Shown: piece by piece, positions 1 through 64,000 of the stretch
Layout: every line of letters starts with the position of its first letter
How positions within the stretch are numbered: the first letter of the stretch is position 1
NCBI GenBank assembly: GCA_001314625.1
Contig: LJSH01000006.1
Location: 140,746 to 204,745 of the forward strand
Direction of reading: 5' to 3'
DNA length: 64,000 bases
Source of the DNA: Oceanicaulis sp. HLUCCA04
Lineage (GTDB): Bacteria > Pseudomonadota > Alphaproteobacteria > Caulobacterales > Maricaulaceae
Made by a program: the position numbers and the translations under genes
The notes under the pieces: model-generated
What the model saw: only the letters and a program-made list of their open reading frames with translations
Database searches by the model: none
Told to the model about the DNA's origin: nothing

Positions 1-998
1 GGTGCCAGCTCCAGATTGACCAGAATGTTGATCAGCGCCTGACCGCCAAACATCAGCGCGAGCCCGGCAACAGCCAGCTGAGCGAAATGATCGGAAAGGC
101 GCATCGAGCAGGACCATGCTCTGGCGAACAGGATCGCGAACAGGCCGATAATCGCCAGCGATGCCACCAGCCCGAACTCTTCAGCGGCGACCGAGAAGAC
201 GAAATCGGTATGGGCTTCCGGCAAATAGCGCTTCACTTCGCCCTCACCGGGGCCGACGCCGGTAAATCCGCCGCGCGTGATTGCATTGACCGCCATATCC
301 GTCTGGGTCGGACCACCCGCGGACGCAGGCTCAAGGAATCTGGCGACGCGGTCACGCACATGGCCCAGGAAGGCATAGGCGGCCACCCCGCCACTGATCG
401 CCACACTGCCCAGCAGCGCTGTATGAAGAACCGACAGGCCGGCCACCCACAGCATGGCGGCAAAAATGCCGGTCAACAGGATGGTTTGCCCGAAATCGGG
501 CTGGTCGATGAACAGGCAAACCGCCAGCACGTAGATTCCAGCGGCCGCGAGGCGGCCGGGCACTGGCGCGCCCTTGCTCTCTTCAGCAAACAGCCAGGCG
601 GCAATCACGATGAAAGCGGGTTTGAAGAATTCCGATGGCTGGAGCGAGAAGCTGCCAAACCGCAGCCAGCGGGTTGCCCCGTTCACCTCGTGCCCGGCGA
701 ACGCCACCACGATGAGGCCAAGCAGGCTGCCCACCAGCATCAGCCCGGCGAAGCGTCTGGCGCCTTTGGGGCTGAGCGCGGCAACCGCCATCATCAACAC
801 CACCGAGAGCGCTGCGAACATCGTATGGCGGACCAGATAGTGGAACGGGTCTCCCGGACTGACGCGCTCTGCGGCGGAGGGGCTGGCCGCCATCGACAGT
901 GTCAGCCCGACGACGATCAGGCCCGACAGGGTAAACAGCAATGTCCGGTCAAGACCAAACCAGACCCGCGCAAATCCCGAACGGCTCGCCGCTTTCAT
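1..998 (-). CDS. ftsW: Cell division protein FtsW (partial, C-terminus beyond window start)
   Basis: Reverse-strand translation from ATG at 998 gives MKAASRSGFARVWFGLDRTLLFTLSGLIVVG...GGQALINILVNLELAP, a multi-TM SEDS protein; start overlaps the murD stop; dcw context. Not in the ORF track because it is open at the window edge. Confidence 0.93.
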   Translation of the reverse strand, partial: MKAASRSGFARVWFGLDRTLLFTLSGLIVVGLTLSMAASPSAAERVSPGDPFHYLVRHTMFAALSVVLMMAVAALSPKGARRFAGLMLVGSLLGLIVVAFAGHEVNGATRWLRFGSFSLQPSEFFKPAFIVIAAWLFAEESKGAPVPGRLAAAGIYVLAVCLFIDQPDFGQTILLTGIFAAMLWVAGLSVLHTALLGSVAISGGVAAYAFLGHVRDRVARFLEPASAGGPTQTDMAVNAITRGGFTGVGPGEGEVKRYLPEAHTDFVFSVAAEEFGLVASLAIIGLFAILFARAWSCSMRLSDHFAQLAVAGLALMFGGQALINILVNLELA

Positions 999-2407
999 GA
1001 CGCTTCCCCTTGCAGTGCCCGCTCCAGAAGATCTTTGACCAGCGCGCGGAACGTGTCGCCCCGGTGCTCGTAGCTCTTGAACTGATCAAACGAGGCGCAG
1101 GCCGGCGAGAGCAACACCACCGGGCGGCGATACCCGCTTTCAGCGGCATCTATGGCGGCGTGCTGCAAGGCCTGCTCAAGCGAGCCGCAGATTTCAGCCG
1201 GAACGGCATTGCCCAGTTGCTTGCGCAAGAGTTCGCTGTCGCGTCCGATGAGGTAGGCTTTGCGGATACGCCGGAAATGCGGCTGCAGGCTGGCAATGCC
1301 GCCCTCCTTGGCCTCACCCCCCGCTATCCAGAAAATATCGTGATAACAGCCGAGCGCCTGGGCAGCAGCTTCGGCGTTGGTCGCCTTGGAATCGTTGATG
1401 AAAAGCAGCGAGCCTGCCTCGCCCACCCTTTCCTGCCGGTGGGGCAGTCCGGGAAAGCTGGCAATGGCCGATACCGCGTCGTGAACGCTGACGCCGAGCG
1501 CGCGCACCGCCGCATAGGCGGCCGCGGCGTTCTGGGCATTGTGCGAACCGGGCAGCGCCGGGGCACGGGCGAGCTCCATGATCGCGCGCGCGCCACCCTT
1601 GGCGGTGTCATCATAGAGCTTCCCGGCCAGCGCATAGACGCCGAACGAAACAAGGCGCTGGCAGGATATGGGCGTCACCGTGATACCGGAGCGCGATTTC
1701 AGGCGCATGCAGACGCTGCGGCTGGGCTCGTCATCGACACCGACAATCGCGGTATCACCATCGGCCTGATTGGCGAAGATGCGCTCCTTGGCCTTGCGAT
1801 AGCCATCAATATCGCCGTGCCGGTCGATATGATCGGGTGTCAGGTTCAGGAATACCGCCACGTGACAGCGCAGGCTCTCCACCAGATCGAGCTGATAGGA
1901 CGACAGTTCCAGCACATAAATCGCGCCGGGGCGCGGCGGCTCCAGCCCCAGAACGGCGTCGCCAATATTCCCGCCAACACGCACATCGCGGCCGGCGGAT
2001 TTGAGAATGTGGCCGATGAGAGCCGTCGTGGTCGACTTGCCATTCGTGCCGGTAATGCCAACGATTGTAACGTCCGGCACGTTTGCCACGGCCTGTGCAA
2101 ACAGCTCCATATCGCCAATCACCGGCGCGCCGACCGCGCGGGCCAGCGACACAACCCGGTGCGGCGCGGGGTGGCTTAGCGGAATGCCGGGCGACAGCAC
2201 CAGCGCGGCTATGTCGCCCCAGTCGCGCCGGTTGAGATCATCAAGCTCCAGCCCGGCGGCCATCGCGGCGTCGCGGGCCGCGGCGTTGTCATCCCATGCG
2301 GACACCTGCGCGCCGCCCGCCAGAAGCGCGCGGACAGCCGCGATCCCGGTACGGCCAAGGCCGAACACCGCCACGCGGCGTCCCTTATAGGCGCTAACCG
2401 GGATCAT
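995..2407 (-). CDS. murD: UDP-N-acetylmuramoylalanine--D-glutamate ligase
   Basis: 470 aa; GITGTNGKSTTTALIGHIL ATP-binding motif; dcw order. Confidence 0.96.
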   Translation of the reverse strand: MIPVSAYKGRRVAVFGLGRTGIAAVRALLAGGAQVSAWDDNAAARDAAMAAGLELDDLNRRDWGDIAALVLSPGIPLSHPAPHRVVSLARAVGAPVIGDMELFAQAVANVPDVTIVGITGTNGKSTTTALIGHILKSAGRDVRVGGNIGDAVLGLEPPRPGAIYVLELSSYQLDLVESLRCHVAVFLNLTPDHIDRHGDIDGYRKAKERIFANQADGDTAIVGVDDEPSRSVCMRLKSRSGITVTPISCQRLVSFGVYALAGKLYDDTAKGGARAIMELARAPALPGSHNAQNAAAAYAAVRALGVSVHDAVSAIASFPGLPHRQERVGEAGSLLFINDSKATNAEAAAQALGCYHDIFWIAGGEAKEGGIASLQPHFRRIRKAYLIGRDSELLRKQLGNAVPAEICGSLEQALQHAAIDAAESGYRRPVVLLSPACASFDQFKSYEHRGDTFRALVKDLLERALQGEAS

Positions 2408-2417
2408 TGCAGGAACG

Positions 2418-3518
2418 CTACCTCAGCTTGAGTGTGGACAGGCCGATCAAAGCCAGCACCACCGCAATGATCCAGAAGCGGATCACGATGGTAGGCTCTG
2501 CCCAGCCCATTTTTTCAAAATGGTGGTGGATCGGCGCCATGCGGAAGACGCGCTTGCCGGTCAGCTTGAAGCTGGCGACCTGGATCATCACCGACAGGGC
2601 CTCGAGAACGAACAGGCCACCGACAATGGCCAGCACGATCTCGTGCTTCACCGCCACTGCAATCGTGCCCAGGGCACCGCCCAGGGACAATGAGCCTGTA
2701 TCGCCCATGAACACCATCGCAGGGGGCGCATTGTACCAGAGAAAGCCCAGCCCCGAACCGATGATGGCGCCGCATATGACGGCCAGTTCGCCTGTTCCGG
2801 GCGTGAAATTCAGGAACAGATAGTTGGAATAGACCGCCGAACCGACGAAATAGGCAATGAAGCCGAACGAGCCTGCCGCGATCATCACCGGCACGATGGC
2901 CAGGCCATCAAGACCGTCCGTGATGTTGACGGCGTTGGACGCGCCGACAATCACGATCAGGCCGAACAGGAAGAACCCGTAGCTGAGCGGTATCAGCACA
3001 TCCTTGAAGAAAGGCACCGCGATGGAGGTGGCAAACCCTTCGGGCACGTTGGGGGCCGAGGAAAGCAGCTCTGTCATCCAGAACACGGCCACCAGCGCCA
3101 CGACCGATTGCAGGGCCAGCTTCATCTTGCCCGAAATACCCGCCGAGGAGCGCTTGGTCACCTTGCGCCAGTCATCGAGAAAGCCGATCGCGCCGAAGCC
3201 GGCGGTCACCAGTATCACGACCCAGATATAGGCGTTGGACAGATCGGCCCAGAGCAGTGTGCCGGCCAGAATGCCTATCAGGATTATGAAGCCCCCCATG
3301 GTGGGCGTGCCCGCCTTGGTGAGCACATGGGATTCCGGGCCGTCATCACGGATCGGCTGGGAGCCTTTTGTTCTGAGCCAGCCGATGAAAGGCTTGCCGA
3401 TAATGAGCGCTACCGCAAACGCCGTGATCAGGCCTGCGCCTGTACGAAATGTCAGATAGTTCACCACGTTGAACAGGGCGATGTCGGCAGCAAGTTGGGA
3501 AAGCAGGAAATAGAGCAT
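2418..3518 (-). CDS. mraY: Phospho-N-acetylmuramoyl-pentapeptide-transferase
   Basis: 366 aa, multi-[13 protein letters not shown] and [25 protein letters not shown] motifs. Confidence 0.97.
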
Positions 3519-3523
3519 GAAAA

Positions 3524-4933
3524 TCAGCCTTTGATGACCGCGTCGACGGCACCGTTGTGCAAACTTGCGACTACTTTATGAACGCCGGAACCATTCGACC
3601 CCTTGATCAGCACAACATCATCCGGACGCAGCATCTCAATAAGGCGTTGCGTGGCATCGGCGGGCGACGCCGCCATCGTGCCTTTGACTGAAGACGGCAA
3701 GGCAGAGACCATGTGCTCCATCATCGCGCCCACGCCGATCACCTCGCTGACCCCTGCACTGGAAAGCCGGGCAGCCAGTTCGCGATGACGCTCCGGCGCG
3801 GTCTCGCCGATCTCCAGCATCTCACCAAGGACAGCCAGGCGGCGGCCTTTGCCCTCGGGCGTATGGCGGGCGAGCGTTGAAATCGCCGATGCCATCGAGG
3901 CCGGGTTGGCATTATAGCTGTCATCGATGATACGCGCGCTGCCGCCTTCAAGATTGACGGTAAAGCTGGCGCCACGCCCGGCCTGCGCTTCCAACCCGGC
4001 CAGCACATCAGCGACCTGCGCAGAATCGATCCCGGCGGTGACGCATGCTGCCATGACGGCGGCGGCATTATGGGCCTGATGCTCTCCGGGTGCCGGGATC
4101 GCTATATCGACCACACGGCCCAGCACGTCGAGCCGCCCGCGCCCGCCTGTGGCCTCCTGCTCCCAGGAGAGAATGCGCACGGCAGCGCCTCTTGCCTTGC
4201 CGAACTCGAACATGAACGCCGCAGAGCTTTCACCGATGCGCGCGGCAAGCCGGGGCGCGTATTCGCAGTCCGCCGGGATGATCGCCACACCATCCCCTGC
4301 CAGCCCGGTGAATATCTCCGCCTTGGCGTCGGCGATGGCTTCCATCGAGCCGAGATTTTCCAGATGCGCGGGCGCGATGCGCGTGATCAGCGCGACCTGC
4401 GGCCGGACCTGTGTGGCCAAGGCAGCGATCTCGCCGGCATGGTTCATGCCCATTTCGAAAACCCCGCGCGCCGTTTCGCGCGGCATCCGGGCAAGTGTCA
4501 GCGGCACACCCCAGTGGTTATTGTAGGATTTAACGCTCCAGTGCGCCGTGCCGCCGCTACGGAAAACCGCCGCGATCGCTTCCTTGACGGAGGTTTTACC
4601 CACCGATCCCGTGACCCCAACCCGGACAGCCGGACAACGGTCACGCGCGGCAATGCCGAGGCGTTGCAGCGCTTCGAGCACATCGGGCACGACAAGGCGC
4701 GGGCCTGAACCGGCATCCTCGCGGCTGACAATCGAGGCTGCAGCGCCTGCCTTTTCTGCAGCAGGCACAAAATCATGGCCATCGCGCTGATCAGCGAGCG
4801 CCACGAACAGATCACCGGCCTCCAGCGAGCGTGTGTCGATGGAGACCCCTTGCGCCTGCCAGTTGTCTGCACCTACAAGCCGTCCGCCGGTGGCGCTGGC
4901 GGCTTCTGCCGCTGTCCATAAAGGCCCGGTCAT
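3524..4933 (-). CDS. murF: UDP-N-acetylmuramoyl-tripeptide--D-alanyl-D-alanine ligase
   Basis: 469 aa; [16 protein letters not shown] motif; position between mraY and murE. Confidence 0.95.
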
Positions 4934-6408
4934 TGCCCCCGCTCCCCGGTCTTGCCTGCTCTTTGTGCCAGCGCCCGCCGCGCCACTTCGCCGTCGTCAA
5001 AGGGGTGTACGACACCCTTGATGGTCTGGCCGGTCTCGTGGCCCTTGCCCGCGATCAGCAAGGTGTCACCGGCGCCGAGCGCGTTGACGCCTGTGAAGAT
5101 GGCTTTCTCCCGGTCACCAATTTCCTCGGCACCCGGCGCGCCTTTGAGTATCGCAGCGCGGATCATGGCGGGGTCTTCAGAGCGCGGATTATCGTCGGTC
5201 ACAATCACGCGGTCAGCGAGTTTTGCTGCCATCGCGCCCATCTTTTCGCGCTTCGTCGGGTCCCGGTCCCCGCCTGCACCGAACACCACGATCACCTTGC
5301 CAGCCGTATGCGGACGGGCGGCACGCAACAGCTTGTCGAGGCCATCAGGCGTATGGGCATAATCGATCAGCACCGGCGCGCCATCGGACGTCGAACCGAC
5401 ATGCTCAAGCCGCCCGGGCACGCCTTTGAGGCTTTCCAGCGCAGCAAACACTGTCCCGGCATCAACGCCGCTGACTAGCGCCATCGCGGCAGCCTGAAAG
5501 GCATTGCTGGCCTGAAACTCGCCCATCAGGGGCAAGGTCAGCGTGCGCTCCACGCCTGCATGGACGAAGCGCACATGCTGGAACGCCGCGTGCGGTGTGA
5601 TTTCCTTCAGCTGAAGACCGCGTCCGTTCCAGCCGACGGTGAATATCTCCTGATGACGGGCCTCTGCCCGCCGGACAACCGCTTCGCCCCATTCGCTATC
5701 GACCGTGATGACGGCGGGTGCGCCTTCAGGCAGCAGCTCGTCGAACAGGCGCATCTTGGAGGCGAAATAATCCTCAAAGTCCGGGTGATAGTCGAGATGG
5801 TCCTGGGTAAGGTTGGAAAAGCCTGCCAGCGCGATTTTCGCCCCGTCCATGCGGCGCTGTTTCAGCCCGTGACTGGAGGCTTCCATGGCCAGATGGGTCA
5901 CGCCTTCGCCAGCGAGGCCATCCAGCGCCTCATGCAGCGCTACGGCGTCCGGCGTCGTATAGCCCACGTCGGTTCGGCCTGATCCCCGCGTCACGCCCAG
6001 AGTGCCCAAGGCCGCCGCTTCACGCCCGGCATGGGCCCAGATCTGGCGCAGGAATTCCACGGTCGAGCTTTTGCCATTGGTGCCGGTAATGGCGGCGATA
6101 TAGTCCGGCTGGCGGGGTGAAAACCGCGCCGCAATCTGCGCCAGCGCCAGACGCGGATCGTCCGCCTCGATCACCGGCACTGCGGCCGTGGTGCCGCGCT
6201 CAGCCAGAACAACCGCCGCGCCCGCCTCGACAGCTGCCTTGATGAAGGCATTGCCGTGGGTCGTTACGCCCGGTAGGGCGGCAAAGAGGAAGCCGGGACG
6301 AACTGCCCGGCTGTCCAGCGCCAACCCTTTGATGACAAGATCATGCGACCCGTCTGGAAGGTTCAGACCGGCAGGGACGAGATCGCCTAGCAGACGCGGC
6401 GCGCTCAT
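4930..6408 (-). CDS. murE: UDP-N-acetylmuramoyl-L-alanyl-D-glutamate--2,6-diaminopimelate ligase
   Basis: 492 aa; AITGTNGKSSTVEFLRQIW; VTDDNPRSEDP (DNPR motif of DAP-adding enzymes). Confidence 0.96.
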   Translation of the reverse strand: MSAPRLLGDLVPAGLNLPDGSHDLVIKGLALDSRAVRPGFLFAALPGVTTHGNAFIKAAVEAGAAVVLAERGTTAAVPVIEADDPRLALAQIAARFSPRQPDYIAAITGTNGKSSTVEFLRQIWAHAGREAAALGTLGVTRGSGRTDVGYTTPDAVALHEALDGLAGEGVTHLAMEASSHGLKQRRMDGAKIALAGFSNLTQDHLDYHPDFEDYFASKMRLFDELLPEGAPAVITVDSEWGEAVVRRAEARHQEIFTVGWNGRGLQLKEITPHAAFQHVRFVHAGVERTLTLPLMGEFQASNAFQAAAMALVSGVDAGTVFAALESLKGVPGRLEHVGSTSDGAPVLIDYAHTPDGLDKLLRAARPHTAGKVIVVFGAGGDRDPTKREKMGAMAAKLADRVIVTDDNPRSEDPAMIRAAILKGAPGAEEIGDREKAIFTGVNALGAGDTLLIAGKGHETGQTIKGVVHPFDDGEVARRALAQRAGKTGERGQ

Positions 6409-8216
6409 GGTTCCTCTCCGCTGGCTGCCAGCGCGACAGGTTCTTCCGGTCCTTCGCGGACGGGCGTGCGCGGCACGAACAGGCGGGCCACCTGCTGAAC
6501 ACGCGCGCCGGGATCCGCGTCACGGCGCCCTACACCCAGGACGGGCGCAACACGCTCAATAATGTCGCCGCCGGTGGGCGCGGCATTCCAGCCTGCGGTG
6601 TTGAAGCCATGGGTCTCGCGGATCGGACGGGGTTGATCGAGGCTTACCACCAGCACGTATTGCGGATCATCAAAGGGAAAGACGCCAACAAAGCTGGTCA
6701 GCACATTGCCTGCCTGATAGCGGCCATTGACGATGCGTTGCGCGGTGCCGGTCTTGCCCGCAATGGCGAGCCCGTCGCGGTCGGCCTGCCCGCCGGCAAC
6801 GGCGGCTCGCATCACGCCCAGAACTTGCGCCGCCGTCGCCGAGCTCATCACCGGGATTTGCGGCACGATGTCGGTCGGCCCGACCGGGCGAAGGGTGGGC
6901 GGGGTATAAATTCCGTCATTGGCCATCGCTGCATAGGCGGCTGCCAGAGCGACAGGCGACACATTGAAGCCATGCCCGAACGAGGCCGTCATCAGCTCGG
7001 CGCGGCCCCAGCGGGCCGGAATAATGGGATCCTCGCCCTCTACCAGTTCCAGTGGCGGACGCTCCCACAGCCCAAGCTCGCCGAAGAATCCCGTGAGGGT
7101 TTCCTCGCCGATCTGTTCGGCCATGATAGCCGCACCGATATTGGACGAATGCAGGATCACCTCCCGGGCGGTCAGAGTGCGCGCTTGCGGGCGGAAATCG
7201 CGAATGCGGTGAGAGCCGATGGCAATCGGCTCGCGTGCGTCAAACGTATCGTCAAGCTGCACGAGCCCCGCCTCGATACCCGCCGCAAGGGTGAGCGGCT
7301 TGAAGACCGAGCCCAGCTCGTAGACACCCTGAACCGTCCGGTTGAAGCGGTTTTCAGCCGGCTCCGAACCGGCAAGATTGGGATCATAATCAGGCAGGGA
7401 GGCCATCGCGATGATCTCGCCAGTGCCCACCCGCATAAGCACAGCCATCGCCCCTTGTGCTGAATAGAGCGCCATGCGCTCGCGCAGCACGGTTTCCATC
7501 GCGTCTTGCGCGCCCAGATGAATGGACAGGCTTACCGGACGGCCAGACCCGTCATTGAGCTCGTCATTGAAAGCGCGCTCGGCACCGGCGAGCCCTGACA
7601 GATCCCGGTCGGTAAACCCGACAAGGTGAGCGGCCAGACGGCGGCGCGGATAGACGCGGCCCGGCTCCACGCGAAATCCGATGCCTGGAAGGCCAAGCAG
7701 ATGGATCGCCTGACGCTCACGCGGGCCGAGACCGCGCTCAATCCAGACAAAGCTGCGATTGGATGAGAGATCACGCAGCAGGTCATCAGGATCGAGATGT
7801 GGGAGCACGGTGCGCAAGCGCTGAACGGTTTCCGACGGAGACCAGACCTGACGCGGGTCGGCGTAGACGGAATGGAAATCGAGATTGCTGGCCAGCATCT
7901 GGCCATTGCGGTCAACAATTTCGCCGCGCCGGACAGGGGCCTCGGTCACGCGCACCGGCGCGGCTTCTGCAAACTCCCCGGTAAATGCCAGTTCGACGGC
8001 GCGGCCGGCGGCCAGCAGGAAACCGGCCCCCACCAGCAGGCCAACCAGCCCCAGGCGCATACGCGAACGGCCGAGCGCCTGCCCGGCCTCGTCTTCAAGC
8101 CGGATAACGGCATTGGGATCAAAACCGGCAGAGTCCTGACCGCGCACAGGCTTGAGCCCGGCGCGCGAACGGCTGACACGAACCTTGCCAAAAAGGCGCG
8201 CCAGCCACGCCGTCAT
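6405..8216 (-). CDS. ftsI: Peptidoglycan D,D-transpeptidase FtsI (PBP3)
   Basis: 603 aa; N-terminal TM; ELGSVFKP, HSSN and AGKTGTAQ transpeptidase motifs. Confidence 0.95.
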   Translation of the reverse strand: MTAWLARLFGKVRVSRSRAGLKPVRGQDSAGFDPNAVIRLEDEAGQALGRSRMRLGLVGLLVGAGFLLAAGRAVELAFTGEFAEAAPVRVTEAPVRRGEIVDRNGQMLASNLDFHSVYADPRQVWSPSETVQRLRTVLPHLDPDDLLRDLSSNRSFVWIERGLGPRERQAIHLLGLPGIGFRVEPGRVYPRRRLAAHLVGFTDRDLSGLAGAERAFNDELNDGSGRPVSLSIHLGAQDAMETVLRERMALYSAQGAMAVLMRVGTGEIIAMASLPDYDPNLAGSEPAENRFNRTVQGVYELGSVFKPLTLAAGIEAGLVQLDDTFDAREPIAIGSHRIRDFRPQARTLTAREVILHSSNIGAAIMAEQIGEETLTGFFGELGLWERPPLELVEGEDPIIPARWGRAELMTASFGHGFNVSPVALAAAYAAMANDGIYTPPTLRPVGPTDIVPQIPVMSSATAAQVLGVMRAAVAGGQADRDGLAIAGKTGTAQRIVNGRYQAGNVLTSFVGVFPFDDPQYVLVVSLDQPRPIRETHGFNTAGWNAAPTGGDIIERVAPVLGVGRRDADPGARVQQVARLFVPRTPVREGPEEPVALAASGEEP

Positions 8217-8578
8217 GGACGTCCCCTCACACCTGATGGAGCAGCCTGCCAGCTGGCCTGGGCCGTTTGCGGCGCCATGCGCTCGGCCTCGGCGCGCACC
8301 TGCGCCAGCTCGGCCAGCGACAATTCCTGCGCGGAGTGAATTGGCTCAAATCCCAGATGGGTGCGGGCCAGCGCGCGCAACTGCTCAGGGTCTTCCAGAT
8401 GGGCGATATTGGCTTCAAGCGTGTTTATGCGCGCACGCTCCTGCGCCAGCTCTGCCTGCAGGCTGGCCAGATGGGCTTGCGCCGCATCGGTTTCTGCCTT
8501 GGCAACATACAGTGCGCAAAGAAGGATGATGCTGCCAAGAATGCCGAAAAAGAAGAACAGGCGGATCATCGGACACAC
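8213..8578 (-). CDS. ftsL: Cell division protein FtsL-like
   Basis: 121 aa; short N-terminal TM plus coiled coil; between rsmH and ftsI. Confidence 0.85.
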   Translation of the reverse strand: MCPMIRLFFFFGILGSIILLCALYVAKAETDAAQAHLASLQAELAQERARINTLEANIAHLEDPEQLRALARTHLGFEPIHSAQELSLAELAQVRAEAERMAPQTAQASWQAAPSGVRGRP

Positions 8579-9561
8579 TCCAGAAGGCGGCTGTAGGGCG
8601 GAACGCCGGGCAGGCCGTCATCGTCGGCGGGCCAGGCGGGATGGGTTGAGCGCACAGCGGCGCGAAGGCGTGAGGACCGCGCACGCGGATTGGCGGCAAT
8701 CTCGGCCTCGGACGGCTCTATGGCCTTGCGGGTGAGCAGCGAAAAGCTGGGCGCAGGACCGGTGTGAACTTCCGGCGCGTGGCGTGAGCCTTGCCCCGTC
8801 AGCCCGGCGCGCGACCGCAGGAACGTCTTCACGATGCGGTCTTCGAGCGAATGGAAGGTGACAACCGCCAGCACGCCGGCGGGTTTGAGAATCCGCTCTG
8901 CGGCATCCAGCGCGCGCACCAGCTCGCCCAGCTCGTCATTGACATAAATGCGCAAGGCCTGAAACACGCGGGTAGCGGGATGGATGCGGCCCGGCTTGCC
9001 GCCAATGACGCGCGCCAGCATGCCGGCGAGCTGCAAGGTGCTCTCGAACGGCGTTTCTGCGCGGTCCTCGACAATGGCGCGCGCAGCGCGGCGGGCATGA
9101 CGCTCCTCGCCATAGACTTTGAAAATGGCTGCGAGTTCATCGCCATCGAGATGATTGACCGCGTCCGCAGCGCTGGGACCTGACCGCGCCATGCGCATGT
9201 CCAGCGGACCGTCTTTCTGGAACGAAAACCCGCGATCGGCTTCATCAATCTGCATGGAGGAGACGCCCAGATCGAGCATGACCCCGTCAACACCGTCGCT
9301 GCCGGACAACTCGACGATCTGCTCCATCAGCGAGAACGCACCTTGCTGGAACGCGAACGTGTCCGGGTAGAGGCGGCGCAGCTGTGCGGCCACGTCGGCG
9401 GCGGCCGGATCGCGGTCAATGCCGACAAGGCGCGCACCCTCGACAGCGAGCACGGCGCGGGCATACCCACCGCCGCCCAGCGTGCCATCCACATACAGCC
9501 CGCCCGCACGCGGACGGATGGCCGTCATCACCTCGTCGAGAAGAACCGGGATATGCGCCAT
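8566..9561 (-). CDS. rsmH: 16S rRNA (cytosine(1402)-N(4))-methyltransferase
   Basis: 331 aa; MAHIPVLLDEVM, DGTLGGGGYARAVL, FHSLEDRIVK motifs. Confidence 0.96.
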   Translation of the reverse strand: MAHIPVLLDEVMTAIRPRAGGLYVDGTLGGGGYARAVLAVEGARLVGIDRDPAAADVAAQLRRLYPDTFAFQQGAFSLMEQIVELSGSDGVDGVMLDLGVSSMQIDEADRGFSFQKDGPLDMRMARSGPSAADAVNHLDGDELAAIFKVYGEERHARRAARAIVEDRAETPFESTLQLAGMLARVIGGKPGRIHPATRVFQALRIYVNDELGELVRALDAAERILKPAGVLAVVTFHSLEDRIVKTFLRSRAGLTGQGSRHAPEVHTGPAPSFSLLTRKAIEPSEAEIAANPRARSSRLRAAVRSTHPAWPADDDGLPGVPPYSRLLECVR

Positions 9562-10022
9562 TACGCCCCCTCCCCGGTGCGGGCAGGGCGGCGCAGCGCG
9601 CCCTTGTTGTCACGGGCGAAGGTGAGGTCACGGGCGTGGCGCTCGGCATGAGCTTCCGGCGACCAGACCTCGAACCGGCGGCCCATGCCGACAAAGGTGG
9701 CCTTGGCTTCAAGTCCGGCGTGCTCAATGAACTCACGCGGCAGCGAGATGCGGCCCGTCTGGTCGAAGGAGAGCGGGCGGGCGCCGCCGAAAATCACGCG
9801 CTCGAACGCGGTGCGGGCATCGTCATAGGGATCCATGGCGTCGATGGCGGCGGCCATGTCGCCCATCAGCGCCTCGCCGCCGCCTTCCAGAAACGGTCCA
9901 TTAAACGAGCACCAGACATAAATGCCGCCGAAGCGCTCAGCCGACACCACGGCGCGGAAGTCGGCCGGGACGGAAACACGCCCCTTGCCATCTATCCCAT
10001 TGGTGGTGGTGGAGAAAAACAT
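9561..10022 (-). CDS. mraZ: Transcriptional regulator MraZ
   Basis: 153 aa; IDGKGRVSVPADFR and ISLPREFIEHAGL SpoVT/AbrB-like motifs; first gene of the dcw cluster. Confidence 0.94.
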   Translation of the reverse strand: MFFSTTTNGIDGKGRVSVPADFRAVVSAERFGGIYVWCSFNGPFLEGGGEALMGDMAAAIDAMDPYDDARTAFERVIFGGARPLSFDQTGRISLPREFIEHAGLEAKATFVGMGRRFEVWSPEAHAERHARDLTFARDNKGALRRPARTGEGA

Positions 10023-10078
10023 CTCCGCTCTGGCTCCCCGGCAGGCCGCACACTGAAAACACCCCGATGCGGTTAACT

Positions 10079-10108
10079 ATGGGATACCATGGGAATTGAT
10101 GGGAAACA
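10079..10108. promoter_or_regulatory. Candidate MraZ-binding repeats: three ATGGGA direct repeats, 10-bp period
   Basis: + strand ATGGGATACC ATGGGAATTG ATGGGAAACA, starting 57 bp from the mraZ start codon. Confidence 0.65.
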
Positions 10109-10250
10109 ATGCCCACGCCAGTCTCCAGCACTGTTTTTACAGGCATGAACAAGTAAAAGCGCAGCATGTTGCAGCGCGTCATTATAGAACATACAAAGAA
10201 CAATAAGTTAACGCCGCGTCGTGCGGCAGGCATTTGGCGGGAAAATGAAG

Positions 10251-10660
10251 GGTCAGGCGGCCTGTAAGCCGGGTTCTGTGCCATTCTTTCCGTAATGGAA
10301 AGAAGCGGCAGCCATTCCTCTTGGATGACGCTTGCGCGCCACCTCGTGCGACCTACCCGGACGGAATGCGGAGGCGCACCTGCCCGCGCGAAGCGGACGC
10401 CCGTCCCTATTCGGTCTTGCTCCGGATGGGGCTTGCCGTGCCCCCTTCCTTGCGGTCGGGGCGGTGGGCTCTTACCCCACCGTTTCACCCTTACCGGACA
10501 TAACATCCGGCGGTCTGATTTCTGCGGCGCTATCCCTGAACCGGGGCTTGACCCCCGGCCCGCCGGGATTTCCCCGGCACCCTGCCTCCATGGAGCCCGG
10601 ACTTTCCTCTCCCGCCCGCCTTTCGGCACTGGACGAAAGCGGCTGCCCGGCCGCCTGACG
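10251..10660 (-). ncRNA. rnpB: RNase P RNA (bacterial type A)
   Basis: Reverse strand contains GAGGAAAGTCCGGGCTCCATGGAGGCAGGGTGCCGGGGAAATCCCGGCGGG near the 5' side and ACAGAACCCGGCTTACAGGCCGCC at the 3' end; terminal P1 arms GTCAGGCGGCC / GGCCGCCTGAC. Confidence 0.95.
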
Positions 10661-10755
10661 GACTTTAAGTCGGCCTTTGGCGGGTAAAGGTCAAGCGTGG
10701 TGGTTCTACAAACGCAAAGCTCTGAAAAACTGTCATGGCCCGGTTCATCCGGGCC

Positions 10756-10821
10756 ACCCATGCCTGAGAGCTCCAGGGTGCCCGATCCTTGCAGGCATGG
10801 GTCACCCGCATAAAGCGGGTG
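10756..10821. repeat. Intergenic palindromic element (two hairpins)
   Basis: ACCCATGCCTG (10756-10766) / CAGGCATGGGT (10792-10802), followed by CACCCGC-ATAAA-GCGGGTG (10803-10821). Confidence 0.7.
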
Positions 10822-10861
10822 ATGACATCTATTCGCCACCTGTGGATATAAGCGAGAACCT

Positions 10862-11542
10862 TCACGCTGCAGTGGCCTTCCCCGCCACGGCCTCGGCCAG
10901 CCCCATCGTCTCTTCATCCAGCACACCATCAAGGCGCGAAGGCCGGTAACGGCGCTGAAACTCTGTCAGCGTGACCGGCAGGGCGAGCGCGGGATTATAG
11001 CCGATAGCGGCCAGCAGGGCGGCAGCGCGCGCCTCGTCTGGCGCCATGGCAGCTGTCACTTCAGGCCAGGCGCCCACGCCTTCACGGGCCAGCCGCTCCC
11101 AGGGAAATTTCTCACCGGGATCAATCTTGCGGCCCGGCGCGATGTCGCTGTGGCCGACGACATTCTGTGCGGTAATCGCGTGCCGGGCGATAATCGCCCG
11201 CGAGAGCGCGATCACGGCTGCGATCTGCACATCGGGAAAGTCCGGCAAGCCGAAATCATGCCCGCCATTGACAATCTCGATGCCGATGGACGCCGAGTTC
11301 ACGTCCGTAATCGCGCGCCAATGGCTGAGCCCCGCATGCCAGGCGCGCTTTGCTTCATCGACCATGGCGATGATGGTGCCGTCTTCTTCGACCACATAGT
11401 GGGCGCTGACCTTCGAAGCCGGATCAGCGAGCCTTGCAATAGCGGCCTCACCCGTTTCCATCCCCGTATAGTGCAGCACCAGCATGGAGACCGGCAAGGA
11501 ACGGTCATCGAAACTGGGTGAGGGGCGTCGGATCAGCGTCAT
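10862..11542 (-). CDS. N-acetylmuramoyl-L-alanine amidase (Amidase_2/AmpD-AmiD family)
   Basis: 226 aa; LVLHYTGM, SAHYVVEEDGTI, NVVGHSDIAPGRKIDPG motifs; C-terminal PG-binding-like region. Confidence 0.9.
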   Translation of the reverse strand: MTLIRRPSPSFDDRSLPVSMLVLHYTGMETGEAAIARLADPASKVSAHYVVEEDGTIIAMVDEAKRAWHAGLSHWRAITDVNSASIGIEIVNGGHDFGLPDFPDVQIAAVIALSRAIIARHAITAQNVVGHSDIAPGRKIDPGEKFPWERLAREGVGAWPEVTAAMAPDEARAAALLAAIGYNPALALPVTLTEFQRRYRPSRLDGVLDEETMGLAEAVAGKATAA

Positions 11543-12450
11543 CTTGGCTTTTGTATCACGGTTTCCGGCGGCAATGTGGTGGAGCGGCGTGCTGCCACCA
11601 CCGCCACACCGGCAATGGCCAGAATACCGCCCGCGATCAGCTGCCAGCTTACCGGATCACCCAGCAGCACGACGCCGGAAATGACCCCGATCAGTGGTCC
11701 CATCAGCGTCATCGGCGCAATCAGCGACGCATCATAGCGCTTGAGCAGCCAGTAGAACGCGCCGTGGCCGAAAATATTGACCAGCAGCACGGTGAAGAAA
11801 ATGCTCGCCAGCAAGAGCCAGCCGCCCGCCAGCATGGCTTCGATCTGGCCGCGCTCGAATATCAGGCTGGCAATCAGCAAAGGCGGCCAGGAGAACAGGC
11901 CTATCCACGCCTGCAAGGGGATGGTGGTGAGCTCCACTCTTTTGACGAAGATCGAGCCTGCCGCCGCCGCCATGGCCGCACCGACACCCGCCAGCAGTCC
12001 GGCTGTGAAGCTGAATTCGGCCGGTTTGAGCACCACCATTGATGCGCCGGCGAACGCCATAACCATGCCTGATGCACGTACCCAGCCCACCTTTTCCTTG
12101 AGGAACATGATCGAAAGAATGGTGGTGAACGGCACCGAGAGCTGGACCACGATGGCGATGCCCGACGGGGTGGCATAATGCAGCCCGACAAAAAGAAGCG
12201 CGAACTGGATCGCGCCCATGCCAAGCCCTGCCCCGATTACCGGCCCCAGCTTTTTGGGCACGGGCAACAGCCAGGGTGCCAGCATCGCGTAAAGCAGCAC
12301 AAAGCGGATGAATGCAAAGAAGAGCGGCGGAACGCCCTCAAATCCGGGCAGGATATCGGGCGTGCCCGAAACCGACCATTTCGCGACCACGAAATTGATG
12401 CCCCAGACGAGGCAAACTGCGAACAGAAGGGCAAAGTGGCGCGGGCTCAT
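11539..12450 (-). CDS. EamA/DMT family transporter
   Basis: 303 aa; about 10 hydrophobic helices; WGINFVVAKW start. Confidence 0.88.
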   Translation of the reverse strand: MSPRHFALLFAVCLVWGINFVVAKWSVSGTPDILPGFEGVPPLFFAFIRFVLLYAMLAPWLLPVPKKLGPVIGAGLGMGAIQFALLFVGLHYATPSGIAIVVQLSVPFTTILSIMFLKEKVGWVRASGMVMAFAGASMVVLKPAEFSFTAGLLAGVGAAMAAAAGSIFVKRVELTTIPLQAWIGLFSWPPLLIASLIFERGQIEAMLAGGWLLLASIFFTVLLVNIFGHGAFYWLLKRYDASLIAPMTLMGPLIGVISGVVLLGDPVSWQLIAGGILAIAGVAVVAARRSTTLPPETVIQKPR

Positions 12451-12532
12451 AAGCGCGCTCTAGCGGCGGCCGCGACGTGTATCAAGTCACGAAACGGCGC
12501 GCGATGTTACGGCGCAGCGCCGGCCAGGCATT

Positions 12533-12802
12533 CTAGCTGGTGCCGTCCACCGTCCAGCCATGAGGGCCGCGCCGGGCCACGAGCACGGACGGGTCAGCGG
12601 GTTTGCGGCCCCGCACCTTGCGGTAGATCCAGTATGCACCGGCGCCCAGAACCGCCAGACCGGCAACCACAAAAGCGGCGGCGGTCAAAACGGCGGCGAG
12701 CAGCACCACGAGACCGATGAAAGCCGCGGCGATGATGGCTGCCAGCACGGCGCGCAGAACCTGAACGGCTGCGTCCGGATTGAAGGCTTGCTGCTGCGTC
12801 AT
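12533..12802 (-). CDS. Small membrane protein, unknown function
   Basis: Likely start MTQQQAFNPDAAVQVLRAVLAAII; two hydrophobic segments. Confidence 0.6.
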   Translation of the reverse strand: MTQQQAFNPDAAVQVLRAVLAAIIAAAFIGLVVLLAAVLTAAAFVVAGLAVLGAGAYWIYRKVRGRKPADPSVLVARRGPHGWTVDGTS

Positions 12803-12966
12803 CGAAAACTCCTGTGTGCGAGGCTGAACCCGAGCCAGCCCGAGCCTCATAGAGTTGGGCGTTTAATCGCCTGCGTCAATGCCAGGCACAGGCGTCTGAC
12901 ACAGAATTAATGCAGACTGCCCGATCGTAGCTGCATCGTGCGCGGCCGGGAAACAGGAAGCAGGCG

Positions 12967-13668
12967 TCAGGCCGACGCGAGCACCGGCTTCAGTCCGCGC
13001 TCGGCCAGGATGGTCTGATAAGCCGCATTGATCACGGCCATCTTTTCATCGGCCAGACGCTGCAATTCAACCGGCGCACCGCGTGCGATCAGCCGGTCTG
13101 GATGATTCTGCGACGCGATTCGCCGGTAGGCGCGTTTGAGGTCGGCATCGGCAATCGTGCGGTCAACGCCAAGAACCAGATAGGGGTCCTGGCCCTCCAG
13201 CGCGCCATGACCAGCCCGGATCCGGTCAAACTCGTTGTCGGAAAATCCGAAAATTCCCGAGACCGAACCCAGATACTCCATCTCTTCTACCGTCAGGCGG
13301 CCATCGGCCTTGGCTATGTGAAAGAGCCCGTCGAGCACATCTTCGAGAATCGCCGGGTGCGCGCGGAAGCGCCGCGCCAGGCGCCGGGCATAGCCCTCAA
13401 ACCCCAGCGTGGTCTGCTTGGCAAGGTTGAACGCGCGCATCAGCGAAGCGTCAAAGCCCTCCGGCGCGCGCAGGACCTGACGGAACGCGGCCACCTCATC
13501 ATGGGTAACGGTGCCATCGGCCTTGGCCAGCTTGGCACCCAGCCCGATCAGGGCCATCGCAAACTCGGCATCGTCCACCTTGTGCCCCGGCGGACAATCG
13601 CCTTCCGGGCATGCAAACGGGTCGGACGGGCCGGTGATCAGCTCTACGAGTTTGCGCCAGACACTCAT
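12967..13668 (-). CDS. TerB-like / DnaJ-domain protein (DjlA-like)
   Basis: 233 aa; TerB-like region (AKADGTVTHDEV, IAKADGRLTVEEMEYL) plus C-terminal J-domain with HPD (YRRIASQNHPDRL). Confidence 0.85.
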   Translation of the reverse strand: MSVWRKLVELITGPSDPFACPEGDCPPGHKVDDAEFAMALIGLGAKLAKADGTVTHDEVAAFRQVLRAPEGFDASLMRAFNLAKQTTLGFEGYARRLARRFRAHPAILEDVLDGLFHIAKADGRLTVEEMEYLGSVSGIFGFSDNEFDRIRAGHGALEGQDPYLVLGVDRTIADADLKRAYRRIASQNHPDRLIARGAPVELQRLADEKMAVINAAYQTILAERGLKPVLASA

Positions 13669-13711
13669 GCGCGCTTATCTGCACCGCAAAACTCGCGAAC
13701 GGAAGAGGCAA

Positions 13712-16700
13712 ATGGGCGCAGACAGCATGACAGCCTGGGAAGTCTGGATTGATCGCGGCGGCACGTTTACCGACGTGCTAGGCCTGTCGCCCGACGGTTC
13801 TCTTCATGCCATGAAGCTATTATCGGAAAGCGCCGCCTACACCGATGCCGCCAGCGAAGGCGTGCGCCGCATCACCCAGCTCGCAGGCAAAGGCACAGCG
13901 CAGCGCGCGCGCATACGCAGCGTCAAGATGGGGACAACGGTCGCCACCAATGCCCTGCTGGAGGAGAATGGCGCACCCACGCTTTTGATTGTCAATGCCG
14001 GGTTTGAAGACAGCCTGCTGATCCAGGACCAGACGCGCCCTGACATTTTCGCGCTGCGCATCGACCGGCCCCGCCCCCTGCCCGCCCGCATTGCCGGCAT
14101 TGCCGGACGGCTGGATGTGGAGGGACGCGAGATTGCGCCGCTTGACCGTGGCGAACTGCGCGGTCTCCTCACCGCAGCGCATGCCGACCGGATCCAATCG
14201 GTTGCCGTCGCCCTAATTAATTCGTATGTGAATGATATTCACGAACAGGAAATTGCCGCACTTGCCCGCGAGGCGGGCTTTACCCGTATCAGCCTGTCAA
14301 GCGAGGTCAGCCCGCTGATCCGGCTGGTGCCACGCGCCTCTACCACCGTCATTGACGCCTATCTGGAACCCGTCCTGCAGGACTATGCCGCGCGGGTCAG
14401 TGCCGGGCTGGAGGGCACACCGCTTTATTTCATGCAGTCCTCGGGCGGGCTTGCCCGATCCGGCCATTTTCGCGCGCGTGACGCGGTTCTCTCCGGCCCC
14501 GCCGGCGGGGTTGTCGGCATGGCCGAGAGCGCAAAAGCCGAAGGGCTGGACAAGGTTATCGGCTTTGACATGGGCGGCACGTCCACCGATGTGTCCCGCT
14601 TTGACGGCGAAGCCTATGAGCGGCGCGAGCAGGTGCATATTGGCGGGCGTCTGCTGCGCGCGCCCATGCTGGGCATCCATACGGTGGCAGCAGGCGGCGG
14701 CTCCATCCTGCATTTTGACGGGGAACGCGCCCGCTGCGGGCCAATGAGCGCCGGCGCCCGCCCCGGCCCGGCGGCCTATGGCCTGGGCGGACCGGCAACC
14801 ATTACGGACGCAAACCTTGTTCTCGGCCGGGTGCATCCTGACTGGTTTCCGCATGTCTTCGGACCGGATGGCGATGCCCATCTGAGCCGTAATGCCGCCC
14901 GTAAGGCGATTGAACCGCTCGCCGCCGCCATGGGCGCTGACAGCGTCGAGGCGGCGGCGGAAGGCTTTCTTGTCATCGCCGCCGAGGCCATGGCCGGAGC
15001 CATCCGCCAGATCACCACGGCGCAAGGCATTGATCCGCGCGGCTATGCTCTCAATGCGTTTGGCGGGGCGGGCGGGCAGCACGCCTGTCAGGTGGCCGCA
15101 GCGCTGGGCATGACGCGCGCCATCATCCACCCCAAGGCGGGGCTGCTATCGGCGCTCGGCATCGGCATGGCCGCCTTGCTGGAAACCCGTCAGGCATCAC
15201 TGGAGGCACCCCTGGACGCCGCCGGGCTGGAGCTGGCGAGGCAGAAGCTGGCCGCGCTGGAAGCTGCGGCGCGAAAAGCGCTCCGATCGCAGGGCGCGGA
15301 GACAATCGAAACCGAACACGTGCTGCACATACGCGTCGCCGGATCGGACACGGCGCTGGCGGTGCCCGCCGGTGACATCAAGGCGGTGCAGGCCGCACAT
15401 GCCGACGCGCACACACGCCTTTTCGGCTTTTGCGCCGATTCGGCAAACCTCATCATCGAGGCGGTTTCGGTAAAGGCGTCCGCGCCGTCTGCTGCGGCAC
15501 TGCCTGTAACGCCCCACACCCGGGGACGCGATGGCGAGCCTGAGGGACAGACGCGTATTTTCTCCGGTGGACGCTGGCATGACGCGCCCGTCTGGTCACT
15601 GGCAAAGCTGGGCGCAGAACAGACCATTGCCGGCCCCGCACTGATCATGGAACCGGGACAGACCATCACGCTGGATGCGGGCTGGACAGCACGGCCGGGC
15701 CGCACGGGCGCCCTGTTGCTGGAACACAATGATGGCGCGGCCCGCAGCGCGGGATCAACCGCGCTTGATCCGGTCACGCTGGAGCTGTTCAACCGGCGCT
15801 TCATGGGTATCGCCGAAGAAATGGGTGTCGTGCTGGAACGCACCGCCCATTCGGTCAACATGAAGGAAAGAATGGACTTTTCCTGCGCCGTCTTTGACGC
15901 TGATGGCGGGCTGGTGGCGAACGCGCCGCACATGCCGGTTCACCTTGGCTCAATGTCGGCCAGCGTGCGCGCCGCATTGGCGGCTCATCCCGGTCTTGGG
16001 GCAGGCGAAGCTGTCGCGCTCAATGCGCCTTATAATGGCGGCACGCACCTGCCTGATATTACCGTGATCCAGCCGGTCTGCAGCGATGACGGGGAGAGGC
16101 TTTTCTTTGTCGCCTCGCGCGGACACCATGCCGATATAGGCGGTATCGCGCCCGGCTCCATGCCGCCCTTCTCGACATCCATCGAGGAAGAGGGCGTTGT
16201 CTTCGACAGCATCAAGATTCTTTCGGATACAAAATTTACCGATGAGGCGGTGCGGCGCGTTCTGGCATCAGGGCCCTACCCGGCGCGCAGTCCGGATCGC
16301 AATATTGCCGACCTCAAGGCCCAGCTCGCCGCGTGCGCGCGCGGCAGCCAGGAGCTGCACCGGCTAATCCGGGAACAGGGGCTCGACGTGGTGCGCGCCT
16401 ATATGGGCCACGTACAGGACAATGCCGAGCGCGCGGCCCGGCGCGTGATCGGCTCCCTGAAAAGCGGCTCTGCCATCATGGAACTGGAAGGCGGGGAGCG
16501 CATCTGCGTTGCCATCACCACAAGGCCCGATGAGGGCACGGCGACGGTAGACTTCACCGGCACAAGCGCCCAGCTCTCCAGCAATTTCAACGCACCCAGC
16601 GCGGTGGCCAGAGCGGCCATACTCTACGTGCTGCGATGCCTGGTCGAAGATCAGATCCCGCTGAACGAAGGCTGCCTCAAACCCGTCGAGATCATCATCC

Positions 16701-17302
16701 CCGAAGGCTCGCTGATTTCGCCTGAGCCGCCCGGCGCGGTGGTAGCCGGTAATGTGGAGACCAGTCAGCTCATCGTGGACGCGCTCTTCGCCGCTACGGG
16801 CCGCATGGCGGCCGCGCAGGGCACGATGAACAATTTTACCTTCGGAAACGAAACATATCAGTATTACGAGACGGTCTGCGGCGGCTCCGGCGCAGGCCTG
16901 CTCGCCGATGGCAGCGGGTTTGACGGGGCGGACGCGGTCCACACCCATATGACCAATTCGCGAATGACGGATCCGGAAGTTCTTGAACTGCGCTATCCCG
17001 TCCGCGTGCTCTGCCACCGGGTCCGCGAAGGCTCTGGCGGGACGGGCCAATGGCGCGGCGGACATGGCTCGGTGCGCCGGATCGAGTTTCTGGAGGCCAT
17101 GGAGGCGAGCCTGCTCTCGGGACGCAGGCGCGTTGCTCCGCCGGGCCTTAAAGGCGGCGGCGACGGCCAGCCCGGCAAGGCCCGTATTATCCGCGCAGAC
17201 GGAGCAGTAGAGGAGCAGCCCGCCCTGTTCTCGGTGAGGCTGTCACCCGGCGATGCGATCGAGATCGAAACGCCGGGCGGGGGCGGGTTTGGCGCGGACT
17301 AA
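13712..17302 (+). CDS. 5-oxoprolinase / hydantoinase (fused HyuA-HyuB type)
   Basis: Start ATG 13712 preceded by GGAAGAGG; VWIDRGGTFTDVLG, GFDMGGTSTDVSRF; C-terminal hydantoinase B region RTAHSVNMKERMDFSCAVFD and GGGGFG end. Confidence 0.92.
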   Translation: MGADSMTAWEVWIDRGGTFTDVLGLSPDGSLHAMKLLSESAAYTDAASEGVRRITQLAGKGTAQRARIRSVKMGTTVATNALLEENGAPTLLIVNAGFEDSLLIQDQTRPDIFALRIDRPRPLPARIAGIAGRLDVEGREIAPLDRGELRGLLTAAHADRIQSVAVALINSYVNDIHEQEIAALAREAGFTRISLSSEVSPLIRLVPRASTTVIDAYLEPVLQDYAARVSAGLEGTPLYFMQSSGGLARSGHFRARDAVLSGPAGGVVGMAESAKAEGLDKVIGFDMGGTSTDVSRFDGEAYERREQVHIGGRLLRAPMLGIHTVAAGGGSILHFDGERARCGPMSAGARPGPAAYGLGGPATITDANLVLGRVHPDWFPHVFGPDGDAHLSRNAARKAIEPLAAAMGADSVEAAAEGFLVIAAEAMAGAIRQITTAQGIDPRGYALNAFGGAGGQHACQVAAALGMTRAIIHPKAGLLSALGIGMAALLETRQASLEAPLDAAGLELARQKLAALEAAARKALRSQGAETIETEHVLHIRVAGSDTALAVPAGDIKAVQAAHADAHTRLFGFCADSANLIIEAVSVKASAPSAAALPVTPHTRGRDGEPEGQTRIFSGGRWHDAPVWSLAKLGAEQTIAGPALIMEPGQTITLDAGWTARPGRTGALLLEHNDGAARSAGSTALDPVTLELFNRRFMGIAEEMGVVLERTAHSVNMKERMDFSCAVFDADGGLVANAPHMPVHLGSMSASVRAALAAHPGLGAGEAVALNAPYNGGTHLPDITVIQPVCSDDGERLFFVASRGHHADIGGIAPGSMPPFSTSIEEEGVVFDSIKILSDTKFTDEAVRRVLASGPYPARSPDRNIADLKAQLAACARGSQELHRLIREQGLDVVRAYMGHVQDNAERAARRVIGSLKSGSAIMELEGGERICVAITTRPDEGTATVDFTGTSAQLSSNFNAPSAVARAAILYVLRCLVEDQIPLNEGCLKPVEIIIPEGSLISPEPPGAVVAGNVETSQLIVDALFAATGRMAAAQGTMNNFTFGNETYQYYETVCGGSGAGLLADGSGFDGADAVHTHMTNSRMTDPEVLELRYPVRVLCHRVREGSGGTGQWRGGHGSVRRIEFLEAMEASLLSGRRRVAPPGLKGGGDGQPGKARIIRADGAVEEQPALFSVRLSPGDAIEIETPGGGGFGAD

Positions 17303-18963
17303 CGCTCGAACTTCTGGAATTTCACCCGCGTAGGCACCAGAGCATCCGTGCCAAGGCGGCGCTTTTTATCTTCCAGATAGTCGGAGAACGCGCCTTCGAA
17401 CCATTCCACATGGCTGTCGCCTTCAAAGGCGAGGATGTGGGTGGCGATCCGGTCGAGGAAGAAGCGGTCGTGCGAGATGACCACGGCGCAGCCCGGAAAA
17501 TCTTCCAGCGCCGCTTCAAGTGCGGCAAGCGTTTCCACGTCGAGATCGTTGGTCGGTTCATCGAGCAGCAAGAGGTTGCCGCCTTCTTTCAGCATTTTGG
17601 CGAGGTGAACGCGGTTGCGTTCACCGCCGGAGAGGATGCCGACTTTCTTTTGCTGGTCACCGCCCTTGAAGTTGAACGCGCCGACATAGGCGCGGCTGGG
17701 CACTTCGTGTTCGCCCAGCGTGATCATGTCGTGGCCGCCTGAAATCTCTTCCCAGACATTCTTCTTCGCATCCAGAGCGTCGCGTGACTGGTTCACATAG
17801 CCGAGCTGGACGGTCTCGCCGAGCTTGACCGTACCGGAATCGGGCTGTTCCTCACCGACAATCATCTTGAACAGGGTGGTTTTACCTGCGCCGTTCGGGC
17901 CGATCACGCCGACCACGCCGCCCGGCGGCAGTTTGAAAGTGAGATCCTTGATCAGCAGCTGATCACCAAAGCCTTTGGAGACATTGTCAAATTCCACCAC
18001 ATTGCCACCCAGGCGCGGACCCGGCGGTATGCGGATGGTGGCCGTAGAGATCTTCTCGCGGTCAGCCGCGTCGCGCATTTCCTCGTAGGATTTGATACGC
18101 GCCTTGGATTTGGCCTGGCGGGCTTTCGGACTGGAGCGGATCCATTCCAGTTCGCGGGTCAATGCGCGCTGCTTGGCGCTTTCCTCGCGCGATTCCTGGC
18201 TCAGTCGCTTGGCTTTTTGCTCAAGCCAGGCCGAATACCCGCCCTGATAGGGAATGCCCTGCCCGCGGTCGAGCTCCAGCGTCCAGGTGGTGATGGAATC
18301 CAGGAAATAACGGTCGTGGGTGACGATCAGCACGGCGCCATCATAGTTTTCAAGGTGATGCTGGAGCCACGCAACGCTTTCAGCGTCCAGATGGTTGGTC
18401 GGCTCATCGAGCAGAAGCATGTGTGGTTTGGACAGGAGAAGCTGGCAGATGGCGACGCGGCGGCGCTCGCCACCAGAAAGGTTCACAACCGAAGCATCTC
18501 CCGGCGGACAGCGCAGGGCTTCCATCGCCATCTCGATCTTGGAATCGATATCCCAGGCATCGCGCGCATCGACGTCTTCCTGCAGCGCGGTCATCTTTTC
18601 CATCAGCTCGTCGGAATAGTCCTCGGCGAGCTCCATGGCGATGGCGTTGTAGGCGTCGTAGATCTTCTTGTCTTCCGACCCCTCGATCACGTTTTCCCAG
18701 ACGGTCTTGGACTCGTCCAGTTTCGGTTCCTGCGGCAGATAGCCGACGCGCACGCCCTTTTCGGCCCAGGCCTCGCCGGTGAAATCACTGTCATAGCCGG
18801 CCATGATCTTCAAAAGCGTGGATTTACCCGCGCCATTGACACCGACAACGCCAATCTTGGCATCAGGCAGGAAGTGCAACGAAATGCCCGAGAACACCTG
18901 CTTGCCGCCCGGATAGGTCTTGGCCAGCTTGTCCATGTGGTAAACATATTGATAGGACGACAT
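17299..18963 (-). CDS. ettA: Energy-dependent translational throttle protein EttA (ABC-F)
   Basis: 554 aa, two ABC domains, GVNGAGKSTLLKIMAG, LSGGERRRVAICQLLL, KARQAKSKARIKSYEEM linker; start MSSYQYVYHMDKLAKTYPGGK. Confidence 0.95.
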   Translation of the reverse strand: MSSYQYVYHMDKLAKTYPGGKQVFSGISLHFLPDAKIGVVGVNGAGKSTLLKIMAGYDSDFTGEAWAEKGVRVGYLPQEPKLDESKTVWENVIEGSEDKKIYDAYNAIAMELAEDYSDELMEKMTALQEDVDARDAWDIDSKIEMAMEALRCPPGDASVVNLSGGERRRVAICQLLLSKPHMLLLDEPTNHLDAESVAWLQHHLENYDGAVLIVTHDRYFLDSITTWTLELDRGQGIPYQGGYSAWLEQKAKRLSQESREESAKQRALTRELEWIRSSPKARQAKSKARIKSYEEMRDAADREKISTATIRIPPGPRLGGNVVEFDNVSKGFGDQLLIKDLTFKLPPGGVVGVIGPNGAGKTTLFKMIVGEEQPDSGTVKLGETVQLGYVNQSRDALDAKKNVWEEISGGHDMITLGEHEVPSRAYVGAFNFKGGDQQKKVGILSGGERNRVHLAKMLKEGGNLLLLDEPTNDLDVETLAALEAALEDFPGCAVVISHDRFFLDRIATHILAFEGDSHVEWFEGAFSDYLEDKKRRLGTDALVPTRVKFQKFER

Positions 18964-19260
18964 GCGCCGGGCTCCTTGAGGGCAAAGCGGGGGAGATAAT
19001 CAGGCCGCGCTATAGCGCAAGGATGCGCGCACTGGCAATGGAAGGAGTGAGCGCCCTATTTCGTCGTTCCCGCGCACGGCCTGAACCCAGAGCGGCTTGG
19101 CACCGCTGCGGCCCTTGATCTCCGGAGCGAGGCTGGTGGGGCTCGCTCACGCTCGGCACCTCCCCAGCAGGCGGGGGAGGACATCTCCCTCTCAGGCACA
19201 GGCCCCCCGGCCTGCTACGCGGCCGGAGGAAGACAGGGGGGCGCGCCTGGTGCGCCAGCC

Positions 19261-20226
19261 CTACCGCCCGTCGGCCACGTGCACATCCGGGCCCAGCGGC
19301 ACGATGCCGGACGGATTGATCATGTCATGGCTCTCATAATAATGGCGCTTGGCGTGATCGAGATTGAAGATATCCGCAATACCCGGAATTGCGTGGAGCC
19401 GGCGCGCATAGGCGGCCAGATGCGGGAAATCGATCAGGCGTTTGAGATTGCATTTGAAATGGCCGTGATAGACCGGATCAAAGCGCACCAGCGTGGTGTA
19501 GAGCCGCCAATCGGCCTCGGTCAGCTGCGCGCCGGTCAGGTATTCGCGCCCGTCTGACAGAAGACTTTCAAGCCAGTCCAGACTGTCGAAGAGTGCGGTG
19601 ACGGCCTCTTCATAGGCGCTGGCCGATGTCGCGAACCCGGATTTATAGACCCCGTTATTGACCGTGTGATAGATGCGGTCGTTAAGGGCATCGATCTCGC
19701 CACGCAGGTGTTCAGGGTAGTAATCGCCCGGCGTTGCGCCCACGCCATCGAACGCGGAATTGAACATGCGGATAATGTCGGCGCTCTCATTGGAGACGAT
19801 GGTGCGGGTGTGCTTGTCCCACAGAACGGGCACGGTCACACGGCCGGTATAGTCGCTCTTGGCGGCGGTATAGACCTGATACATGTAGTCCGCGCCGTGC
19901 AGCGGATCGGGTATCACACCGGGACCATCATTAAACGTCCAGCCCTTCTCCTTCATGCGCCAGTGAACGACCGAGAGGGAGATCATGTCCTCCAGCCCTT
20001 TGAGATGGCGGAAGATCAGCGTGCGGTGCGCCCACGGGCAGGCCAGCGACACATAGAGGTGATAGCGCCCGGCCTCGCCCTTGAAGCCGGCGTCACCGGT
20101 CGGTCCGGCAGAGCCGTCAGATGTGACCCAGTTGCGGAACACGCTGTCCTGGCGCTCGAATTTTCCGCCAGAGCTTTTCGTATCATACCATTCGTCGTTC
20201 CAGACGCCGTCGACGAGCCGTCCCAT
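19261..20226 (-). CDS. Glutathionyl-hydroquinone reductase (GST family, YqjG/ECM4-like)
   Basis: 321 aa; YVSLACPWAHRTLIFRHLKGL (CPWAH active site). Confidence 0.9.
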   Translation of the reverse strand: MGRLVDGVWNDEWYDTKSSGGKFERQDSVFRNWVTSDGSAGPTGDAGFKGEAGRYHLYVSLACPWAHRTLIFRHLKGLEDMISLSVVHWRMKEKGWTFNDGPGVIPDPLHGADYMYQVYTAAKSDYTGRVTVPVLWDKHTRTIVSNESADIIRMFNSAFDGVGATPGDYYPEHLRGEIDALNDRIYHTVNNGVYKSGFATSASAYEEAVTALFDSLDWLESLLSDGREYLTGAQLTEADWRLYTTLVRFDPVYHGHFKCNLKRLIDFPHLAAYARRLHAIPGIADIFNLDHAKRHYYESHDMINPSGIVPLGPDVHVADGR

Positions 20227-20274
20227 GGGGCGGTCTCCTTCATTCTGCTTCTATTGTTTGCGGCTCAGCGCAGT

Positions 20275-21111
20275 TCAGAACCGGCCCATCTGATAATCCA
20301 GCATGGCCTGGCGCACCTCGCCCTCGGTATTCATCACGAACGGCCCGCCCCAGGCGATCGGCTCTCCAATCGGGTTCGCCGCCGCCAGGATGGCCCGCGC
20401 GCCCTGGTCGCCCGCCTCGATGCGCACCGTGTCACCGGGGCCGAACACGCCCAGATGGGCTTCCGCCAGCGCGATGCCCGATACATTCACCGATCCTGTG
20501 TGGATCGCCACGATGGTGGTCTTCTCTGCCGGAATGGCCTCCTCGAACACAGCGCCCGGTTCCATAACCAGTTCAGCGTAGAAAGGCTGCGTCGTGACAT
20601 TCCTCACCGGGCCTTCAACACCCGTCGATGTACGCCCCGCGACGATGCGCGCGGTCACGCCTTCGCGTTTGTCCTCGGCCACTTGTGCAGCGCTGTACTC
20701 CTGATACCCCGCCGGCTTCATCTTTTCGGCGGCTGGCAGGTTGATCCAGAGCTGGAAACCGCTCATCAGCCCGTCTTCCTGCTGGGGCATTTCCGAATGA
20801 ATGATGCCGCCTGCGGCCGTCATCCATTGTACGCCGCCAGGCTCGATCACGCCTTCATGGCCTTTATTGTCGCGGTGCTGCATCCGCCCGGCGACCATGT
20901 AGGTTACCGTTTCAAAGCCCCGGTGGGGGTGTTCGGGAAAGCCCGCGATATAGTCGTCCGGGTTATCGGAGTGGAATTTGTCCAGCATCAGGAACGGGTC
21001 GAGCACGCGCAATTCGGGCGTACCCAGAAGGCGCGTCATCTTCACGCCCGCCCCGTCAGAGGCGGCCATGCCACGCGTCACTTTCACCAGCGGTCGATAG
21101 AAACCAGCCAT
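20275..21111 (-). CDS. Pirin family protein
   Basis: Likely start MAGFYRPLVKVTRGM at 21111; FPEHPHRGFETVTYMVAGRMQHRDNKGHEGVI pirin motif. Confidence 0.9.
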   Translation of the reverse strand: MAGFYRPLVKVTRGMAASDGAGVKMTRLLGTPELRVLDPFLMLDKFHSDNPDDYIAGFPEHPHRGFETVTYMVAGRMQHRDNKGHEGVIEPGGVQWMTAAGGIIHSEMPQQEDGLMSGFQLWINLPAAEKMKPAGYQEYSAAQVAEDKREGVTARIVAGRTSTGVEGPVRNVTTQPFYAELVMEPGAVFEEAIPAEKTTIVAIHTGSVNVSGIALAEAHLGVFGPGDTVRIEAGDQGARAILAAANPIGEPIAWGGPFVMNTEGEVRQAMLDYQMGRF

Positions 21112-21333
21112 GTCCAGGATCTCCTGTAATCGATTGTCGGGTCCACATATGGAGCCTGGAAGCACCCGCGTCGAGGCGGCGTGCCTGCAGATATATCTTT
21201 CCGCGCGGGAAGAAATTGACATCCCGCACCGGAGCAGGCCCGATGGACGCCAGATGATTTGCGCGCTAAGGCACGCCCCAGACGGGCGGACGCTCACGAA
21301 CGAAGCAGGCCGCCGCGGGCTATTGAGGATTTG

Positions 21334-22809
21334 ATGGATCAGCCATTCACACTGGGTTGGGAGGAGTGGGCATCTTTCCCCGGACTGGGCATCCCTGCGG
21401 TCAAGGCCAAGGTGGATACCGGCGCGCGCACCTCGGCGCTGCATGCGGTATCGGTGGAGCCGTTCGGGCCGGATGATGCGCCCCAGGTGCGCTTTGTCAT
21501 CCACCCCATTCCCAGCCAGCCTGATCTGGAGATCACCTGCTCGGCCCCTGCGGTTGACCGGCGAGAGGTCACCTCGTCGAACGGCGAGTCCGAGCTGCGC
21601 TGGGTGATCGAGGCGATGGTGAAGGTCGGCACGCGCGAATGGCCGATCGAGCTGACGCTGACCAACCGCGAAAGCATGAATTACCGCATGTTGCTGGGGC
21701 GCACCGCGATCCGGGACGGCATCGTGGTCAACCCGGCCGATTCCTATGTTCAGGGCAAGATCGGCTACAAGGTCTATTCCGACTATCCGCGCCAGAAGCC
21801 GGTCAAACGGCCCTTACGCATCGCCATCCTGACGCGCGAACCGACAAACTATTCCTCCAAACGCCTGAAAAAGGCCGCGGAGGACCGGGGTCATGTCGCG
21901 GAAATGATCAATACGGCGCGCTGCTCCATGGGCATCAACACGCTGTCGCCCGCCATCTATTATGATGGCCGCCGTCTGCCGCGCTTTGACGCCGTGATCC
22001 CGCGCATCGGCGCGTCGATGACCAATTACGGCATGGCCGTGATCCGCCAGTTTGCCATGACCGGCGCCTACATCCTCAATCCGGCCGCGGCCATCGGGGC
22101 TAGCCGGGACAAGCTCTACGCCCACCAGCTTCTGGCGCGCGCCGGGATCGGCATGCCCTCGACCGCCTTTGCCCACTCGCCCAAGGACACGAAAACGCTG
22201 GTCGAGCTGGTTGGCGGTGCCCCGCTGGTCGTCAAGCTGCTGGAAAGCACGCAGGGGCGCGGCGTTGTGCTGGCCGATACCAAGAAGGCTGCCGAAAGCG
22301 TCATTGACGCGTTCCGGGGCCTTGAAGCCAACTTCATCGTGCAGGAATTCATCAAGGAGGCAGGCGGCGCCGACATTCGCTGCTTCGTGGTGGGAGGCAA
22401 GGTCGTCGCCGCGATGAAACGTCAGGCCTCTGCGGACGAGTTCCGTTCCAATTTGCATCGCGGCGGCACGGCCGAAGGTGTGAAAATCACGCCTGAAGAA
22501 CGTTCTGTCGCCGTGCGTGCGGCCAAGGCGATGGGTCTGGCGGTTGCAGGCGTGGATCTCTTGCGCTCGAACTCCGGCCCGAAAATCCTGGAGGTCAATT
22601 CCTCGCCGGGGCTTGAAGGTATTGAGCGCACCAGCGAAAAGGACGTCGCGGGCATCATCATCGAATTCATGGAAAGCCAAGTGCAGACCGTAACCCTGCC
22701 CCGCGCATCCCGCCGCAAGGGCGTGCTGAAAGCGTCAGACGCGCCTGAAAACACCGAGCTGAAAATCATCGAGGCAAGCGGCAAGGCCAGCGAAGAAGCC
22801 GGCGACTGA
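21334..22809 (+). CDS. rimK: RimK-type ATP-grasp ligase with N-terminal RimB-like ATP-dependent zinc protease domain
   Basis: N-term [21 protein letters not shown] (retropepsin-like), C-term ATP-grasp [37 protein letters not shown]. Confidence 0.88.
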
Positions 22810-22833
22810 CACGCCTTTGCGACGCCATAAAAA

Positions 22834-22863
22834 GGGCCCGCCGGAGGGGATATCGGCGGGCCC
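22834..22863 (-). terminator. Rho-independent terminator of the FAS1 gene
   Basis: GGGCCCGCCG-N10-CGGCGGGCCC; on the minus strand followed by TTTTTA. Confidence 0.85.
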
Positions 22864-22887
22864 ATTAAAAATGCTGTCTAACTAAGA

Positions 22888-23387
22888 TTAGTTAGGCAGG
22901 ATAACGGCGTCGATCACATGGATCACACCGTTGGACGCTTCGATGTCCGCGGTGACGACATTGGCGCCATCAACCGTGACAGAACCATCTTCACCGACTA
23001 CGACATTGACGGTCGTGCCTTGCAGGGTTTCCAGGTCATAGGTGCCCGGATCAACGCTGTCGGACATATAGCTGCCCGGAACCACATGGTAGGTCAGAAC
23101 GGCCTGGAGCTGGGCCTGGTTTTCCGGCATCAGCAGCGTGTCAACCGTGCCTTCCGGCAGGGCAGCAAAGGCTTCGTCGGTCGGCGCGAACACCGTGAAC
23201 GGGCCTTCGCCTTTGAGCGCATCCACCAGATCGGCGGCCTGAACGGCGGCGACCAGCGTGTTGAAATCGTCAGCGGCAACAGCCGTGTCGACAATGTCGG
23301 CCGGCTCGTTGTGATGGTCGGCGAGCACCGGGGCAGCCAGAAGAGCAGCAGCAGCAGCGGTGGAAGAAATCATTGCAGTCAGACGCA
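22888..23387 (-). CDS. Fasciclin (FAS1) domain secreted protein
   Basis: Signal peptide [61 protein letters not shown]. Confidence 0.93.
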
Positions 23388-23558
23388 TGGATCGTGTCTC
23401 CGTTTCGGTTGACGAAACGAGGCAGCGTGTCCGGGGGAAGCCAGCCTGCCTCGCGATACCGGATCGCGGTATCTGGTATCCAATACGCGATAGAGCGAGG
23501 GCTGGATCACCGGGTATTAAGGATTTTGCTTTGCGCCAGACAGACGGGCATCGGAACA

Positions 23559-23632
23559 TGGAGCGGGTGAAGGGAATCGAACCCTCGTCTTAAGCTTGGG
23601 AAGCTTCTGCTCTACCATTGAGCTACACCCGC
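23559..23632 (-). tRNA. tRNA-Gly (anticodon CCC), CCA encoded
   Basis: Reverse strand GCGGGTGTAGCTCAATGGTAGAGCAGAAGCTTCCCAAGCTTAAGACGAGGGTTCGATTCCCTTCACCCGCTCCA folds as a cloverleaf; loop TTCCCAA. Confidence 0.95.
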
Positions 23633-23778
23633 GACTGGCTCGCGCCAGACCGATGTACGGCGAAGGCCGGGTGCGTGCAAGGGGCGGATGCCGGACAGGC
23701 AGGCGCACACCAGCCCACTGGCATCGCGGCGTGTTCGCGCCTAGATGAAACGCCTTAGCCAGTTAACGAGGAACGCCC

Positions 23779-24279
23779 ATGGCCGAAGCCCTGTCCACCG
23801 CGCCCGCAGGCGAAACGCTTGAACAAGCCTACGCCCGTGTGCGCGAGGAGATCGCCGCCATCGTGGCTGGCGAGACCAGCGAGACGGCGCGCTTTGCTAC
23901 CGCCGCCTGCGTGCTGGCACAGAATTTCGCGCCCCGCTTTTTCTGGACCGGGTTTTACATGGTTGACCCGCTAAAGCCCGGAGAGCTGGTGGTTGGTCCC
24001 TATCAGGGCACACTTGGGTGCCTGCGCATCGCGTTTGGCAAAGGCGTATGCGGCGCTGCTGCGGCGAGCGGAAAGACACAGATGGTCGACGATGTTCACG
24101 CCTTCCCGGGCCATATTGCCTGCGACAGCCGTTCCAATTCAGAGATTGTCGTGCCGGTATTTCGTCAAGACGGCTCGCTGGCGGCGGTGCTGGACGTGGA
24201 CTCTGAAAGCCTTGGCGCCTTCGGCCCGCAGGACCAAGACGGGCTTGAATCGATCTGTGAAATTCTTTTGACGGCATAA
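23779..24279 (+). CDS. GAF-domain free methionine-(R)-sulfoxide reductase (fRMsr-like)
   Basis: 166 aa; NFAPRFFWTGFYMVDPLKPGELVVGPYQGTLGCLRIAFGKGVCGAAA, HIACDSRSNSEIVVPVF. Confidence 0.9.
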   Translation: MAEALSTAPAGETLEQAYARVREEIAAIVAGETSETARFATAACVLAQNFAPRFFWTGFYMVDPLKPGELVVGPYQGTLGCLRIAFGKGVCGAAAASGKTQMVDDVHAFPGHIACDSRSNSEIVVPVFRQDGSLAAVLDVDSESLGAFGPQDQDGLESICEILLTA

Positions 24280-24286
24280 CTCAAGC

Positions 24287-24400
24287 GATGAAACCCCGGG
24301 CGAGCCATGCGGGACCCGGGGGGCGGTTGCCGCTTTAACCCGAAATCAGATCCCGGATCGGCTTCGCCCTCCGGGATTTCCGCTCTGCGTCCCGACGAGT
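24287..24400. repeat. Dispersed intergenic repeat, family A copy 1
   Basis: GATGAAACCCCGGGCGAGCC...CCCGGGG...GATCCCGGATCGGCTTCGCCCTCCGGGATTTC; similar layout to 35297 and 49090. Confidence 0.5.
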
Positions 24401-24403
24401 CCG

Positions 24404-24904
24404 CTAGAACAGCCCCAGGAATTTCTGGCGCTTGCGCGGAGCCTGCGGTGCGGCGGCCTCATCGCGCTCACCGGCATCTGATTGGGGCAAAGCAGACGCA
24501 GCCGCCTGTGCTTCTCCGGCGAAGCCCGCACCCGAATGATCGCCTGAAATCGCCGGAGCCGGATCGGCTTTCGGGCGCTCGGGTGCTGCCGCCATGGGCG
24601 GTTCGGGCGTACAGATATCGGCATCGCACAAGGCATGGCCGATCACGCCGGACGTGTTCAGCGGCAGTGGTGAATATGGCCCTTGCGTATCGGCAAGGCC
24701 AAGCCGGGTGCGCAATTCCATACGGAAAGCCCCCGCGCGGGTTTCGATGCGGCGGCGGCGGTCAGCCTCCTCGCGCAGCCGCGACAGATCGGCCGGACGC
24801 GGCGCGCGTACGGCAATCGCGCATTCATCACGCACCTTGACCAGCGCGGCGCGGGCGCGGTCCAGATCAAGCCGGGACGGGTTGTCGTTCGTATCATTGC
24901 TCAT
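24404..24904 (-). CDS. Hypothetical protein (low-complexity, downstream of the Ntn-hydrolase-like gene)
   Basis: Start MSNDTNDNPSRLDLDRARAALVKVRDEC; closely follows 24931-26169. Confidence 0.6.
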   Translation of the reverse strand: MSNDTNDNPSRLDLDRARAALVKVRDECAIAVRAPRPADLSRLREEADRRRRIETRAGAFRMELRTRLGLADTQGPYSPLPLNTSGVIGHALCDADICTPEPPMAAAPERPKADPAPAISGDHSGAGFAGEAQAAASALPQSDAGERDEAAAPQAPRKRQKFLGLF

Positions 24905-24930
24905 GATCATAGCTCCTTGCCCGCCAGCCC

Positions 24931-26169
24931 TCAGGCCTTGCGAGCATACCATTCAACGCCGCCGGTTTGCGAGATCATCACCACATCCACATCGCCGCCG
25001 ACGCCGGTCTGGGTCTGGTGCAGGCTGCTTTTGAGGATATTGAGTTCCACCAGCGCCTTGGATGTCTCGGCAATCTGACGCTTGCCCGACGCCGACACCA
25101 CCTGGATGAAGGGCTTGATAAATTCTTCCTGGCTGACGGCATGGGACGCCTTGATGAAATGGCCGGTGAGCGCGGGCAGTGTGCCCTGCCCGATCCGCTC
25201 CATCACATTGGCGGCTGCCTCGCCTTCCATGCCCGCCTCACGCAGCGCGGCCTCGGCCGCCGCTTCATTGGTGATCATGTTCATGGAGATCATCATGTCG
25301 AACATGAGCGGGTGGATGCCGCGCAGGAAGGCATGGGTCATGTCGGCCTGGGCAAACGTGCGCACAAAGGCGTTGGGTCCGTCATCGACGCCCACAGCCG
25401 TCGTCTCGTCATGCGCACGCTTCATCACCCCGTCGACCAGGATGGAGGCATAGTGGTGCTCAAAGACCGGGAAAATGTCATTTGATCCCAGACCGGCAAA
25501 CACCAGACCGGCATAGGGCTCCAGAAAGGCCGGCTTGGTGACGATCATGTAGGCAAAGTCGAACAGGCGGGCGCGCATCGCCTCTTCCTGCCCGAACGGT
25601 CCGAGCGCATCTGCGATCAGCTGGTCGAGCATCTCGCCGAAAATCTCGTAGAAGCGCTCGCGGGTCAGGTGCTCAAACACCTCCAGATCGGCGCGCGGAC
25701 GCCCGCTCTCATCATTGGCCAGATGGCTGCGGTAAAGCTCAAGCGTGGCCTCGAAGGCTTGCGCATCATCCTCATAACCGGCGCCGGGATAGCTGGCCAT
25801 GGCGCGGGCGTGATTCATCAGCGTAAGAAAGGCTGCCCGCATCAGCTCTTCAAATTCCTCGCGCTCCTCGCGCTCGGGGAAGAGCTTGCGATTGCCATCC
25901 ACGAAAGCGAAGAAGGCCTTCGCACACTCGGCCACGCTTTCGAACGCCGTGCTCCCGTGCTGCTGGCGGAAGGCGTGGGCAATCTGCGACCATGACCGGC
26001 CCAGCACATCGCCGCGCGAATAGACCATCAGCGCGACCGAGCCGCTGAGCGGCAGGATTTTCTCTGCTTCCAGCGTGACAACCGGCTCCGGCCCGCCGCC
26101 ATAGGTGACAGCGCTATCAGCAGCCAGCGCCACCGCCTGCCGGTTCATGATCATCACTTCTGACGTCAT
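24931..26169 (-). CDS. Proteasome-like (20S/HslV-type) Ntn-hydrolase-related protein, unknown function
   Basis: M|TSEVMIMNRQAVALAADSAVTYGGGPEPVVTLEAEKILPL; Thr as residue 1 after Met removal, Asp at residue 17, Lys at 36; about 370-aa C-terminal extension. Confidence 0.7.
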   Translation of the reverse strand: MTSEVMIMNRQAVALAADSAVTYGGGPEPVVTLEAEKILPLSGSVALMVYSRGDVLGRSWSQIAHAFRQQHGSTAFESVAECAKAFFAFVDGNRKLFPEREEREEFEELMRAAFLTLMNHARAMASYPGAGYEDDAQAFEATLELYRSHLANDESGRPRADLEVFEHLTRERFYEIFGEMLDQLIADALGPFGQEEAMRARLFDFAYMIVTKPAFLEPYAGLVFAGLGSNDIFPVFEHHYASILVDGVMKRAHDETTAVGVDDGPNAFVRTFAQADMTHAFLRGIHPLMFDMMISMNMITNEAAAEAALREAGMEGEAAANVMERIGQGTLPALTGHFIKASHAVSQEEFIKPFIQVVSASGKRQIAETSKALVELNILKSSLHQTQTGVGGDVDVVMISQTGGVEWYARKA

Positions 26170-26376
26170 CGGCCCATTTCCCCTCACCGGTGTCCTTTTG
26201 AAGGCCACCAGCCTCTTCGTTGCCGCGGCCCCTCTATTGCCCGCAAGGCAACCCGTTAACGGAAGGTTACCGCGAAAAATCCGGCAATGTTAAGGACAAA
26301 ACGGGCCGTTAACCGCGATTGGACCGATACCGTGTGCGCAAAATGCCACGTTGCGCCGTCTGACCGCGCCGGTGGG

Positions 26377-28623
26377 TTATGGCCCGGCAGGCTGCAAATG
26401 CCGGTCGAAAAAGCCCATCTGCGTGCGCAGCAAATGCGTCTGCAGGGGCGGCGGGCGGATGCCGTGCCGCTGGCCGGGATAGGTCATGATGTCGAACACC
26501 TCGCCGCGCTCCTGCAGCTCGGCAAACAGGCGCGTGGAGTGGTCGAAGGTGACATTGTCATCGGCCATCCCGTGAATGATCAGCAGCGGCGTCTCATACC
26601 CGTCCAGATGGGCGAAGACCGATCCGGCCTCGTAGCCGTCCGCATTATCCTGCGGGGTCGACATGAAACGCTCGGTATAGTGGGTGTCATAGAGCGACCA
26701 GTCGGTGACCGGTGCTCCGGCGATACCGGCGGCAAACCGGCCCGGTGCCTGCAGCGTGGTCATCAGCGTCATGTAGCCACCATAGGACCAGCCCCACAGG
26801 CCGACACGCTCGCCATCCACGAAATCGCGCGCCTGCAGCCAGTCGAGCCCGGCCAGCTGGTCTTCCACTTCCAGAATGCCCATGCGCCTGTGCAGCGCAC
26901 CTTCAAAGGCGTGACCGCGGTTTGAACTGCCCCGGTTGTCGACCTTGAACAGGACATAGCCCGACTGGACGAGAATCTGGTCACGCAAGCTCTGCCAGCC
27001 ACCCGTGACGGTCTGAACACCCGGTCCGCCATAAACCTGCACGATGGCCGGACAGGGCGTGGCGGCGGTACAATGGTCCGGGCGGTACATCTGCCAGTGC
27101 AGGTCCGTCTGGCCGTCAGCGGCCGTCAGGGTGCCATATTCAGGATAGACATGACGGGCGAGATAGGGCGCGTAGGGATGATCCTCATTGAGCGGGTTCT
27201 CCTCCAACCAGGCAATACGGCCGCCATCCATCGCATAAAGGGCAGTGCTGGGCGGCGTTTCGATATCAGAATAGGTACCGATAAAGCCTGAGCCGCCAGA
27301 CCCGGCGGTGACACTCCAGCGGCCGTCTCCGCTGGTGATGCGCTCCGGCTCCCCGCCATCCAGGCTCACCGAATAGAGATGGCGCTCCAGCGGCGTCTCC
27401 ATCCAGCCGGTAAACCAGACAATGCCGCTCTCCTCATCGACCGCAGCAATACCATCAACCACCCATTCGCCAGACGTGATGTCCTCAGCCGTGCCATCGG
27501 CATGAACGCGGCGGATATGGCGAAAGCCCGACTGTTCGGAAAGATACAGCAAGCCGCCGCCGCTGACCGGGCGAAGATCGTGATCGAGATTGATCCAGGT
27601 GTCTGCGGTCTCGGTGATGCGCCGGCTTTCATCCTCGTCTCCGGTTGACGGATTCAGCGCCAGCAAATCCCATTGCGTCTGGGCCCGGTTCTGGCGCTGC
27701 ACCCACAGCGTGCCGCCAGACCGGCTCCAATTGACCCGGTTGAGATAGGTATCCGTCTCATTGCCCATATCCATGTCGGTTACCTCGCCGGTCGCCAGGT
27801 CGATGACATGCAGGGTAACGATGGCATTGGGCGTGCCGGCGCGCGGATAGCGCTGCTCGGATACGGACACGCCTTCGGCCGAGATGCCGAAGCGTTCCAC
27901 CACCATGACGGGGGTTTCATCGACGCGCGCAACCGCGATGCGGCTATCGTCGGGCGACCACCAGTATCCGGTATAGCGGCTCATTTCTTCCTGGGCGACG
28001 AACTCGGCCATGCCCCAGCTGATCAACCCGCCACCCTCACGCGTCAGGGCGCGCTCCTCGCCCGTGGCAAGGTCATACACCCAGAGATTCTGGTCACGGA
28101 TGAAAGAGACATAGCCGCCGCGCGGGCTGACCTTGGCGTCGGTCTCGAATTCTTCGGTCTCGGTCAGACGCCGGGCCTCACCGCTTTCCACATCAACGTA
28201 GAAAACATCGCCATCCAGCGGCACAAGCACGGCTTCTCCCGCCTCATCCCAGTCATAACTCACCACACCGGACGCCGTTATCCGTGCGCGTTCACGAAAC
28301 TGGATTTCGGCCTCTGTCAGTTCGCGCTCTTCAGGGGCGAGTTGATGCGCATCGACCAGCACATAGGTGCGCCCGGTCTCCACATCCATCGCCCACAAAT
28401 CCTGTACCGTGCGGTCGTCTTCCTTGGCACGCAGGAAACTGATCCGGCTGCCATCGGGCGAGAAGCGCACCGAGCGTGCTGTCGGTCCGGTCAGATCCGG
28501 CGAGGCGTAGAGCCGCTCGATGGTCAGGCGTTCGCCCTCCTGATCAAGGACCGGGGTGGCGGCTTGGTCACACGAAGACAGGGCCAGGGCAGCAGGCAGA
28601 CAGGCGAGAAGGGCAGCGCGCAT
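26377..28623 (-). CDS. Dipeptidyl-peptidase IV-like S9 family peptidase (lipoprotein-like signal)
   Basis: GLWGWSYGGYMTLMTTL (GWSYGG nucleophile elbow), DNVTFDHS, QRHGI; start MRAALLACLPAALALSSCDQ. Confidence 0.93.
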   Translation of the reverse strand: MRAALLACLPAALALSSCDQAATPVLDQEGERLTIERLYASPDLTGPTARSVRFSPDGSRISFLRAKEDDRTVQDLWAMDVETGRTYVLVDAHQLAPEERELTEAEIQFRERARITASGVVSYDWDEAGEAVLVPLDGDVFYVDVESGEARRLTETEEFETDAKVSPRGGYVSFIRDQNLWVYDLATGEERALTREGGGLISWGMAEFVAQEEMSRYTGYWWSPDDSRIAVARVDETPVMVVERFGISAEGVSVSEQRYPRAGTPNAIVTLHVIDLATGEVTDMDMGNETDTYLNRVNWSRSGGTLWVQRQNRAQTQWDLLALNPSTGDEDESRRITETADTWINLDHDLRPVSGGGLLYLSEQSGFRHIRRVHADGTAEDITSGEWVVDGIAAVDEESGIVWFTGWMETPLERHLYSVSLDGGEPERITSGDGRWSVTAGSGGSGFIGTYSDIETPPSTALYAMDGGRIAWLEENPLNEDHPYAPYLARHVYPEYGTLTAADGQTDLHWQMYRPDHCTAATPCPAIVQVYGGPGVQTVTGGWQSLRDQILVQSGYVLFKVDNRGSSNRGHAFEGALHRRMGILEVEDQLAGLDWLQARDFVDGERVGLWGWSYGGYMTLMTTLQAPGRFAAGIAGAPVTDWSLYDTHYTERFMSTPQDNADGYEAGSVFAHLDGYETPLLIIHGMADDNVTFDHSTRLFAELQERGEVFDIMTYPGQRHGIRPPPLQTHLLRTQMGFFDRHLQPAGP

Positions 28624-28700
28624 GAGAAAGAACGTCCGGACAGTTAATACCTGTCCGGACGCTACAAGGCTGATCGATGTATGACCAGAGGGCTTAACCC

Positions 28701-30185
28701 TCACCCCGCCTCACGGAAATTATCCACTTCGAGATCGTATTCACGCACCTTGCGGTAGAGCGTGGAGCGGCCAAGGCCCAGTCGGCGCGCCACTTCGGCC
28801 ATGCGGCCCGAATAGGTCTCGATGGCAAAGGCGATGAGATCACGCTCGATGGATTCCAGAGGGCGCAAATGCCCGCCTGCATCAGTGATATCAACCGGGA
28901 AACCACTGGAGTGAACGCCGGCTTCGCCTTGCCCGTCATCAACCGGCTCAGCAGGCGCTGCCGTTTCGGCAACCGGAGCCGGACGTTCGGCGTCAGACTG
29001 GCGCAAGGTCGGGGTCAGCCCGGATATTTGAGGGAAATCCTCTGGCGTCAGATAATCACCGTCACACAGCACCACCGCGCGGAAGATCGCGTTTTCAAGC
29101 TGGCGCACATTGCCCTTCCAGTGATGGCGGGCGAGCATGTCCATCGTTTCGGACGTGGCATCCAGTACGGCTTTGCCCTCTTGCGCGTTGAAGCGCGCAA
29201 TGAAGTGACGCACCAGCGCAGGGATATCGTCCGAACGCTCAGCCAAGCTTGGCACTTCAATCGGGAAGACATTGAGACGGTAGAACAAGTCCTCGCGGAA
29301 GCCCCCGCATTTGACCTGCTCGGCCAGATCGCGGTTCGTCGCCGAGATAATGCGCACATCAACCTTGACCGGCTTCTTGCCACCGACCGGGTCGACTTCG
29401 CCTTCCTGCAGGGCACGCAGGAGTTTCACCTGCATGTCGAGGGGCAACTCGCCGATCTCGTCAAGGAAAAGCGTGCCGCCATCGGCTTCCTGGAACTTGC
29501 CCATATGCTTGGCGACCGCGCCGGTGAAGGCCCCCTTCTCGTGGCCAAACAGGGTCGATTCCACGAGATTTTCCGGAATGGCCCCGCAGTTTACGGCCAC
29601 GAAAGGCCGTCCTGCCCTGTCTGATGCGGCCATGATGGAGCGGGCCACCAGCTCCTTGCCGACGCCGCTTTCGCCGGTGACAAGGATCGGAATATTGGAC
29701 TTTGCCGCCCGCTCGCCCAGACGCACCACCTGACGCATGGCCGGTGCCGCTGCGATCATGTCCTTGAAGCCAAGCTGGCCGGACTGGGTACGCTTCAGGC
29801 GCGTCACCTCGCCGGTCAGGTCCTTGACCTTGAAGGCATTGCGGATGGACACCGCGATACGCTCCGGGCTGGCGGGCTTCACGAAGAAGTCTACCGCACC
29901 GGCCCGCATGGCCTTGACCACAGTCTCGATGCCGCCATGCGCCGTCAGCACGATGACCGGCAGGTCCGGCTCGCGCGCCTTGATGACTTCGAGTGTCTCC
30001 TGACCGTCCATGCCCGGCATGACCATGTCCAGCAGCACAACATCGATACCGCCGCGCCGGATCCGCTCCAGCCCCGCCTCGCCGCTTTCGGCCGTTTCGG
30101 GGTGATGCCCCTGCTTTTCGAGAACCGCCTGCATCAACCGGCGTTGCGTCGGATCGTCATCGACGATCAGAATTGTCTTGGCCAT
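28701..30185 (-). CDS. tacA: Sigma-54-dependent response regulator, TacA-like (NtrC family)
   Basis: Receiver domain (LIVDDDPTQRRLMQAVLE), AAA+ with GAFTGA, GESGVGKE, C-terminal Fis-type HTH (MAEVARRLGLGRSTLYRKVREY); resembles Caulobacter TacA from memory. Confidence 0.85.
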   Translation of the reverse strand: MAKTILIVDDDPTQRRLMQAVLEKQGHHPETAESGEAGLERIRRGGIDVVLLDMVMPGMDGQETLEVIKAREPDLPVIVLTAHGGIETVVKAMRAGAVDFFVKPASPERIAVSIRNAFKVKDLTGEVTRLKRTQSGQLGFKDMIAAAPAMRQVVRLGERAAKSNIPILVTGESGVGKELVARSIMAASDRAGRPFVAVNCGAIPENLVESTLFGHEKGAFTGAVAKHMGKFQEADGGTLFLDEIGELPLDMQVKLLRALQEGEVDPVGGKKPVKVDVRIISATNRDLAEQVKCGGFREDLFYRLNVFPIEVPSLAERSDDIPALVRHFIARFNAQEGKAVLDATSETMDMLARHHWKGNVRQLENAIFRAVVLCDGDYLTPEDFPQISGLTPTLRQSDAERPAPVAETAAPAEPVDDGQGEAGVHSSGFPVDITDAGGHLRPLESIERDLIAFAIETYSGRMAEVARRLGLGRSTLYRKVREYDLEVDNFREAG

Positions 30186-30483
30186 CTCACCCACACCCTT
30201 CTGGTCCCACCTGTTTTAAAGTGCGCCCTGGCCCTTGTGGCCGCCCCGCAGTTTTCTGCGTAAGCGGCCGGGCTCTTGGTGAGCGCACCCCTTGATGCGC
30301 ACCGTTATGGGACACCTCCTGTTAAGGTCACGTGTAGAGCACGGTGAGAATTGGTTAGGGTAAATAGAGGGTTAGCAATGTGTTGACGCGCGCCTGACCA
30401 GCGTTGATTGACGCGACACTGCCTGCAGCCTACCCAGTGCCGGGCTTGTTGCCGCCAGGGGCCATGCTCCCTGTCCTTGCCTT

Positions 30484-31428
30484 GTGATGGATATTGAAAC
30501 CATGGCCGACACTGATCGCCCGCCCTCACCGCTCGCAGCCCTGAAGGGCCAGCCGCTCGCCGGTCCGGACTGGTTTGCCGGAGCGCAGGAGGAGATGTGT
30601 GAAACGGGAACCGCAGACCATCTGGGCACCACATTGTCCTGGAAGGCGTGGGGGACGCGCGGCGCACCGGGCCTGATCCTGGTCCATGGCGGCACAGCCC
30701 ACAAAGGCTGGTGGGACGCTATCGGTCCGTTCCTGGCCGCTGAGGGCTACCGGGTAGTGACTCCCGATCTGGCCGGCATGGGTGATAGCGGCTGGCGCGA
30801 CACCTACTCCATGGACGAACATGCCGCCGACATGCTGGCAGCCGCACGCGCGGGCGGTGCGTTCGAAGCAGGCAAACCCATTCTCGCGGGACATTCCTTT
30901 GGCGGTTTCGTCACGCTGTCAGCAGCCATTTCTCTGGGTGACCAGCTGCGCGCCGGCATTATTCTGGACAGCCCCATCCGCCCGCGAACCGAACAGCGCG
31001 ATGGTTCGCCCCCGCGCCGGGGCGGGCGGGTCTATGCCGACACACCTGCCGCGCTGGCGCGGTTCCGACTGCTGCCGGACCAGCCGTGTGACAATCTCTG
31101 GCTTGTCGATCACATCGCGCGCGGCTCGCTGAAAGACATCCAAGGCGGGGTGACCTGGAAGTTCGATCCCGACCTGTGGGCGAAGCTCGCCTGGGAGCGG
31201 CGTGATCCGGCCAACGCGGCCGCCAGTCTGAAATGTCCGCTGGCATTCGTGCGCGGCGCGCAATCGCGCCTGATGAACGCAGAAACCTGGGACTATATGC
31301 GCTCTGTTTTTACTGCCTCACCCTTCATCAGCGTGCCCGACGCCCAGCACCATCTGATACTCGACCAGCCGCTGGCGGTTGTGAGCGTGCTTCAGGCCCT
31401 CGCCGAGGGCTGGGCACCGCGCGCGTGA
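30484..31428 (+). CDS. Alpha/beta hydrolase
   Basis: ILVHGGTAHKGWWDAI, ILAGHSFGGFVTLSAA. Confidence 0.88.
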   Translation: MMDIETMADTDRPPSPLAALKGQPLAGPDWFAGAQEEMCETGTADHLGTTLSWKAWGTRGAPGLILVHGGTAHKGWWDAIGPFLAAEGYRVVTPDLAGMGDSGWRDTYSMDEHAADMLAAARAGGAFEAGKPILAGHSFGGFVTLSAAISLGDQLRAGIILDSPIRPRTEQRDGSPPRRGGRVYADTPAALARFRLLPDQPCDNLWLVDHIARGSLKDIQGGVTWKFDPDLWAKLAWERRDPANAAASLKCPLAFVRGAQSRLMNAETWDYMRSVFTASPFISVPDAQHHLILDQPLAVVSVLQALAEGWAPRA

Positions 31429-31515
31429 TGCGCCTTGTGCTATGGTCTTGGCCGCCGGCAAAACCCATGCTAGGTGCCAGATCAACAACCCTGTTTGACC
31501 AAGCGGAGTCCTGAC

Positions 31516-31809
31516 ATGGCATCTCAATACACGCGCGGCGGCATGGAAATCGACGGGCAGCAATCCACGTTCTCAAGCGTGATAAAAGCTGGTGTCTCCT
31601 CCTCGCTGGTGCTGGCCTACTCAATCGTGTTCCTCACCTTCGCTTTTGCCACCGGATCAGGCTGGTTCACCGCGATTGGCGTGGCTCTGGCTGTCGGTAT
31701 TGTTGGCGGCGTCGTCATGAAGCAGGGGCCGTGGTACTGGCTTTTTACCGCGTTTCTGACCGTGTTTGCGGGGGTTATCGGTCTGGCCATTTCGGTCTTT
31801 GCCGGTTAG
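31516..31809 (+). CDS. aa3-type cytochrome c oxidase subunit IV-like small membrane protein
   Basis: MASQYTRGGMEIDGQQSTFSSVIKAG N-terminus plus TM helices; upstream of pntAA. Confidence 0.6.
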   Translation: MASQYTRGGMEIDGQQSTFSSVIKAGVSSSLVLAYSIVFLTFAFATGSGWFTAIGVALAVGIVGGVVMKQGPWYWLFTAFLTVFAGVIGLAISVFAG

Positions 31810-31908
31810 CGCGCAGGCGATTAACCAATTTCATCTTTGCGCATCTTCGAGATTCGCGCATTGTGACAGTCTGACTACTCCCCGATGCGGGCTGAACAGG
31901 ATGTCACG

Positions 31909-33033
31909 ATGCGCATAGCCGTTCTCACCGAAAGTTTTCCCGGCGAGGCCCGTGTGGCTGCCACACCGGATTCGGTCAAAGCATTCGTGAAGGCCGGGGC
32001 CAGTGTTTCAGTGGAAAAGGGCGCGGGGCTGTCAGCCAGCGTCACCGATGCGGCCTATGAAGCGGCCGGCGCGAAATGCGTCACCCGCGCCGCCGCCATC
32101 AAGGATGGCGAACTTTTCCTGACCGTTCGCAGGCCCGATGCAGCAACGCTGGCCAAGCTGCCCAAGGGCGCCGTGCTGGTGGGACTGCTTGACCCGCACG
32201 GCGACACCGCGTTCGCCAAGGCGTGCGCCGATGCCGGCGTCAATGCGCTGGCCATGGAATACACGCCGCGCATCACGCGTGCCCAGTCCATGGACGCGCT
32301 TTCCTCGCAGTCAAACCTTGCCGGCTACCGCGCCGTTATCGAAGCCGCTTCGCTCTACGGGCGCGCCTTCCCGATGATGATGACAGCCGCGGGCACAGTC
32401 GCCGCTGCCAAGGCCTTCATCATGGGCGCAGGCGTCGCCGGATTGCAGGCTATCGCCACCGCACGGCGCCTTGGTGCCATCGTATCGGCCAATGATGTGC
32501 GCCCCGCCGCCAAGGAACAGGTCGCCTCGCTGGGTGCCAAGTTCATCGCGGTGGAGGACGAGGAGTTCAAAGCCGCCGAAACCGCTGGCGGCTATGCCAA
32601 GGAAATGAGTGACGACTACAAGGCCAAGCAGGCGGAGCTGGTCGCGGCCCACATCGCCAAGCAGGACATAGTCGTCACCACCGCGCTAATTCCGGGCCGG
32701 CCTGCGCCGCGCCTGATCACGAAAGCCATGGTCGAAAGCATGAAGCCCGGCTCTGTGATCATCGATATTGCGGCTGCCGCCGGTGGAAACTGCGAGCTGA
32801 CCAGGGCAGATGAGATCGTCGATCGTGGCGGCGTCAAAATCGCGGGCTATACCAATCTGCCCGCGCGGCTGGCCGCTGACACCTCGCAGCTTCTTGCCAA
32901 GAATTTTGTCAATCTCGCTCCGCTTTTGCGCGGTGAGGATGGCGCACTCTCGCCTCAATGGGAGGACGAGATCATCAAGGGGATGACGCTGACGCGCGAT
33001 GGCGCCATCGTCCATCCTTCCCTCGGAGGATAA
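31909..33033 (+). CDS. pntAA: NAD(P) transhydrogenase subunit alpha part 1
   Basis: MRIAVLTESFPGEARVAATPDSVKAFVKAGA; AlaDH/PNT fold; GAGVAGLQAIATARRLGA. Confidence 0.95.
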   Translation: MRIAVLTESFPGEARVAATPDSVKAFVKAGASVSVEKGAGLSASVTDAAYEAAGAKCVTRAAAIKDGELFLTVRRPDAATLAKLPKGAVLVGLLDPHGDTAFAKACADAGVNALAMEYTPRITRAQSMDALSSQSNLAGYRAVIEAASLYGRAFPMMMTAAGTVAAAKAFIMGAGVAGLQAIATARRLGAIVSANDVRPAAKEQVASLGAKFIAVEDEEFKAAETAGGYAKEMSDDYKAKQAELVAAHIAKQDIVVTTALIPGRPAPRLITKAMVESMKPGSVIIDIAAAAGGNCELTRADEIVDRGGVKIAGYTNLPARLAADTSQLLAKNFVNLAPLLRGEDGALSPQWEDEIIKGMTLTRDGAIVHPSLGG

Positions 33034-33036
33034 TCC

Positions 33037-33126
33037 ATGAAACGGCGTATCACGCAGATCATCTTTGCCGGTGTTGCCATCATCACGCTGAGCGCTTTCG
33101 CGGCTGCAGCGGCACTTCTCGGCTAG
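33037..33126 (+). CDS. 29-aa single-TM micro-protein between pntAA and pntAB
   Basis: MKRRITQIIFAGVAIITLSAFAAAAALLG*, preceded by TCGGAGGATAATCC (strong SD). Confidence 0.6.
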   Translation: MKRRITQIIFAGVAIITLSAFAAAAALLG

Positions 33127-33164
33127 CAGACAGAGCCTCTCTGACGGGGCGGAGTGGGACTGAT

Positions 33165-33500
33165 ATGGAAGCCATTGATCCGAACATTTACCGGCTGGCG
33201 ATCTTCGTGCTCGCCATCTTCGTGGGCTATTATGTGGTCTGGTCGGTGACCCCGGCCCTGCACACGCCCCTGATGAGTGTGACCAACGCCATCTCCTCGG
33301 TAATCATCGTCGGCGCGCTGCTGGCCGCCGGTGCGGCGGTTACGGGAATGGACAGCCGTTTTGCACAAGGCACAGGGCTGCTCGCCGTGATACTCGCCTC
33401 GATCAACATATTCGGTGGCTTCCTCGTCACCCAGCGAATGCTGGCCATGTACAAGAAGAAAGAACGGCCTGCGGCAGCGGCCAAGGAGTCCCGTGAATGA
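33165..33500 (+). CDS. pntAB: NAD(P) transhydrogenase subunit alpha part 2 (membrane)
   Basis: MEAIDPNIYRLAIFVLAIFVGYYVVWSVTPALHTPLMSVTNAISSVIIVGAL. Confidence 0.94.
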   Translation: MEAIDPNIYRLAIFVLAIFVGYYVVWSVTPALHTPLMSVTNAISSVIIVGALLAAGAAVTGMDSRFAQGTGLLAVILASINIFGGFLVTQRMLAMYKKKERPAAAAKESRE

Positions 33501-34903
33501 CCCCCAATCTTGCCGCCCTGTTCTATCTCGGCTCGGGCATTCTCTTCATTCTGGCGCTGCGCGGTCTGTCCAATCCCGAGACCGCGCGCCAGGGTAATTA
33601 TTTGGGTATGGCGGGTATGGCGATTGCCATTACCACCACGCTGCTCCTGCTCGATATCGGCTTTGTTGGCTTCATCTTCATCGCCGGTGCGATTGCCGTC
33701 GGCGGCACAATCGGCGCCGTCATCGCGCGCCGCATTGCCATGACCGACATGCCCCAGCTGGTCGCCGGCTTTCACTCCCTGGTGGGCTTGTGCGCCGTAC
33801 TGGTCGCCGCCGCTGCGCTCTATGCACCTGCCGCGTTCGGTATTGCCGATGAGCTGGGCGGCCTCAAGGCGCTCTCCCTGATCGAGCTGGGCGTCGGCAC
33901 AGCGATTGGCGCGATCACCTTCTCCGGCTCGATCATCGCCTTCATGAAGCTGCAGGGCACGATGTCCGGCGCGCCTCTGGTCTTCAACGGTCAGCACTGG
34001 CTCAATCTCGGCCTTGGCATTGCGACCGCCGTTTTCATCGCATTCCTGGTGGCCTCCGGCGGGGAAGCAAAAATCGCCTTCTGGATCGTGGCCGTGCTGG
34101 CACTGGTGCTCGGCGTGTTGCTGATCGTGCCCATTGGCGGCGCCGACATGCCCGTCGTGGTCTCCATGCTCAACTCCTATTCGGGCTGGGCCGCCGCGGC
34201 GCTGGGCTTTACGCTGGAAAACACAGCCCTTCTGGTTACCGGCGCGCTGGTCGGTTCGTCCGGCGCCATCCTCTCCTACATCATGTGCAAGGGGATGAAC
34301 CGCTCCTTCATCTCCGTCCTGCTCGGCGGTTTTGGCGGGGAAAGCGTGGCCTCGGCAGCAGCTGATGCAGGCGGGCGCATCGTCAAGCAGGGCTCGGCCG
34401 ATGACGCCGCCTTCATCCTGAAAAATGCCGGCAAGGTCATCATTGTGCCGGGCTACGGCATGGCGGTGGCGCAGGCCCAGCATGCGCTCAAGGAGATGGG
34501 CGATGCGCTCAAAGCCGAAGGGGTGGACGTCTCCTACGCCATCCACCCGGTGGCGGGCCGGATGCCCGGCCATATGAACGTTCTGCTGGCCGAAGCCCAA
34601 GTGCCCTATGACGAGGTGTTCGAGCTGGAAGATATCAATTCTGCCTTCTCGCAGGCCGATGTGGCCTTCGTGATCGGTGCCAATGACGTGACCAATCCGG
34701 CCGCCGAGGATGACCCATCCAGCCCCATTTACGGCATGCCTGTCCTGCAGGTGTGGAAGGCAGGCACGGTGATGTTCGTCAAGCGCTCGCTCGGGTCTGG
34801 CTATGCCGGGGTCGATAATCCCGTCTTCTTCCGCGACAACACGATGATGCTTCTGGGTGACGCGAAGAAAATGGCGGAAAGCATAGCCAAGGCGATGCAT
34901 TAG
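33497..34903 (+). CDS. pntB: NAD(P) transhydrogenase subunit beta
   Basis: 468 aa; IVPGYGMAVAQAQHALKEM, YAIHPVAGRMPGHMNVLLAEA, KRSLGSGYAGVDNPVF. Confidence 0.97.
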   Translation: MTPNLAALFYLGSGILFILALRGLSNPETARQGNYLGMAGMAIAITTTLLLLDIGFVGFIFIAGAIAVGGTIGAVIARRIAMTDMPQLVAGFHSLVGLCAVLVAAAALYAPAAFGIADELGGLKALSLIELGVGTAIGAITFSGSIIAFMKLQGTMSGAPLVFNGQHWLNLGLGIATAVFIAFLVASGGEAKIAFWIVAVLALVLGVLLIVPIGGADMPVVVSMLNSYSGWAAAALGFTLENTALLVTGALVGSSGAILSYIMCKGMNRSFISVLLGGFGGESVASAAADAGGRIVKQGSADDAAFILKNAGKVIIVPGYGMAVAQAQHALKEMGDALKAEGVDVSYAIHPVAGRMPGHMNVLLAEAQVPYDEVFELEDINSAFSQADVAFVIGANDVTNPAAEDDPSSPIYGMPVLQVWKAGTVMFVKRSLGSGYAGVDNPVFFRDNTMMLLGDAKKMAESIAKAMH

Positions 34904-34946
34904 GAGCCAGCGGCCCCTTCACCGCACGTTCATCACCGTCTTGAAA

Positions 34947-34968
34947 GGCTCTCCCGCAAGGGAGGGCC
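34947..34968 (+). terminator. Rho-independent terminator after pntB
   Basis: GGCTCTCCC-GCAA-GGGAGGGCC-TTTTG. Confidence 0.8.
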
Positions 34969-34975
34969 TTTTGTC

Positions 34976-35281
34976 ATGGGAATCGCTGCTTCGCCGCTCG
35001 TCATTGCCGCGCTGGCCGCCAGCCCTGCCGTTGGCGAGGACTGCACCTTCGACGGCATACCGCTGCACGGCCGGGTTCAGATCGTGACCACCTTTCCGGA
35101 CGTGAAAGTGGAAATTGTCACGAGCTTTCCGGACCTGCGGGTGCAACAGGTAACAAGTTTTCCCGACGAGTGCGGCGAGTGGGAGTTCGTCGACAGCTTC
35201 CCGGATTTCACCGTTCAGTTCGTGACCAGCTTTCCCGATATCCGCGTGGAATACGTCACGAGCTTCCCGGGAGTGAGGTGA
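34976..35281 (+). CDS. 7(1) septoil knot domain-like secreted protein with tandem (V)TSFPD repeats
   Basis: Hydrophobic N-terminus then CTFDGIPLHGRVQIVTTFPDVKVEIVTSFPDLRVQQVTSFPDECGEWEFVDSFPDFTVQFVTSFPDIRVEYVTSFPGVR. Confidence 0.75.
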   Translation: MGIAASPLVIAALAASPAVGEDCTFDGIPLHGRVQIVTTFPDVKVEIVTSFPDLRVQQVTSFPDECGEWEFVDSFPDFTVQFVTSFPDIRVEYVTSFPGVR

Positions 35282-35296
35282 AGTCTGGTCAACAAA

Positions 35297-35395
35297 GTGA
35301 AACCCCGGAAGCGCGCAGCGCTATCCGGGGTCCTTGTCCGCTAATCCTGCACGCAGGTCCCGGCTCTCGCCTTGCTCGACCGGGAGTTCAACCGC
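35297..35395. repeat. Dispersed intergenic repeat, family A copy 2
   Basis: GTGAAACCCCGGAAGCGCGCAGCGCTATCCGGGG...GCAGGTCCCGGCTCTCGCC. Confidence 0.6.
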
Positions 35396-37231
35396 TCAGG
35401 CAGGTTGATCCGCCCGCGTGTTGATCTCTTGCGTGATGCGCGCGATCACATCCTCCACGCTCACCGTACCCAGATCGCCATGATCGCGGTGTCGCAAGGC
35501 GACGGTCCCGGCTTCGGCCTCGGCATCACCGACGACGAGCATGTAGGGAATCTTGCGGTTCTGCGCGTTGCGGATCTTCTTCTGCATGCGCTCGCCAGCC
35601 AGATCGGCTTCGGCGCGGATGCCCGAATGCACCGATTTCGTCTCGGCATCGAACAGGCGCTTTTGCACTTGCCGCGCATAGTCCTCATGCCGGTCGGCGA
35701 TCGGGATCACCATGGCCTGAACGGGCGACAGCCAGACCGGGAACTTGCCAGCATAATGCTCAATCAGGAAGGCGACGAAACGCTCATGCGAGCCCAGCGG
35801 CGCCCGGTGGATCACGTAAACCGGCTTCTTCGAACCATCTTCTGACGTGTATTCCAGATCAAACCGCTTGGTGGCCATGAAGTCGAGCTGATTGGTCGAA
35901 ATGGCGTACTCGGTTCCAACCACAGACTTCGCCATGAAATCCACTTTCGGGCCGTAGAAGGCCGCCTCGCCATCAACCTCCTTATACGGATAACCGGATT
36001 CGTCCATCGCCTCTTTAAGGATGCCCAGCGCCTTCATCCAGCCTTGCGTATCGTCGACATATTTGTCGAGATTGTCGAAGTCCGGCAGCGAGAGGCGCAT
36101 CCAGAAATCCTCGATGCCGAACATGCGGTAGTATTTCGCGTGCATGTGCATCACGGCCAGGAACTCGTCCTTGGCCTGGTCTTCTCGGCAGTAGATATGC
36201 GCATCGTTCTGGCAGAAACCGCGCACGCGCATCAGGCCGGACAACCCGCCCGACGCCTCATAGCGGTAAACCTGTCCGTACTCGGAGAGCCGCACCGGAA
36301 GATCGCGATAGCTCCACTGGTCGTGGGCGTAGATCATGTGGTGGTGAGGGCAATTCATGGGCCGCAGATAATATTCCTGCTCATCAATGATGATCGGCGC
36401 GTACATGTCCTCGGCGTAGTAAGGCAGATGCCCGGACTTGTGATACAGCTCGCCCTTGGTGATGTGCGGCGTGGAAACACGTTGATAGCCAGCGGCACGC
36501 TCTTCATGGCGGGCCAGATGCTCCAGCTCGTCACGGATCACATTGCCGGCCGGCAGCCAGAGCGGCAGGCCCGCGCCGACTTCTTCAACAATGGTGAAAA
36601 GCCCCAGCTCCTTGCCGATCTTGCGGTGATCGCGCTTGGCCTGCTCCTCAAGGCGCAGGATTTCCGCATCCAGCTCCTCCTTTGTGTCAAAGCACAAAGC
36701 GTGGATGCGCTGAAGCTGCGGGTTTTTCGCGTCCCCGCGCCAGTAGGCGCCGGCGATGGAGCGCAGCTTGAAATGGCCAACCTGCCCCGAATGATCGACA
36801 TGGGGTCCGCGGCACAGATCAACGAAATCGCCCAGCTTGTAGAAGCTGACAGAATCCAGCCCGTCACCGGCGACGCTTTCATCGCCGGTTTCCTTGGCAA
36901 TCGCGGTCGAGCCCTTGTCGCGCAGGAGCTCCAACAGCTCGACTTTGAAATCCTGCCCTTCGCGGCGCATGTATTCGATGGCGCTGTCAATCGGCAGCTC
37001 CTCGCGCACCATGGGAACGCGCTCTTTGCGCATTTCCTTCATCCGCTTTTCGATGGCGGTCAGGTCTTCGGGCGTCAACGTGTTGGGCAGGTTGATGTCA
37101 TAGTAGAAGCCGGTCGCGGTTGCAGGTCCCACACCGAACCGGGCCTCGGGCCAGATTTCCTTCACGGCAGCGGCCATCAGATGGGCCGCCGTGTGGCGCT
37201 TGGTATCAACGGGGAAGTCTTGCTGTGACAT
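35396..37231 (-). CDS. thrS: Threonine--tRNA ligase lacking an N-terminal TGS domain
   Basis: Likely start MSQQDFPVDTKRHTAAHLMAAAVKEIWPEA; RPMNCPHHHMIYA, NDAHIYC, VIHRAPLGSHERFVAFLIEHYAGKFPVWLSPVQ. Confidence 0.94.
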   Translation of the reverse strand: MSQQDFPVDTKRHTAAHLMAAAVKEIWPEARFGVGPATATGFYYDINLPNTLTPEDLTAIEKRMKEMRKERVPMVREELPIDSAIEYMRREGQDFKVELLELLRDKGSTAIAKETGDESVAGDGLDSVSFYKLGDFVDLCRGPHVDHSGQVGHFKLRSIAGAYWRGDAKNPQLQRIHALCFDTKEELDAEILRLEEQAKRDHRKIGKELGLFTIVEEVGAGLPLWLPAGNVIRDELEHLARHEERAAGYQRVSTPHITKGELYHKSGHLPYYAEDMYAPIIIDEQEYYLRPMNCPHHHMIYAHDQWSYRDLPVRLSEYGQVYRYEASGGLSGLMRVRGFCQNDAHIYCREDQAKDEFLAVMHMHAKYYRMFGIEDFWMRLSLPDFDNLDKYVDDTQGWMKALGILKEAMDESGYPYKEVDGEAAFYGPKVDFMAKSVVGTEYAISTNQLDFMATKRFDLEYTSEDGSKKPVYVIHRAPLGSHERFVAFLIEHYAGKFPVWLSPVQAMVIPIADRHEDYARQVQKRLFDAETKSVHSGIRAEADLAGERMQKKIRNAQNRKIPYMLVVGDAEAEAGTVALRHRDHGDLGTVSVEDVIARITQEINTRADQPA

Positions 37232-37316
37232 GGGCTTCTTGACGATAAGGGGTGAACGGTAAGGCTCCGGATTTAAGCGCGTGCGCTGCACAAGTCCATG
37301 ACCGGATTCCACGTAG

Positions 37317-37333
37317 ATGTAATATTATTACAT
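37317..37333. promoter_or_regulatory. 17-bp perfect AT-rich palindrome upstream of thrS
   Basis: ATGTAATATTATTACAT, 86 bp upstream of the thrS start, overlapping the glpK stop. Confidence 0.5.
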
Positions 37334-38824
37334 TGTAGTACGGCGCAGCGCATCCGCCCACCCTGCCAGATGCCGCTTGCGCCAGCCCTGATCCGCCGCC
37401 GGCACAAAGCGCTGGTCGGCCTGCCACAGGCTTGCCGCCTCATTGATGGACGCAAAATGCCCCGCCCCCAGCCCAGCCAGAAACGCCGCGCCCCAGGCGG
37501 TGGTTTCGGTATTGGCCGGGCGCACCACTTCGAGATCGCAGATATCAGCCAGGCGCTGCAGAAAGGCATTATTAGCGACCATGCCGCCATCAACCTTCAG
37601 GCTGAGCGTCTGCGCACCGTCGGCGCGCATGGCGGTCAGCAGGTCATGGGTCTGGAAAGCGGTCGACTCCAGCGCTGCGCGGGCAATCTCCGCCCGCCCG
37701 GCCCCGCGCGTCAGCCCGGTGATGAGCCCGCGTGCCTGCGGCTGCCAGTGCGGCGCGCCCAGCCCGGTAAAGGCGGGCACCAGATAGACCGGCGCGTCCG
37801 GGTCTGCGCTCGCTGCCAGCGCCTCTACTTCGGAGGCTTTCGAGATCAGGCCCAGCCCGTCGCGCAGCCATTGAATCGTCGCACCCGCCGAAAGCACTGA
37901 CCCCTCCAGCGCAAAAGCCGATTTTCCCTCCAGCCGCCAGGCGGTGGTCGCCAGCAGGCGATTTTGTGACGTCAGCCGGGTGTCACCGGTATTGAGGATC
38001 ATGAACGCGCCGGTGCCATAGGTCGATTTCATCTCACCGGCTGACAGACAGGCCTGACCGATAGCCGCGGCTTGCTGGTCGCCCGCTGCCCCGGTAATGG
38101 GTATCGCCCGGCCCAGCACAGACTTGTCAGCGAGGCCGAGTTCCCCGGCGCAATCCACCACCTCCGGCAAGACGGCGCGCGGAATGTTGAACAGGCGTAA
38201 AAGCTCCTCGTCCCAGCCCTGGGCTTCCAGATTATAAAGGCTGGTCCGGCTGGCATTGGTGGCGTCGGTGATGTTGCGCTTGCCCTTGGTCAGCCGCCAG
38301 ATGAGGAAGCTCTCCACAGTGCCGAAGGCGAGCTTTCCGGCTTCAGCCCTTTTGCGGGCACCGGGAACCGCATCGAGTATCCAGCCAATCTTGGTGGCAG
38401 AGAAATAGGGATCGAGCACCAGCCCGGTCTTGCCGGCGACCATCGGCCCGGCGCCATCAGCTTCCAGCTTCGCGCAGGCCTCGCCGGTGCGCCGGTCCTG
38501 CCAGACAATCGCATTATGGATCGGTTCGCCCGTTTGCCGGTCCCAGACCAAGGTCGTCTCGCGCTGATTGGTGACGCCCAGGCACGTGATCTCGAAGCCT
38601 TTGGCCTCCCCCGCCTTGATCGCCTTTCGGGCGGTAGAGATTACGGTGGCCCAGATCACTTCCGGGTCATGCTCCACCCAGCCGGGTTTGGGATAGACTT
38701 GCGTGAATTCTTCCTGCGCCAGCGCGATCACCTGGCCGTCCAGATCAAACACTATGGCCCGGCTGGAGGTCGTGCCCTGATCGAGCGCGAGGATGGCAGG
38801 CGCTTTGCGCGAAAGGCTGAGCAT
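37328..38824 (-). CDS. glpK: Glycerol kinase
   Basis: ILALDQGTTSSRAIVFD, GVTNQRETTLVWDRQTG, STYGTGAFMILNTG, QAAAIGQACLSAGEMKSTYG. Confidence 0.96.
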   Translation of the reverse strand: MLSLSRKAPAILALDQGTTSSRAIVFDLDGQVIALAQEEFTQVYPKPGWVEHDPEVIWATVISTARKAIKAGEAKGFEITCLGVTNQRETTLVWDRQTGEPIHNAIVWQDRRTGEACAKLEADGAGPMVAGKTGLVLDPYFSATKIGWILDAVPGARKRAEAGKLAFGTVESFLIWRLTKGKRNITDATNASRTSLYNLEAQGWDEELLRLFNIPRAVLPEVVDCAGELGLADKSVLGRAIPITGAAGDQQAAAIGQACLSAGEMKSTYGTGAFMILNTGDTRLTSQNRLLATTAWRLEGKSAFALEGSVLSAGATIQWLRDGLGLISKASEVEALAASADPDAPVYLVPAFTGLGAPHWQPQARGLITGLTRGAGRAEIARAALESTAFQTHDLLTAMRADGAQTLSLKVDGGMVANNAFLQRLADICDLEVVRPANTETTAWGAAFLAGLGAGHFASINEAASLWQADQRFVPAADQGWRKRHLAGWADALRRTTM

Positions 38825-38907
38825 GTATGTCCCCCTGATGCCAAGGCGGTGGCAGGGATGCAAGAATGCAGGCTAAACTCATCAAAGCAAAGCGGAAGGG
38901 GGCGTAG

Positions 38908-39855
38908 ATGAGCCAGTTCCAGACCGAGTTCGTCGAAAGCGCCACGGGCGCACGGCTGGCCCTGCGGGTGATGGAAGCACAAGGCACCGCCGTGGGCATT
39001 ATCATCATCCACCACGGCCTTGCAGAACATGGCGGGCGCTATGAGCGCTTTGCCCGCTATCTGGCCACACGCGGCTTTCATGTCAGCGCGCACGATCATC
39101 GCGGTCATGGCAAGACCACAGCGCCGGATGCACCGCCACGCGTCTACGCGCTCAAAGACGGCTGGACCAAAGTCATGGGCGATGCGCGCTTTGTGCGCGA
39201 GCACATGCAGACGCGCTTTCCCGGTCTGCCGGTGATTGTGTTCGGCCATTCCATGGGCGGCGTGATCGCCATGAACCAGGCCATGGACGAGCATGACCAT
39301 CTGGCCGGCGTGGCAGTATGGAACGCCAATCTGGCGCTGGGCAGCCTGGCCGGGCTGATGCGCGCCGTCCTTTGGCTGGAAGGCTTTGTACGCAAGCAGA
39401 CCGGGCCCAGCCTCTGGCTCGACAATCTGACGTTCAAGACCTGGGGACGGCAGATCAAAAAGGCGCGCACCGACTGCGACTGGCTGTCACGTATCCCTGA
39501 AGAAGTCGATGCCTACATCGCCGACCCCTTGTGCGGCTGGCCGGCCTCGCGCCTGCTCTGGCGCGACTTTGTCACTGGCGCGGAACGCGGCGAAGACGGC
39601 GCCCGGCTGGAAAACATGGCACGCGACCTGCCCTTCCATCTGGCGGGCGGCGGCGCGGACCCGGCAACCTACAAGGGCAAGGCGGTCAAGACACTGGCCG
39701 GGCGGTTATACAATAACCGCTTTACCCGCGTAACGATGCGCCACGATCCCAAAGCCCGCCACGAAACCCTCAACGATATCGGCTATGAGCAGGCCATGAG
39801 CGATTTTGCCGACTGGGCGACCCGCATCATCGCAGAAGGACGCGAACCGGCATGA
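38908..39855 (+). CDS. Alpha/beta hydrolase (monoacylglycerol lipase/lysophospholipase family)
   Basis: IHHGLAEHGGRYERFARYLATRGF, DHRGHGKT, VFGHSMGGVIAMN. Confidence 0.9.
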   Translation: MSQFQTEFVESATGARLALRVMEAQGTAVGIIIIHHGLAEHGGRYERFARYLATRGFHVSAHDHRGHGKTTAPDAPPRVYALKDGWTKVMGDARFVREHMQTRFPGLPVIVFGHSMGGVIAMNQAMDEHDHLAGVAVWNANLALGSLAGLMRAVLWLEGFVRKQTGPSLWLDNLTFKTWGRQIKKARTDCDWLSRIPEEVDAYIADPLCGWPASRLLWRDFVTGAERGEDGARLENMARDLPFHLAGGGADPATYKGKAVKTLAGRLYNNRFTRVTMRHDPKARHETLNDIGYEQAMSDFADWATRIIAEGREPA

Positions 39856-40772
39856 CCATCGAGACGATTCCAGCCCGCAAAGGCCTGCGCCTGCGCTCAT
39901 TCCTGGGGCGGCGCATGGCGCGAAAGGCGGGCCGCTCCAGCCTGTCGCCGGCCACCAGCGCCGAGCACGCCCGCGCGCGCATGGACAAGGCAGGACGCCA
40001 ATTGCCCATGCCTAAGGACGTGGAGGTTGCCCGCACCGAAATTGGCGGCTGTGACGCGCTGGCGTTTGCGCCGGAAAACGCCCGCAAGGGCGTACTCATA
40101 TATCTGCATGGCGGCGGCTATTCGCGCGGCTCGGCGCTCAGCCATCGTGCGCTGGTAGCCCGGATGGCGGCCGCATTTTCTCTCAACGCCATTTCGGTCA
40201 ATTACCGCATGGCGCCCGAGCACCCCTGCCCGGCGGCGATTGATGATGCGGTGTCCGCCCTGGAAGCGATCATGGCCAATGAAAGTGGCCCGGTTATTCT
40301 GGGCGGGGATTCGGCCGGTGGCGGTCTGGCGCTCAGCGCCACCATCCGTCTCAGGGATGCGGGCAAGCGCGTTCCCGACGCCCTCTACTTGCTCTCACCC
40401 TGGACCGATTTGTCGATGAGCGGGGAGAGCGTACAGACAAAAGCCATGCACGACCCGATGCTGAACCCGGACTATCTGGGCGCGGGCGGGCAGCTCTATC
40501 TGGGCGGACGCCCCGGCACCGACCCGCAAGCCTCTCCGCTGTTTGCCGAGCTGAAAGGCCTGCCGCCGACGCTGATCCAGGTCGGATCTGACGAAATTCT
40601 CTTAAGCGATTCCACGCGGCTGGCCGAGAAGCTGGAGGCGGCCGGCGTGCCGGTCGAGTGCGAGATCTGGGAAGGCATGTGGCACGACTTCCAGATTTTC
40701 GCCCCGCTCATCCCGGAAGCCGACTGGGCGATTGACCGGGCGCGGGTCTGGGTGGAATTTCAGCTGGCTTAA
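39852..40772 (+). CDS. Alpha/beta hydrolase, HSL-type esterase
   Basis: YLHGGGYSRGSA (HGGG oxyanion motif), GGDSAGGGLALS nucleophile elbow; 4-bp overlap with upstream gene. Confidence 0.92.
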   Translation: MTIETIPARKGLRLRSFLGRRMARKAGRSSLSPATSAEHARARMDKAGRQLPMPKDVEVARTEIGGCDALAFAPENARKGVLIYLHGGGYSRGSALSHRALVARMAAAFSLNAISVNYRMAPEHPCPAAIDDAVSALEAIMANESGPVILGGDSAGGGLALSATIRLRDAGKRVPDALYLLSPWTDLSMSGESVQTKAMHDPMLNPDYLGAGGQLYLGGRPGTDPQASPLFAELKGLPPTLIQVGSDEILLSDSTRLAEKLEAAGVPVECEIWEGMWHDFQIFAPLIPEADWAIDRARVWVEFQLA

Positions 40773-40832
40773 CGGACGCCAGAGTGTTTTCGCCAGCCCT
40801 CATCTGTGAGGGCGAACGACGAGGGCTGTTAC

Positions 40833-42320
40833 CTAAACCGCCGCCCAGTCGGCATCGTCCTTGCCGGCCAGCGTGTGCGCAAAACCGGCGGCGAGGCCTT
40901 CCCAGTTCTGGGTGATGATCCCGTCTTCGGTCTTGTACCAGGAGGGACAGTCCCCCGCCCAGACGGTCCCGGAGAGGCGTTTCTGGAGCGCTGCATTATA
41001 GCGCGCCTCGGCCTCCGGCTTGACCGAGAGTGCGTTGAGCCCGCCATCGAGAACCAGGCTCACCTTGTCGGCGACATATTCGGCCTGGCGCTCCACCATG
41101 AAAATAATGGAGTTGTGGCCAAGATTTGTGTTCGGCCCGTAGAGCATGAAGAGGTTTGGGAATCCCGCCACCGCCACGCCTTTATAGGCGCGCGGGGAAG
41201 CGCCCCAGACCTCGCGCAAGGTACGGCCATCCGCTGCGGTCACTTCAAGCGTCGGCAGAAATTCGGTCGTCACGAACCCGGTTGCCAGGATCAGCGTATC
41301 GGCGGGCACGACTTCGCCGGAGACAGTTTGGGCGCCATCAGCATTGATGCGCGCGATCCCTTCGGTGACGAGGCGGACATTGACGCGCTGCATCACCTCG
41401 AAATAGTCATTGGACAGCAGGATGCGCTTGCAGCCGGGCGGATAATCGGGCGTCAGCTTTTCCTGCAATGCGCGATCGGCGATGCTCTTGGCGATCTTGC
41501 GCCGCGCGGTCCAGCGGGCGAACGCGCTGGCCAGCGAATTGCGCTTCAGGGCCGCATAGCGCGTTTCATGAATGACAAAACTGCCCCAGCGATACAGGCG
41601 CTGCCAGCCGGGAATATGGGCAAAAGCCCATTTTTCAAAAGCGGTGAAGGCCCGGTCAGGCTTGGAAATTATCCAGTTCGGGGTGCGCTGGAAAACCGTC
41701 AGCTCACGCGCGCGCTCGCTCACCTCTGGCAAGAGCTGGATCGCGCTCGCCGCATTGCCGATCAGCGCCACACGCTGACCGTCGAGCTTCACCGAAGAAT
41801 CCCAGCGCGCGGTGTGCATGACGGGGCCAGCAAAGTCTGAAAGACCATCGATCTGCGGCGTGAACGGTTCGGACAGCTGGCCGACTGCACTGATGACCAC
41901 GCGCGCAAGGGTCTGGCGTCCATCGGCAAAGCGGACCTGCCAGCACCCCTCCTCTGCCTTGAAGGCGAGCGACCTGATCACCAGCCCGGTGCGCAGATGG
42001 GGTGTCAGGCCGAAGCGCTCTGCACAGCCTTCAAAATAGTCGAGGATTTCGTCGCGCAGCGCGTATTTGCGGCTCCAGTCAGGTTTCAGCGCAAAGGAGA
42101 AGGAATAGAGATGACTGGGCACATCGCAGCCCGCGCCGGGATAGCGATTATCACGCCAGACCCCGCCAAACCCGTCCGACTTCTCCGCGATCAGGAAATC
42201 GTCCAGCCCGCGCCTTTTGAGATGATAGCCCATGGCGATGCCGGACATGCCCGCCCCGATGAGAAGCGTGTCCACGCGCTCCGGCAAGGGCGTCTCACTT
42301 GGCATAGAGGCTTTCGACAA
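40833..42320 (-). CDS. FAD-dependent Baeyer-Villiger monooxygenase
   Basis: LLIGAGMSGIAMGYHLKRRG (GxGxxG); FAGPVMHTARWD matches BVMO fingerprint FxGxxxHxxxW(P/D). Confidence 0.88.
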   Translation of the reverse strand: MSKASMPSETPLPERVDTLLIGAGMSGIAMGYHLKRRGLDDFLIAEKSDGFGGVWRDNRYPGAGCDVPSHLYSFSFALKPDWSRKYALRDEILDYFEGCAERFGLTPHLRTGLVIRSLAFKAEEGCWQVRFADGRQTLARVVISAVGQLSEPFTPQIDGLSDFAGPVMHTARWDSSVKLDGQRVALIGNAASAIQLLPEVSERARELTVFQRTPNWIISKPDRAFTAFEKWAFAHIPGWQRLYRWGSFVIHETRYAALKRNSLASAFARWTARRKIAKSIADRALQEKLTPDYPPGCKRILLSNDYFEVMQRVNVRLVTEGIARINADGAQTVSGEVVPADTLILATGFVTTEFLPTLEVTAADGRTLREVWGASPRAYKGVAVAGFPNLFMLYGPNTNLGHNSIIFMVERQAEYVADKVSLVLDGGLNALSVKPEAEARYNAALQKRLSGTVWAGDCPSWYKTEDGIITQNWEGLAAGFAHTLAGKDDADWAAV

Positions 42321-44112
42321 TCGCCCGGTTGCGCTCGATGACCACCTTGCGTTTGACCTTCATGGTCGGGGTCAGCTCGCCGCCTTCCACGCTGAACGCG
42401 CCCGGCAGAACCGCAAACTTGCGGATATTCTCCACGCGGGCATGACGGGTGTTGAGCTGGTCCACGCCCTCCTGCAGCGCTTCGAGCACGGCTGGGTGGT
42501 TTCGGATATCGCCCTCAAGACCTTGTTTTTTGGCAAAGGCGGCAAGGCCATCGGCGCTCAGTGTCAGGAGGGCAGCCAGATAGGGCTTGGCATCGCCCAC
42601 CACCACGGCATGTTCCACCAGCGCAATATTCATCAGGTCGGTTTCCAGATTGGCCGGCGTGATATTCTTGCCGCCCGCCGTGATGATGATGTCCTTGATC
42701 CGGCCGGTGATGAAGATGAAGCCGTCCTCATCGACATTCACCACATCGCCGGTGCGCATCCAGCCATCGCTGGTGAAGCTGTCCGCAGTGGCATCATTAT
42801 TCTTCATATAGCCCTTGAAGATGTTCGGGCCTTTGACGAGCAACTCGCCCTCTTCGGTAACGCGGCTTTCCATGCCCGGCACCAGCTTGCCGACCGAGCC
42901 GAGGCGTATCGCGCCCGGCGCATTGAAGGTGGAGGGGGCGGAGGTTTCCGACTGGCCGTAGCCCTCATAGATGACCAGATCGAGCCCGGCGAAAAAGCGC
43001 AGGACTTCAGGCGAGATCGGCGCCGCGCCGGAGATCAGCATGCGTGATTTGTCGAGGCCAAGCGCCTCCTTGACCTTGGAGAGGACGAGCTTGTCTGCAA
43101 TGGATTTCTGCAAGGCCAGAAGGGGGGAAACGGATTTGCCGTCAATCTTCGCCAGATTGACCTTGCGGGCCGTATCCATGGCCCATTTCGCCATCTTCGC
43201 CTTGGTGCCTGTGGCTTCGGCCAGACGGCCCTGAATGGTCTCGGCCATCTTTTCCCAGACGCGCGGCACCCCGAAGAAAATCGTCGGCCGGCAGGCTTTC
43301 AGATCGTCGGCCAGCGTCTCCATGGAGCGCGCAAACCACAGCGTGCCACCCGCAGCCGCGTGATTGTGCACCGAGGCCTGCTGCTCGGCGATATGGGCAA
43401 TCGGCAGATAGGAAAGCGAGCGGTCGCCTTGCTTGCGCCCGAACATCTCGATGAGCACAGACGCGCTCCAGGCGATATTGCCATGGCTGAGCATCACCGC
43501 CTTGGGCGGACCAGTGGTGCCGGAGGTATAGATCAGGCTCGCGACGCCATGTTCTTCAAGTGCATCGAGCCGGGCCAGCAATTCGGCCTCATGGTCCTCG
43601 GTGCCAAGCGCCATGAAGGCATCCCAGCTCATCGCGCCGTCGGGCGCATCCGCGCCGCGCATGACGATGATGTGCTTCAGGCTTTCACACTCGGCCTTCA
43701 GGTCGAGCGCCTGACGGGCCTGCTCGGCGTCTTCCACCAGATAGACCGGGCTTTGCGAGTGCTGGAGGATATAGGTGATTTCGGGCGGCGCACTGGTCCA
43801 GTAAATACCGGCCGGATTGCCCCCTGCCATCATCGCGGCATTGGCCATAATCGTCCATTCGGGGCGGTTGAAGCCCAGAATGGCGACAGACTGATCTTTT
43901 TCAAATCCCAGTGCAATCAGCGCACGGCCTGCGCGTTGTGCCTCCCCGGCATAATCGCGCCAGTTGCACGTCACCCAGCCCAATCCGTCATGGAAGACAT
44001 AGGCGGGCGAATCCGGCCGGGTTTCGCCATTGTCCAGAAGGCGAGCCGGTGTGGAGGCAAAGCGTTTGCCTCCCGCAAGACGTGGCAGATCAGCGGCGGT
44101 GGCGGCTACCAT
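42295..44112 (-). CDS. Long-chain acyl-CoA synthetase (AMP-binding)
   Basis: SLIYTSGTTGPPKAVMLSH; GWMRTGDVVNVDEDGFIFITGRIKDIIITAGGKNITPANLE. Confidence 0.93.
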   Translation of the reverse strand: MVAATAADLPRLAGGKRFASTPARLLDNGETRPDSPAYVFHDGLGWVTCNWRDYAGEAQRAGRALIALGFEKDQSVAILGFNRPEWTIMANAAMMAGGNPAGIYWTSAPPEITYILQHSQSPVYLVEDAEQARQALDLKAECESLKHIIVMRGADAPDGAMSWDAFMALGTEDHEAELLARLDALEEHGVASLIYTSGTTGPPKAVMLSHGNIAWSASVLIEMFGRKQGDRSLSYLPIAHIAEQQASVHNHAAAGGTLWFARSMETLADDLKACRPTIFFGVPRVWEKMAETIQGRLAEATGTKAKMAKWAMDTARKVNLAKIDGKSVSPLLALQKSIADKLVLSKVKEALGLDKSRMLISGAAPISPEVLRFFAGLDLVIYEGYGQSETSAPSTFNAPGAIRLGSVGKLVPGMESRVTEEGELLVKGPNIFKGYMKNNDATADSFTSDGWMRTGDVVNVDEDGFIFITGRIKDIIITAGGKNITPANLETDLMNIALVEHAVVVGDAKPYLAALLTLSADGLAAFAKKQGLEGDIRNHPAVLEALQEGVDQLNTRHARVENIRKFAVLPGAFSVEGGELTPTMKVKRKVVIERNRAIVESLYAK

Positions 44113-44114
44113 GA

Positions 44115-44978
44115 TTATCCTTCCCCGAGATGCATCAATGCACGGGCTTCTGACGGAGAGGCAATCTCCCGGCCCGCATTCCTCGCACATTCAACCAGAG
44201 CTTCGATGAGTGCGCCATTGCCAGATGCGCGTTCCCCGTCCGGCAGGTAGAATGTATCTTCCAGTCCGGTGCGCAGCATCCCGCCCAGCTCTGCAGCACG
44301 CTGGTGGACAGGCCAGATTTCGGTGCGGCCGATCAGCGTCGTCTGCCAGGGATCGCCTTCGCGCTTGTATCCGGTCAAAAGCTCCAGAAGGCGCGCATCG
44401 CACGGCATGCCAGACGCCACCCCCATGACGAAATTATAGTGGGCCGACGGGGCCATGCCGTTCTCGATATACATGTTGACCGAGCGGACAATGCCGACGT
44501 CGAAGCATTCAAACTCCGGGTGGGCACCGGTTTCGGCCATGGCATCGATCATGGTCTGGATCTTCTCCACCGGATTATCGAACATCATGGGCGGCCAGGC
44601 CCACGACCCGTCACTCCTCAGTTTGAGATAGTTCAGCGAGCCGGCATTGCAGGCGGCGATTTCCGGCTTCACCTTGCGGATGCAGGCCACCGGCCCGGAC
44701 ACATCCGAACCGACAATGCCGGTGGTCTGGTTGATGATCACGCCAGGGCAGGCATCGCGGATTGCCTCGCACATCTCCAGCGCCAGATCCGGGTCCCAGC
44801 TTGGAAAGCCCCCCATCCCGTCTTCCTGCATGCGAAAATGCACGTGCATGACGGCCGCGCCCGCGTCATACGCCTCACGCGCGCTCGCCGCCATTTCGGC
44901 CGGCGTCACCGGCACGGGGTGCTGTTTGGGGTTGGTCAGCACGCCATTGATCGCGCAGGTGATGACGGCCTTGCTCAT
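44115..44978 (-). CDS. 3-keto-5-aminohexanoate cleavage protein family (BKACE, DUF849)
   Basis: TCAINGVLTNPKQHPVPVTPAEMAASAREAYDAGAAVMHVHFR; GNG near C-term. Confidence 0.92.
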   Translation of the reverse strand: MSKAVITCAINGVLTNPKQHPVPVTPAEMAASAREAYDAGAAVMHVHFRMQEDGMGGFPSWDPDLALEMCEAIRDACPGVIINQTTGIVGSDVSGPVACIRKVKPEIAACNAGSLNYLKLRSDGSWAWPPMMFDNPVEKIQTMIDAMAETGAHPEFECFDVGIVRSVNMYIENGMAPSAHYNFVMGVASGMPCDARLLELLTGYKREGDPWQTTLIGRTEIWPVHQRAAELGGMLRTGLEDTFYLPDGERASGNGALIEALVECARNAGREIASPSEARALMHLGEG

Positions 44979-46939
44979 GGCTTTGATCCTTCCAGTTCCA
45001 GTTCGATCAGCAGTGTACCGCCAGCGGCCTGCTGGCCGGCATTGGCATGTACCGCTTTCACCACGCCATTGGCCGCAGCCGTCAGGCGCATTTCCATCTT
45101 CATCGCTTCCATCAGCGCCAGCACATCGCCTGCTTTCACCGCATCGCCTGGCTTGACGTTCACCGCCACCAGCGCGCCGGACACCGGCGCTATGAGGCGG
45201 GCCGGATCGGCGGCGCTGGCATCACGGAAAGCCGACGGCTCACGCACCGCCACAATGCGGCGTGCAAGCGCGATATGGAGTGTCCCGTCCGCCCCTTCGG
45301 CCACACAGGCCTGCCGGTCGGTGCCATCGAGCTGGTAGCGCAGGTTCGGCGCGTCTTCGTCCAGCACGGTGATGGAATGACGGGCCTCGCCGAAGCTGAC
45401 CGTGACGGCGTGCGCGCCGTCCTGCTCCACGAATACATCGACCGCTTCACCATCGGCCTCGAGAGGCAGGGTAAAGCGCTTCACCGACCCGCCGCGTACG
45501 GCGCCCGCATCCGGGGCGGCCAGCAGGACGGCCGCGACCGCAATGGCTTCGCCCGGTACGGGCTCCGGCGCGAACGGGCCTTCGCCCCCCGCCGACCATT
45601 GATCGAGATCGGCAATGGTCACCGCGCCGGCGCGGAAGGCTTCGCTGTCGAGTAGCCTGATCAGAAAATCGCGATTGGTCTTCACACCCAGCATGGGCGC
45701 TTTCGCCAGCCCGGCGATCAGCAGATCAATGGCCTCGTTCCGGTTGGGCGCATAGCTGATGATTTTTGCCACCATGGCGTCATAGGCCGTGCTTACCACA
45801 TCGCCGGTGACAAACCCGGTATCGATGCGCGACTCGCGCATCGCCGCTTCGGGATCGAAATGGGCGATGGTGCCCGATTGCGGCTTGAACCCGTCCAGCG
45901 GGTCCTCGGCATAGAGGCGCACCTCGATGGCATGGCCCCAGGGCGAAATACTAGCCTGCTCGACCGGCAGCGTGCCGCCCATGGCAACGATAAACTGCCA
46001 CTCGACCAGGTTCATCCCGAAGACCTCTTCGGTCACGGGGTGTTCGACCTGCAGGCGGGTGTTCATTTCAAGGAAGTAGAATTTCCCGTCCGCATCCAGC
46101 AGGAACTCCACCGTGCCCGCGCCGACATAGCCGACAGCCTGCGCCACACGCACCGCTTCGGCGCCCATGGCGGCGCGCAAGGTGTCGTCGACGGCAGGCG
46201 ACGGCGCTTCCTCGATCACTTTCTGGCGGCGGCGCTGGGCCGAGCAGTCCCGCTCGCCGATATGGATCGTGTTGCCATGGGTGTCGGCAAAGACCTGCAC
46301 TTCCACGTGCCGGCCATGCTCGATGAGCTTTTCCAACAGCACCGTCTCGTCACCAAAGGCCGATTTCGCTTCGCGGCGGGCCGATTTCAGTGCCTCGGCA
46401 AACTCTGCGCGGGAATTGACCGCGCGCATGCCGCGCCCCCCTCCGCCGGCTACCGCCTTGATCAGCAGCGGATAGCCGATCTGCTCGGCCTGGCTGGCCA
46501 GATTGGCGTCAGACTGGTCCTCGCCCTGCCAGCCCGGCACCATCGAAATGCCCGATGCCGCCAGTAGCGCCTTGGCGCGCGCCTTGTCGCCCATCGCCTC
46601 GATGGCCTCGGGCGGCGGGCCGATGAAGATGATGTTTTCAGCAGCGCAGGCCCGCGCGAACGCGGCATTCTCCGACAGGAAGCCATAGCCCGGATGAATG
46701 GCGTCTGCGCCAGTGGCCTTCGCCGCAGCGATAATCGCCTCGATATTGAGATAGCTTTCCGATGCCGCTGCCGGCCCGATGCGCACCGCCATATCGGCTT
46801 CGCGCACATGCATCGCCGCTGAATCCGCATCGGAATAGACCGCGATGGCGCGGAGATTGCGGTTCTTCGCATAGCGCAGGACGCGCACCGCGATCTCGCC
46901 GCGATTGGCCACCAGAACAGACTTGATGGGTCTCGTCAT
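44975..46939 (-). CDS. Acyl-CoA carboxylase alpha (biotin-containing) subunit (geranyl-/methylcrotonyl-CoA carboxylase-like)
   Basis: IKSVLVANRGEIAVRVLRYAK, biotin carboxylase domain, C-terminal BCCP motif LMEAMKMEM. Confidence 0.93.
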   Translation of the reverse strand: MTRPIKSVLVANRGEIAVRVLRYAKNRNLRAIAVYSDADSAAMHVREADMAVRIGPAAASESYLNIEAIIAAAKATGADAIHPGYGFLSENAAFARACAAENIIFIGPPPEAIEAMGDKARAKALLAASGISMVPGWQGEDQSDANLASQAEQIGYPLLIKAVAGGGGRGMRAVNSRAEFAEALKSARREAKSAFGDETVLLEKLIEHGRHVEVQVFADTHGNTIHIGERDCSAQRRRQKVIEEAPSPAVDDTLRAAMGAEAVRVAQAVGYVGAGTVEFLLDADGKFYFLEMNTRLQVEHPVTEEVFGMNLVEWQFIVAMGGTLPVEQASISPWGHAIEVRLYAEDPLDGFKPQSGTIAHFDPEAAMRESRIDTGFVTGDVVSTAYDAMVAKIISYAPNRNEAIDLLIAGLAKAPMLGVKTNRDFLIRLLDSEAFRAGAVTIADLDQWSAGGEGPFAPEPVPGEAIAVAAVLLAAPDAGAVRGGSVKRFTLPLEADGEAVDVFVEQDGAHAVTVSFGEARHSITVLDEDAPNLRYQLDGTDRQACVAEGADGTLHIALARRIVAVREPSAFRDASAADPARLIAPVSGALVAVNVKPGDAVKAGDVLALMEAMKMEMRLTAAANGVVKAVHANAGQQAAGGTLLIELELEGSKP

Positions 46940-46970
46940 GCCAAGGCCCTCATCCGGGCGACGTCGGTTT

Positions 46971-47085
46971 CCTCCCCCGCCTGCGGGGGAGGTGTCAGCG
47001 AAGCTGACGGAGGGGGGAGGGTTCTTCTGTCAGAATCCCCCCCTCGGCCCTTCGGGCCACTCCCCCCGTGAACGGGGGGAGACAC
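46971..47085. repeat. Intergenic palindromic repeat (family C)
   Basis: CCTCCCCCGCCTGCGGGGGAGG, GTCAGCGAAGCTGAC, GGCCCTTCGGGCC, CTCCCCCCGTGAACGGGGGGAG nested hairpins. Confidence 0.65.
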
Positions 47086-47108
47086 CGTCGCAGTGTCCTT
47101 CAAGAGCC

Positions 47109-47909
47109 TCATCCCTGCACCCATTTTGCCGGGCGTTTCTCGATGAAGGCAGAGAGCCCTTCTGCCCCTTCCTCGCTGCGCACGGCGGCAGCAAACACCT
47201 TGGCCGCGTCGTCGATCAGGGAGCCCGCATCATGCAGGCGCGCCCGGCGCATCAGACGCTTGGTCTCGGCTATGGCATTGGGAGCACCTTTGCGGATATC
47301 CGCAAGAACCGCTTCAAGCGCGGTGTTCATCGTCTCTTCGCCCTCATGCACGCCGTGAACGAGGCGCAAGGACAGCGCAGTGCGCGCATCAATCTTGCCG
47401 CCTGTGACGGCGAGCCTCCGCGCCTCGGAATAGCCGAGGCGCTCTACCAGAAACGGCGCGATCTGCGCCGGCACAAGACCAAGCCCGGTTTCGGGCAGGC
47501 GGAACAGCGCCGTCTCGCGCGCCAGCGCCACATCGGCCACGCACGCCAGGCCAAACCCGCCGCCCAGCACCGCCCCTTCCAGCACCACGATCACCGGCAG
47601 GCCGGTTTCTGCGTACGCTTTGCACAAATGCCCGAACTGCGCGTTGACCTTCGCTGCCGGGTCCTGGCCGTCAGGGGCAACCCCGCCATAGGCCGCACCC
47701 ATATCCTTCACATCGCCGCCAGAGCAGAAATGCCCGCCTGCGCCTTTCAGCACAATCGCGCGCACGCCATTGGTCTCAGCGCTTTTCAGAGCGGCGAGAA
47801 GCTCGTCCACCATGGCCAGTGACATGGCGTTGCGGGTCTCGGGCCGGTTCAGCGTGACATGGCGCACGCCGTCACGGGTTTCGACAAGAAGGGTTTGCGG
47901 CGCACTCAT
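47109..47909 (-). CDS. Enoyl-CoA hydratase/isomerase (AtuE/LiuC-like)
   Basis: 266 aa crotonase; LKGAGGHFCSGGDVKDMG; AVLGGGFGLACVADVALA. Confidence 0.88.
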   Translation of the reverse strand: MSAPQTLLVETRDGVRHVTLNRPETRNAMSLAMVDELLAALKSAETNGVRAIVLKGAGGHFCSGGDVKDMGAAYGGVAPDGQDPAAKVNAQFGHLCKAYAETGLPVIVVLEGAVLGGGFGLACVADVALARETALFRLPETGLGLVPAQIAPFLVERLGYSEARRLAVTGGKIDARTALSLRLVHGVHEGEETMNTALEAVLADIRKGAPNAIAETKRLMRRARLHDAGSLIDDAAKVFAAAVRSEEGAEGLSAFIEKRPAKWVQG

Positions 47910-49066
47910 CAGTCTTTCCGGCGCTTGGGCAGCGTGCCCTCCAGCTTGCAGATAATGCCCAGCATGATCTCGTCCGTGCCGCCGCCGATGGAGATCAGCC
48001 GGCCATCACGGAAGGAGCGCGCAATCGGATTGTCGGATGTGTAGCCCATCCCGCCCCAGTATTGCAGGCAGCTATCGGCCACCTCGCGTGTCAGGCGTCC
48101 ACATTTGAGCTTGGCCATGGAGGCAAGGCGGGTCACGTCCTTGCCCTCCATGAAGTCGGCCACCGCGCGGTAAGTCAGCGCGCGCAGCGCCTCAACCTCG
48201 GTGCGCAATTCGGCCAGGCGGAAATGGACCACCTGATTGTCCAGCACGGAATGACCAAACGCCTTGCGGTCGCGGGTGTATTCGATGGTCAGGTCAATCG
48301 CCCGGTCGAGGCTTTTCAGCGATGAAGCCGCACCGAACAGGCGCTCCTCCTGAAACTGCAGCATCTGGTAGAGAAAGCCCGCGCCCTCATCACCGATCCG
48401 GTTGCGCTTGGGCACGCGTACCTCGTCAAAGAAGAGCTGGGCGGTGTCAGAGCAATGCATGCCGATCTTGTGGATTTTCTGCCGGGTGATCCCCTTTGAG
48501 TTCATCGGCACGATGATGAGCGATTTATTGCCATGGGCCGGACCGTCAGACGTGTTGGCCAGCAGGCAGCACCAGTCGGCCTTCATGCCATTGGTGATCC
48601 ACATCTTGGTGCCCGTGATGACGTAGTCATCGCCGTCCGATTTCGCGGTGGTTTTCAGCGCCGCCACGTCCGATCCGCCGCCCGGCTCCGACACGCCCAG
48701 ACAGACCACCGCGTCACCGGAAATGGCAGGCGCAAGGAACTCCGCGCGCAGCTCGTCCGAGCCGAAATTGGCCAGCGCAGGCGTTGCCATATCGGTCTGC
48801 ACGCCGATCGCCATCGGCACGCCGCCGCAATTGACCAGGCCCAGCTCCTCGGCCAGCACCAGCGCATAGGAAAAATCGAGCCCGGCCCCGCCATATTGCT
48901 CCGGCCAGCGCAGGCCCAGCAGGCCCAGATCACCCATCTTCTTGAAGAGCTCATGGGAGGGAAATTGCTCGGCCTTCTCCCATTCCTCGACATGCGGGTT
49001 GATCTCGGTGGCGACGAATTTGGCAATCGTGTCGCGAAGCTGGTTGTGTTCGGTCGTAAACTGCAT
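47909..49066 (-). CDS. Acyl-CoA dehydrogenase, AtuD (citronellyl-CoA dehydrogenase)-like
   Basis: 385 aa; CGGVPMAIGVQTDMATPALANFGSDELRAEFLAPAISGD, FQEERLFGAASSLKSLD, QYWGGMGYTSDNPIARSFRDGRLISIGGGTDEIMLGIICKLEG. Confidence 0.87.
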   Translation of the reverse strand: MQFTTEHNQLRDTIAKFVATEINPHVEEWEKAEQFPSHELFKKMGDLGLLGLRWPEQYGGAGLDFSYALVLAEELGLVNCGGVPMAIGVQTDMATPALANFGSDELRAEFLAPAISGDAVVCLGVSEPGGGSDVAALKTTAKSDGDDYVITGTKMWITNGMKADWCCLLANTSDGPAHGNKSLIIVPMNSKGITRQKIHKIGMHCSDTAQLFFDEVRVPKRNRIGDEGAGFLYQMLQFQEERLFGAASSLKSLDRAIDLTIEYTRDRKAFGHSVLDNQVVHFRLAELRTEVEALRALTYRAVADFMEGKDVTRLASMAKLKCGRLTREVADSCLQYWGGMGYTSDNPIARSFRDGRLISIGGGTDEIMLGIICKLEGTLPKRRKD

Positions 49067-49089
49067 GGGAGCGTTCCTTCAGCGGTCGT

Positions 49090-49200
49090 GTGAAACCCCG
49101 GACGGCGCACAGCGCCGATCCGGGGCCGGGTTGCCATATCGCGCCAGCCTTTGAGCCAGGTCCCGGCCCGCCCCTGCCGGGGCGTCCGGGAATTCAGCCG
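49090..49200. repeat. Dispersed intergenic repeat, family A copy 3
   Basis: GTGAAACCCCGGACGGCGCACAGCGCCGATCCGGGG...CCAGGTCCCGGCCCGCCCC. Confidence 0.6.
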
Positions 49201-49221
49201 GAGTGAGGGAGTGTCTGAGCA

Positions 49222-50832
49222 TCAGAACCTTGCCACCCCGAAGCTATTGGCATTCAGCGAGCGGGCGTCGGCTTCGGCACAGATATTCAGACACTCGGTG
49301 ACGATGGCGCGGGTGTCGCGCGGATCAATGATGCCGTCATCCCAAAGGCGCGCCGTGCCGAAAAGGGCGTAGGACTGCTCCTCCAGCCCGGTGCGGATCA
49401 TGTCACCCATGGCCTTGAGGCCGTCCTCATCGGTCGGCTGGCCGGCGCGCTCATTCTTGGCGCGGGTGATGATCTCCATCACCTTGGCAGCCTGCGCTCC
49501 GCCCATGACGGCGGTGCGGGCCGTCGGCCAGGCAAAGATGAAACGCGGATCAAATCCGCGCCCGCACATTCCGTAATTGCCCGCGCCATAGGAGCCACCC
49601 AGCACGATGGTCAGCTTGGGCACACGCGCATTGGCGACGGCCTGGATCATTTTTGAGCCATGCTTGATCGCGCCGTCGGCTTCAGCCTTGGAGCCGACCA
49701 TGTAGCCGGTCGTGTTCTGCAGGAAGATGAGCGGCGTGCCCGACTGGTCGCAGGCCTGAATGAACTGGCCAGCCTTGGTGGAGCCTTCAGGCTGGATCGG
49801 GCCGTTATTGCCCAGAATGCCCACCAGATGCCCGCCAATGCGGGCATGGCCGCACACGGTCTCCACACCATAGCGCGCCTTGAACTCCAGAAAGTCCGAT
49901 CCGTCGACAAGGCGCGCGATCACCTCTTTCACGTCATAGGGCGTGCGCTCATCGGCCGGTACGACGCCCAGCAATTCTTCGCTGGCAAATTTTGGCGGCT
50001 CACCCTGACCGGTTGGCGTGGCCTCATCCCAGTTCAGCTTGTCCATGATCTCGCGCGTATAGGCGATAGCCTGCGCGTCATCGTCGGCGACATATTCGCC
50101 AAGCCCGGTCACCTCGCCATGCAGCTTCGCCCCGCCCAGGCTTTCATCATCGGCGTCCTCGCCAATGGCCGCCTTGACCAGCGGTGGACCTGCCAGAAAG
50201 ATTTTCGAGCGGTCCTTCACCAGCACCACATAGTCAGACAGGCCAGGCAGATACGCACCCCCCGCCGTGGACGAGCCATGGACCACTGCGATCTGCGGGA
50301 TGCCCGCCGCCGACAGCCGCGCCTGATTGGCAAAGCTCCTGCCGCCATCGACAAAAATCTCGGCCTGATAGAGCAGATTCGCGCCGCCTGATTCCACCAG
50401 ATGGATCATGGGCAGCCTGTTCTCAAAGGCGATCTCTTGCGCGCGCAGGGCCTTTTTCAGGCCCATAGGCGCGACCGTGCCGCCCTTGATGGCGCTGTCG
50501 GAGGCACCGATGATGACGCGCTTTCCGCAGACCTGTCCGATACCGACGATAGAGCCGCCGCCCGAGGCGCCCTTGTCGCCGTCATCATCGTGCATTTTCA
50601 GGCCCGCCAGCGGCGACAGCTCGATGAAGGATGCATCACGGTCGAGCAGCCTTGCCACCCGCTCGCGGGGAAGAAGCTGGCCTCGCTTTTCAAAATCGGC
50701 GCGCTTGCGCTCAGAATTGGCGCGCACCTTGTCTTCGAGGGCGCGCACTTCGGCCAGGCGCTCCGCCATGCGGTCCGCATTGGCGCGGAAATCATCACTG
50801 GCAGCGTTCAGGCGCGACGAAAGAACAGGCAT
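49222..50832 (-). CDS. Acyl-CoA carboxylase beta subunit (geranyl-CoA carboxylase AtuC-like)
   Basis: 536 aa carboxyltransferase; HGSSTAGGAYLPGLSDYVV, GGSYGAGNYGMCGRGFDPRFIFAWP. Confidence 0.92.
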   Translation of the reverse strand: MPVLSSRLNAASDDFRANADRMAERLAEVRALEDKVRANSERKRADFEKRGQLLPRERVARLLDRDASFIELSPLAGLKMHDDDGDKGASGGGSIVGIGQVCGKRVIIGASDSAIKGGTVAPMGLKKALRAQEIAFENRLPMIHLVESGGANLLYQAEIFVDGGRSFANQARLSAAGIPQIAVVHGSSTAGGAYLPGLSDYVVLVKDRSKIFLAGPPLVKAAIGEDADDESLGGAKLHGEVTGLGEYVADDDAQAIAYTREIMDKLNWDEATPTGQGEPPKFASEELLGVVPADERTPYDVKEVIARLVDGSDFLEFKARYGVETVCGHARIGGHLVGILGNNGPIQPEGSTKAGQFIQACDQSGTPLIFLQNTTGYMVGSKAEADGAIKHGSKMIQAVANARVPKLTIVLGGSYGAGNYGMCGRGFDPRFIFAWPTARTAVMGGAQAAKVMEIITRAKNERAGQPTDEDGLKAMGDMIRTGLEEQSYALFGTARLWDDGIIDPRDTRAIVTECLNICAEADARSLNANSFGVARF

Positions 50833-51761
50833 CAGCTTGCCCCTCCGCGCAGGACGTCCGGATCCACCGCCCGGTGGAAGCCGTTATAGGCGGTGCTTTT
50901 CTCATGGTCAGGCAGCGGGAAGACGGCGCTGCCCAGCGGCGCGCCGCCATCAATGGCCAGCGTCACCCCGGTGATAAAGCTCGCGCCTTCGCTCAACAGA
51001 AACACGATGGCCGACGACACTTCCGCCTCCGTTCCCATGCGTTTTGCGGGCAGGTGCTGGCGCAGATGCGGGATCATGGCGCGCACCGCGCCGCCATAGG
51101 TGTCCATGCCCGACGAGGCGACCCAGCCGGGCGCCACCGCGTTCACGCGCACGCCGTATTGCGCCCACTCGAAAGCGGCCGTCTTGGTCAGATTGGACAT
51201 GCCCGCGCGCGCCGCGCCCGAATGGGCCATGCCCGGCATGCCATTCCACATATCAGCGGTCATGTTGACGATAGCCCCGCCATGCTCGGCCATCGAAGCC
51301 TCGAACACGGCCCGCATCATTAGAAAGCCACCGGAGAGATTGGTCGCGATCACCGCGTCCCAGCCCTTTTTGGAAATGTCCTGAAGGCTCGCCGGGAACT
51401 GTCCGCCCGCATTATTGACCAGGCCATGGATGGGGCCATGTCCGGCAACCAGGCCAGTGACCGCCGCCTTGACGGCCTCCTCATCGCGAATGTCAAAGCT
51501 CGCCGTGTGGCAGGTGCCGCCATCTTCGGCAATTTCGGCGGCAACGCTGTCGAGCTTTTCTGTCTTGCGCCCGGTAATGATGACAGTCGCGCCAAGGCTC
51601 GCCAGCTCATGGGCTGTGCAGCGGCCAATGCCCGACCCGCCGCCAGTGACCAGAATGGTCTTTCCGGCAAACAGGCCCTGGCGGAATACGCTGTCATACC
51701 CCTTGGCGCTCAAACCTGCGTCTCCTCCCTGAATGGCCGGTTTGCTACCGGCTCTTGTCAT
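50832..51761 (-). CDS. Short-chain dehydrogenase/reductase (AtuB/AtuG-like)
   Basis: ILVTGGGSGIGRCTAHELASLGA, LVNNAGGQFPASLQDIS. Confidence 0.88.
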   Translation of the reverse strand: MTRAGSKPAIQGGDAGLSAKGYDSVFRQGLFAGKTILVTGGGSGIGRCTAHELASLGATVIITGRKTEKLDSVAAEIAEDGGTCHTASFDIRDEEAVKAAVTGLVAGHGPIHGLVNNAGGQFPASLQDISKKGWDAVIATNLSGGFLMMRAVFEASMAEHGGAIVNMTADMWNGMPGMAHSGAARAGMSNLTKTAAFEWAQYGVRVNAVAPGWVASSGMDTYGGAVRAMIPHLRQHLPAKRMGTEAEVSSAIVFLLSEGASFITGVTLAIDGGAPLGSAVFPLPDHEKSTAYNGFHRAVDPDVLRGGAS

Positions 51762-51780
51762 GTCTTTCAGGCTGGCGCAT

Positions 51781-51799
51781 GCTTACGTATACGTCAAGC
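51781..51799. promoter_or_regulatory. Candidate MerR (LiuR-like) operator in the divergent promoter
   Basis: GCTTACGTATACGTCAAGC imperfect palindrome between divergent SDR and merR genes. Confidence 0.5.
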
Positions 51800-51828
51800 A
51801 GTTCTTGTAAGCGTCAGGCAGCGTCAAA

Positions 51829-52251
51829 ATGGCTCAGACATCAGCGCGCACCAAAGCCGGTGAGGCAAGCGAAACCCTCTACGGGATCGCCGATCTGGCC
51901 GCGCATTTTGACATCAGCCAGCGCACCATACGCTTTTACGAAGACAAGGGCCTTATCAGCCCGAAACGCGTCGGCACACAGCGTATCTATACCGAAACCG
52001 ACCGCCAGCGCCTCTCGCTCATCCTGCGGGCCAAGGCGATTGGATCCAAGCTGTCAGAGATCCGCACCTTCTTGGAGCTGTTCGGGCGCGAGGGTGAGGG
52101 CCGCGAGCGCCAGCTGCGCTATGTGATCGAGCGCACCGGCGAGAAGATCGCCGAGCTGGAAGACAAGCGCCGTCAGATCGACGAGACGCTCGACGAGTTG
52201 CGCATCATCCATGAGGGATCAAAAGAGCGATTGCGGAAGCTGAAGGGGTAG
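51829..52251 (+). CDS. MerR family transcriptional regulator (LiuR-like)
   Basis: YGIADLAAHFDISQRTIRFYEDKGLISPKRVGTQRIYTETDRQRLSLILRAKAIG. Confidence 0.93.
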   Translation: MAQTSARTKAGEASETLYGIADLAAHFDISQRTIRFYEDKGLISPKRVGTQRIYTETDRQRLSLILRAKAIGSKLSEIRTFLELFGREGEGRERQLRYVIERTGEKIAELEDKRRQIDETLDELRIIHEGSKERLRKLKG

Positions 52252-52265
52252 GCCGCTATCCTTTT

Positions 52266-52378
52266 CTCGTCACCCCAACGCAGGTGGGGGTCCAGAGATC
52301 GTAGGGCTCAGGCGGTGGATTTGGCTCTGGGTTCCCGCCGGAGTTTATGCCCGCGCAGGCGGGGACCTGAACGACGAA
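52266..52378. repeat. Intergenic palindromic repeat (GTCATCCCCG-like, family B)
   Basis: CGTCACCCCAACGCAGGTGGGGGTCC ... GCCCGCGCAGGCGGGGACC. Confidence 0.55.
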
Positions 52379-52394
52379 GGGGTAGGCACACCCC

Positions 52395-53552
52395 CTACTC
52401 CCGCACGGCCCGGCCCGCCTCCACACCGACATACTGCACCGCGTCCCCGAACGCGGTGAAAAGACCCTTCTCCACACCGGTCAGCCAGGCCTGGCAGCCA
52501 ATGGCAGCAATCGCGCCGGCAAGGCCTTCGCGCCGGTCGGCGTCCAGATGCGCGCAGGCCTCGTCAAAAATCATCACTGGCGCTGCGCCGCGTTCGCGCG
52601 CCAGCGCTGCGCCATGAGCGAGAGCCAATCCCAGCAGCAGGGCTTTCTGCTCGCCCGTTGAACAGTCCGCCGCCGCCTGATCCTTCTCGCGATGGCGCGC
52701 TTCCAGCTCGGTGCGATGCGGGCCTGTCAGCGCACGCCCCGCCGCCCCATCCTTGCGGCGAGTCTCTTTCAGGCGTTCGGCAAAGCGGTGTTCGGCCGCC
52801 GCCTCATCCTCGACCAGAAGCCCCTCCAGATAACCAGACAGCGCCAGGTCCGCCTTGGGGAAGGAGGATGCCGGGCGATCATTAATCTCGCCCTGAAGGG
52901 CGGTAAGGGCCGCCAGGCGCGCCCGCGCCATGAGGCTCCCGGCCTCGGCCATTTTGGTTTCCAGCGCGTCCAGCCAGGACAGATCAACACGGAGGCCCTC
53001 ATCCATGCGCTCCAGCAGGCGCTGGCGCTCGCGCATCGCCTTCTCGTAGATATTGGCCTGAGTGCCGTGACCGGGCTCACCGGCCAGCACCAGCCGGTCG
53101 AAGAAGCGCAGCCGGTCGGCGCGCGGTCCCGCCCAGAGCCGGTCCTCGCGCGGGGTCAGCCAGATCATCGGAAACAGGCGCGCAAGCTGGGTCTGGGTGG
53201 TGGCCACCCCTTCCAGGCGCGTCTTGCGCCGGGCCGGATTGTCAGGGTCGGCGCCAGTGGCCAGCGTTACCGGTCCGTCGGTGGTCTGTGCCTCGGCATG
53301 GACGGCCCAGACCGGCGCCTCGCCGCTGGCGCCGCGCTGGCGCACGGCATCGGACCCGGCGGCGCGAAGCCCCCTGCCCGGACCCAGAAAGGATACGGCT
53401 TCGACCAGATTGGTCTTGCCCGCGCCGTTGGGGCCGAACAGGCAGACCGGGCGCGCATCCAGGATGAGGTCCAGCCAGGCGTAATTGCGAAAGCCGGTCA
53501 GCTTCAGCCGGGTGACGGCGGCGGTCCTGTTCATGATCGCAGCATCCGGCAA
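52395..53552 (-). CDS. recF: DNA replication/repair protein RecF
   Basis: LTGFRNYAWLDLILDARPVCLFGPNGAGKTNLVEAVSFL; FDEACAHLDADRR. Confidence 0.95.
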   Translation of the reverse strand: MPDAAIMNRTAAVTRLKLTGFRNYAWLDLILDARPVCLFGPNGAGKTNLVEAVSFLGPGRGLRAAGSDAVRQRGASGEAPVWAVHAEAQTTDGPVTLATGADPDNPARRKTRLEGVATTQTQLARLFPMIWLTPREDRLWAGPRADRLRFFDRLVLAGEPGHGTQANIYEKAMRERQRLLERMDEGLRVDLSWLDALETKMAEAGSLMARARLAALTALQGEINDRPASSFPKADLALSGYLEGLLVEDEAAAEHRFAERLKETRRKDGAAGRALTGPHRTELEARHREKDQAAADCSTGEQKALLLGLALAHGAALARERGAAPVMIFDEACAHLDADRREGLAGAIAAIGCQAWLTGVEKGLFTAFGDAVQYVGVEAGRAVRE

Positions 53553-53556
53553 ACAG

Positions 53557-53671
53557 CCGGGGTCCCCGCCCCCGAGCGGGGACCCGGAAACGAAGGGACT
53601 ATCTCAATCGGCAAACGGACAAGCACTTGCGTCAAAAACACTGGGTCCCCGCTCGGGGGCGGGGACCCCGG
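53557..53671. repeat. Perfect 29-bp inverted repeat (REP/BIME-like) between recF and dnaN
   Basis: CCGGGGTCCCCGCCCCCGAGCGGGGACCC (53557-53585) and reverse complement GGGTCCCCGCTCGGGGGCGGGGACCCCGG (53643-53671). Confidence 0.85.
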
Positions 53672-53756
53672 TGATGAACTCACTGGCGAAGCATGAACTG
53701 ACACGCCATCGAGCATGGAGGGGCATCGTGTGGCAAGCGAACAGATCGGCCCGGCC

Positions 53757-54875
53757 CTACACCCGCAGCGGCATCAGCACGTATTCGGCGTCCGGATCGC
53801 CAGAATCGGTCACGCGCGTGGGCGAACCGGAATCGGCAAATTCGAACATGGCCTCGTCGCCCGCAATCTGGGCGGCCACATCGAGCAGATATCGCGCGTT
53901 GAAGCCGATGACGATTTCATCAGACGAATAGTCGGCGTGCAATTCCTCGCTGGCCGTGCCGCTTTCCGGGTTATTCACGGCAAGAGTCAGCGTGGAATCG
54001 GCAACCGTCAGCTTGATCGAGCGCGATTTCTCCTGGCTGATCGTGGCCACCCGGTCGACCGCCTGCGCAAACGGCGCCCGGTCCACTTTCATGATCTTGT
54101 CATTGCCGCGCGGGATGACGCGCTCATAGTCGGGGAAGGTCCCGTCGATCAGCTTGGAGGTCAGCACAGCTGCGCCCAGCTCGAAGCGGATCTTGCCTTC
54201 CGAGACCTGCACGGTGATCTCGTCGTCAACATCTTCCAGAAGGCGGCGCAATTCCTGAATGGGTTTGCGCGGCACGATGACGGCGGGCATGCCCTCGGCT
54301 CCGGCCGGCAGATCGCATTCGGCCAGCGCCAGACGGTGACCATCGGTGGCCACGGCGCGCAGCGTCTTGCGGCCATCGCGCTCGGCGGCATGCAGATGGA
54401 TTCCGTTAAGATAATAGCGCGTCTCTTCTGTCGAGATCGCAAAGCGGGTCTTGTCGATCAGGCGGGCAAAGGCAGCGGCCGGCAGCGAGAAGCTGGTGGC
54501 GAGATCCTCGGTCGGCATGACGGGAAAGTCGCCAGCCGGAAGGGCGGGAAGGTTGAAGCGTGAGCGCCCGGCGGAGAGTTGCAGGCGCGGGTCGTCCCCG
54601 GCCATCTGCAGCGTTACATCGGCGCCTTCAGGCAGCTTGCGGGCAATTTCATACAAGGTGTGGGCGGGCGCCGTGACGATGCCGGGCCGTTCCACATGGG
54701 CCGCGGCCTCCTCGACGATCTCGGTGTCCAGATCGGTCGCCGTCAGCCGCATATGCTGGCCATTGGCGTTGATCAGCACGTTGGACAGGATCGGGATGGT
54801 ATTGCGCCGCTCGACAACCGCCTGGACGTGACCAAGCGCCTTTAGAAGGGCAGCGCGCTCTATCGTGAGCTTCAT
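53757..54875 (-). CDS. dnaN: DNA polymerase III subunit beta (sliding clamp)
   Basis: MKLTIERAALLKALGHVQAVVERRNTIPILSNVLI; ATDGHRLALAE; YVLMPLRV C-terminus. Confidence 0.97.
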   Translation of the reverse strand: MKLTIERAALLKALGHVQAVVERRNTIPILSNVLINANGQHMRLTATDLDTEIVEEAAAHVERPGIVTAPAHTLYEIARKLPEGADVTLQMAGDDPRLQLSAGRSRFNLPALPAGDFPVMPTEDLATSFSLPAAAFARLIDKTRFAISTEETRYYLNGIHLHAAERDGRKTLRAVATDGHRLALAECDLPAGAEGMPAVIVPRKPIQELRRLLEDVDDEITVQVSEGKIRFELGAAVLTSKLIDGTFPDYERVIPRGNDKIMKVDRAPFAQAVDRVATISQEKSRSIKLTVADSTLTLAVNNPESGTASEELHADYSSDEIVIGFNARYLLDVAAQIAGDEAMFEFADSGSPTRVTDSGDPDAEYVLMPLRV

Positions 54876-54979
54876 CTCTATCGCCTTTTGACCAGATATG
54901 GCGGAAAGCCCCGTTTGCGTAGCCTCCCGCCTGACAGAATCGCAAGTAAACCGGGTTGTTCACCATAGACCAAAAAAAA

Positions 54980-55008
54980 CGACCGCAAGAAGGGGTCTCT
55001 TGCGGTCG
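54980..55008 (-). terminator. Rho-independent terminator of dnaA
   Basis: minus strand CGACCGCAAGA-GACCCCT-TCTTGCGGTCG-TTTTTTTT. Confidence 0.9.
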
Positions 55009-55028
55009 CGGGGGGCTTTGCGGAGCTG

Positions 55029-56528
55029 TCAGCCGCGAAGGCGCTTGCGGATCGCCTCGATATCTTCGGCCAGCAGCGGGTCGGCACCGAGCTGGGCCGT
55101 GATTTTCGCCACAGCATGAATGACCGTCGAATGATCACGCCCGCCAAACCGGCGGCCAATATCGGGCAGCGAACGCGTGGTCATGGTCTTGGCCAGATAC
55201 ATCGCGATATGGCGCGGGCGCACCACCGACTGGGTCCGGCGTTTTGAATTGATGTCCGACGGGCTCATGGAGAAATAGGCCGCAACGGTTTTCTGTATCT
55301 CGTCAACCGTCACCCGTTTCTCGGCCTTCATCGGCAGATCGCCGAGCACTTCCTCGACCGCTTCCATCGTTACCGGGCGCTCCATATAGGCCGTGCGCAC
55401 GATGACATTGTTCAGGACGCCTTCCAGCTCACGCGCCGAACTGGTCACTCGCGCGGCGAGAAAATCACGCACTTGCTCCGGCACTTCCAGATTGGGGCAA
55501 TGCGAGCGCGCCTGGGCCACTTTGCAGTCGACAATCTTGCGGCGCAGGTCGAGATCCGGGCCGAACAGCTCGCAGGCAAATCCGCCGCGCAGGAGGGAGC
55601 GCAGGCGCTCATCACCAACGCCCAGCTCGGACGGCGCGCAGTGCGATGCCAGTACGACCTGACGGTTCTCTGCGATCAGCGCAGCAACCGTATGGAGGAA
55701 CTCGTCCTCGGTGCGCGGCTTGCCGGCAATGAAGTGCACATCATCAATCAGCAGCACGTCACAGGCGCGCACCTGATCCTTGAAGGGCTGCACATCGCGC
55801 GCCCGCAGCGCGGACTGGAAGCCGTTGAGAAATTCCTCCGCCGTCAGGTAGAGCACCTTGCGGCCTGACTCTCCAAGGTTCACCGCGTGGGCAATGGCGT
55901 TGAGAAGGTGGGTTTTGCCAACCCCGTAGCCACCATGAAAGAAGGCCGGATTGAACGGGGGATTGGCGGCGCTTGCGATTGCCTTGGCAGCGGTCGAGGC
56001 CATGGCATTGGCCGACCCGACCATGAAGGTGTTGAACGTGAAGCGGCCATCACCGCGAGCCGCCCGGTCCTGACCCGCCAGAGCGGCGGGCGAGGCGGAG
56101 CTCGCCAGCGTGGTGCGTGCGGGCAGCTCTGCTGTGCTGCCAGCCGGCTGCGCGCCGGCCGGGCTTCCAGCTGTCACAGGGGCCGGGCGTGCGTCACGCA
56201 TCGCAGCGCGCACAACCGGTGATCCTTCGCAGCAGATCACGATGTCGCGCGGCCCGGTGTCAAAAACCGCCCACAGGGCGCGCAACCGGGTGCCGAGATT
56301 GTCTTCTACCCAGGCGCGGCCGAAATCGTTGGCGCAGATAATCTGGATGGCCCCGCCCGCATCCTCGGCGACGCGCAATCGCGCAATCTCCGAGACATAG
56401 ATCACATCACCATATTCCTGGCGTAGCCGGGCGCGTACATCGCGCCAGACTTCGCTGACGGTCGGCATCCCCGGCATGTCGCCCCGCTGCTGTGTTCTGG
56501 CGTTAGAAACTGAGTTGTTCAGCCCCAT
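55029..56528 (-). CDS. dnaA: Chromosomal replication initiator DnaA
   Basis: HGGYGVGKTHLLNAIAHA, DVLLIDDVHFIAGKPRTEDEFLHT, GGRDHSTVIHAVAKI. Confidence 0.97.
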   Translation of the reverse strand: MGLNNSVSNARTQQRGDMPGMPTVSEVWRDVRARLRQEYGDVIYVSEIARLRVAEDAGGAIQIICANDFGRAWVEDNLGTRLRALWAVFDTGPRDIVICCEGSPVVRAAMRDARPAPVTAGSPAGAQPAGSTAELPARTTLASSASPAALAGQDRAARGDGRFTFNTFMVGSANAMASTAAKAIASAANPPFNPAFFHGGYGVGKTHLLNAIAHAVNLGESGRKVLYLTAEEFLNGFQSALRARDVQPFKDQVRACDVLLIDDVHFIAGKPRTEDEFLHTVAALIAENRQVVLASHCAPSELGVGDERLRSLLRGGFACELFGPDLDLRRKIVDCKVAQARSHCPNLEVPEQVRDFLAARVTSSARELEGVLNNVIVRTAYMERPVTMEAVEEVLGDLPMKAEKRVTVDEIQKTVAAYFSMSPSDINSKRRTQSVVRPRHIAMYLAKTMTTRSLPDIGRRFGGRDHSTVIHAVAKITAQLGADPLLAEDIEAIRKRLRG

Positions 56529-56944
56529 AAGTCCCCAACCTCAAACCTGGTGCCTGCAGGTTCGGTCCCGCAGATAATACGTTGATTTAAGACAAGACTT
56601 TCTCCACCGGCGGCCAGCACAAAGCTCGCCCCCGCAACCCGCTCTTGGTCCGTATGGAGATCAGTCGCGTCAGTTCTGACAGGTTAGCCAGAGCGGGGAG
56701 GGAATCAACTCCATTAACCGTGATTCCGGAGCGATTCGCGGCTTGACAAGGAGATTTCCCTGATCGCGCCGCACGTTGCACAATGAAAAAAATTTCAGTG
56801 CAGGTTTGCGTTCCGCTAGCGTTCTCCACTGCGGCTGCGTCCAGCCCGATTCAGTGCAGAAAATTACAGTTGCATGACCACCGTAGTCGCCTTGCGAGAC
56901 AGGCGTCGAGGCCAAGTACGACCACATCGCGGAAACAAAAAAAG

Positions 56945-56974
56945 CGTGCCCGCAGAAGCTCTGCTGGCACGCCT
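56945..56974 (-). terminator. Rho-independent terminator of rpsT
   Basis: minus strand GGCGTGCCAGCAGAGCTTCTGCGGGCACGC-TTTTTTTG. Confidence 0.9.
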
Positions 56975-57004
56975 TTAACTTGTCCGGCTAAGGACGAGTT
57001 TTTA

Positions 57005-57271
57005 CTAAGCTGTCATCGCTTTCACGCGCGACGAAAGACGCGAAACCTTACGAGAGCCGGTGTTCTTGTGGATGACACCCTTGGAGACCGCCGTCATCAG
57101 CTCGGATTCGGCTGCACGCAGCGCATCACGGGCCTCGGTCTGGTTGCCGGCTGCGATCGCCAGCTCAACCTTCTTCACGAAGGTGCGCATGCGCGAGCGG
57201 CGGGTCTTGTTGATGGCGGTGCGGCGCGCAATCTTGCGTACCATCTTTTTCGCCGAACTCGTATTCGCCAT
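57005..57271 (-). CDS. rpsT: 30S ribosomal protein S20
   Basis: [36 protein letters not shown]...[23 protein letters not shown]. Confidence 0.97.
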
Positions 57272-57413
57272 GGATGCTCCAGGGGCCTGTATCAGTCGTT
57301 GAACATGTTGGTTTCACTGTCGCGCCGCGCCCTTGAAAAGGCAAGCGTTGTGCGATGTGAGGCGCGGCGTATACCCCCGCACCCCGCCTTCGTCAACCGC
57401 GCAGCGTGCTAAT

Positions 57414-58190
57414 TCAGCGATGGCGGAAGTGCGCAGCGCGCTTGCTGGCGAAGGCGGCCATGCCTTCTTTCTGGTCTTCGGTGGCAAACTGGGACTGGAA
57501 CACGCGGCGTTCAAAGCGGATGCCTTCGGTGAGGCCCATCTCATAGGCCATGTTCACAGCCTCTTTGGTCATCATGGCGATGGGCAGTGACTTGGCAGCG
57601 ATGGCCTCGGCGGCCTCCATGGCCGTATCGATGAGATCATCGGCCGGCACGATGCGCGATACCAGTCCGGCGCGCTCTGCTTCCTCGGCATTCATCATGC
57701 GCCCGGTGAGGCACATATCCATCGCCTTGGCCTTGCCGACTGCGCGCGGCAGGCGCTGTGTTCCGCCAGCACCGGGCATGACACCCAGATTGATTTCCGG
57801 CTGGCCGAACTTGGCAGTTTCGGCCGCGATGATGAAATCGCACATCATTGCGATCTCGCACCCGCCGCCCAGCGCATAGCCGGCAACAGCCGCGATGACG
57901 GGCTTGCGGAAGCGCGCCACCGACTCCCAGCTCTTTGCAAACGGGTCGTGCATGTAGAGCGAGACAAAATCGCGGTCCTGCAATTCCTTGATGTCGGCGC
58001 CCGCCGCAAAGGCCTTCGCCGAGCCGGTGAGGACGACACAGCCAATATCTTCGTCGGCCTCGAACGCCTCCAGGGCAGAGGCCAGCTCCGATGTCAGCTC
58101 GTCGCACAGCGCATTGAGCGCAGCCGGACGGTCAAACGTGATGACCCCTACCCGGCCTTCGGTTTTTGTCTGTATCGTCTTGTAGGCCAT
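57414..58190 (-). CDS. Enoyl-CoA hydratase
   Basis: 258 aa crotonase; [66 protein letters not shown]. Confidence 0.95.
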
Positions 58191-58322
58191 CTGAAAGCCT
58201 CCTTGGGGATGACACCGTCTTCACGGCACCTTCACGGTTCGATGCGGCGGCTTCCATACAGGAAGCCCGCCCCGCGGTCGACACCCCGGGGCGGGCCTTG
58301 TCTGCAGTTGGCCGTCTGGCTA

Positions 58323-59258
58323 CTAGCGGCGAGTGACCGTGTAGCCTCGCGCACGCAAGAGTTCCACGACCCCTTCATCGCCGGGCATGTGGCCTGCGCC
58401 GACGGCCACGAAATGCGTGCCGCCCGCCTCGATCATGGCCTCGATCTGGGGAATCCAGTCGCGGTTGCGGGCGACCATGATGGCCTCATAAAGCTCCTCG
58501 CTGGCATCGCGGATCGACCCGTTCACCTGGCTGTCGAGCGTATCCATGTCGCCGGTCGCCCACGCGGTGACCATGCGGTCCATCTCCGAGTCGAGATCAC
58601 TCATTTCAGCAAGACTGACACGCAGCCACTCGATCTGTGTGTCCATCGACAGGCCGGACAGCATCCGCAGCTGATCTTCGGCGGTTTCAAGATAATCGAG
58701 CTGTTTGCCGGCGGCATCGGCCTCGGCGCTGAGCACCGCCTCGACGCCCGTGGCCGGATTGAAGCCCAGAGACTGGAGCTGGAGCGCGCCCAGCGTAACG
58801 CCGGCAAGCCAGGGCTGCACAGGCTCGAAATTGCCAGCCGGAATGCCCAGCTCGGCCGTCTGCGCCTCGAACGCGGCATAGGTATCATCGCCCAGCAGGG
58901 ACGACAGGGTAACACCTTGCGGATTTAACCCCAGTTGCGGGATCAGGGCTTGCATCTGCGCCTGCGCGTCCGGGCTCAGGACATCGGCCTCGAACCAGGC
59001 AGTGCCGGCCTCTGCAAACGCGGCTTCAACCGCGTCCGAGCGCCAGTCGAGCGCATCAGGCAAGAGGTGGAACGTGCCGAACAGATGGACCGTGGCGCCG
59101 TCGGCCTCGATCGTCCAGAGGGCCGGCGATGCCTCGAGAGCGGCATAATCTTGTGCGTAGCTTCGCTCCAGGGAGGAAAGACCAACCCCGGCCAGGAAGC
59201 CCAGCGCAGCGATGGCCGCAGTCTTGACGAGTCTCTTCATCATGGGTCTGACCTTCAT
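58323..59258 (-). CDS. TraB/GumN family protein (secreted)
   Basis: Signal-like N-terminus; PALWTIEADGATVHLFGTFHLLPDALDWRS; VAVGAGHMPGDEGVVELLRARGYTV. Confidence 0.9.
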   Translation of the reverse strand: MKVRPMMKRLVKTAAIAALGFLAGVGLSSLERSYAQDYAALEASPALWTIEADGATVHLFGTFHLLPDALDWRSDAVEAAFAEAGTAWFEADVLSPDAQAQMQALIPQLGLNPQGVTLSSLLGDDTYAAFEAQTAELGIPAGNFEPVQPWLAGVTLGALQLQSLGFNPATGVEAVLSAEADAAGKQLDYLETAEDQLRMLSGLSMDTQIEWLRVSLAEMSDLDSEMDRMVTAWATGDMDTLDSQVNGSIRDASEELYEAIMVARNRDWIPQIEAMIEAGGTHFVAVGAGHMPGDEGVVELLRARGYTVTRR

Positions 59259-59366
59259 ATTAGTTGTACGGCCATCCGTTATGAATGACCTTGAGAGCTT
59301 GGTATCAAACTTAATGTTATATGTCTACAACAAATAAGATGACATGTTTGTAACGTGCCCCGGACG

Positions 59367-59805
59367 TCACCGCTGGCATTTCGGACAGTGGAAGGTTGAG
59401 CGGCCCTGCTGGACAATGCGGATGATCGGCTTGCCACACCTGCTGCCGGCCACAGCGCCGCGGCAGGGCTGCCCCTCGCGCCCATAGGCATCAAACCGGT
59501 GCTGGAAATAGCCCAGCGCTCCATCCGCTCCGGCATAGTCGCGCAACGTGGAGCCGCCCGCCTCAATGGCTTCGGCGATCACATTCCTGACGGCAGATGC
59601 CAGCCTTTCGGCGCGCTCGCCCTTGATAGTGCCTGCCTGGCGTCTGGGGCTGATACGCGCGCGCCACAGCGCCTCGCAGACATAGATATTACCAAGACCG
59701 GCCACGACGCGCTGATCCAGCAGGGCAGCCTTGGCAGAGGTTTTGCGCCCGCTGAACACCTCGGCGAGATAGGCACCGGAAAAGCGGTTTGAGTCCGGTT
59801 CGGGG
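59367..59805 (-). pseudogene. mutM: mutM (formamidopyrimidine-DNA glycosylase), C-terminal half only, disrupted by integrative element
   Basis: In-frame minus-strand reading [55 protein letters not shown]...[12 protein letters not shown] (H2TH and zinc finger); N-terminal catalytic half absent. Confidence 0.88.
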
Positions 59806-61335
59806 CACCATCCTGTTTTCTAGGGTCGAAAAATCCCCTAAGAGCTTGAAGGGTAAGGAAAAATTAGCGGTTCGAAACCCTTCGTTCCTTTTGTATTTTA
59901 GCTGGTCTGCAAACGTCAATCTTAGCACCGCACGCTTGTCCTCAAAACGCGGAGAACTCCATAATTTCAGCGGGTTAGATAGGAACTCCATAGCGGTTCG
60001 ATAGGTCCGCTTAAGGGTATCCCTTGGCTCAGCTGGCAGATTCGATTCTTCGAGCAAGGCGGCCTTTTCCAGCTCCAGATCGCGGAGGCGCTCCTCATAC
60101 CGCTTTATCAGGGTCTCGCTTGTAGCTTCGAGGGTACGATCGACCAGGGTGTCGATTTTAGCCTCTACGTCGCGGACCTGCTGGCGCAGGGCACGGCGCT
60201 TCTCAGTAAGACGTTCACCATGGCGCTCCCAGATGTCCGTGAGCATCGCATGAACAAGGTCGAAAAGCTTTTGCGTCGGCTTGGCCGTCGCAAGCAGCAT
60301 TTCAAATTCCTTTTCGATATCTGCCTTGCGGATCGACTTCCGGTGACTCACGCATTCTTTGTTGTGGCACTCATAGTAGATGTAATATTTGTTGCGGCCT
60401 TTGGACTTACCGCCGGTTAGCGGTCGTTCGCAGTCGCCACACAGCACGAAGCCGCGCAGTGGCATTTCCTCGCGCAGGTCTTTGCGCACAGCAGCTTTAG
60501 CCATGTTGGTTTTCCGGCCCGAGAGACGGTCCTGAATTCTCCGATACGTGTGTAGGCTGATGATCCCATCATGCTGCCCTTCACGCAGATCGATGTTCCA
60601 ATCCGGACGCTCGATATATCCGGCATAGAGCACCTGCGTCAGCCATTCCCGGACACGCTGGATGCGCACTTCGCCTTGCTTTGTGTCTTTCGGAAAGTCC
60701 GGCTGGGCTTCCAGGAAGCGCTTTACCTCGCTCAGCGTCTGCAAACGCCCGTCAGCATAGCGTTCAAGCGCCTCTTGAAGGATTGAAGCGACAGGTTCAT
60801 CGCGAACAAGGAGCTTGCCGTGCGCGCCAACCTTTTCGTATTTCAATCCGATGGGCGCTTTGAAGACCCAATAGCCGTTCATCATCCGGCCCCACATGCG
60901 GTTGCGGGTCTGCTCGGCATTCTTGAGGCGATGATATTCGGCAAAGTTCACCGACATCATCTCCATCAACCAGGCTTCGGAGGTGTCGCCAAACTGGAAT
61001 GACGGGCATTCCAGTATCGAGTTGGTTTTGGCCAGTTCGTCGCGGAACCACATCCAGATGCGGGTGTCACGCGCCAAGCGGCTGATATCTTCAATGATAA
61101 TGACATGAGGAACGCGGCGGTTGGCGCGCAGAAATTTCAGCATTTCCTCGCTTTGAGGACGCTTCAGATCGCCGCCGGATGCATCGTCCTTGTAGGTCGC
61201 AACGACCTCATAACCCTTGCTTTTCGCGTATTCGACGCACCGCACTTCCTGGCTTTCCAGGCCGTGGCCTTCCGTTTTCTGCTTTGTATCAGAAACGCGG
61301 CAATAGATGACGGCAGGTTGTTTCTTCTCAGTCAT
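59689..61335 (-). CDS. Large serine recombinase (site-specific integrase)
   Basis: 548 aa; [21 protein letters not shown] (catalytic Ser), recombinase domain, zinc-ribbon [12 protein letters not shown]...YECHNKEC, coiled coil; C-terminal end reads out of frame into mutM. Confidence 0.95.
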
Positions 61336-61567
61336 TGTTCAGCTCTGTAATCATTATCGTTTCATCGGATTTTACCTCATCCGAATCAGCCTTGCCAGAA
61401 CTACGTCGCTGTTTATCAACGACTTTCTGGACAGCATCTGTGCCGTAAGCACGGGCAACGAAGCTGTCGAGCAGGGCCCACATAACATCGATGAACTCGT
61501 CTCTTTTGTCATCCGCGAGGTTAAATTCATCCAGCAGGGGCCGGTATTTTTCATAGTCCGGTCCCAT
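61328..61567 (-). CDS. 79-aa protein translationally coupled to the recombinase, unknown
   Basis: MGPDYEKYRPLLDEFNLADDKRDEFIDVMWALLDSFVARAYG...; 8-bp overlap with recombinase start. Confidence 0.7.
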   Translation of the reverse strand: MGPDYEKYRPLLDEFNLADDKRDEFIDVMWALLDSFVARAYGTDAVQKVVDKQRRSSGKADSDEVKSDETIMITELNND

Positions 61568-61707
61568 CTATTCCAACAAGCTGGCTTTAAGAAAAAGCCA
61601 GTCCTCTATCTTCAGTATACCACTATGAGTTGTATACTTGCAAATAAATCCCGGATTTACGCGGGTTACAGAGTTTTTCATTTTGTTATTCATCTGTATT
61701 CTCCGCA

Positions 61708-62391
61708 TCAATATTTCGGGAAAGCTTCGAAGAGCGCCCCGGCTTGATCAGCCCAGACTGTCCAGGCATCGATCAGGTTTTGGGTGCGGGCGCGCTCAGC
61801 GCCGCCGGTTGTCTCACCAATTCCGTAGAGGCTGACCCCGCAGCCCTGGAGCAGATCGCCGTTCGGCGCAGGCAACGGGGTTTCACCGCTGGCCAAACGT
61901 TCCGGGCTTGTGCCAGGCGATGCCTCAATCCCGTCGGTGAAGAGAACAAGCGCGGTCAGGCGTGTGCCGCAGGACAGCAGCGCCGCTTCCTCTTCAAGAA
62001 AGGCCGTGATGTGCGTTGTGCCGCCCGCAGGCAGGCGTCCGCTCGCCACCAGTTCCGGGAGGCTGGCGATAAGCCGTTCCACACTTGCCGCGACGCGGGC
62101 CGCAGGCATTCGCCGCGACACCGTGATATCAAGGCGCAGCGGGTTATCGCTTTGGCTGTAGGAGCCAAAGGTGCGGATACGCAGCCGATCGCCATTGCCA
62201 AGGGTACGGATCATCTCCGCCGCCTTGCGACCGGCCTTGGCCGCCATGACGTCGCTTTCGACGATGACATTCGAGGTCGAGACATCGAGCGCAATCATCA
62301 GATCGCGCGGGGTGCGCTGATCATCCGCGAAGGCGGATTGGCCGAAAAGGCTCAGCATGGCGCAGCCAGCAAGGAAAGCAGCCTTAGTCAT
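61708..62391 (-). CDS. Secreted von Willebrand factor type A-like protein (DUF1194-like)
   Basis: Signal peptide MTKAAFLAGCAMLSLFGQSAFADDQ; MIDAS DVSTS; TALVLFTDGIEASPGTSPE. Confidence 0.75.
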   Translation of the reverse strand: MTKAAFLAGCAMLSLFGQSAFADDQRTPRDLMIALDVSTSNVIVESDVMAAKAGRKAAEMIRTLGNGDRLRIRTFGSYSQSDNPLRLDITVSRRMPAARVAASVERLIASLPELVASGRLPAGGTTHITAFLEEEAALLSCGTRLTALVLFTDGIEASPGTSPERLASGETPLPAPNGDLLQGCGVSLYGIGETTGGAERARTQNLIDAWTVWADQAGALFEAFPKY

Positions 62392-63460
62392 CGAACATCT
62401 CCAGATCATTATCGGTGAGGCCGAACTCGGTGATCGCCACCGACACGGCGATGTCGAAGAGCACGTCTTCGCTGATCACCTGGTCGAGATCGGCCAGAAG
62501 GGTTTTGAGGGCGGGCACATCGAGCGTGCCGACTTCATCGGGCAGGCCGAGGAGCTTGGAGCCGAGTCCGGCCAGCGGATCGCCATCTTCATCGGGCTTC
62601 ATCAACGCCGACGCCTGGACCACACGGCGCGGATAGCTCAGCGCGCTATCGGCTTTCGCCGTAAGAGTGGCCACGGCCTCGCGCACCGCCGTCACCGGCG
62701 ACACAGCGTCATGGCCCGTAACCTTGTGCGCCGCCGCCCCAAGGGCCGCATCAGCGGCAAGCATCGCCGCTTTCAGCCTGGCAGACTCCCGCATCCGCGT
62801 GAGTGCAGTGACAAACTCGCCAGCGAGCTTGAGCGCCACGCCGATCAGGAAATGACTCACCAGCACGGTCAGGAAAAACACACCGCCCAGGCCAAGGGTC
62901 GCGAACAGGAGGGCAATCAGCCCGCCATAGTCCGCGAACAGATCGCGAAGGAACTCGACAAGGCTTTCATCGTCCGGCGCGCCATCGGTATTGGCGAGCC
63001 AGCTATCGAGCCCATCGATGCCGGTGGCCGGATCGAACAGCATGGAGGCTGCGACCTCAAAGCTCGTCATTGCGACGATCAGGCCGAAACCCAGAAGGAA
63101 GAGCACAAGCGCAACCAGGCCGAGACGCATCATCCAGCGATGGATCGCTTCGCTCCCCGGCTGACGGGTGAGCACATGCAACGCGACGATCGCGATCAGG
63201 GAAGCAAGCGCGAGAAGGGTGATCGGCTGATTGCCGGTCCCGTCATCCAGGAGCGTTACCATGGTGTGGAGCATCAGTTGAAACTCCACCGCCAGCGCCG
63301 CCCCGAGCACGATAAGGACGAGCGGAAGCGCCGAAAGCCCCGCCGCCGCCAGCAGGAAGGCTTTGCGCGCAGCGCCGTGCAGCGCGCCGATCATTTCAAT
63401 CTGATGCGGGCGTAGCCGAGTAATTTGGCGAGTTGCTGGACGGGTGTTTGCCTTAGTCAT
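62384..63460 (-). CDS. Four-TM membrane protein, unknown function
   Basis: Likely start MTKANTRPATRQITRLRPHQIEMIGALHG; hydrophobic segments AAGLSALPLVLIVLGAALAV, ITLLALASLIAIVALHVL, LGLVALVLFLLGFGLIVAM, GLIALLFATLGLGGVFFLTVLV. Confidence 0.75.
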   Translation of the reverse strand: MTKANTRPATRQITRLRPHQIEMIGALHGAARKAFLLAAAGLSALPLVLIVLGAALAVEFQLMLHTMVTLLDDGTGNQPITLLALASLIAIVALHVLTRQPGSEAIHRWMMRLGLVALVLFLLGFGLIVAMTSFEVAASMLFDPATGIDGLDSWLANTDGAPDDESLVEFLRDLFADYGGLIALLFATLGLGGVFFLTVLVSHFLIGVALKLAGEFVTALTRMRESARLKAAMLAADAALGAAAHKVTGHDAVSPVTAVREAVATLTAKADSALSYPRRVVQASALMKPDEDGDPLAGLGSKLLGLPDEVGTLDVPALKTLLADLDQVISEDVLFDIAVSVAITEFGLTDNDLEMFDD

Positions 63461-63791
63461 GGTCGGCCCCTTTCGCGCTGGCGAGACGGAGCAGACGCCC
63501 ATGGTCGGCCTTCAGCCTCGCGAAGCCGGGCGTGTCTTCATGAAGGGTCAGGAAGGCATGGAAGGCGTCGCTCAGCTCCGCTTGGAGCTGATCCGCCGTT
63601 GCTTGTGCCGCGTCCGCCTCATTGCGGGTAAGCCCGAACAGCTCGCGCACCGCCTCAGCGGTGACCGCTTTCGAGGGCGGCTGCATCTCGCGCAGGGCCG
63701 CTTCGAAAGCATTGAGAGCTTTCATCTCGCTGACCTCTGGCGGCGTCGTATTGAAAATCCGGCTGTTCATAGTGATGTTTGATAAGGGCAA
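63453..63791 (-). CDS. Small helical cytosolic protein, unknown
   Basis: 112 aa; KALNAFEAALREMQPPSKAVTAEAVRELFGLTRNEADAAQATADQL; 8-bp overlap with next gene. Confidence 0.65.
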   Translation of the reverse strand: MPLSNITMNSRIFNTTPPEVSEMKALNAFEAALREMQPPSKAVTAEAVRELFGLTRNEADAAQATADQLQAELSDAFHAFLTLHEDTPGFARLKADHGRLLRLASAKGADHD

Positions 63792-63824
63792 CCCGCGCCG
63801 GGACGGGTTGTCGAAAGTTGTCGA

Positions 63825-64000
63825 ATGAGGGAGAGCGAGGTGCCAAGTTTCGGAATTCGCTTAGGAAAAATGGTCGCCGAATTCCGGGCGGCGAACGAAA
63901 TGAGCCAGAAAGACCTGGCGATCGCCGCCTTTAACGACGAGGCACAACGCTATTGGGTCTCGAAACTTGAAGGCGGGAGAGTTCATCGTCCGCATGAGCG
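63825..64000 (+). CDS. XRE-family HTH regulator (partial, runs off the window)
   Basis: MRESEVPSFGIRLGKMVAEFRAANEMSQKDLAIAAFNDEAQRYWVSKLEGGRVHRPHE... Confidence 0.75.
   Translation, partial: MRESEVPSFGIRLGKMVAEFRAANEMSQKDLAIAAFNDEAQRYWVSKLEGGRVHRPHE

Follow-up and report, generated by a model that had tools for sequence, protein, structure and literature searches.

Introduction

Twenty-two families of proteasome homologues were described by Fuchs, Alva and Lupas in 2021, and function was not assigned to them (PMC8665760). Among the PMI types, PMI-3 and PMI-4 carry insertions after H1/H2 and between H3/H4, phage members occur only in PMI-4, and no genomic context suggestive of function was found by these authors (PMC8665760). 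Connectase, a proteasome-like monomer, acts as a ligase (PMC8665760). Our literature search on PMI-4 returned no treatment beyond Fuchs et al. (2021). Two kinds of protein tail are also relevant here. Proteasome activators dock by the C-terminus, with HbYX tails on the 20S alpha-ring (PMC7226402), and the MinD targeting sequence is a weak anchor, which gives membrane binding only at higher valency (PMC6803595).

The locus treated here lies in a stretch of 64,000 nucleotides from Oceanicaulis sp. HLUCCA04, hereafter the window. The first-pass annotation had called its product an unrecognised proteasome-like hydrolase. The word holds for Pfam, NCBIfam and PADLOC, where neither the enzyme nor the gene following it gave a hit, but not for the kind of protein, since PMI types with the same two insertion sites have been described (PMC8665760). 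What the present analysis adds is the partner gene, cognate to the enzyme, together with its tail. The neighbour gene, which the annotation mentioned only in passing, became the most informative feature of the locus.

Enzyme gene and active site

The features of the locus are collected in Table 1. The enzyme is read from an ATG at 26169 through 412 codons to a stop at 24931 on the minus strand. Its N-terminus is MTSEVMIMNRQAVALAADSAVT, and a Shine-Dalgarno-like GAGGGG is located approximately 10 nt 5' of the ATG. A GTG at 26208 was also considered as the start and was ruled out, because conservation in the orthologues begins at Met-Thr. These 14 orthologues, 67-93% identical and found in Glycocaulis, Marinicauda, Oceanicaulis, Alkalicaulis and Woodsholea, all start with Met-Thr. 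Omega values of 0.07-0.14 between close Glycocaulis orthologues showed purifying selection on the gene.

Table 1. Features of the enzyme-partner locus in window coordinates.
Feature	Position	Strand	Evidence
Ntn hydrolase of proteasome-like type (412 aa, N-terminal MTSEV)	24931..26169	-	ORF and orthologues; AF2 pLDDT 89.7; Foldseek to 20S beta subunits; phrog_5990 E=5.9e-50
Thr2 codon (mature Thr1, predicted nucleophile)	26164..26166	-	invariant 130/130; aligned with T. acidophilum 20S beta Thr1
Asp18 codon (mature Asp17)	26116..26118	-	invariant 130/130
Lys37 codon (mature Lys36, equivalent to Lys33)	26059..26061	-	invariant 130/130; aligned with 20S beta K33 and, weakly, HslV K33
First helical insertion (approximately residues 91-217), flanked by H1/H2 and strand S6	25519..25899	-	model secondary structure; corresponds to site 3 in Fuchs et al.
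Second helical insertion (approximately residues 286-362), flanked by H3 and H4	25084..25314	-	model; corresponds to site 4 in Fuchs et al.
Core strands at the C-terminus, QTGVGGDVDVVMISQTGGVEWYA, corresponding to SASGGMIDVAVITRKDGYV of 20S beta	24943..25011	-	family profile aligned to 1pma/3c91 beta
Partner gene (166 aa), following the enzyme after 26 nt	24404..24904	-	adjacent in all Maricaulaceae loci; same 16/79 genomes; omega 0.14-0.32
Partner motif C-D-A-D-x-C	24611..24628	-	Cys, Asp and Ala positions invariant among Maricaulaceae partners; CDGDSC in one f118 partner
Tail RKRQKFLGLF at the partner C-terminus, with the stop codon	24404..24436	-	tail pattern once in genome; 48/48 tail matches among 7590 ORFs

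Removal of Met1 would expose Thr1. The spacing of Thr1, Asp17 and Lys36 after such removal, as claimed in the annotation, was borne out, with Thr2, Asp18 and Lys37 of the ORF unchanged in all 130 homologues down to approximately 20% identity; no homologue departed from Thr1 or Asp17. The enzyme is a predicted Thr-nucleophile hydrolase. The absence of an adjoining HslU, also claimed earlier, was confirmed, the neighbours being peptidase-like and GAF-like genes with no AAA+ gene among them.

Searching the same genome with PF00227 gave HslV on another contig as the sole hit, and no 20S alpha subunit was found; the window enzyme itself did not reach the curated cut-off. Among 52 enzyme relatives, six matched PF00227 at E<=1, the best at 8.6e-4. 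As a single sequence, the enzyme retrieved nothing relevant from the PDB by phmmer. The profile phrog_5990, an unnamed PHROG (a phage family without function), matched all 52 tested members of the enzyme family.

Fold and insertions

The AF2 model of the enzyme (pLDDT 89.7, pTM 0.86) has the alpha-beta-beta-alpha Ntn fold of proteasome beta subunits, the outcome for which the annotation had proposed structure prediction as a check. The input was a 52-sequence alignment including 37 viral relatives, whereas 15 close orthologues alone gave a pLDDT of only 54. The best 50 Foldseek matches in the PDB were all proteasome-family chains, headed by 20S beta subunits (E 3.7e-4, prob 1.00), while Anbu came in at rank 41; the TM score normalised by target was about 0.5. 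The family profile matched T. acidophilum 20S beta with E 0.0025, placing Thr1, Lys33 and the GGxIDVAVI strand in register and, in the C-terminal part, VGGDVDVVMISQTGG on SASGGMIDVAVITRKDG. With a narrow HslV alignment as target, HHalign returned a probability of 3.9% only, Thr1 and Lys33 nonetheless being in register. By its modelled fold, the enzyme is a member of the proteasome-like superfamily.

While the fold was as annotated, the C-terminal extension of roughly 370 aa did not stand, as the last two core strands sit at the C-terminus. The core strands align at both termini, so the core spans the whole chain and the surplus consists of two helical insertions. In the model, the helices of the first occupy residues 99-211, ahead of a strand at 220-226, and those of the second occupy 287-360, after H3 and before the last long helix. 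Two details count against the reading favoured below. Firstly, the profile alignments end before reaching 20S beta Gly47, and the likely equivalent is Tyr50, so that the Gly47-type oxyanion position is probably occupied by Tyr. Secondly, the equivalents of 20S Asp166 and Ser169 appear non-conserved in the family.

Because both insertions are present and relatives are common in phages, PMI-4 is the best fit for the window enzyme, an assignment by described architecture and phage occurrence.

Partner gene

The enzyme nearly always travels with a small, fast-changing neighbour gene. In the window this is the co-directional gene which the annotation had noted downstream, and it is a real one, under purifying selection with omega 0.14-0.32 as against 0.07-0.14 for the enzyme. 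The Maricaulaceae partners are 140-220 aa long and consist of a conserved N-terminal part, the CDADxC segment, a variable stretch, which is probably disordered, and a C-terminal end that stays constant, for example KKRKKFLGIF. Orthologous enzyme and partner were present in the identical 16 of 79 genomes of the window's family, always adjacent, though these genomes are related and do not amount to 16 independent events. A congeneric genome (G755) contained neither gene. A search for terminators and promoters of a two-gene operon gave chance-level matches only.

Six genomes of genus g259 carry a divergent, mobile-like enzyme copy and no standard partner. At two loci of this genus (L164/L165, family f1), the divergent copy was placed near mobile relatives in the tree and is followed by a different gene of 99 aa.

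In a second family of the same order (f182) the enzyme is near universal and single-copy, being present in 59 of 62 genomes, and an adjacent downstream small gene was found at 27 of the 27 core loci examined. The body of this partner is unrelated (MTDRLKQIWSGFEE...) and the CDADxC segment is missing from it, while its C-terminal tail is the same, [K/R]n-FLG[I/L]F. The flanking genes differ between the two families and the pair stays together, which makes the pair the conserved unit.

Partner tail

The tail pattern had 48 matches among 7590 ORFs of related loci, and every one of them was the ORF right after the enzyme (about 43 distinct loci). As the pattern was drawn up after the tails had been seen, its informative part is the absence elsewhere in the 7590 ORFs and not the hits. 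In the window's own genome it occurs once, in the partner. All 43 loci of the two families have a tail whose very last residue is Phe, in the forms FLGIF, FLGLF, FGIF, FGLF, FWLF and FWIF.

Chromosomal copies in four further lineages (f118, f125, f93 and f7) are also followed by a small gene, with the ends KKKRRGFFGLFRRK, RKKGFLRRLFGAR, PSWLKRLFSRK, KKKRGFFGWLFGR or RRRSWVGRFFFGD; the one in f125 is RKKGFLRRLFGAR. Tails of sister lineages extend past the motif (GFFGLFRRK, FLRRLFGAR). The C-terminus of E. coli MinD, taken from its genome, is KKGFLKRLFGG / EEEKKGFLKRLFGG, a membrane-targeting sequence to which the f125 partner tail is near-identical and the f93 and f118 tails are similar. The window tail equals that of MinD in charge and amphipathicity, with a hydrophobic moment muH of 0.42, a charge z of +4 and a lipid-binding score D of 1.72 against 0.41, +4 and 1.71, the background D being 0.38 +/- 0.63.

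On these grounds we tentatively favour, at somewhat short of an even chance, a partner-guided Thr hydrolase in which a small cognate adaptor probably tethers the enzyme to the membrane in the window's clade. The f7 tail, with its poor lipid-binding score, speaks against tethering, and so does the window-clade tail itself, as it has only about five hydrophobic residues and ends exactly at Phe, which would fit docking of a free C-terminus too.

HslU C-termini insert into HslV and activate it. The partner tail might likewise be a docking peptide, whose free C-terminus would enter a pocket of the hydrolase assembly and activate or open it, with no membrane involved. This second-ranked reading we consider unlikely. 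The constant end at Phe on unrelated bodies argues for it, as does the enzyme being the sole constant companion of the partner, and such docking is an established behaviour of proteasome activators (PMC7226402). However, the residues which follow the motif in the sister lineages indicate that a fixed C-terminus is not needed there, and the physico-chemical equality of the tails with the MinD anchor favours the membrane.

Mobile copies

Phages, prophages and satellites commonly carry relatives of the enzyme. Maximum-likelihood phylogeny placed the virus and plasmid copies in one large cluster and the chromosomal alphaproteobacterial copies outside it, deep supports being moderate. The mobile copies (phage, satellite and plasmid) encode an extra C-terminal KRKHYF...LN segment. 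A small ORF, defined as 38-90 aa with a Shine-Dalgarno sequence and within 60 nt, was found directly downstream at 37 of 62 mobile-type loci, as compared with 9 of 194 controls, which were long ORFs elsewhere in these loci (Fisher p 9e-20). These small ORFs fall into several unrelated-looking groups. Phage-copy partners are mostly devoid of the chromosomal-clade tail, and membrane tethering is therefore not a family-wide role.

Several observations were made on individual mobile copies. Aromatic pairs (FFNVP, YFNLP, NFFTKL, SFFSR) recur in the small phage-side ORFs (L069, L081, L109, L135 and others) and are perhaps a shared docking motif. In Streptococcus satellite phage Javan103 (L177 9001-10380) and others, the homologue and a gene of 55 aa are located at the very end, beside a regulator, where accessory cargo is expected; these copies are annotated merely as hypothetical. 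Stenotrophomonas phage BUCT708 (L176 4013-5263) has the homologue alone, on the opposite strand and beside holin and lysozyme genes, in a moron-like manner. An unannotated homologue in Hyphomicrobiales bacterium UR115 (L211, CP131057.1) is split over two overlapping frames and is probably a frameshifted copy.

On four Rhizobium plasmids and, in the other orientation, one Mesorhizobium plasmid, the homologue lies approximately 1-3 kb from a multiubiquitin gene and a ThiF-type E1 (records L218, Rhizobium gallicum plasmid; L220; L222; L179, Mesorhizobium plasmid 131-3-5), and the Rhizobium plasmids also have DUF6527 and a ClpP-like gene. This proximity was seen in 5 of 10 enzyme-bearing plasmid records, E1 being present in 65 of 72,556 records. 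For the window locus, a link to ubiquitin-like E1 and multi-ubiquitin was unsupported, as its own genome gave no multi-ubiquitin hit with a model that was also silent in control genomes.

Could the small protein be a cognate inhibitor, an immunity factor or a dedicated substrate, in a cassette resembling toxin-antitoxin or defence systems, with the mobile copies as cargo of phages and satellites? We place this third and regard it as rather improbable. It would agree with the isolated family genes in phages, with the copies at the end of streptococcal satellite phages, and with the two-gene layout and the small, fast-evolving partners. Antitoxin genes, however, usually precede toxin genes, and here the small gene is second. 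In addition, PADLOC on 52 enzyme relatives gave single-member stray hits only and nothing consistent, and the f182 gene, with its near-universal distribution in single copy, behaves as core and not as cargo.

Considerably less probable is that the hydrolase is a connectase-like protein ligase or a site-specific processing enzyme with the partner, or its CDADxC segment, as target. Connectase is a precedent for proteasome-like monomers as ligases (PMC8665760), and the CDxDxC segment, invariant in Maricaulaceae partners, recurs as CDGDSC in one other lineage, in the otherwise unrelated partner L018. Its absence from the f182 partners counts against this, as does the lack of an insertion between S3 and S4 in the enzyme model, where connectase has one. 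Least probable, and already disfavoured, is an inactive relic or a pair of chance neighbours linked merely by inherited gene order, for the relatedness of genomes within a family does weaken the co-occurrence counts, but the active-site residues are intact throughout the homologues, both genes are under purifying selection, both are missing together from one congener, flanking order is not conserved and the same tail sits on unrelated bodies in two families.

Proposed mechanism

In the preferred reading, tethering of a partner-guided hydrolase, the locus would be a two-gene cassette. The first gene would encode a PMI-4-like Thr-nucleophile Ntn hydrolase, activated by Met1 removal alone, whose two helical insertions depart from the compact stacked-ring shape of the 20S/HslV type and probably serve as a lid or as a platform for binding. 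The product of the second gene would be a small, largely disordered and fast-evolving cognate partner, which positions the hydrolase or loads it. Within the chromosomal clade of Alphaproteobacteria to which the window belongs, the basic-hydrophobic tail of the partner most likely binds the inner membrane in a MinD-like manner, and several weak tails on a presumed oligomer could together tether the hydrolase. Thus held, the enzyme may cleave or ligate a restricted range of substrates chosen by the variable body of the partner. The wider proposal, in which functional PMI-4-type homologues, whether chromosomal or viral, are family-wide a two-component system with a small cognate protein encoded just downstream and the alphaproteobacterial branch is membrane-tethered through the MinD-like tail, appears doubtful to us.

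A conserved, co-inherited partner turns one of the largest families of proteasome homologues from the 2021 survey into a testable two-component system, and the partner gene gives a first lead on the function of these enzymes. In the family where the enzyme is near universal, a simple gene deletion could reveal its role. If the tail is MinD-like, the result would be a membrane-tethered proteasome relative; to our knowledge, membrane recruitment by such a tail is a mode not known for any of them. If the tail docks, it would be a further origin of C-terminal activation in proteasome-like enzymes.

Comparison with known systems

PMI-4 shares with the window enzyme the proteasome-like core with Thr1, Asp17 and Lys, the long insertion after H1/H2 and the second one between H3 and H4. 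Like the enzyme family, it is widespread in bacteria and phages and has no AAA+ neighbour. As published, PMI-4 lacks informative context, whereas a dedicated downstream partner was found here; the KRKHYF...LN extension of the mobile relatives is absent from the window clade. PMI-3 has the same two insertion sites, but it has few members and none reported in phages, as opposed to the many phage copies here.

The Thr1-Asp17-Lys33 layout is shared with HslV, which, however, has approximately 170 aa, is paired with HslU and is detected by PF00227, while the window enzyme has 412 aa, is PF00227-negative and has no AAA+ neighbour. The 20S beta subunit is the best fold and profile match, although the insertions of the enzyme are absent from stacked 20S rings. 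Anbu has a C-terminal helix H5 extension and a PF00227 hit; the chain of the enzyme ends at the last core strand and gives no such hit. The helical insertion of connectase lies between S3 and S4, a position at which the enzyme model has none. The likeness to MinD is confined to the tail, since the partner is without an ATPase domain. The MinD tail needs more than one copy, which several partner tails on an oligomeric hydrolase would provide.

Follow-up and report, generated by a model that had tools for sequence, protein, structure and literature searches.

To our knowledge, bacterial periplasmic VWA proteins are poorly characterised. One that has been described is McaA of Magnetospirillum magneticum, a periplasmic VWA protein that requires an intact MIDAS for both localisation and function and has a cytoplasmic output (PMC9512821). 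Like P0001, the VWA protein considered here, McaA is an alphaproteobacterial periplasmic VWA protein with intact MIDAS, and it acts through a cytoplasmic part; unlike the locus considered here, it is one large single protein with its own transmembrane (TM) segment and serves magnetosome positioning together with McaB (PMC9512821). RavA-ViaA and other MoxR-VWA systems likewise combine a VWA protein and a partner that are tied to membrane or stress functions. These systems require a MoxR AAA+ ATPase, but no MoxR-type ATPase is encoded within the operon described below or in the neighbouring ORFs.

Here, we analyse a stretch of 64,000 nucleotides from Oceanicaulis sp. HLUCCA04 (the window). Three genes close to its end, which we call the trio, and a divergent gene next to them have the following features:

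61708..62391, minus strand: exported VWA protein P0001, 227 aa, MIDAS D36-x-S38-x-S40 / T126 / D153
62384..63460, minus strand: four-TM inner-membrane protein P0002, 358 aa, predicted N-in/C-in
63453..63791, minus strand: small soluble helical protein P0003, 112 aa with start codon TTG 63791, 105 aa with the alternative start ATG 63770
63790..63825, no strand: possible operator, palindrome AACCCG-N8-CGGGTT (63790-63809) and direct repeat (63808-63825), from alignment
63840..64000, plus strand: XRE-like HTH regulator, divergent, truncated where the contig ends, weak, below-cut-off match to Pfam HTH_31

The proteins of the trio

An earlier sequence-only reading of this DNA had described three minus-strand ORFs coupled by two 8-bp overlaps. 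The ORFs and both overlaps are present in the window, and the overlaps have identical letters, ATGACTAA, at the two junctions. The composition that had been proposed, a small helical protein, a four-TM protein with a long loop and a signal-peptide VWA protein with MIDAS, is borne out by sequence features. The N-terminus of P0001 resembles a signal peptide and is followed by the VWA region, which has the complete MIDAS (DxSxS, T, D) of the VWA superfamily. In the alignment, the motifs D36-x-S38-x-S40, T126 and D153 are invariant in 19 P0001 homologues. P0002 has a basic N-terminus and four hydrophobic segments, followed by a predicted helical cytoplasmic C-terminus of ~140 aa. Its TM3-TM4 loop (around residues 143-178), which is predicted to be periplasmic, is strongly acidic (one K/R versus nine D/E), and the loop is acidic in all examined members of the TM family.

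AlphaFold2 models built on three close sequences were poor (pLDDT 45 and 44), and a PDB fold search with the low-confidence model of P0001 (pLDDT 45) gave no VWA match. We therefore assign P0001 to the VWA proteins provisionally, from its motifs and one weak sequence match to a chain of sporozoite surface protein 2 (E 0.02). An NCBIfam match of P0001 to IHF beta covers only 24-29 residues, is far below cut-off and was rejected as a chance hit. No described system had been recognised in the earlier reading, and the profile libraries agree: no model in Pfam, NCBIfam or PADLOC covers the trio, neither the trio nor its chromosomal homologues (see below) match any described defence protein model in PADLOC, and PHROGs contains no model of the trio family, the one weak match, of unassigned function, being to a chromosomal TM protein. 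A literature search found no paper on the trio module.

The divergent HTH gene

The trio and an XRE-HTH gene about 34 bp away had been read as a self-regulated module. A divergent HTH gene is present, but it is truncated because assembly contig C9 ends exactly at position 64000, and the gap would exceed 34 bp if ATG 63770 and GTG 63840 are the true starts of the small gene and the HTH gene, respectively. In L005, one of two other elements with the trio, the counterpart of the HTH gene is a 172-aa ORF (L005:722-1240), again with a weak, below-cut-off match to Pfam HTH_31. The divergent gap contains the palindrome and the direct repeat TTGTCGAA-N2-TTGTCGAA (63808-63825). According to the alignment, both are conserved in L005; neither is visible in L006, the Rhodothalassium salexigens copy, which is without HTH gene. 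The palindrome and repeat may possibly be the operator of the HTH protein. Self-regulation thus stands as a plausible feature of the two copies that have the gap repeats, but since the R. salexigens copy lacks the HTH gene, the gene is not an obligate part and its regulation is not general. It is likely a repressor of the trio, and likely dispensable. In R. salexigens, its place upstream of the trio is taken by a 439-aa ORF (L006:4294-5613) with no match in Pfam or PADLOC.

The carrier element in mutM

Beyond the trio lie a gene for a recombinase partner, a recombinase gene and a part of mutM:

61328..61567, minus strand: 79-aa partner of the recombinase, element backbone, outside the trio; a relative lies directly upstream in 12 of 20 loci of related recombinases
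59806..61335, minus strand: large serine recombinase (Resolvase, zinc ribbon, XisF/CcrB-like); the ORF extends into mutM to 59689
59805..59806, no strand: probable attachment-site core GC inside mutM, from comparison of the two halves of mutM with uninterrupted mutM genes of relatives
59367..59804, minus strand: mutM C-terminal half (H2TH, zf-FPG)

The recombinase sits at the break point of mutM, whose N-terminal half is found on contig C7 (L049:538-975). Alignment to five relatives of the genus, whose first mutM domain is in a long open frame, maps the insertion to the GC dinucleotide. With mutM split by the element, the host probably has no functional MutM glycosylase as long as the element stays in place. 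Another 16.2 kb of the element is on contig C7. Apart from a relaxase and a coupling protein, it encodes a HerA/SIR2 pair and an MmeI-type IIG restriction-methylation enzyme, which has a DEAD-like helicase and a T5orf172 protein as neighbours. This defence cargo (L049:5418-15807) also includes an unassigned 277-aa protein and a small protein of possible ribbon-helix-helix type; a HipA C-terminal protein comes next (L049:16325-17224).

Inserted in mutM, the carrier spans at least 20.4 kb and is most likely an integrative mobilizable element (IME). It has a recombinase, a relaxase and a coupling protein as IMEs do, and conjugation channel genes were not found in the ~20.4 kb assembled, which is in two pieces separated by a contig gap. 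A relaxase and a coupling protein without channel genes in this sequence suggest that the element probably uses a helper. The trio could then be an exclusion or transfer-helper module that acts on the conjugation apparatus of the helper element, and membrane and periplasmic proteins that adjoin a recombinase would suit an exclusion role. However, the trio and the mobilisation genes are at opposite ends of the element, and no named conjugation family in Pfam or NCBIfam was matched.

Related recombinases speak against this idea as well. We examined 20 loci with related recombinases, some of them cut by contig ends, and none had trio genes, although several had coupling-protein-like genes. One of the 20, L071 (G000:C5:606000-617000), belongs to the genome of the window itself and holds its second serine recombinase of this kind; an HsdM-like gene is close by. 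In all three copies of the trio, its genes adjoin the 79-aa gene and the recombinase, as would be expected if the trio belonged to the recombination core of this family of elements. But the 20 related loci do without it, while 12 keep a relative of the 79-aa gene directly upstream of the recombinase, which rules out such a core role in this sample and makes it extremely improbable altogether. The survey and the mobility genes of the carrier instead uphold the proposal that the trio is mobile-element cargo. The ~80-120-aa family (window 61328-61567; L005:3471-3710; L006:7882-8142; ORFs upstream in L071-L090) has no Pfam match and could be a recombination accessory or directionality factor.

Close relatives on two other elements

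Among 85,462 species genomes, close relatives of the trio were found at only two loci, L005 in a Parvularculaceae MAG and L006 in R. salexigens DSM 2132. Both loci have all three genes in the same order as in the window, followed by a ~80-aa gene and then a serine recombinase, and their coordinates indicate 8-bp overlaps at the trio junctions. Gene order and overlaps are thus kept in three elements, in line with operon status. The window proteins are 86-87% (TM), 84-88% (VWA) and 62-69% (small protein) identical to those of L005 and L006. Among the three mobile copies, dN/dS is 0.10-0.16 for both TM and VWA, and the small protein gives 0.16-0.39. The recurrence of the complete trio, in unchanged gene order, at two independent loci and the low dN/dS of TM and VWA are more than chance would give; judged by this conservation, the trio genes are real and purifying selection acts on them.

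Between the elements, dS is 0.4-0.8 for TM and VWA versus 1.7-2.1, near saturation, for the recombinase. That the trio is less diverged than the recombinases indicates that it has moved separately, between element backbones. At the recombinase end, tRNA-Thr and tRNA-Arg genes are found in L005 and L006, in place of the mutM of the window. The genes beside the R. salexigens trio include AbiEi/AbiEii and ArdA (L006:1072-2590, 3509-4126), and ArdA is also found beside the L005 trio (L005:2-679).

Defence genes near the trio (SIR2-HerA and the MmeI-type IIG enzyme on the window's element, AbiEi/AbiEii and ArdA in R. salexigens, ArdA in L005), the low dN/dS and the movement between elements with different recombinases would all fit a function in immunity at the membrane. 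At the periplasmic face, the VWA protein would then sense incoming DNA or the adsorption of phage, while the four-TM protein would block entry or depolarise the membrane. Yet a defence-rich neighbourhood is weak evidence because cargo is shuffled, PADLOC has no match for the trio or its chromosomal homologues, and searches of viral contigs, phages and plasmids found no relatives of either the trio or the chromosomal family.

A chromosomal TM-VWA pair

Of 289 other genomes of the class, 16 have homologues that a profile of the three mobile VWA proteins detects. P0001 matches these chromosomal proteins over nearly its full length with E about 1e-34 (hhalign E 1.9e-41). A multi-TM protein is encoded directly upstream of the VWA gene in each of the 16 genomes. 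When 266 genomes of the class were searched with a profile of the chromosomal TM proteins, the same 16 genomes were matched and no others; the profile was built from 14 of the 16 matched genomes, which makes its recall elsewhere less certain. From this exact co-occurrence and the adjacency in 16 of 16 genomes, the TM and VWA genes apparently form an obligate pair in alphaproteobacteria.

The relationship of P0002 to the chromosomal TM family is more distant, and since a plain HMM search with the chromosomal TM profile misses P0002 (E about 0.5), the link needs profile comparison and gene order. By hhalign, P0002 and the chromosomal family match with E 9e-5 over 205 columns. The three mobile TM proteins reach profile scores of 37-46 over ~190-230 columns, compared with no more than 24.9, over 63 columns, among 40 unrelated multi-TM decoys (the entry at the head of the decoy list is the ORF of P0002 itself). 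Searches of relatives and of the class with P0002 as a single protein or with three sequences gave no convincing match. Mobile and chromosomal proteins are 31-37% (VWA) and 15-21% (TM) identical, with the mobile lineage on a long branch.

Fourteen of the 16 chromosomal pairs lie within ~8 kb of a recurring gene set in seven families of the class (BLAST), which speaks for vertical inheritance of the chromosomal locus. By sequence recognition, we take the recurring neighbours to be ecm, ccr, mcd, gluQRS, estB, alkA and an HNH gene. In one genome (L042, G299:C139), the pair is tandemly duplicated between gluQRS-like and ecm-like genes. The window trio is not at this syntenic locus but inside the element in mutM, and its sequence and position make the window pair a mobile relative that has diverged, as opposed to an orthologue in the conserved place. 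The chromosomal pair (L027-L042), which has no database name, resembles the trio in gene order, in the acidic TM3-TM4 loop of a four-TM protein, in an exported or anchored VWA protein with intact MIDAS, and, by position, in a cytoplasmic helical part that is either separate or fused. A small protein precedes the TM gene in L029, L030 and L032, and the TM proteins of L036, L037 and L041 have a comparable extension fused to their N-terminus. P0003 is the positional equivalent of the small chromosomal proteins or of this fused part, with no significant hhalign match to the small proteins (E 0.12). Unlike the trio, the chromosomal pair has no 8-bp overlaps where checked and no HTH gene noted alongside.

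The idea of an exclusively mobile module has to be abandoned, since the pair has distant homologues at a conserved locus in other alphaproteobacteria. The neighbourhood search suggested by the sequence-only reading thus gave a divided answer: the gene order recurs in two other elements, while the distant TM and VWA homologues are chromosomal. Of the two findings that were to count against that reading, homologues at a fixed chromosomal locus exist for the TM-VWA pair, if distant, and no match to a named conjugation family was found in Pfam or NCBIfam. The fixed syntenic position beside metabolic genes also bears on the functional alternatives. It is unusual for defence genes, and we consider the immunity function unlikely; it is also at odds with an exclusion or transfer-helper module, which we regard as improbable.

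Conservation of the chromosomal locus in at least seven families would instead fit a general envelope or stress-homeostasis module that was captured from the chromosome and is now supplied to hosts without it. R. salexigens and the Parvularculaceae genome indeed have the mobile copy only. Among 200 genomes of the taxonomic order of the window, copies of any kind are confined to the window genome and the Parvularculaceae MAG, and a 399-genome sample of the phylum contained the window's own copy and nothing else. However, the mobile lineage is very divergent and its long branch exceeds what a simple recent capture would produce. A captured homeostasis module is thus a possibility that we hold only tentatively.

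Discussion

Together, our data suggest that the trio is probably an envelope module that has been picked up by defence-rich mobile elements and is not confined to them. We think it reasonably probable that it is a horizontally moving relative of an alphaproteobacterial envelope module, and that its products form a complex that signals the state of the envelope to the cytoplasm. In such a complex, the four-TM protein would span the inner membrane, its two termini facing the cytoplasm. The VWA protein would be exported, its intact MIDAS would hold a divalent metal, and through this metal the protein would dock on acidic side chains in the TM3-TM4 loop. The complex would then report or gate a condition of the envelope to its helical parts in the cytoplasm, one of which, the small protein, has a gene of its own. 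Coupled translation via the two 8-bp overlaps would hold the subunits in proportion. In two of the three elements, the divergent XRE-type repressor may silence the operon until the element or the envelope is perturbed.

The benefit of the cargo to the host would most likely lie at the level of the envelope, either in envelope or stress homeostasis, or in protection from incoming DNA (phage or conjugation). The former is somewhat favoured because of the fixed chromosomal relatives. It is also conceivable, though we find it doubtful, that mobilizable elements have recruited an old alphaproteobacterial envelope complex as a new system of membrane-level immunity or exclusion under its own repressor.

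The gene pair of a membrane protein and a VWA protein is uncharacterised in alphaproteobacteria and outside all profile libraries searched, and a diverged version of it travels on defence-rich mobile elements. The natural combination of a chromosomal and a mobile version would permit a direct test of whether envelope housekeeping complexes become element-borne protection.
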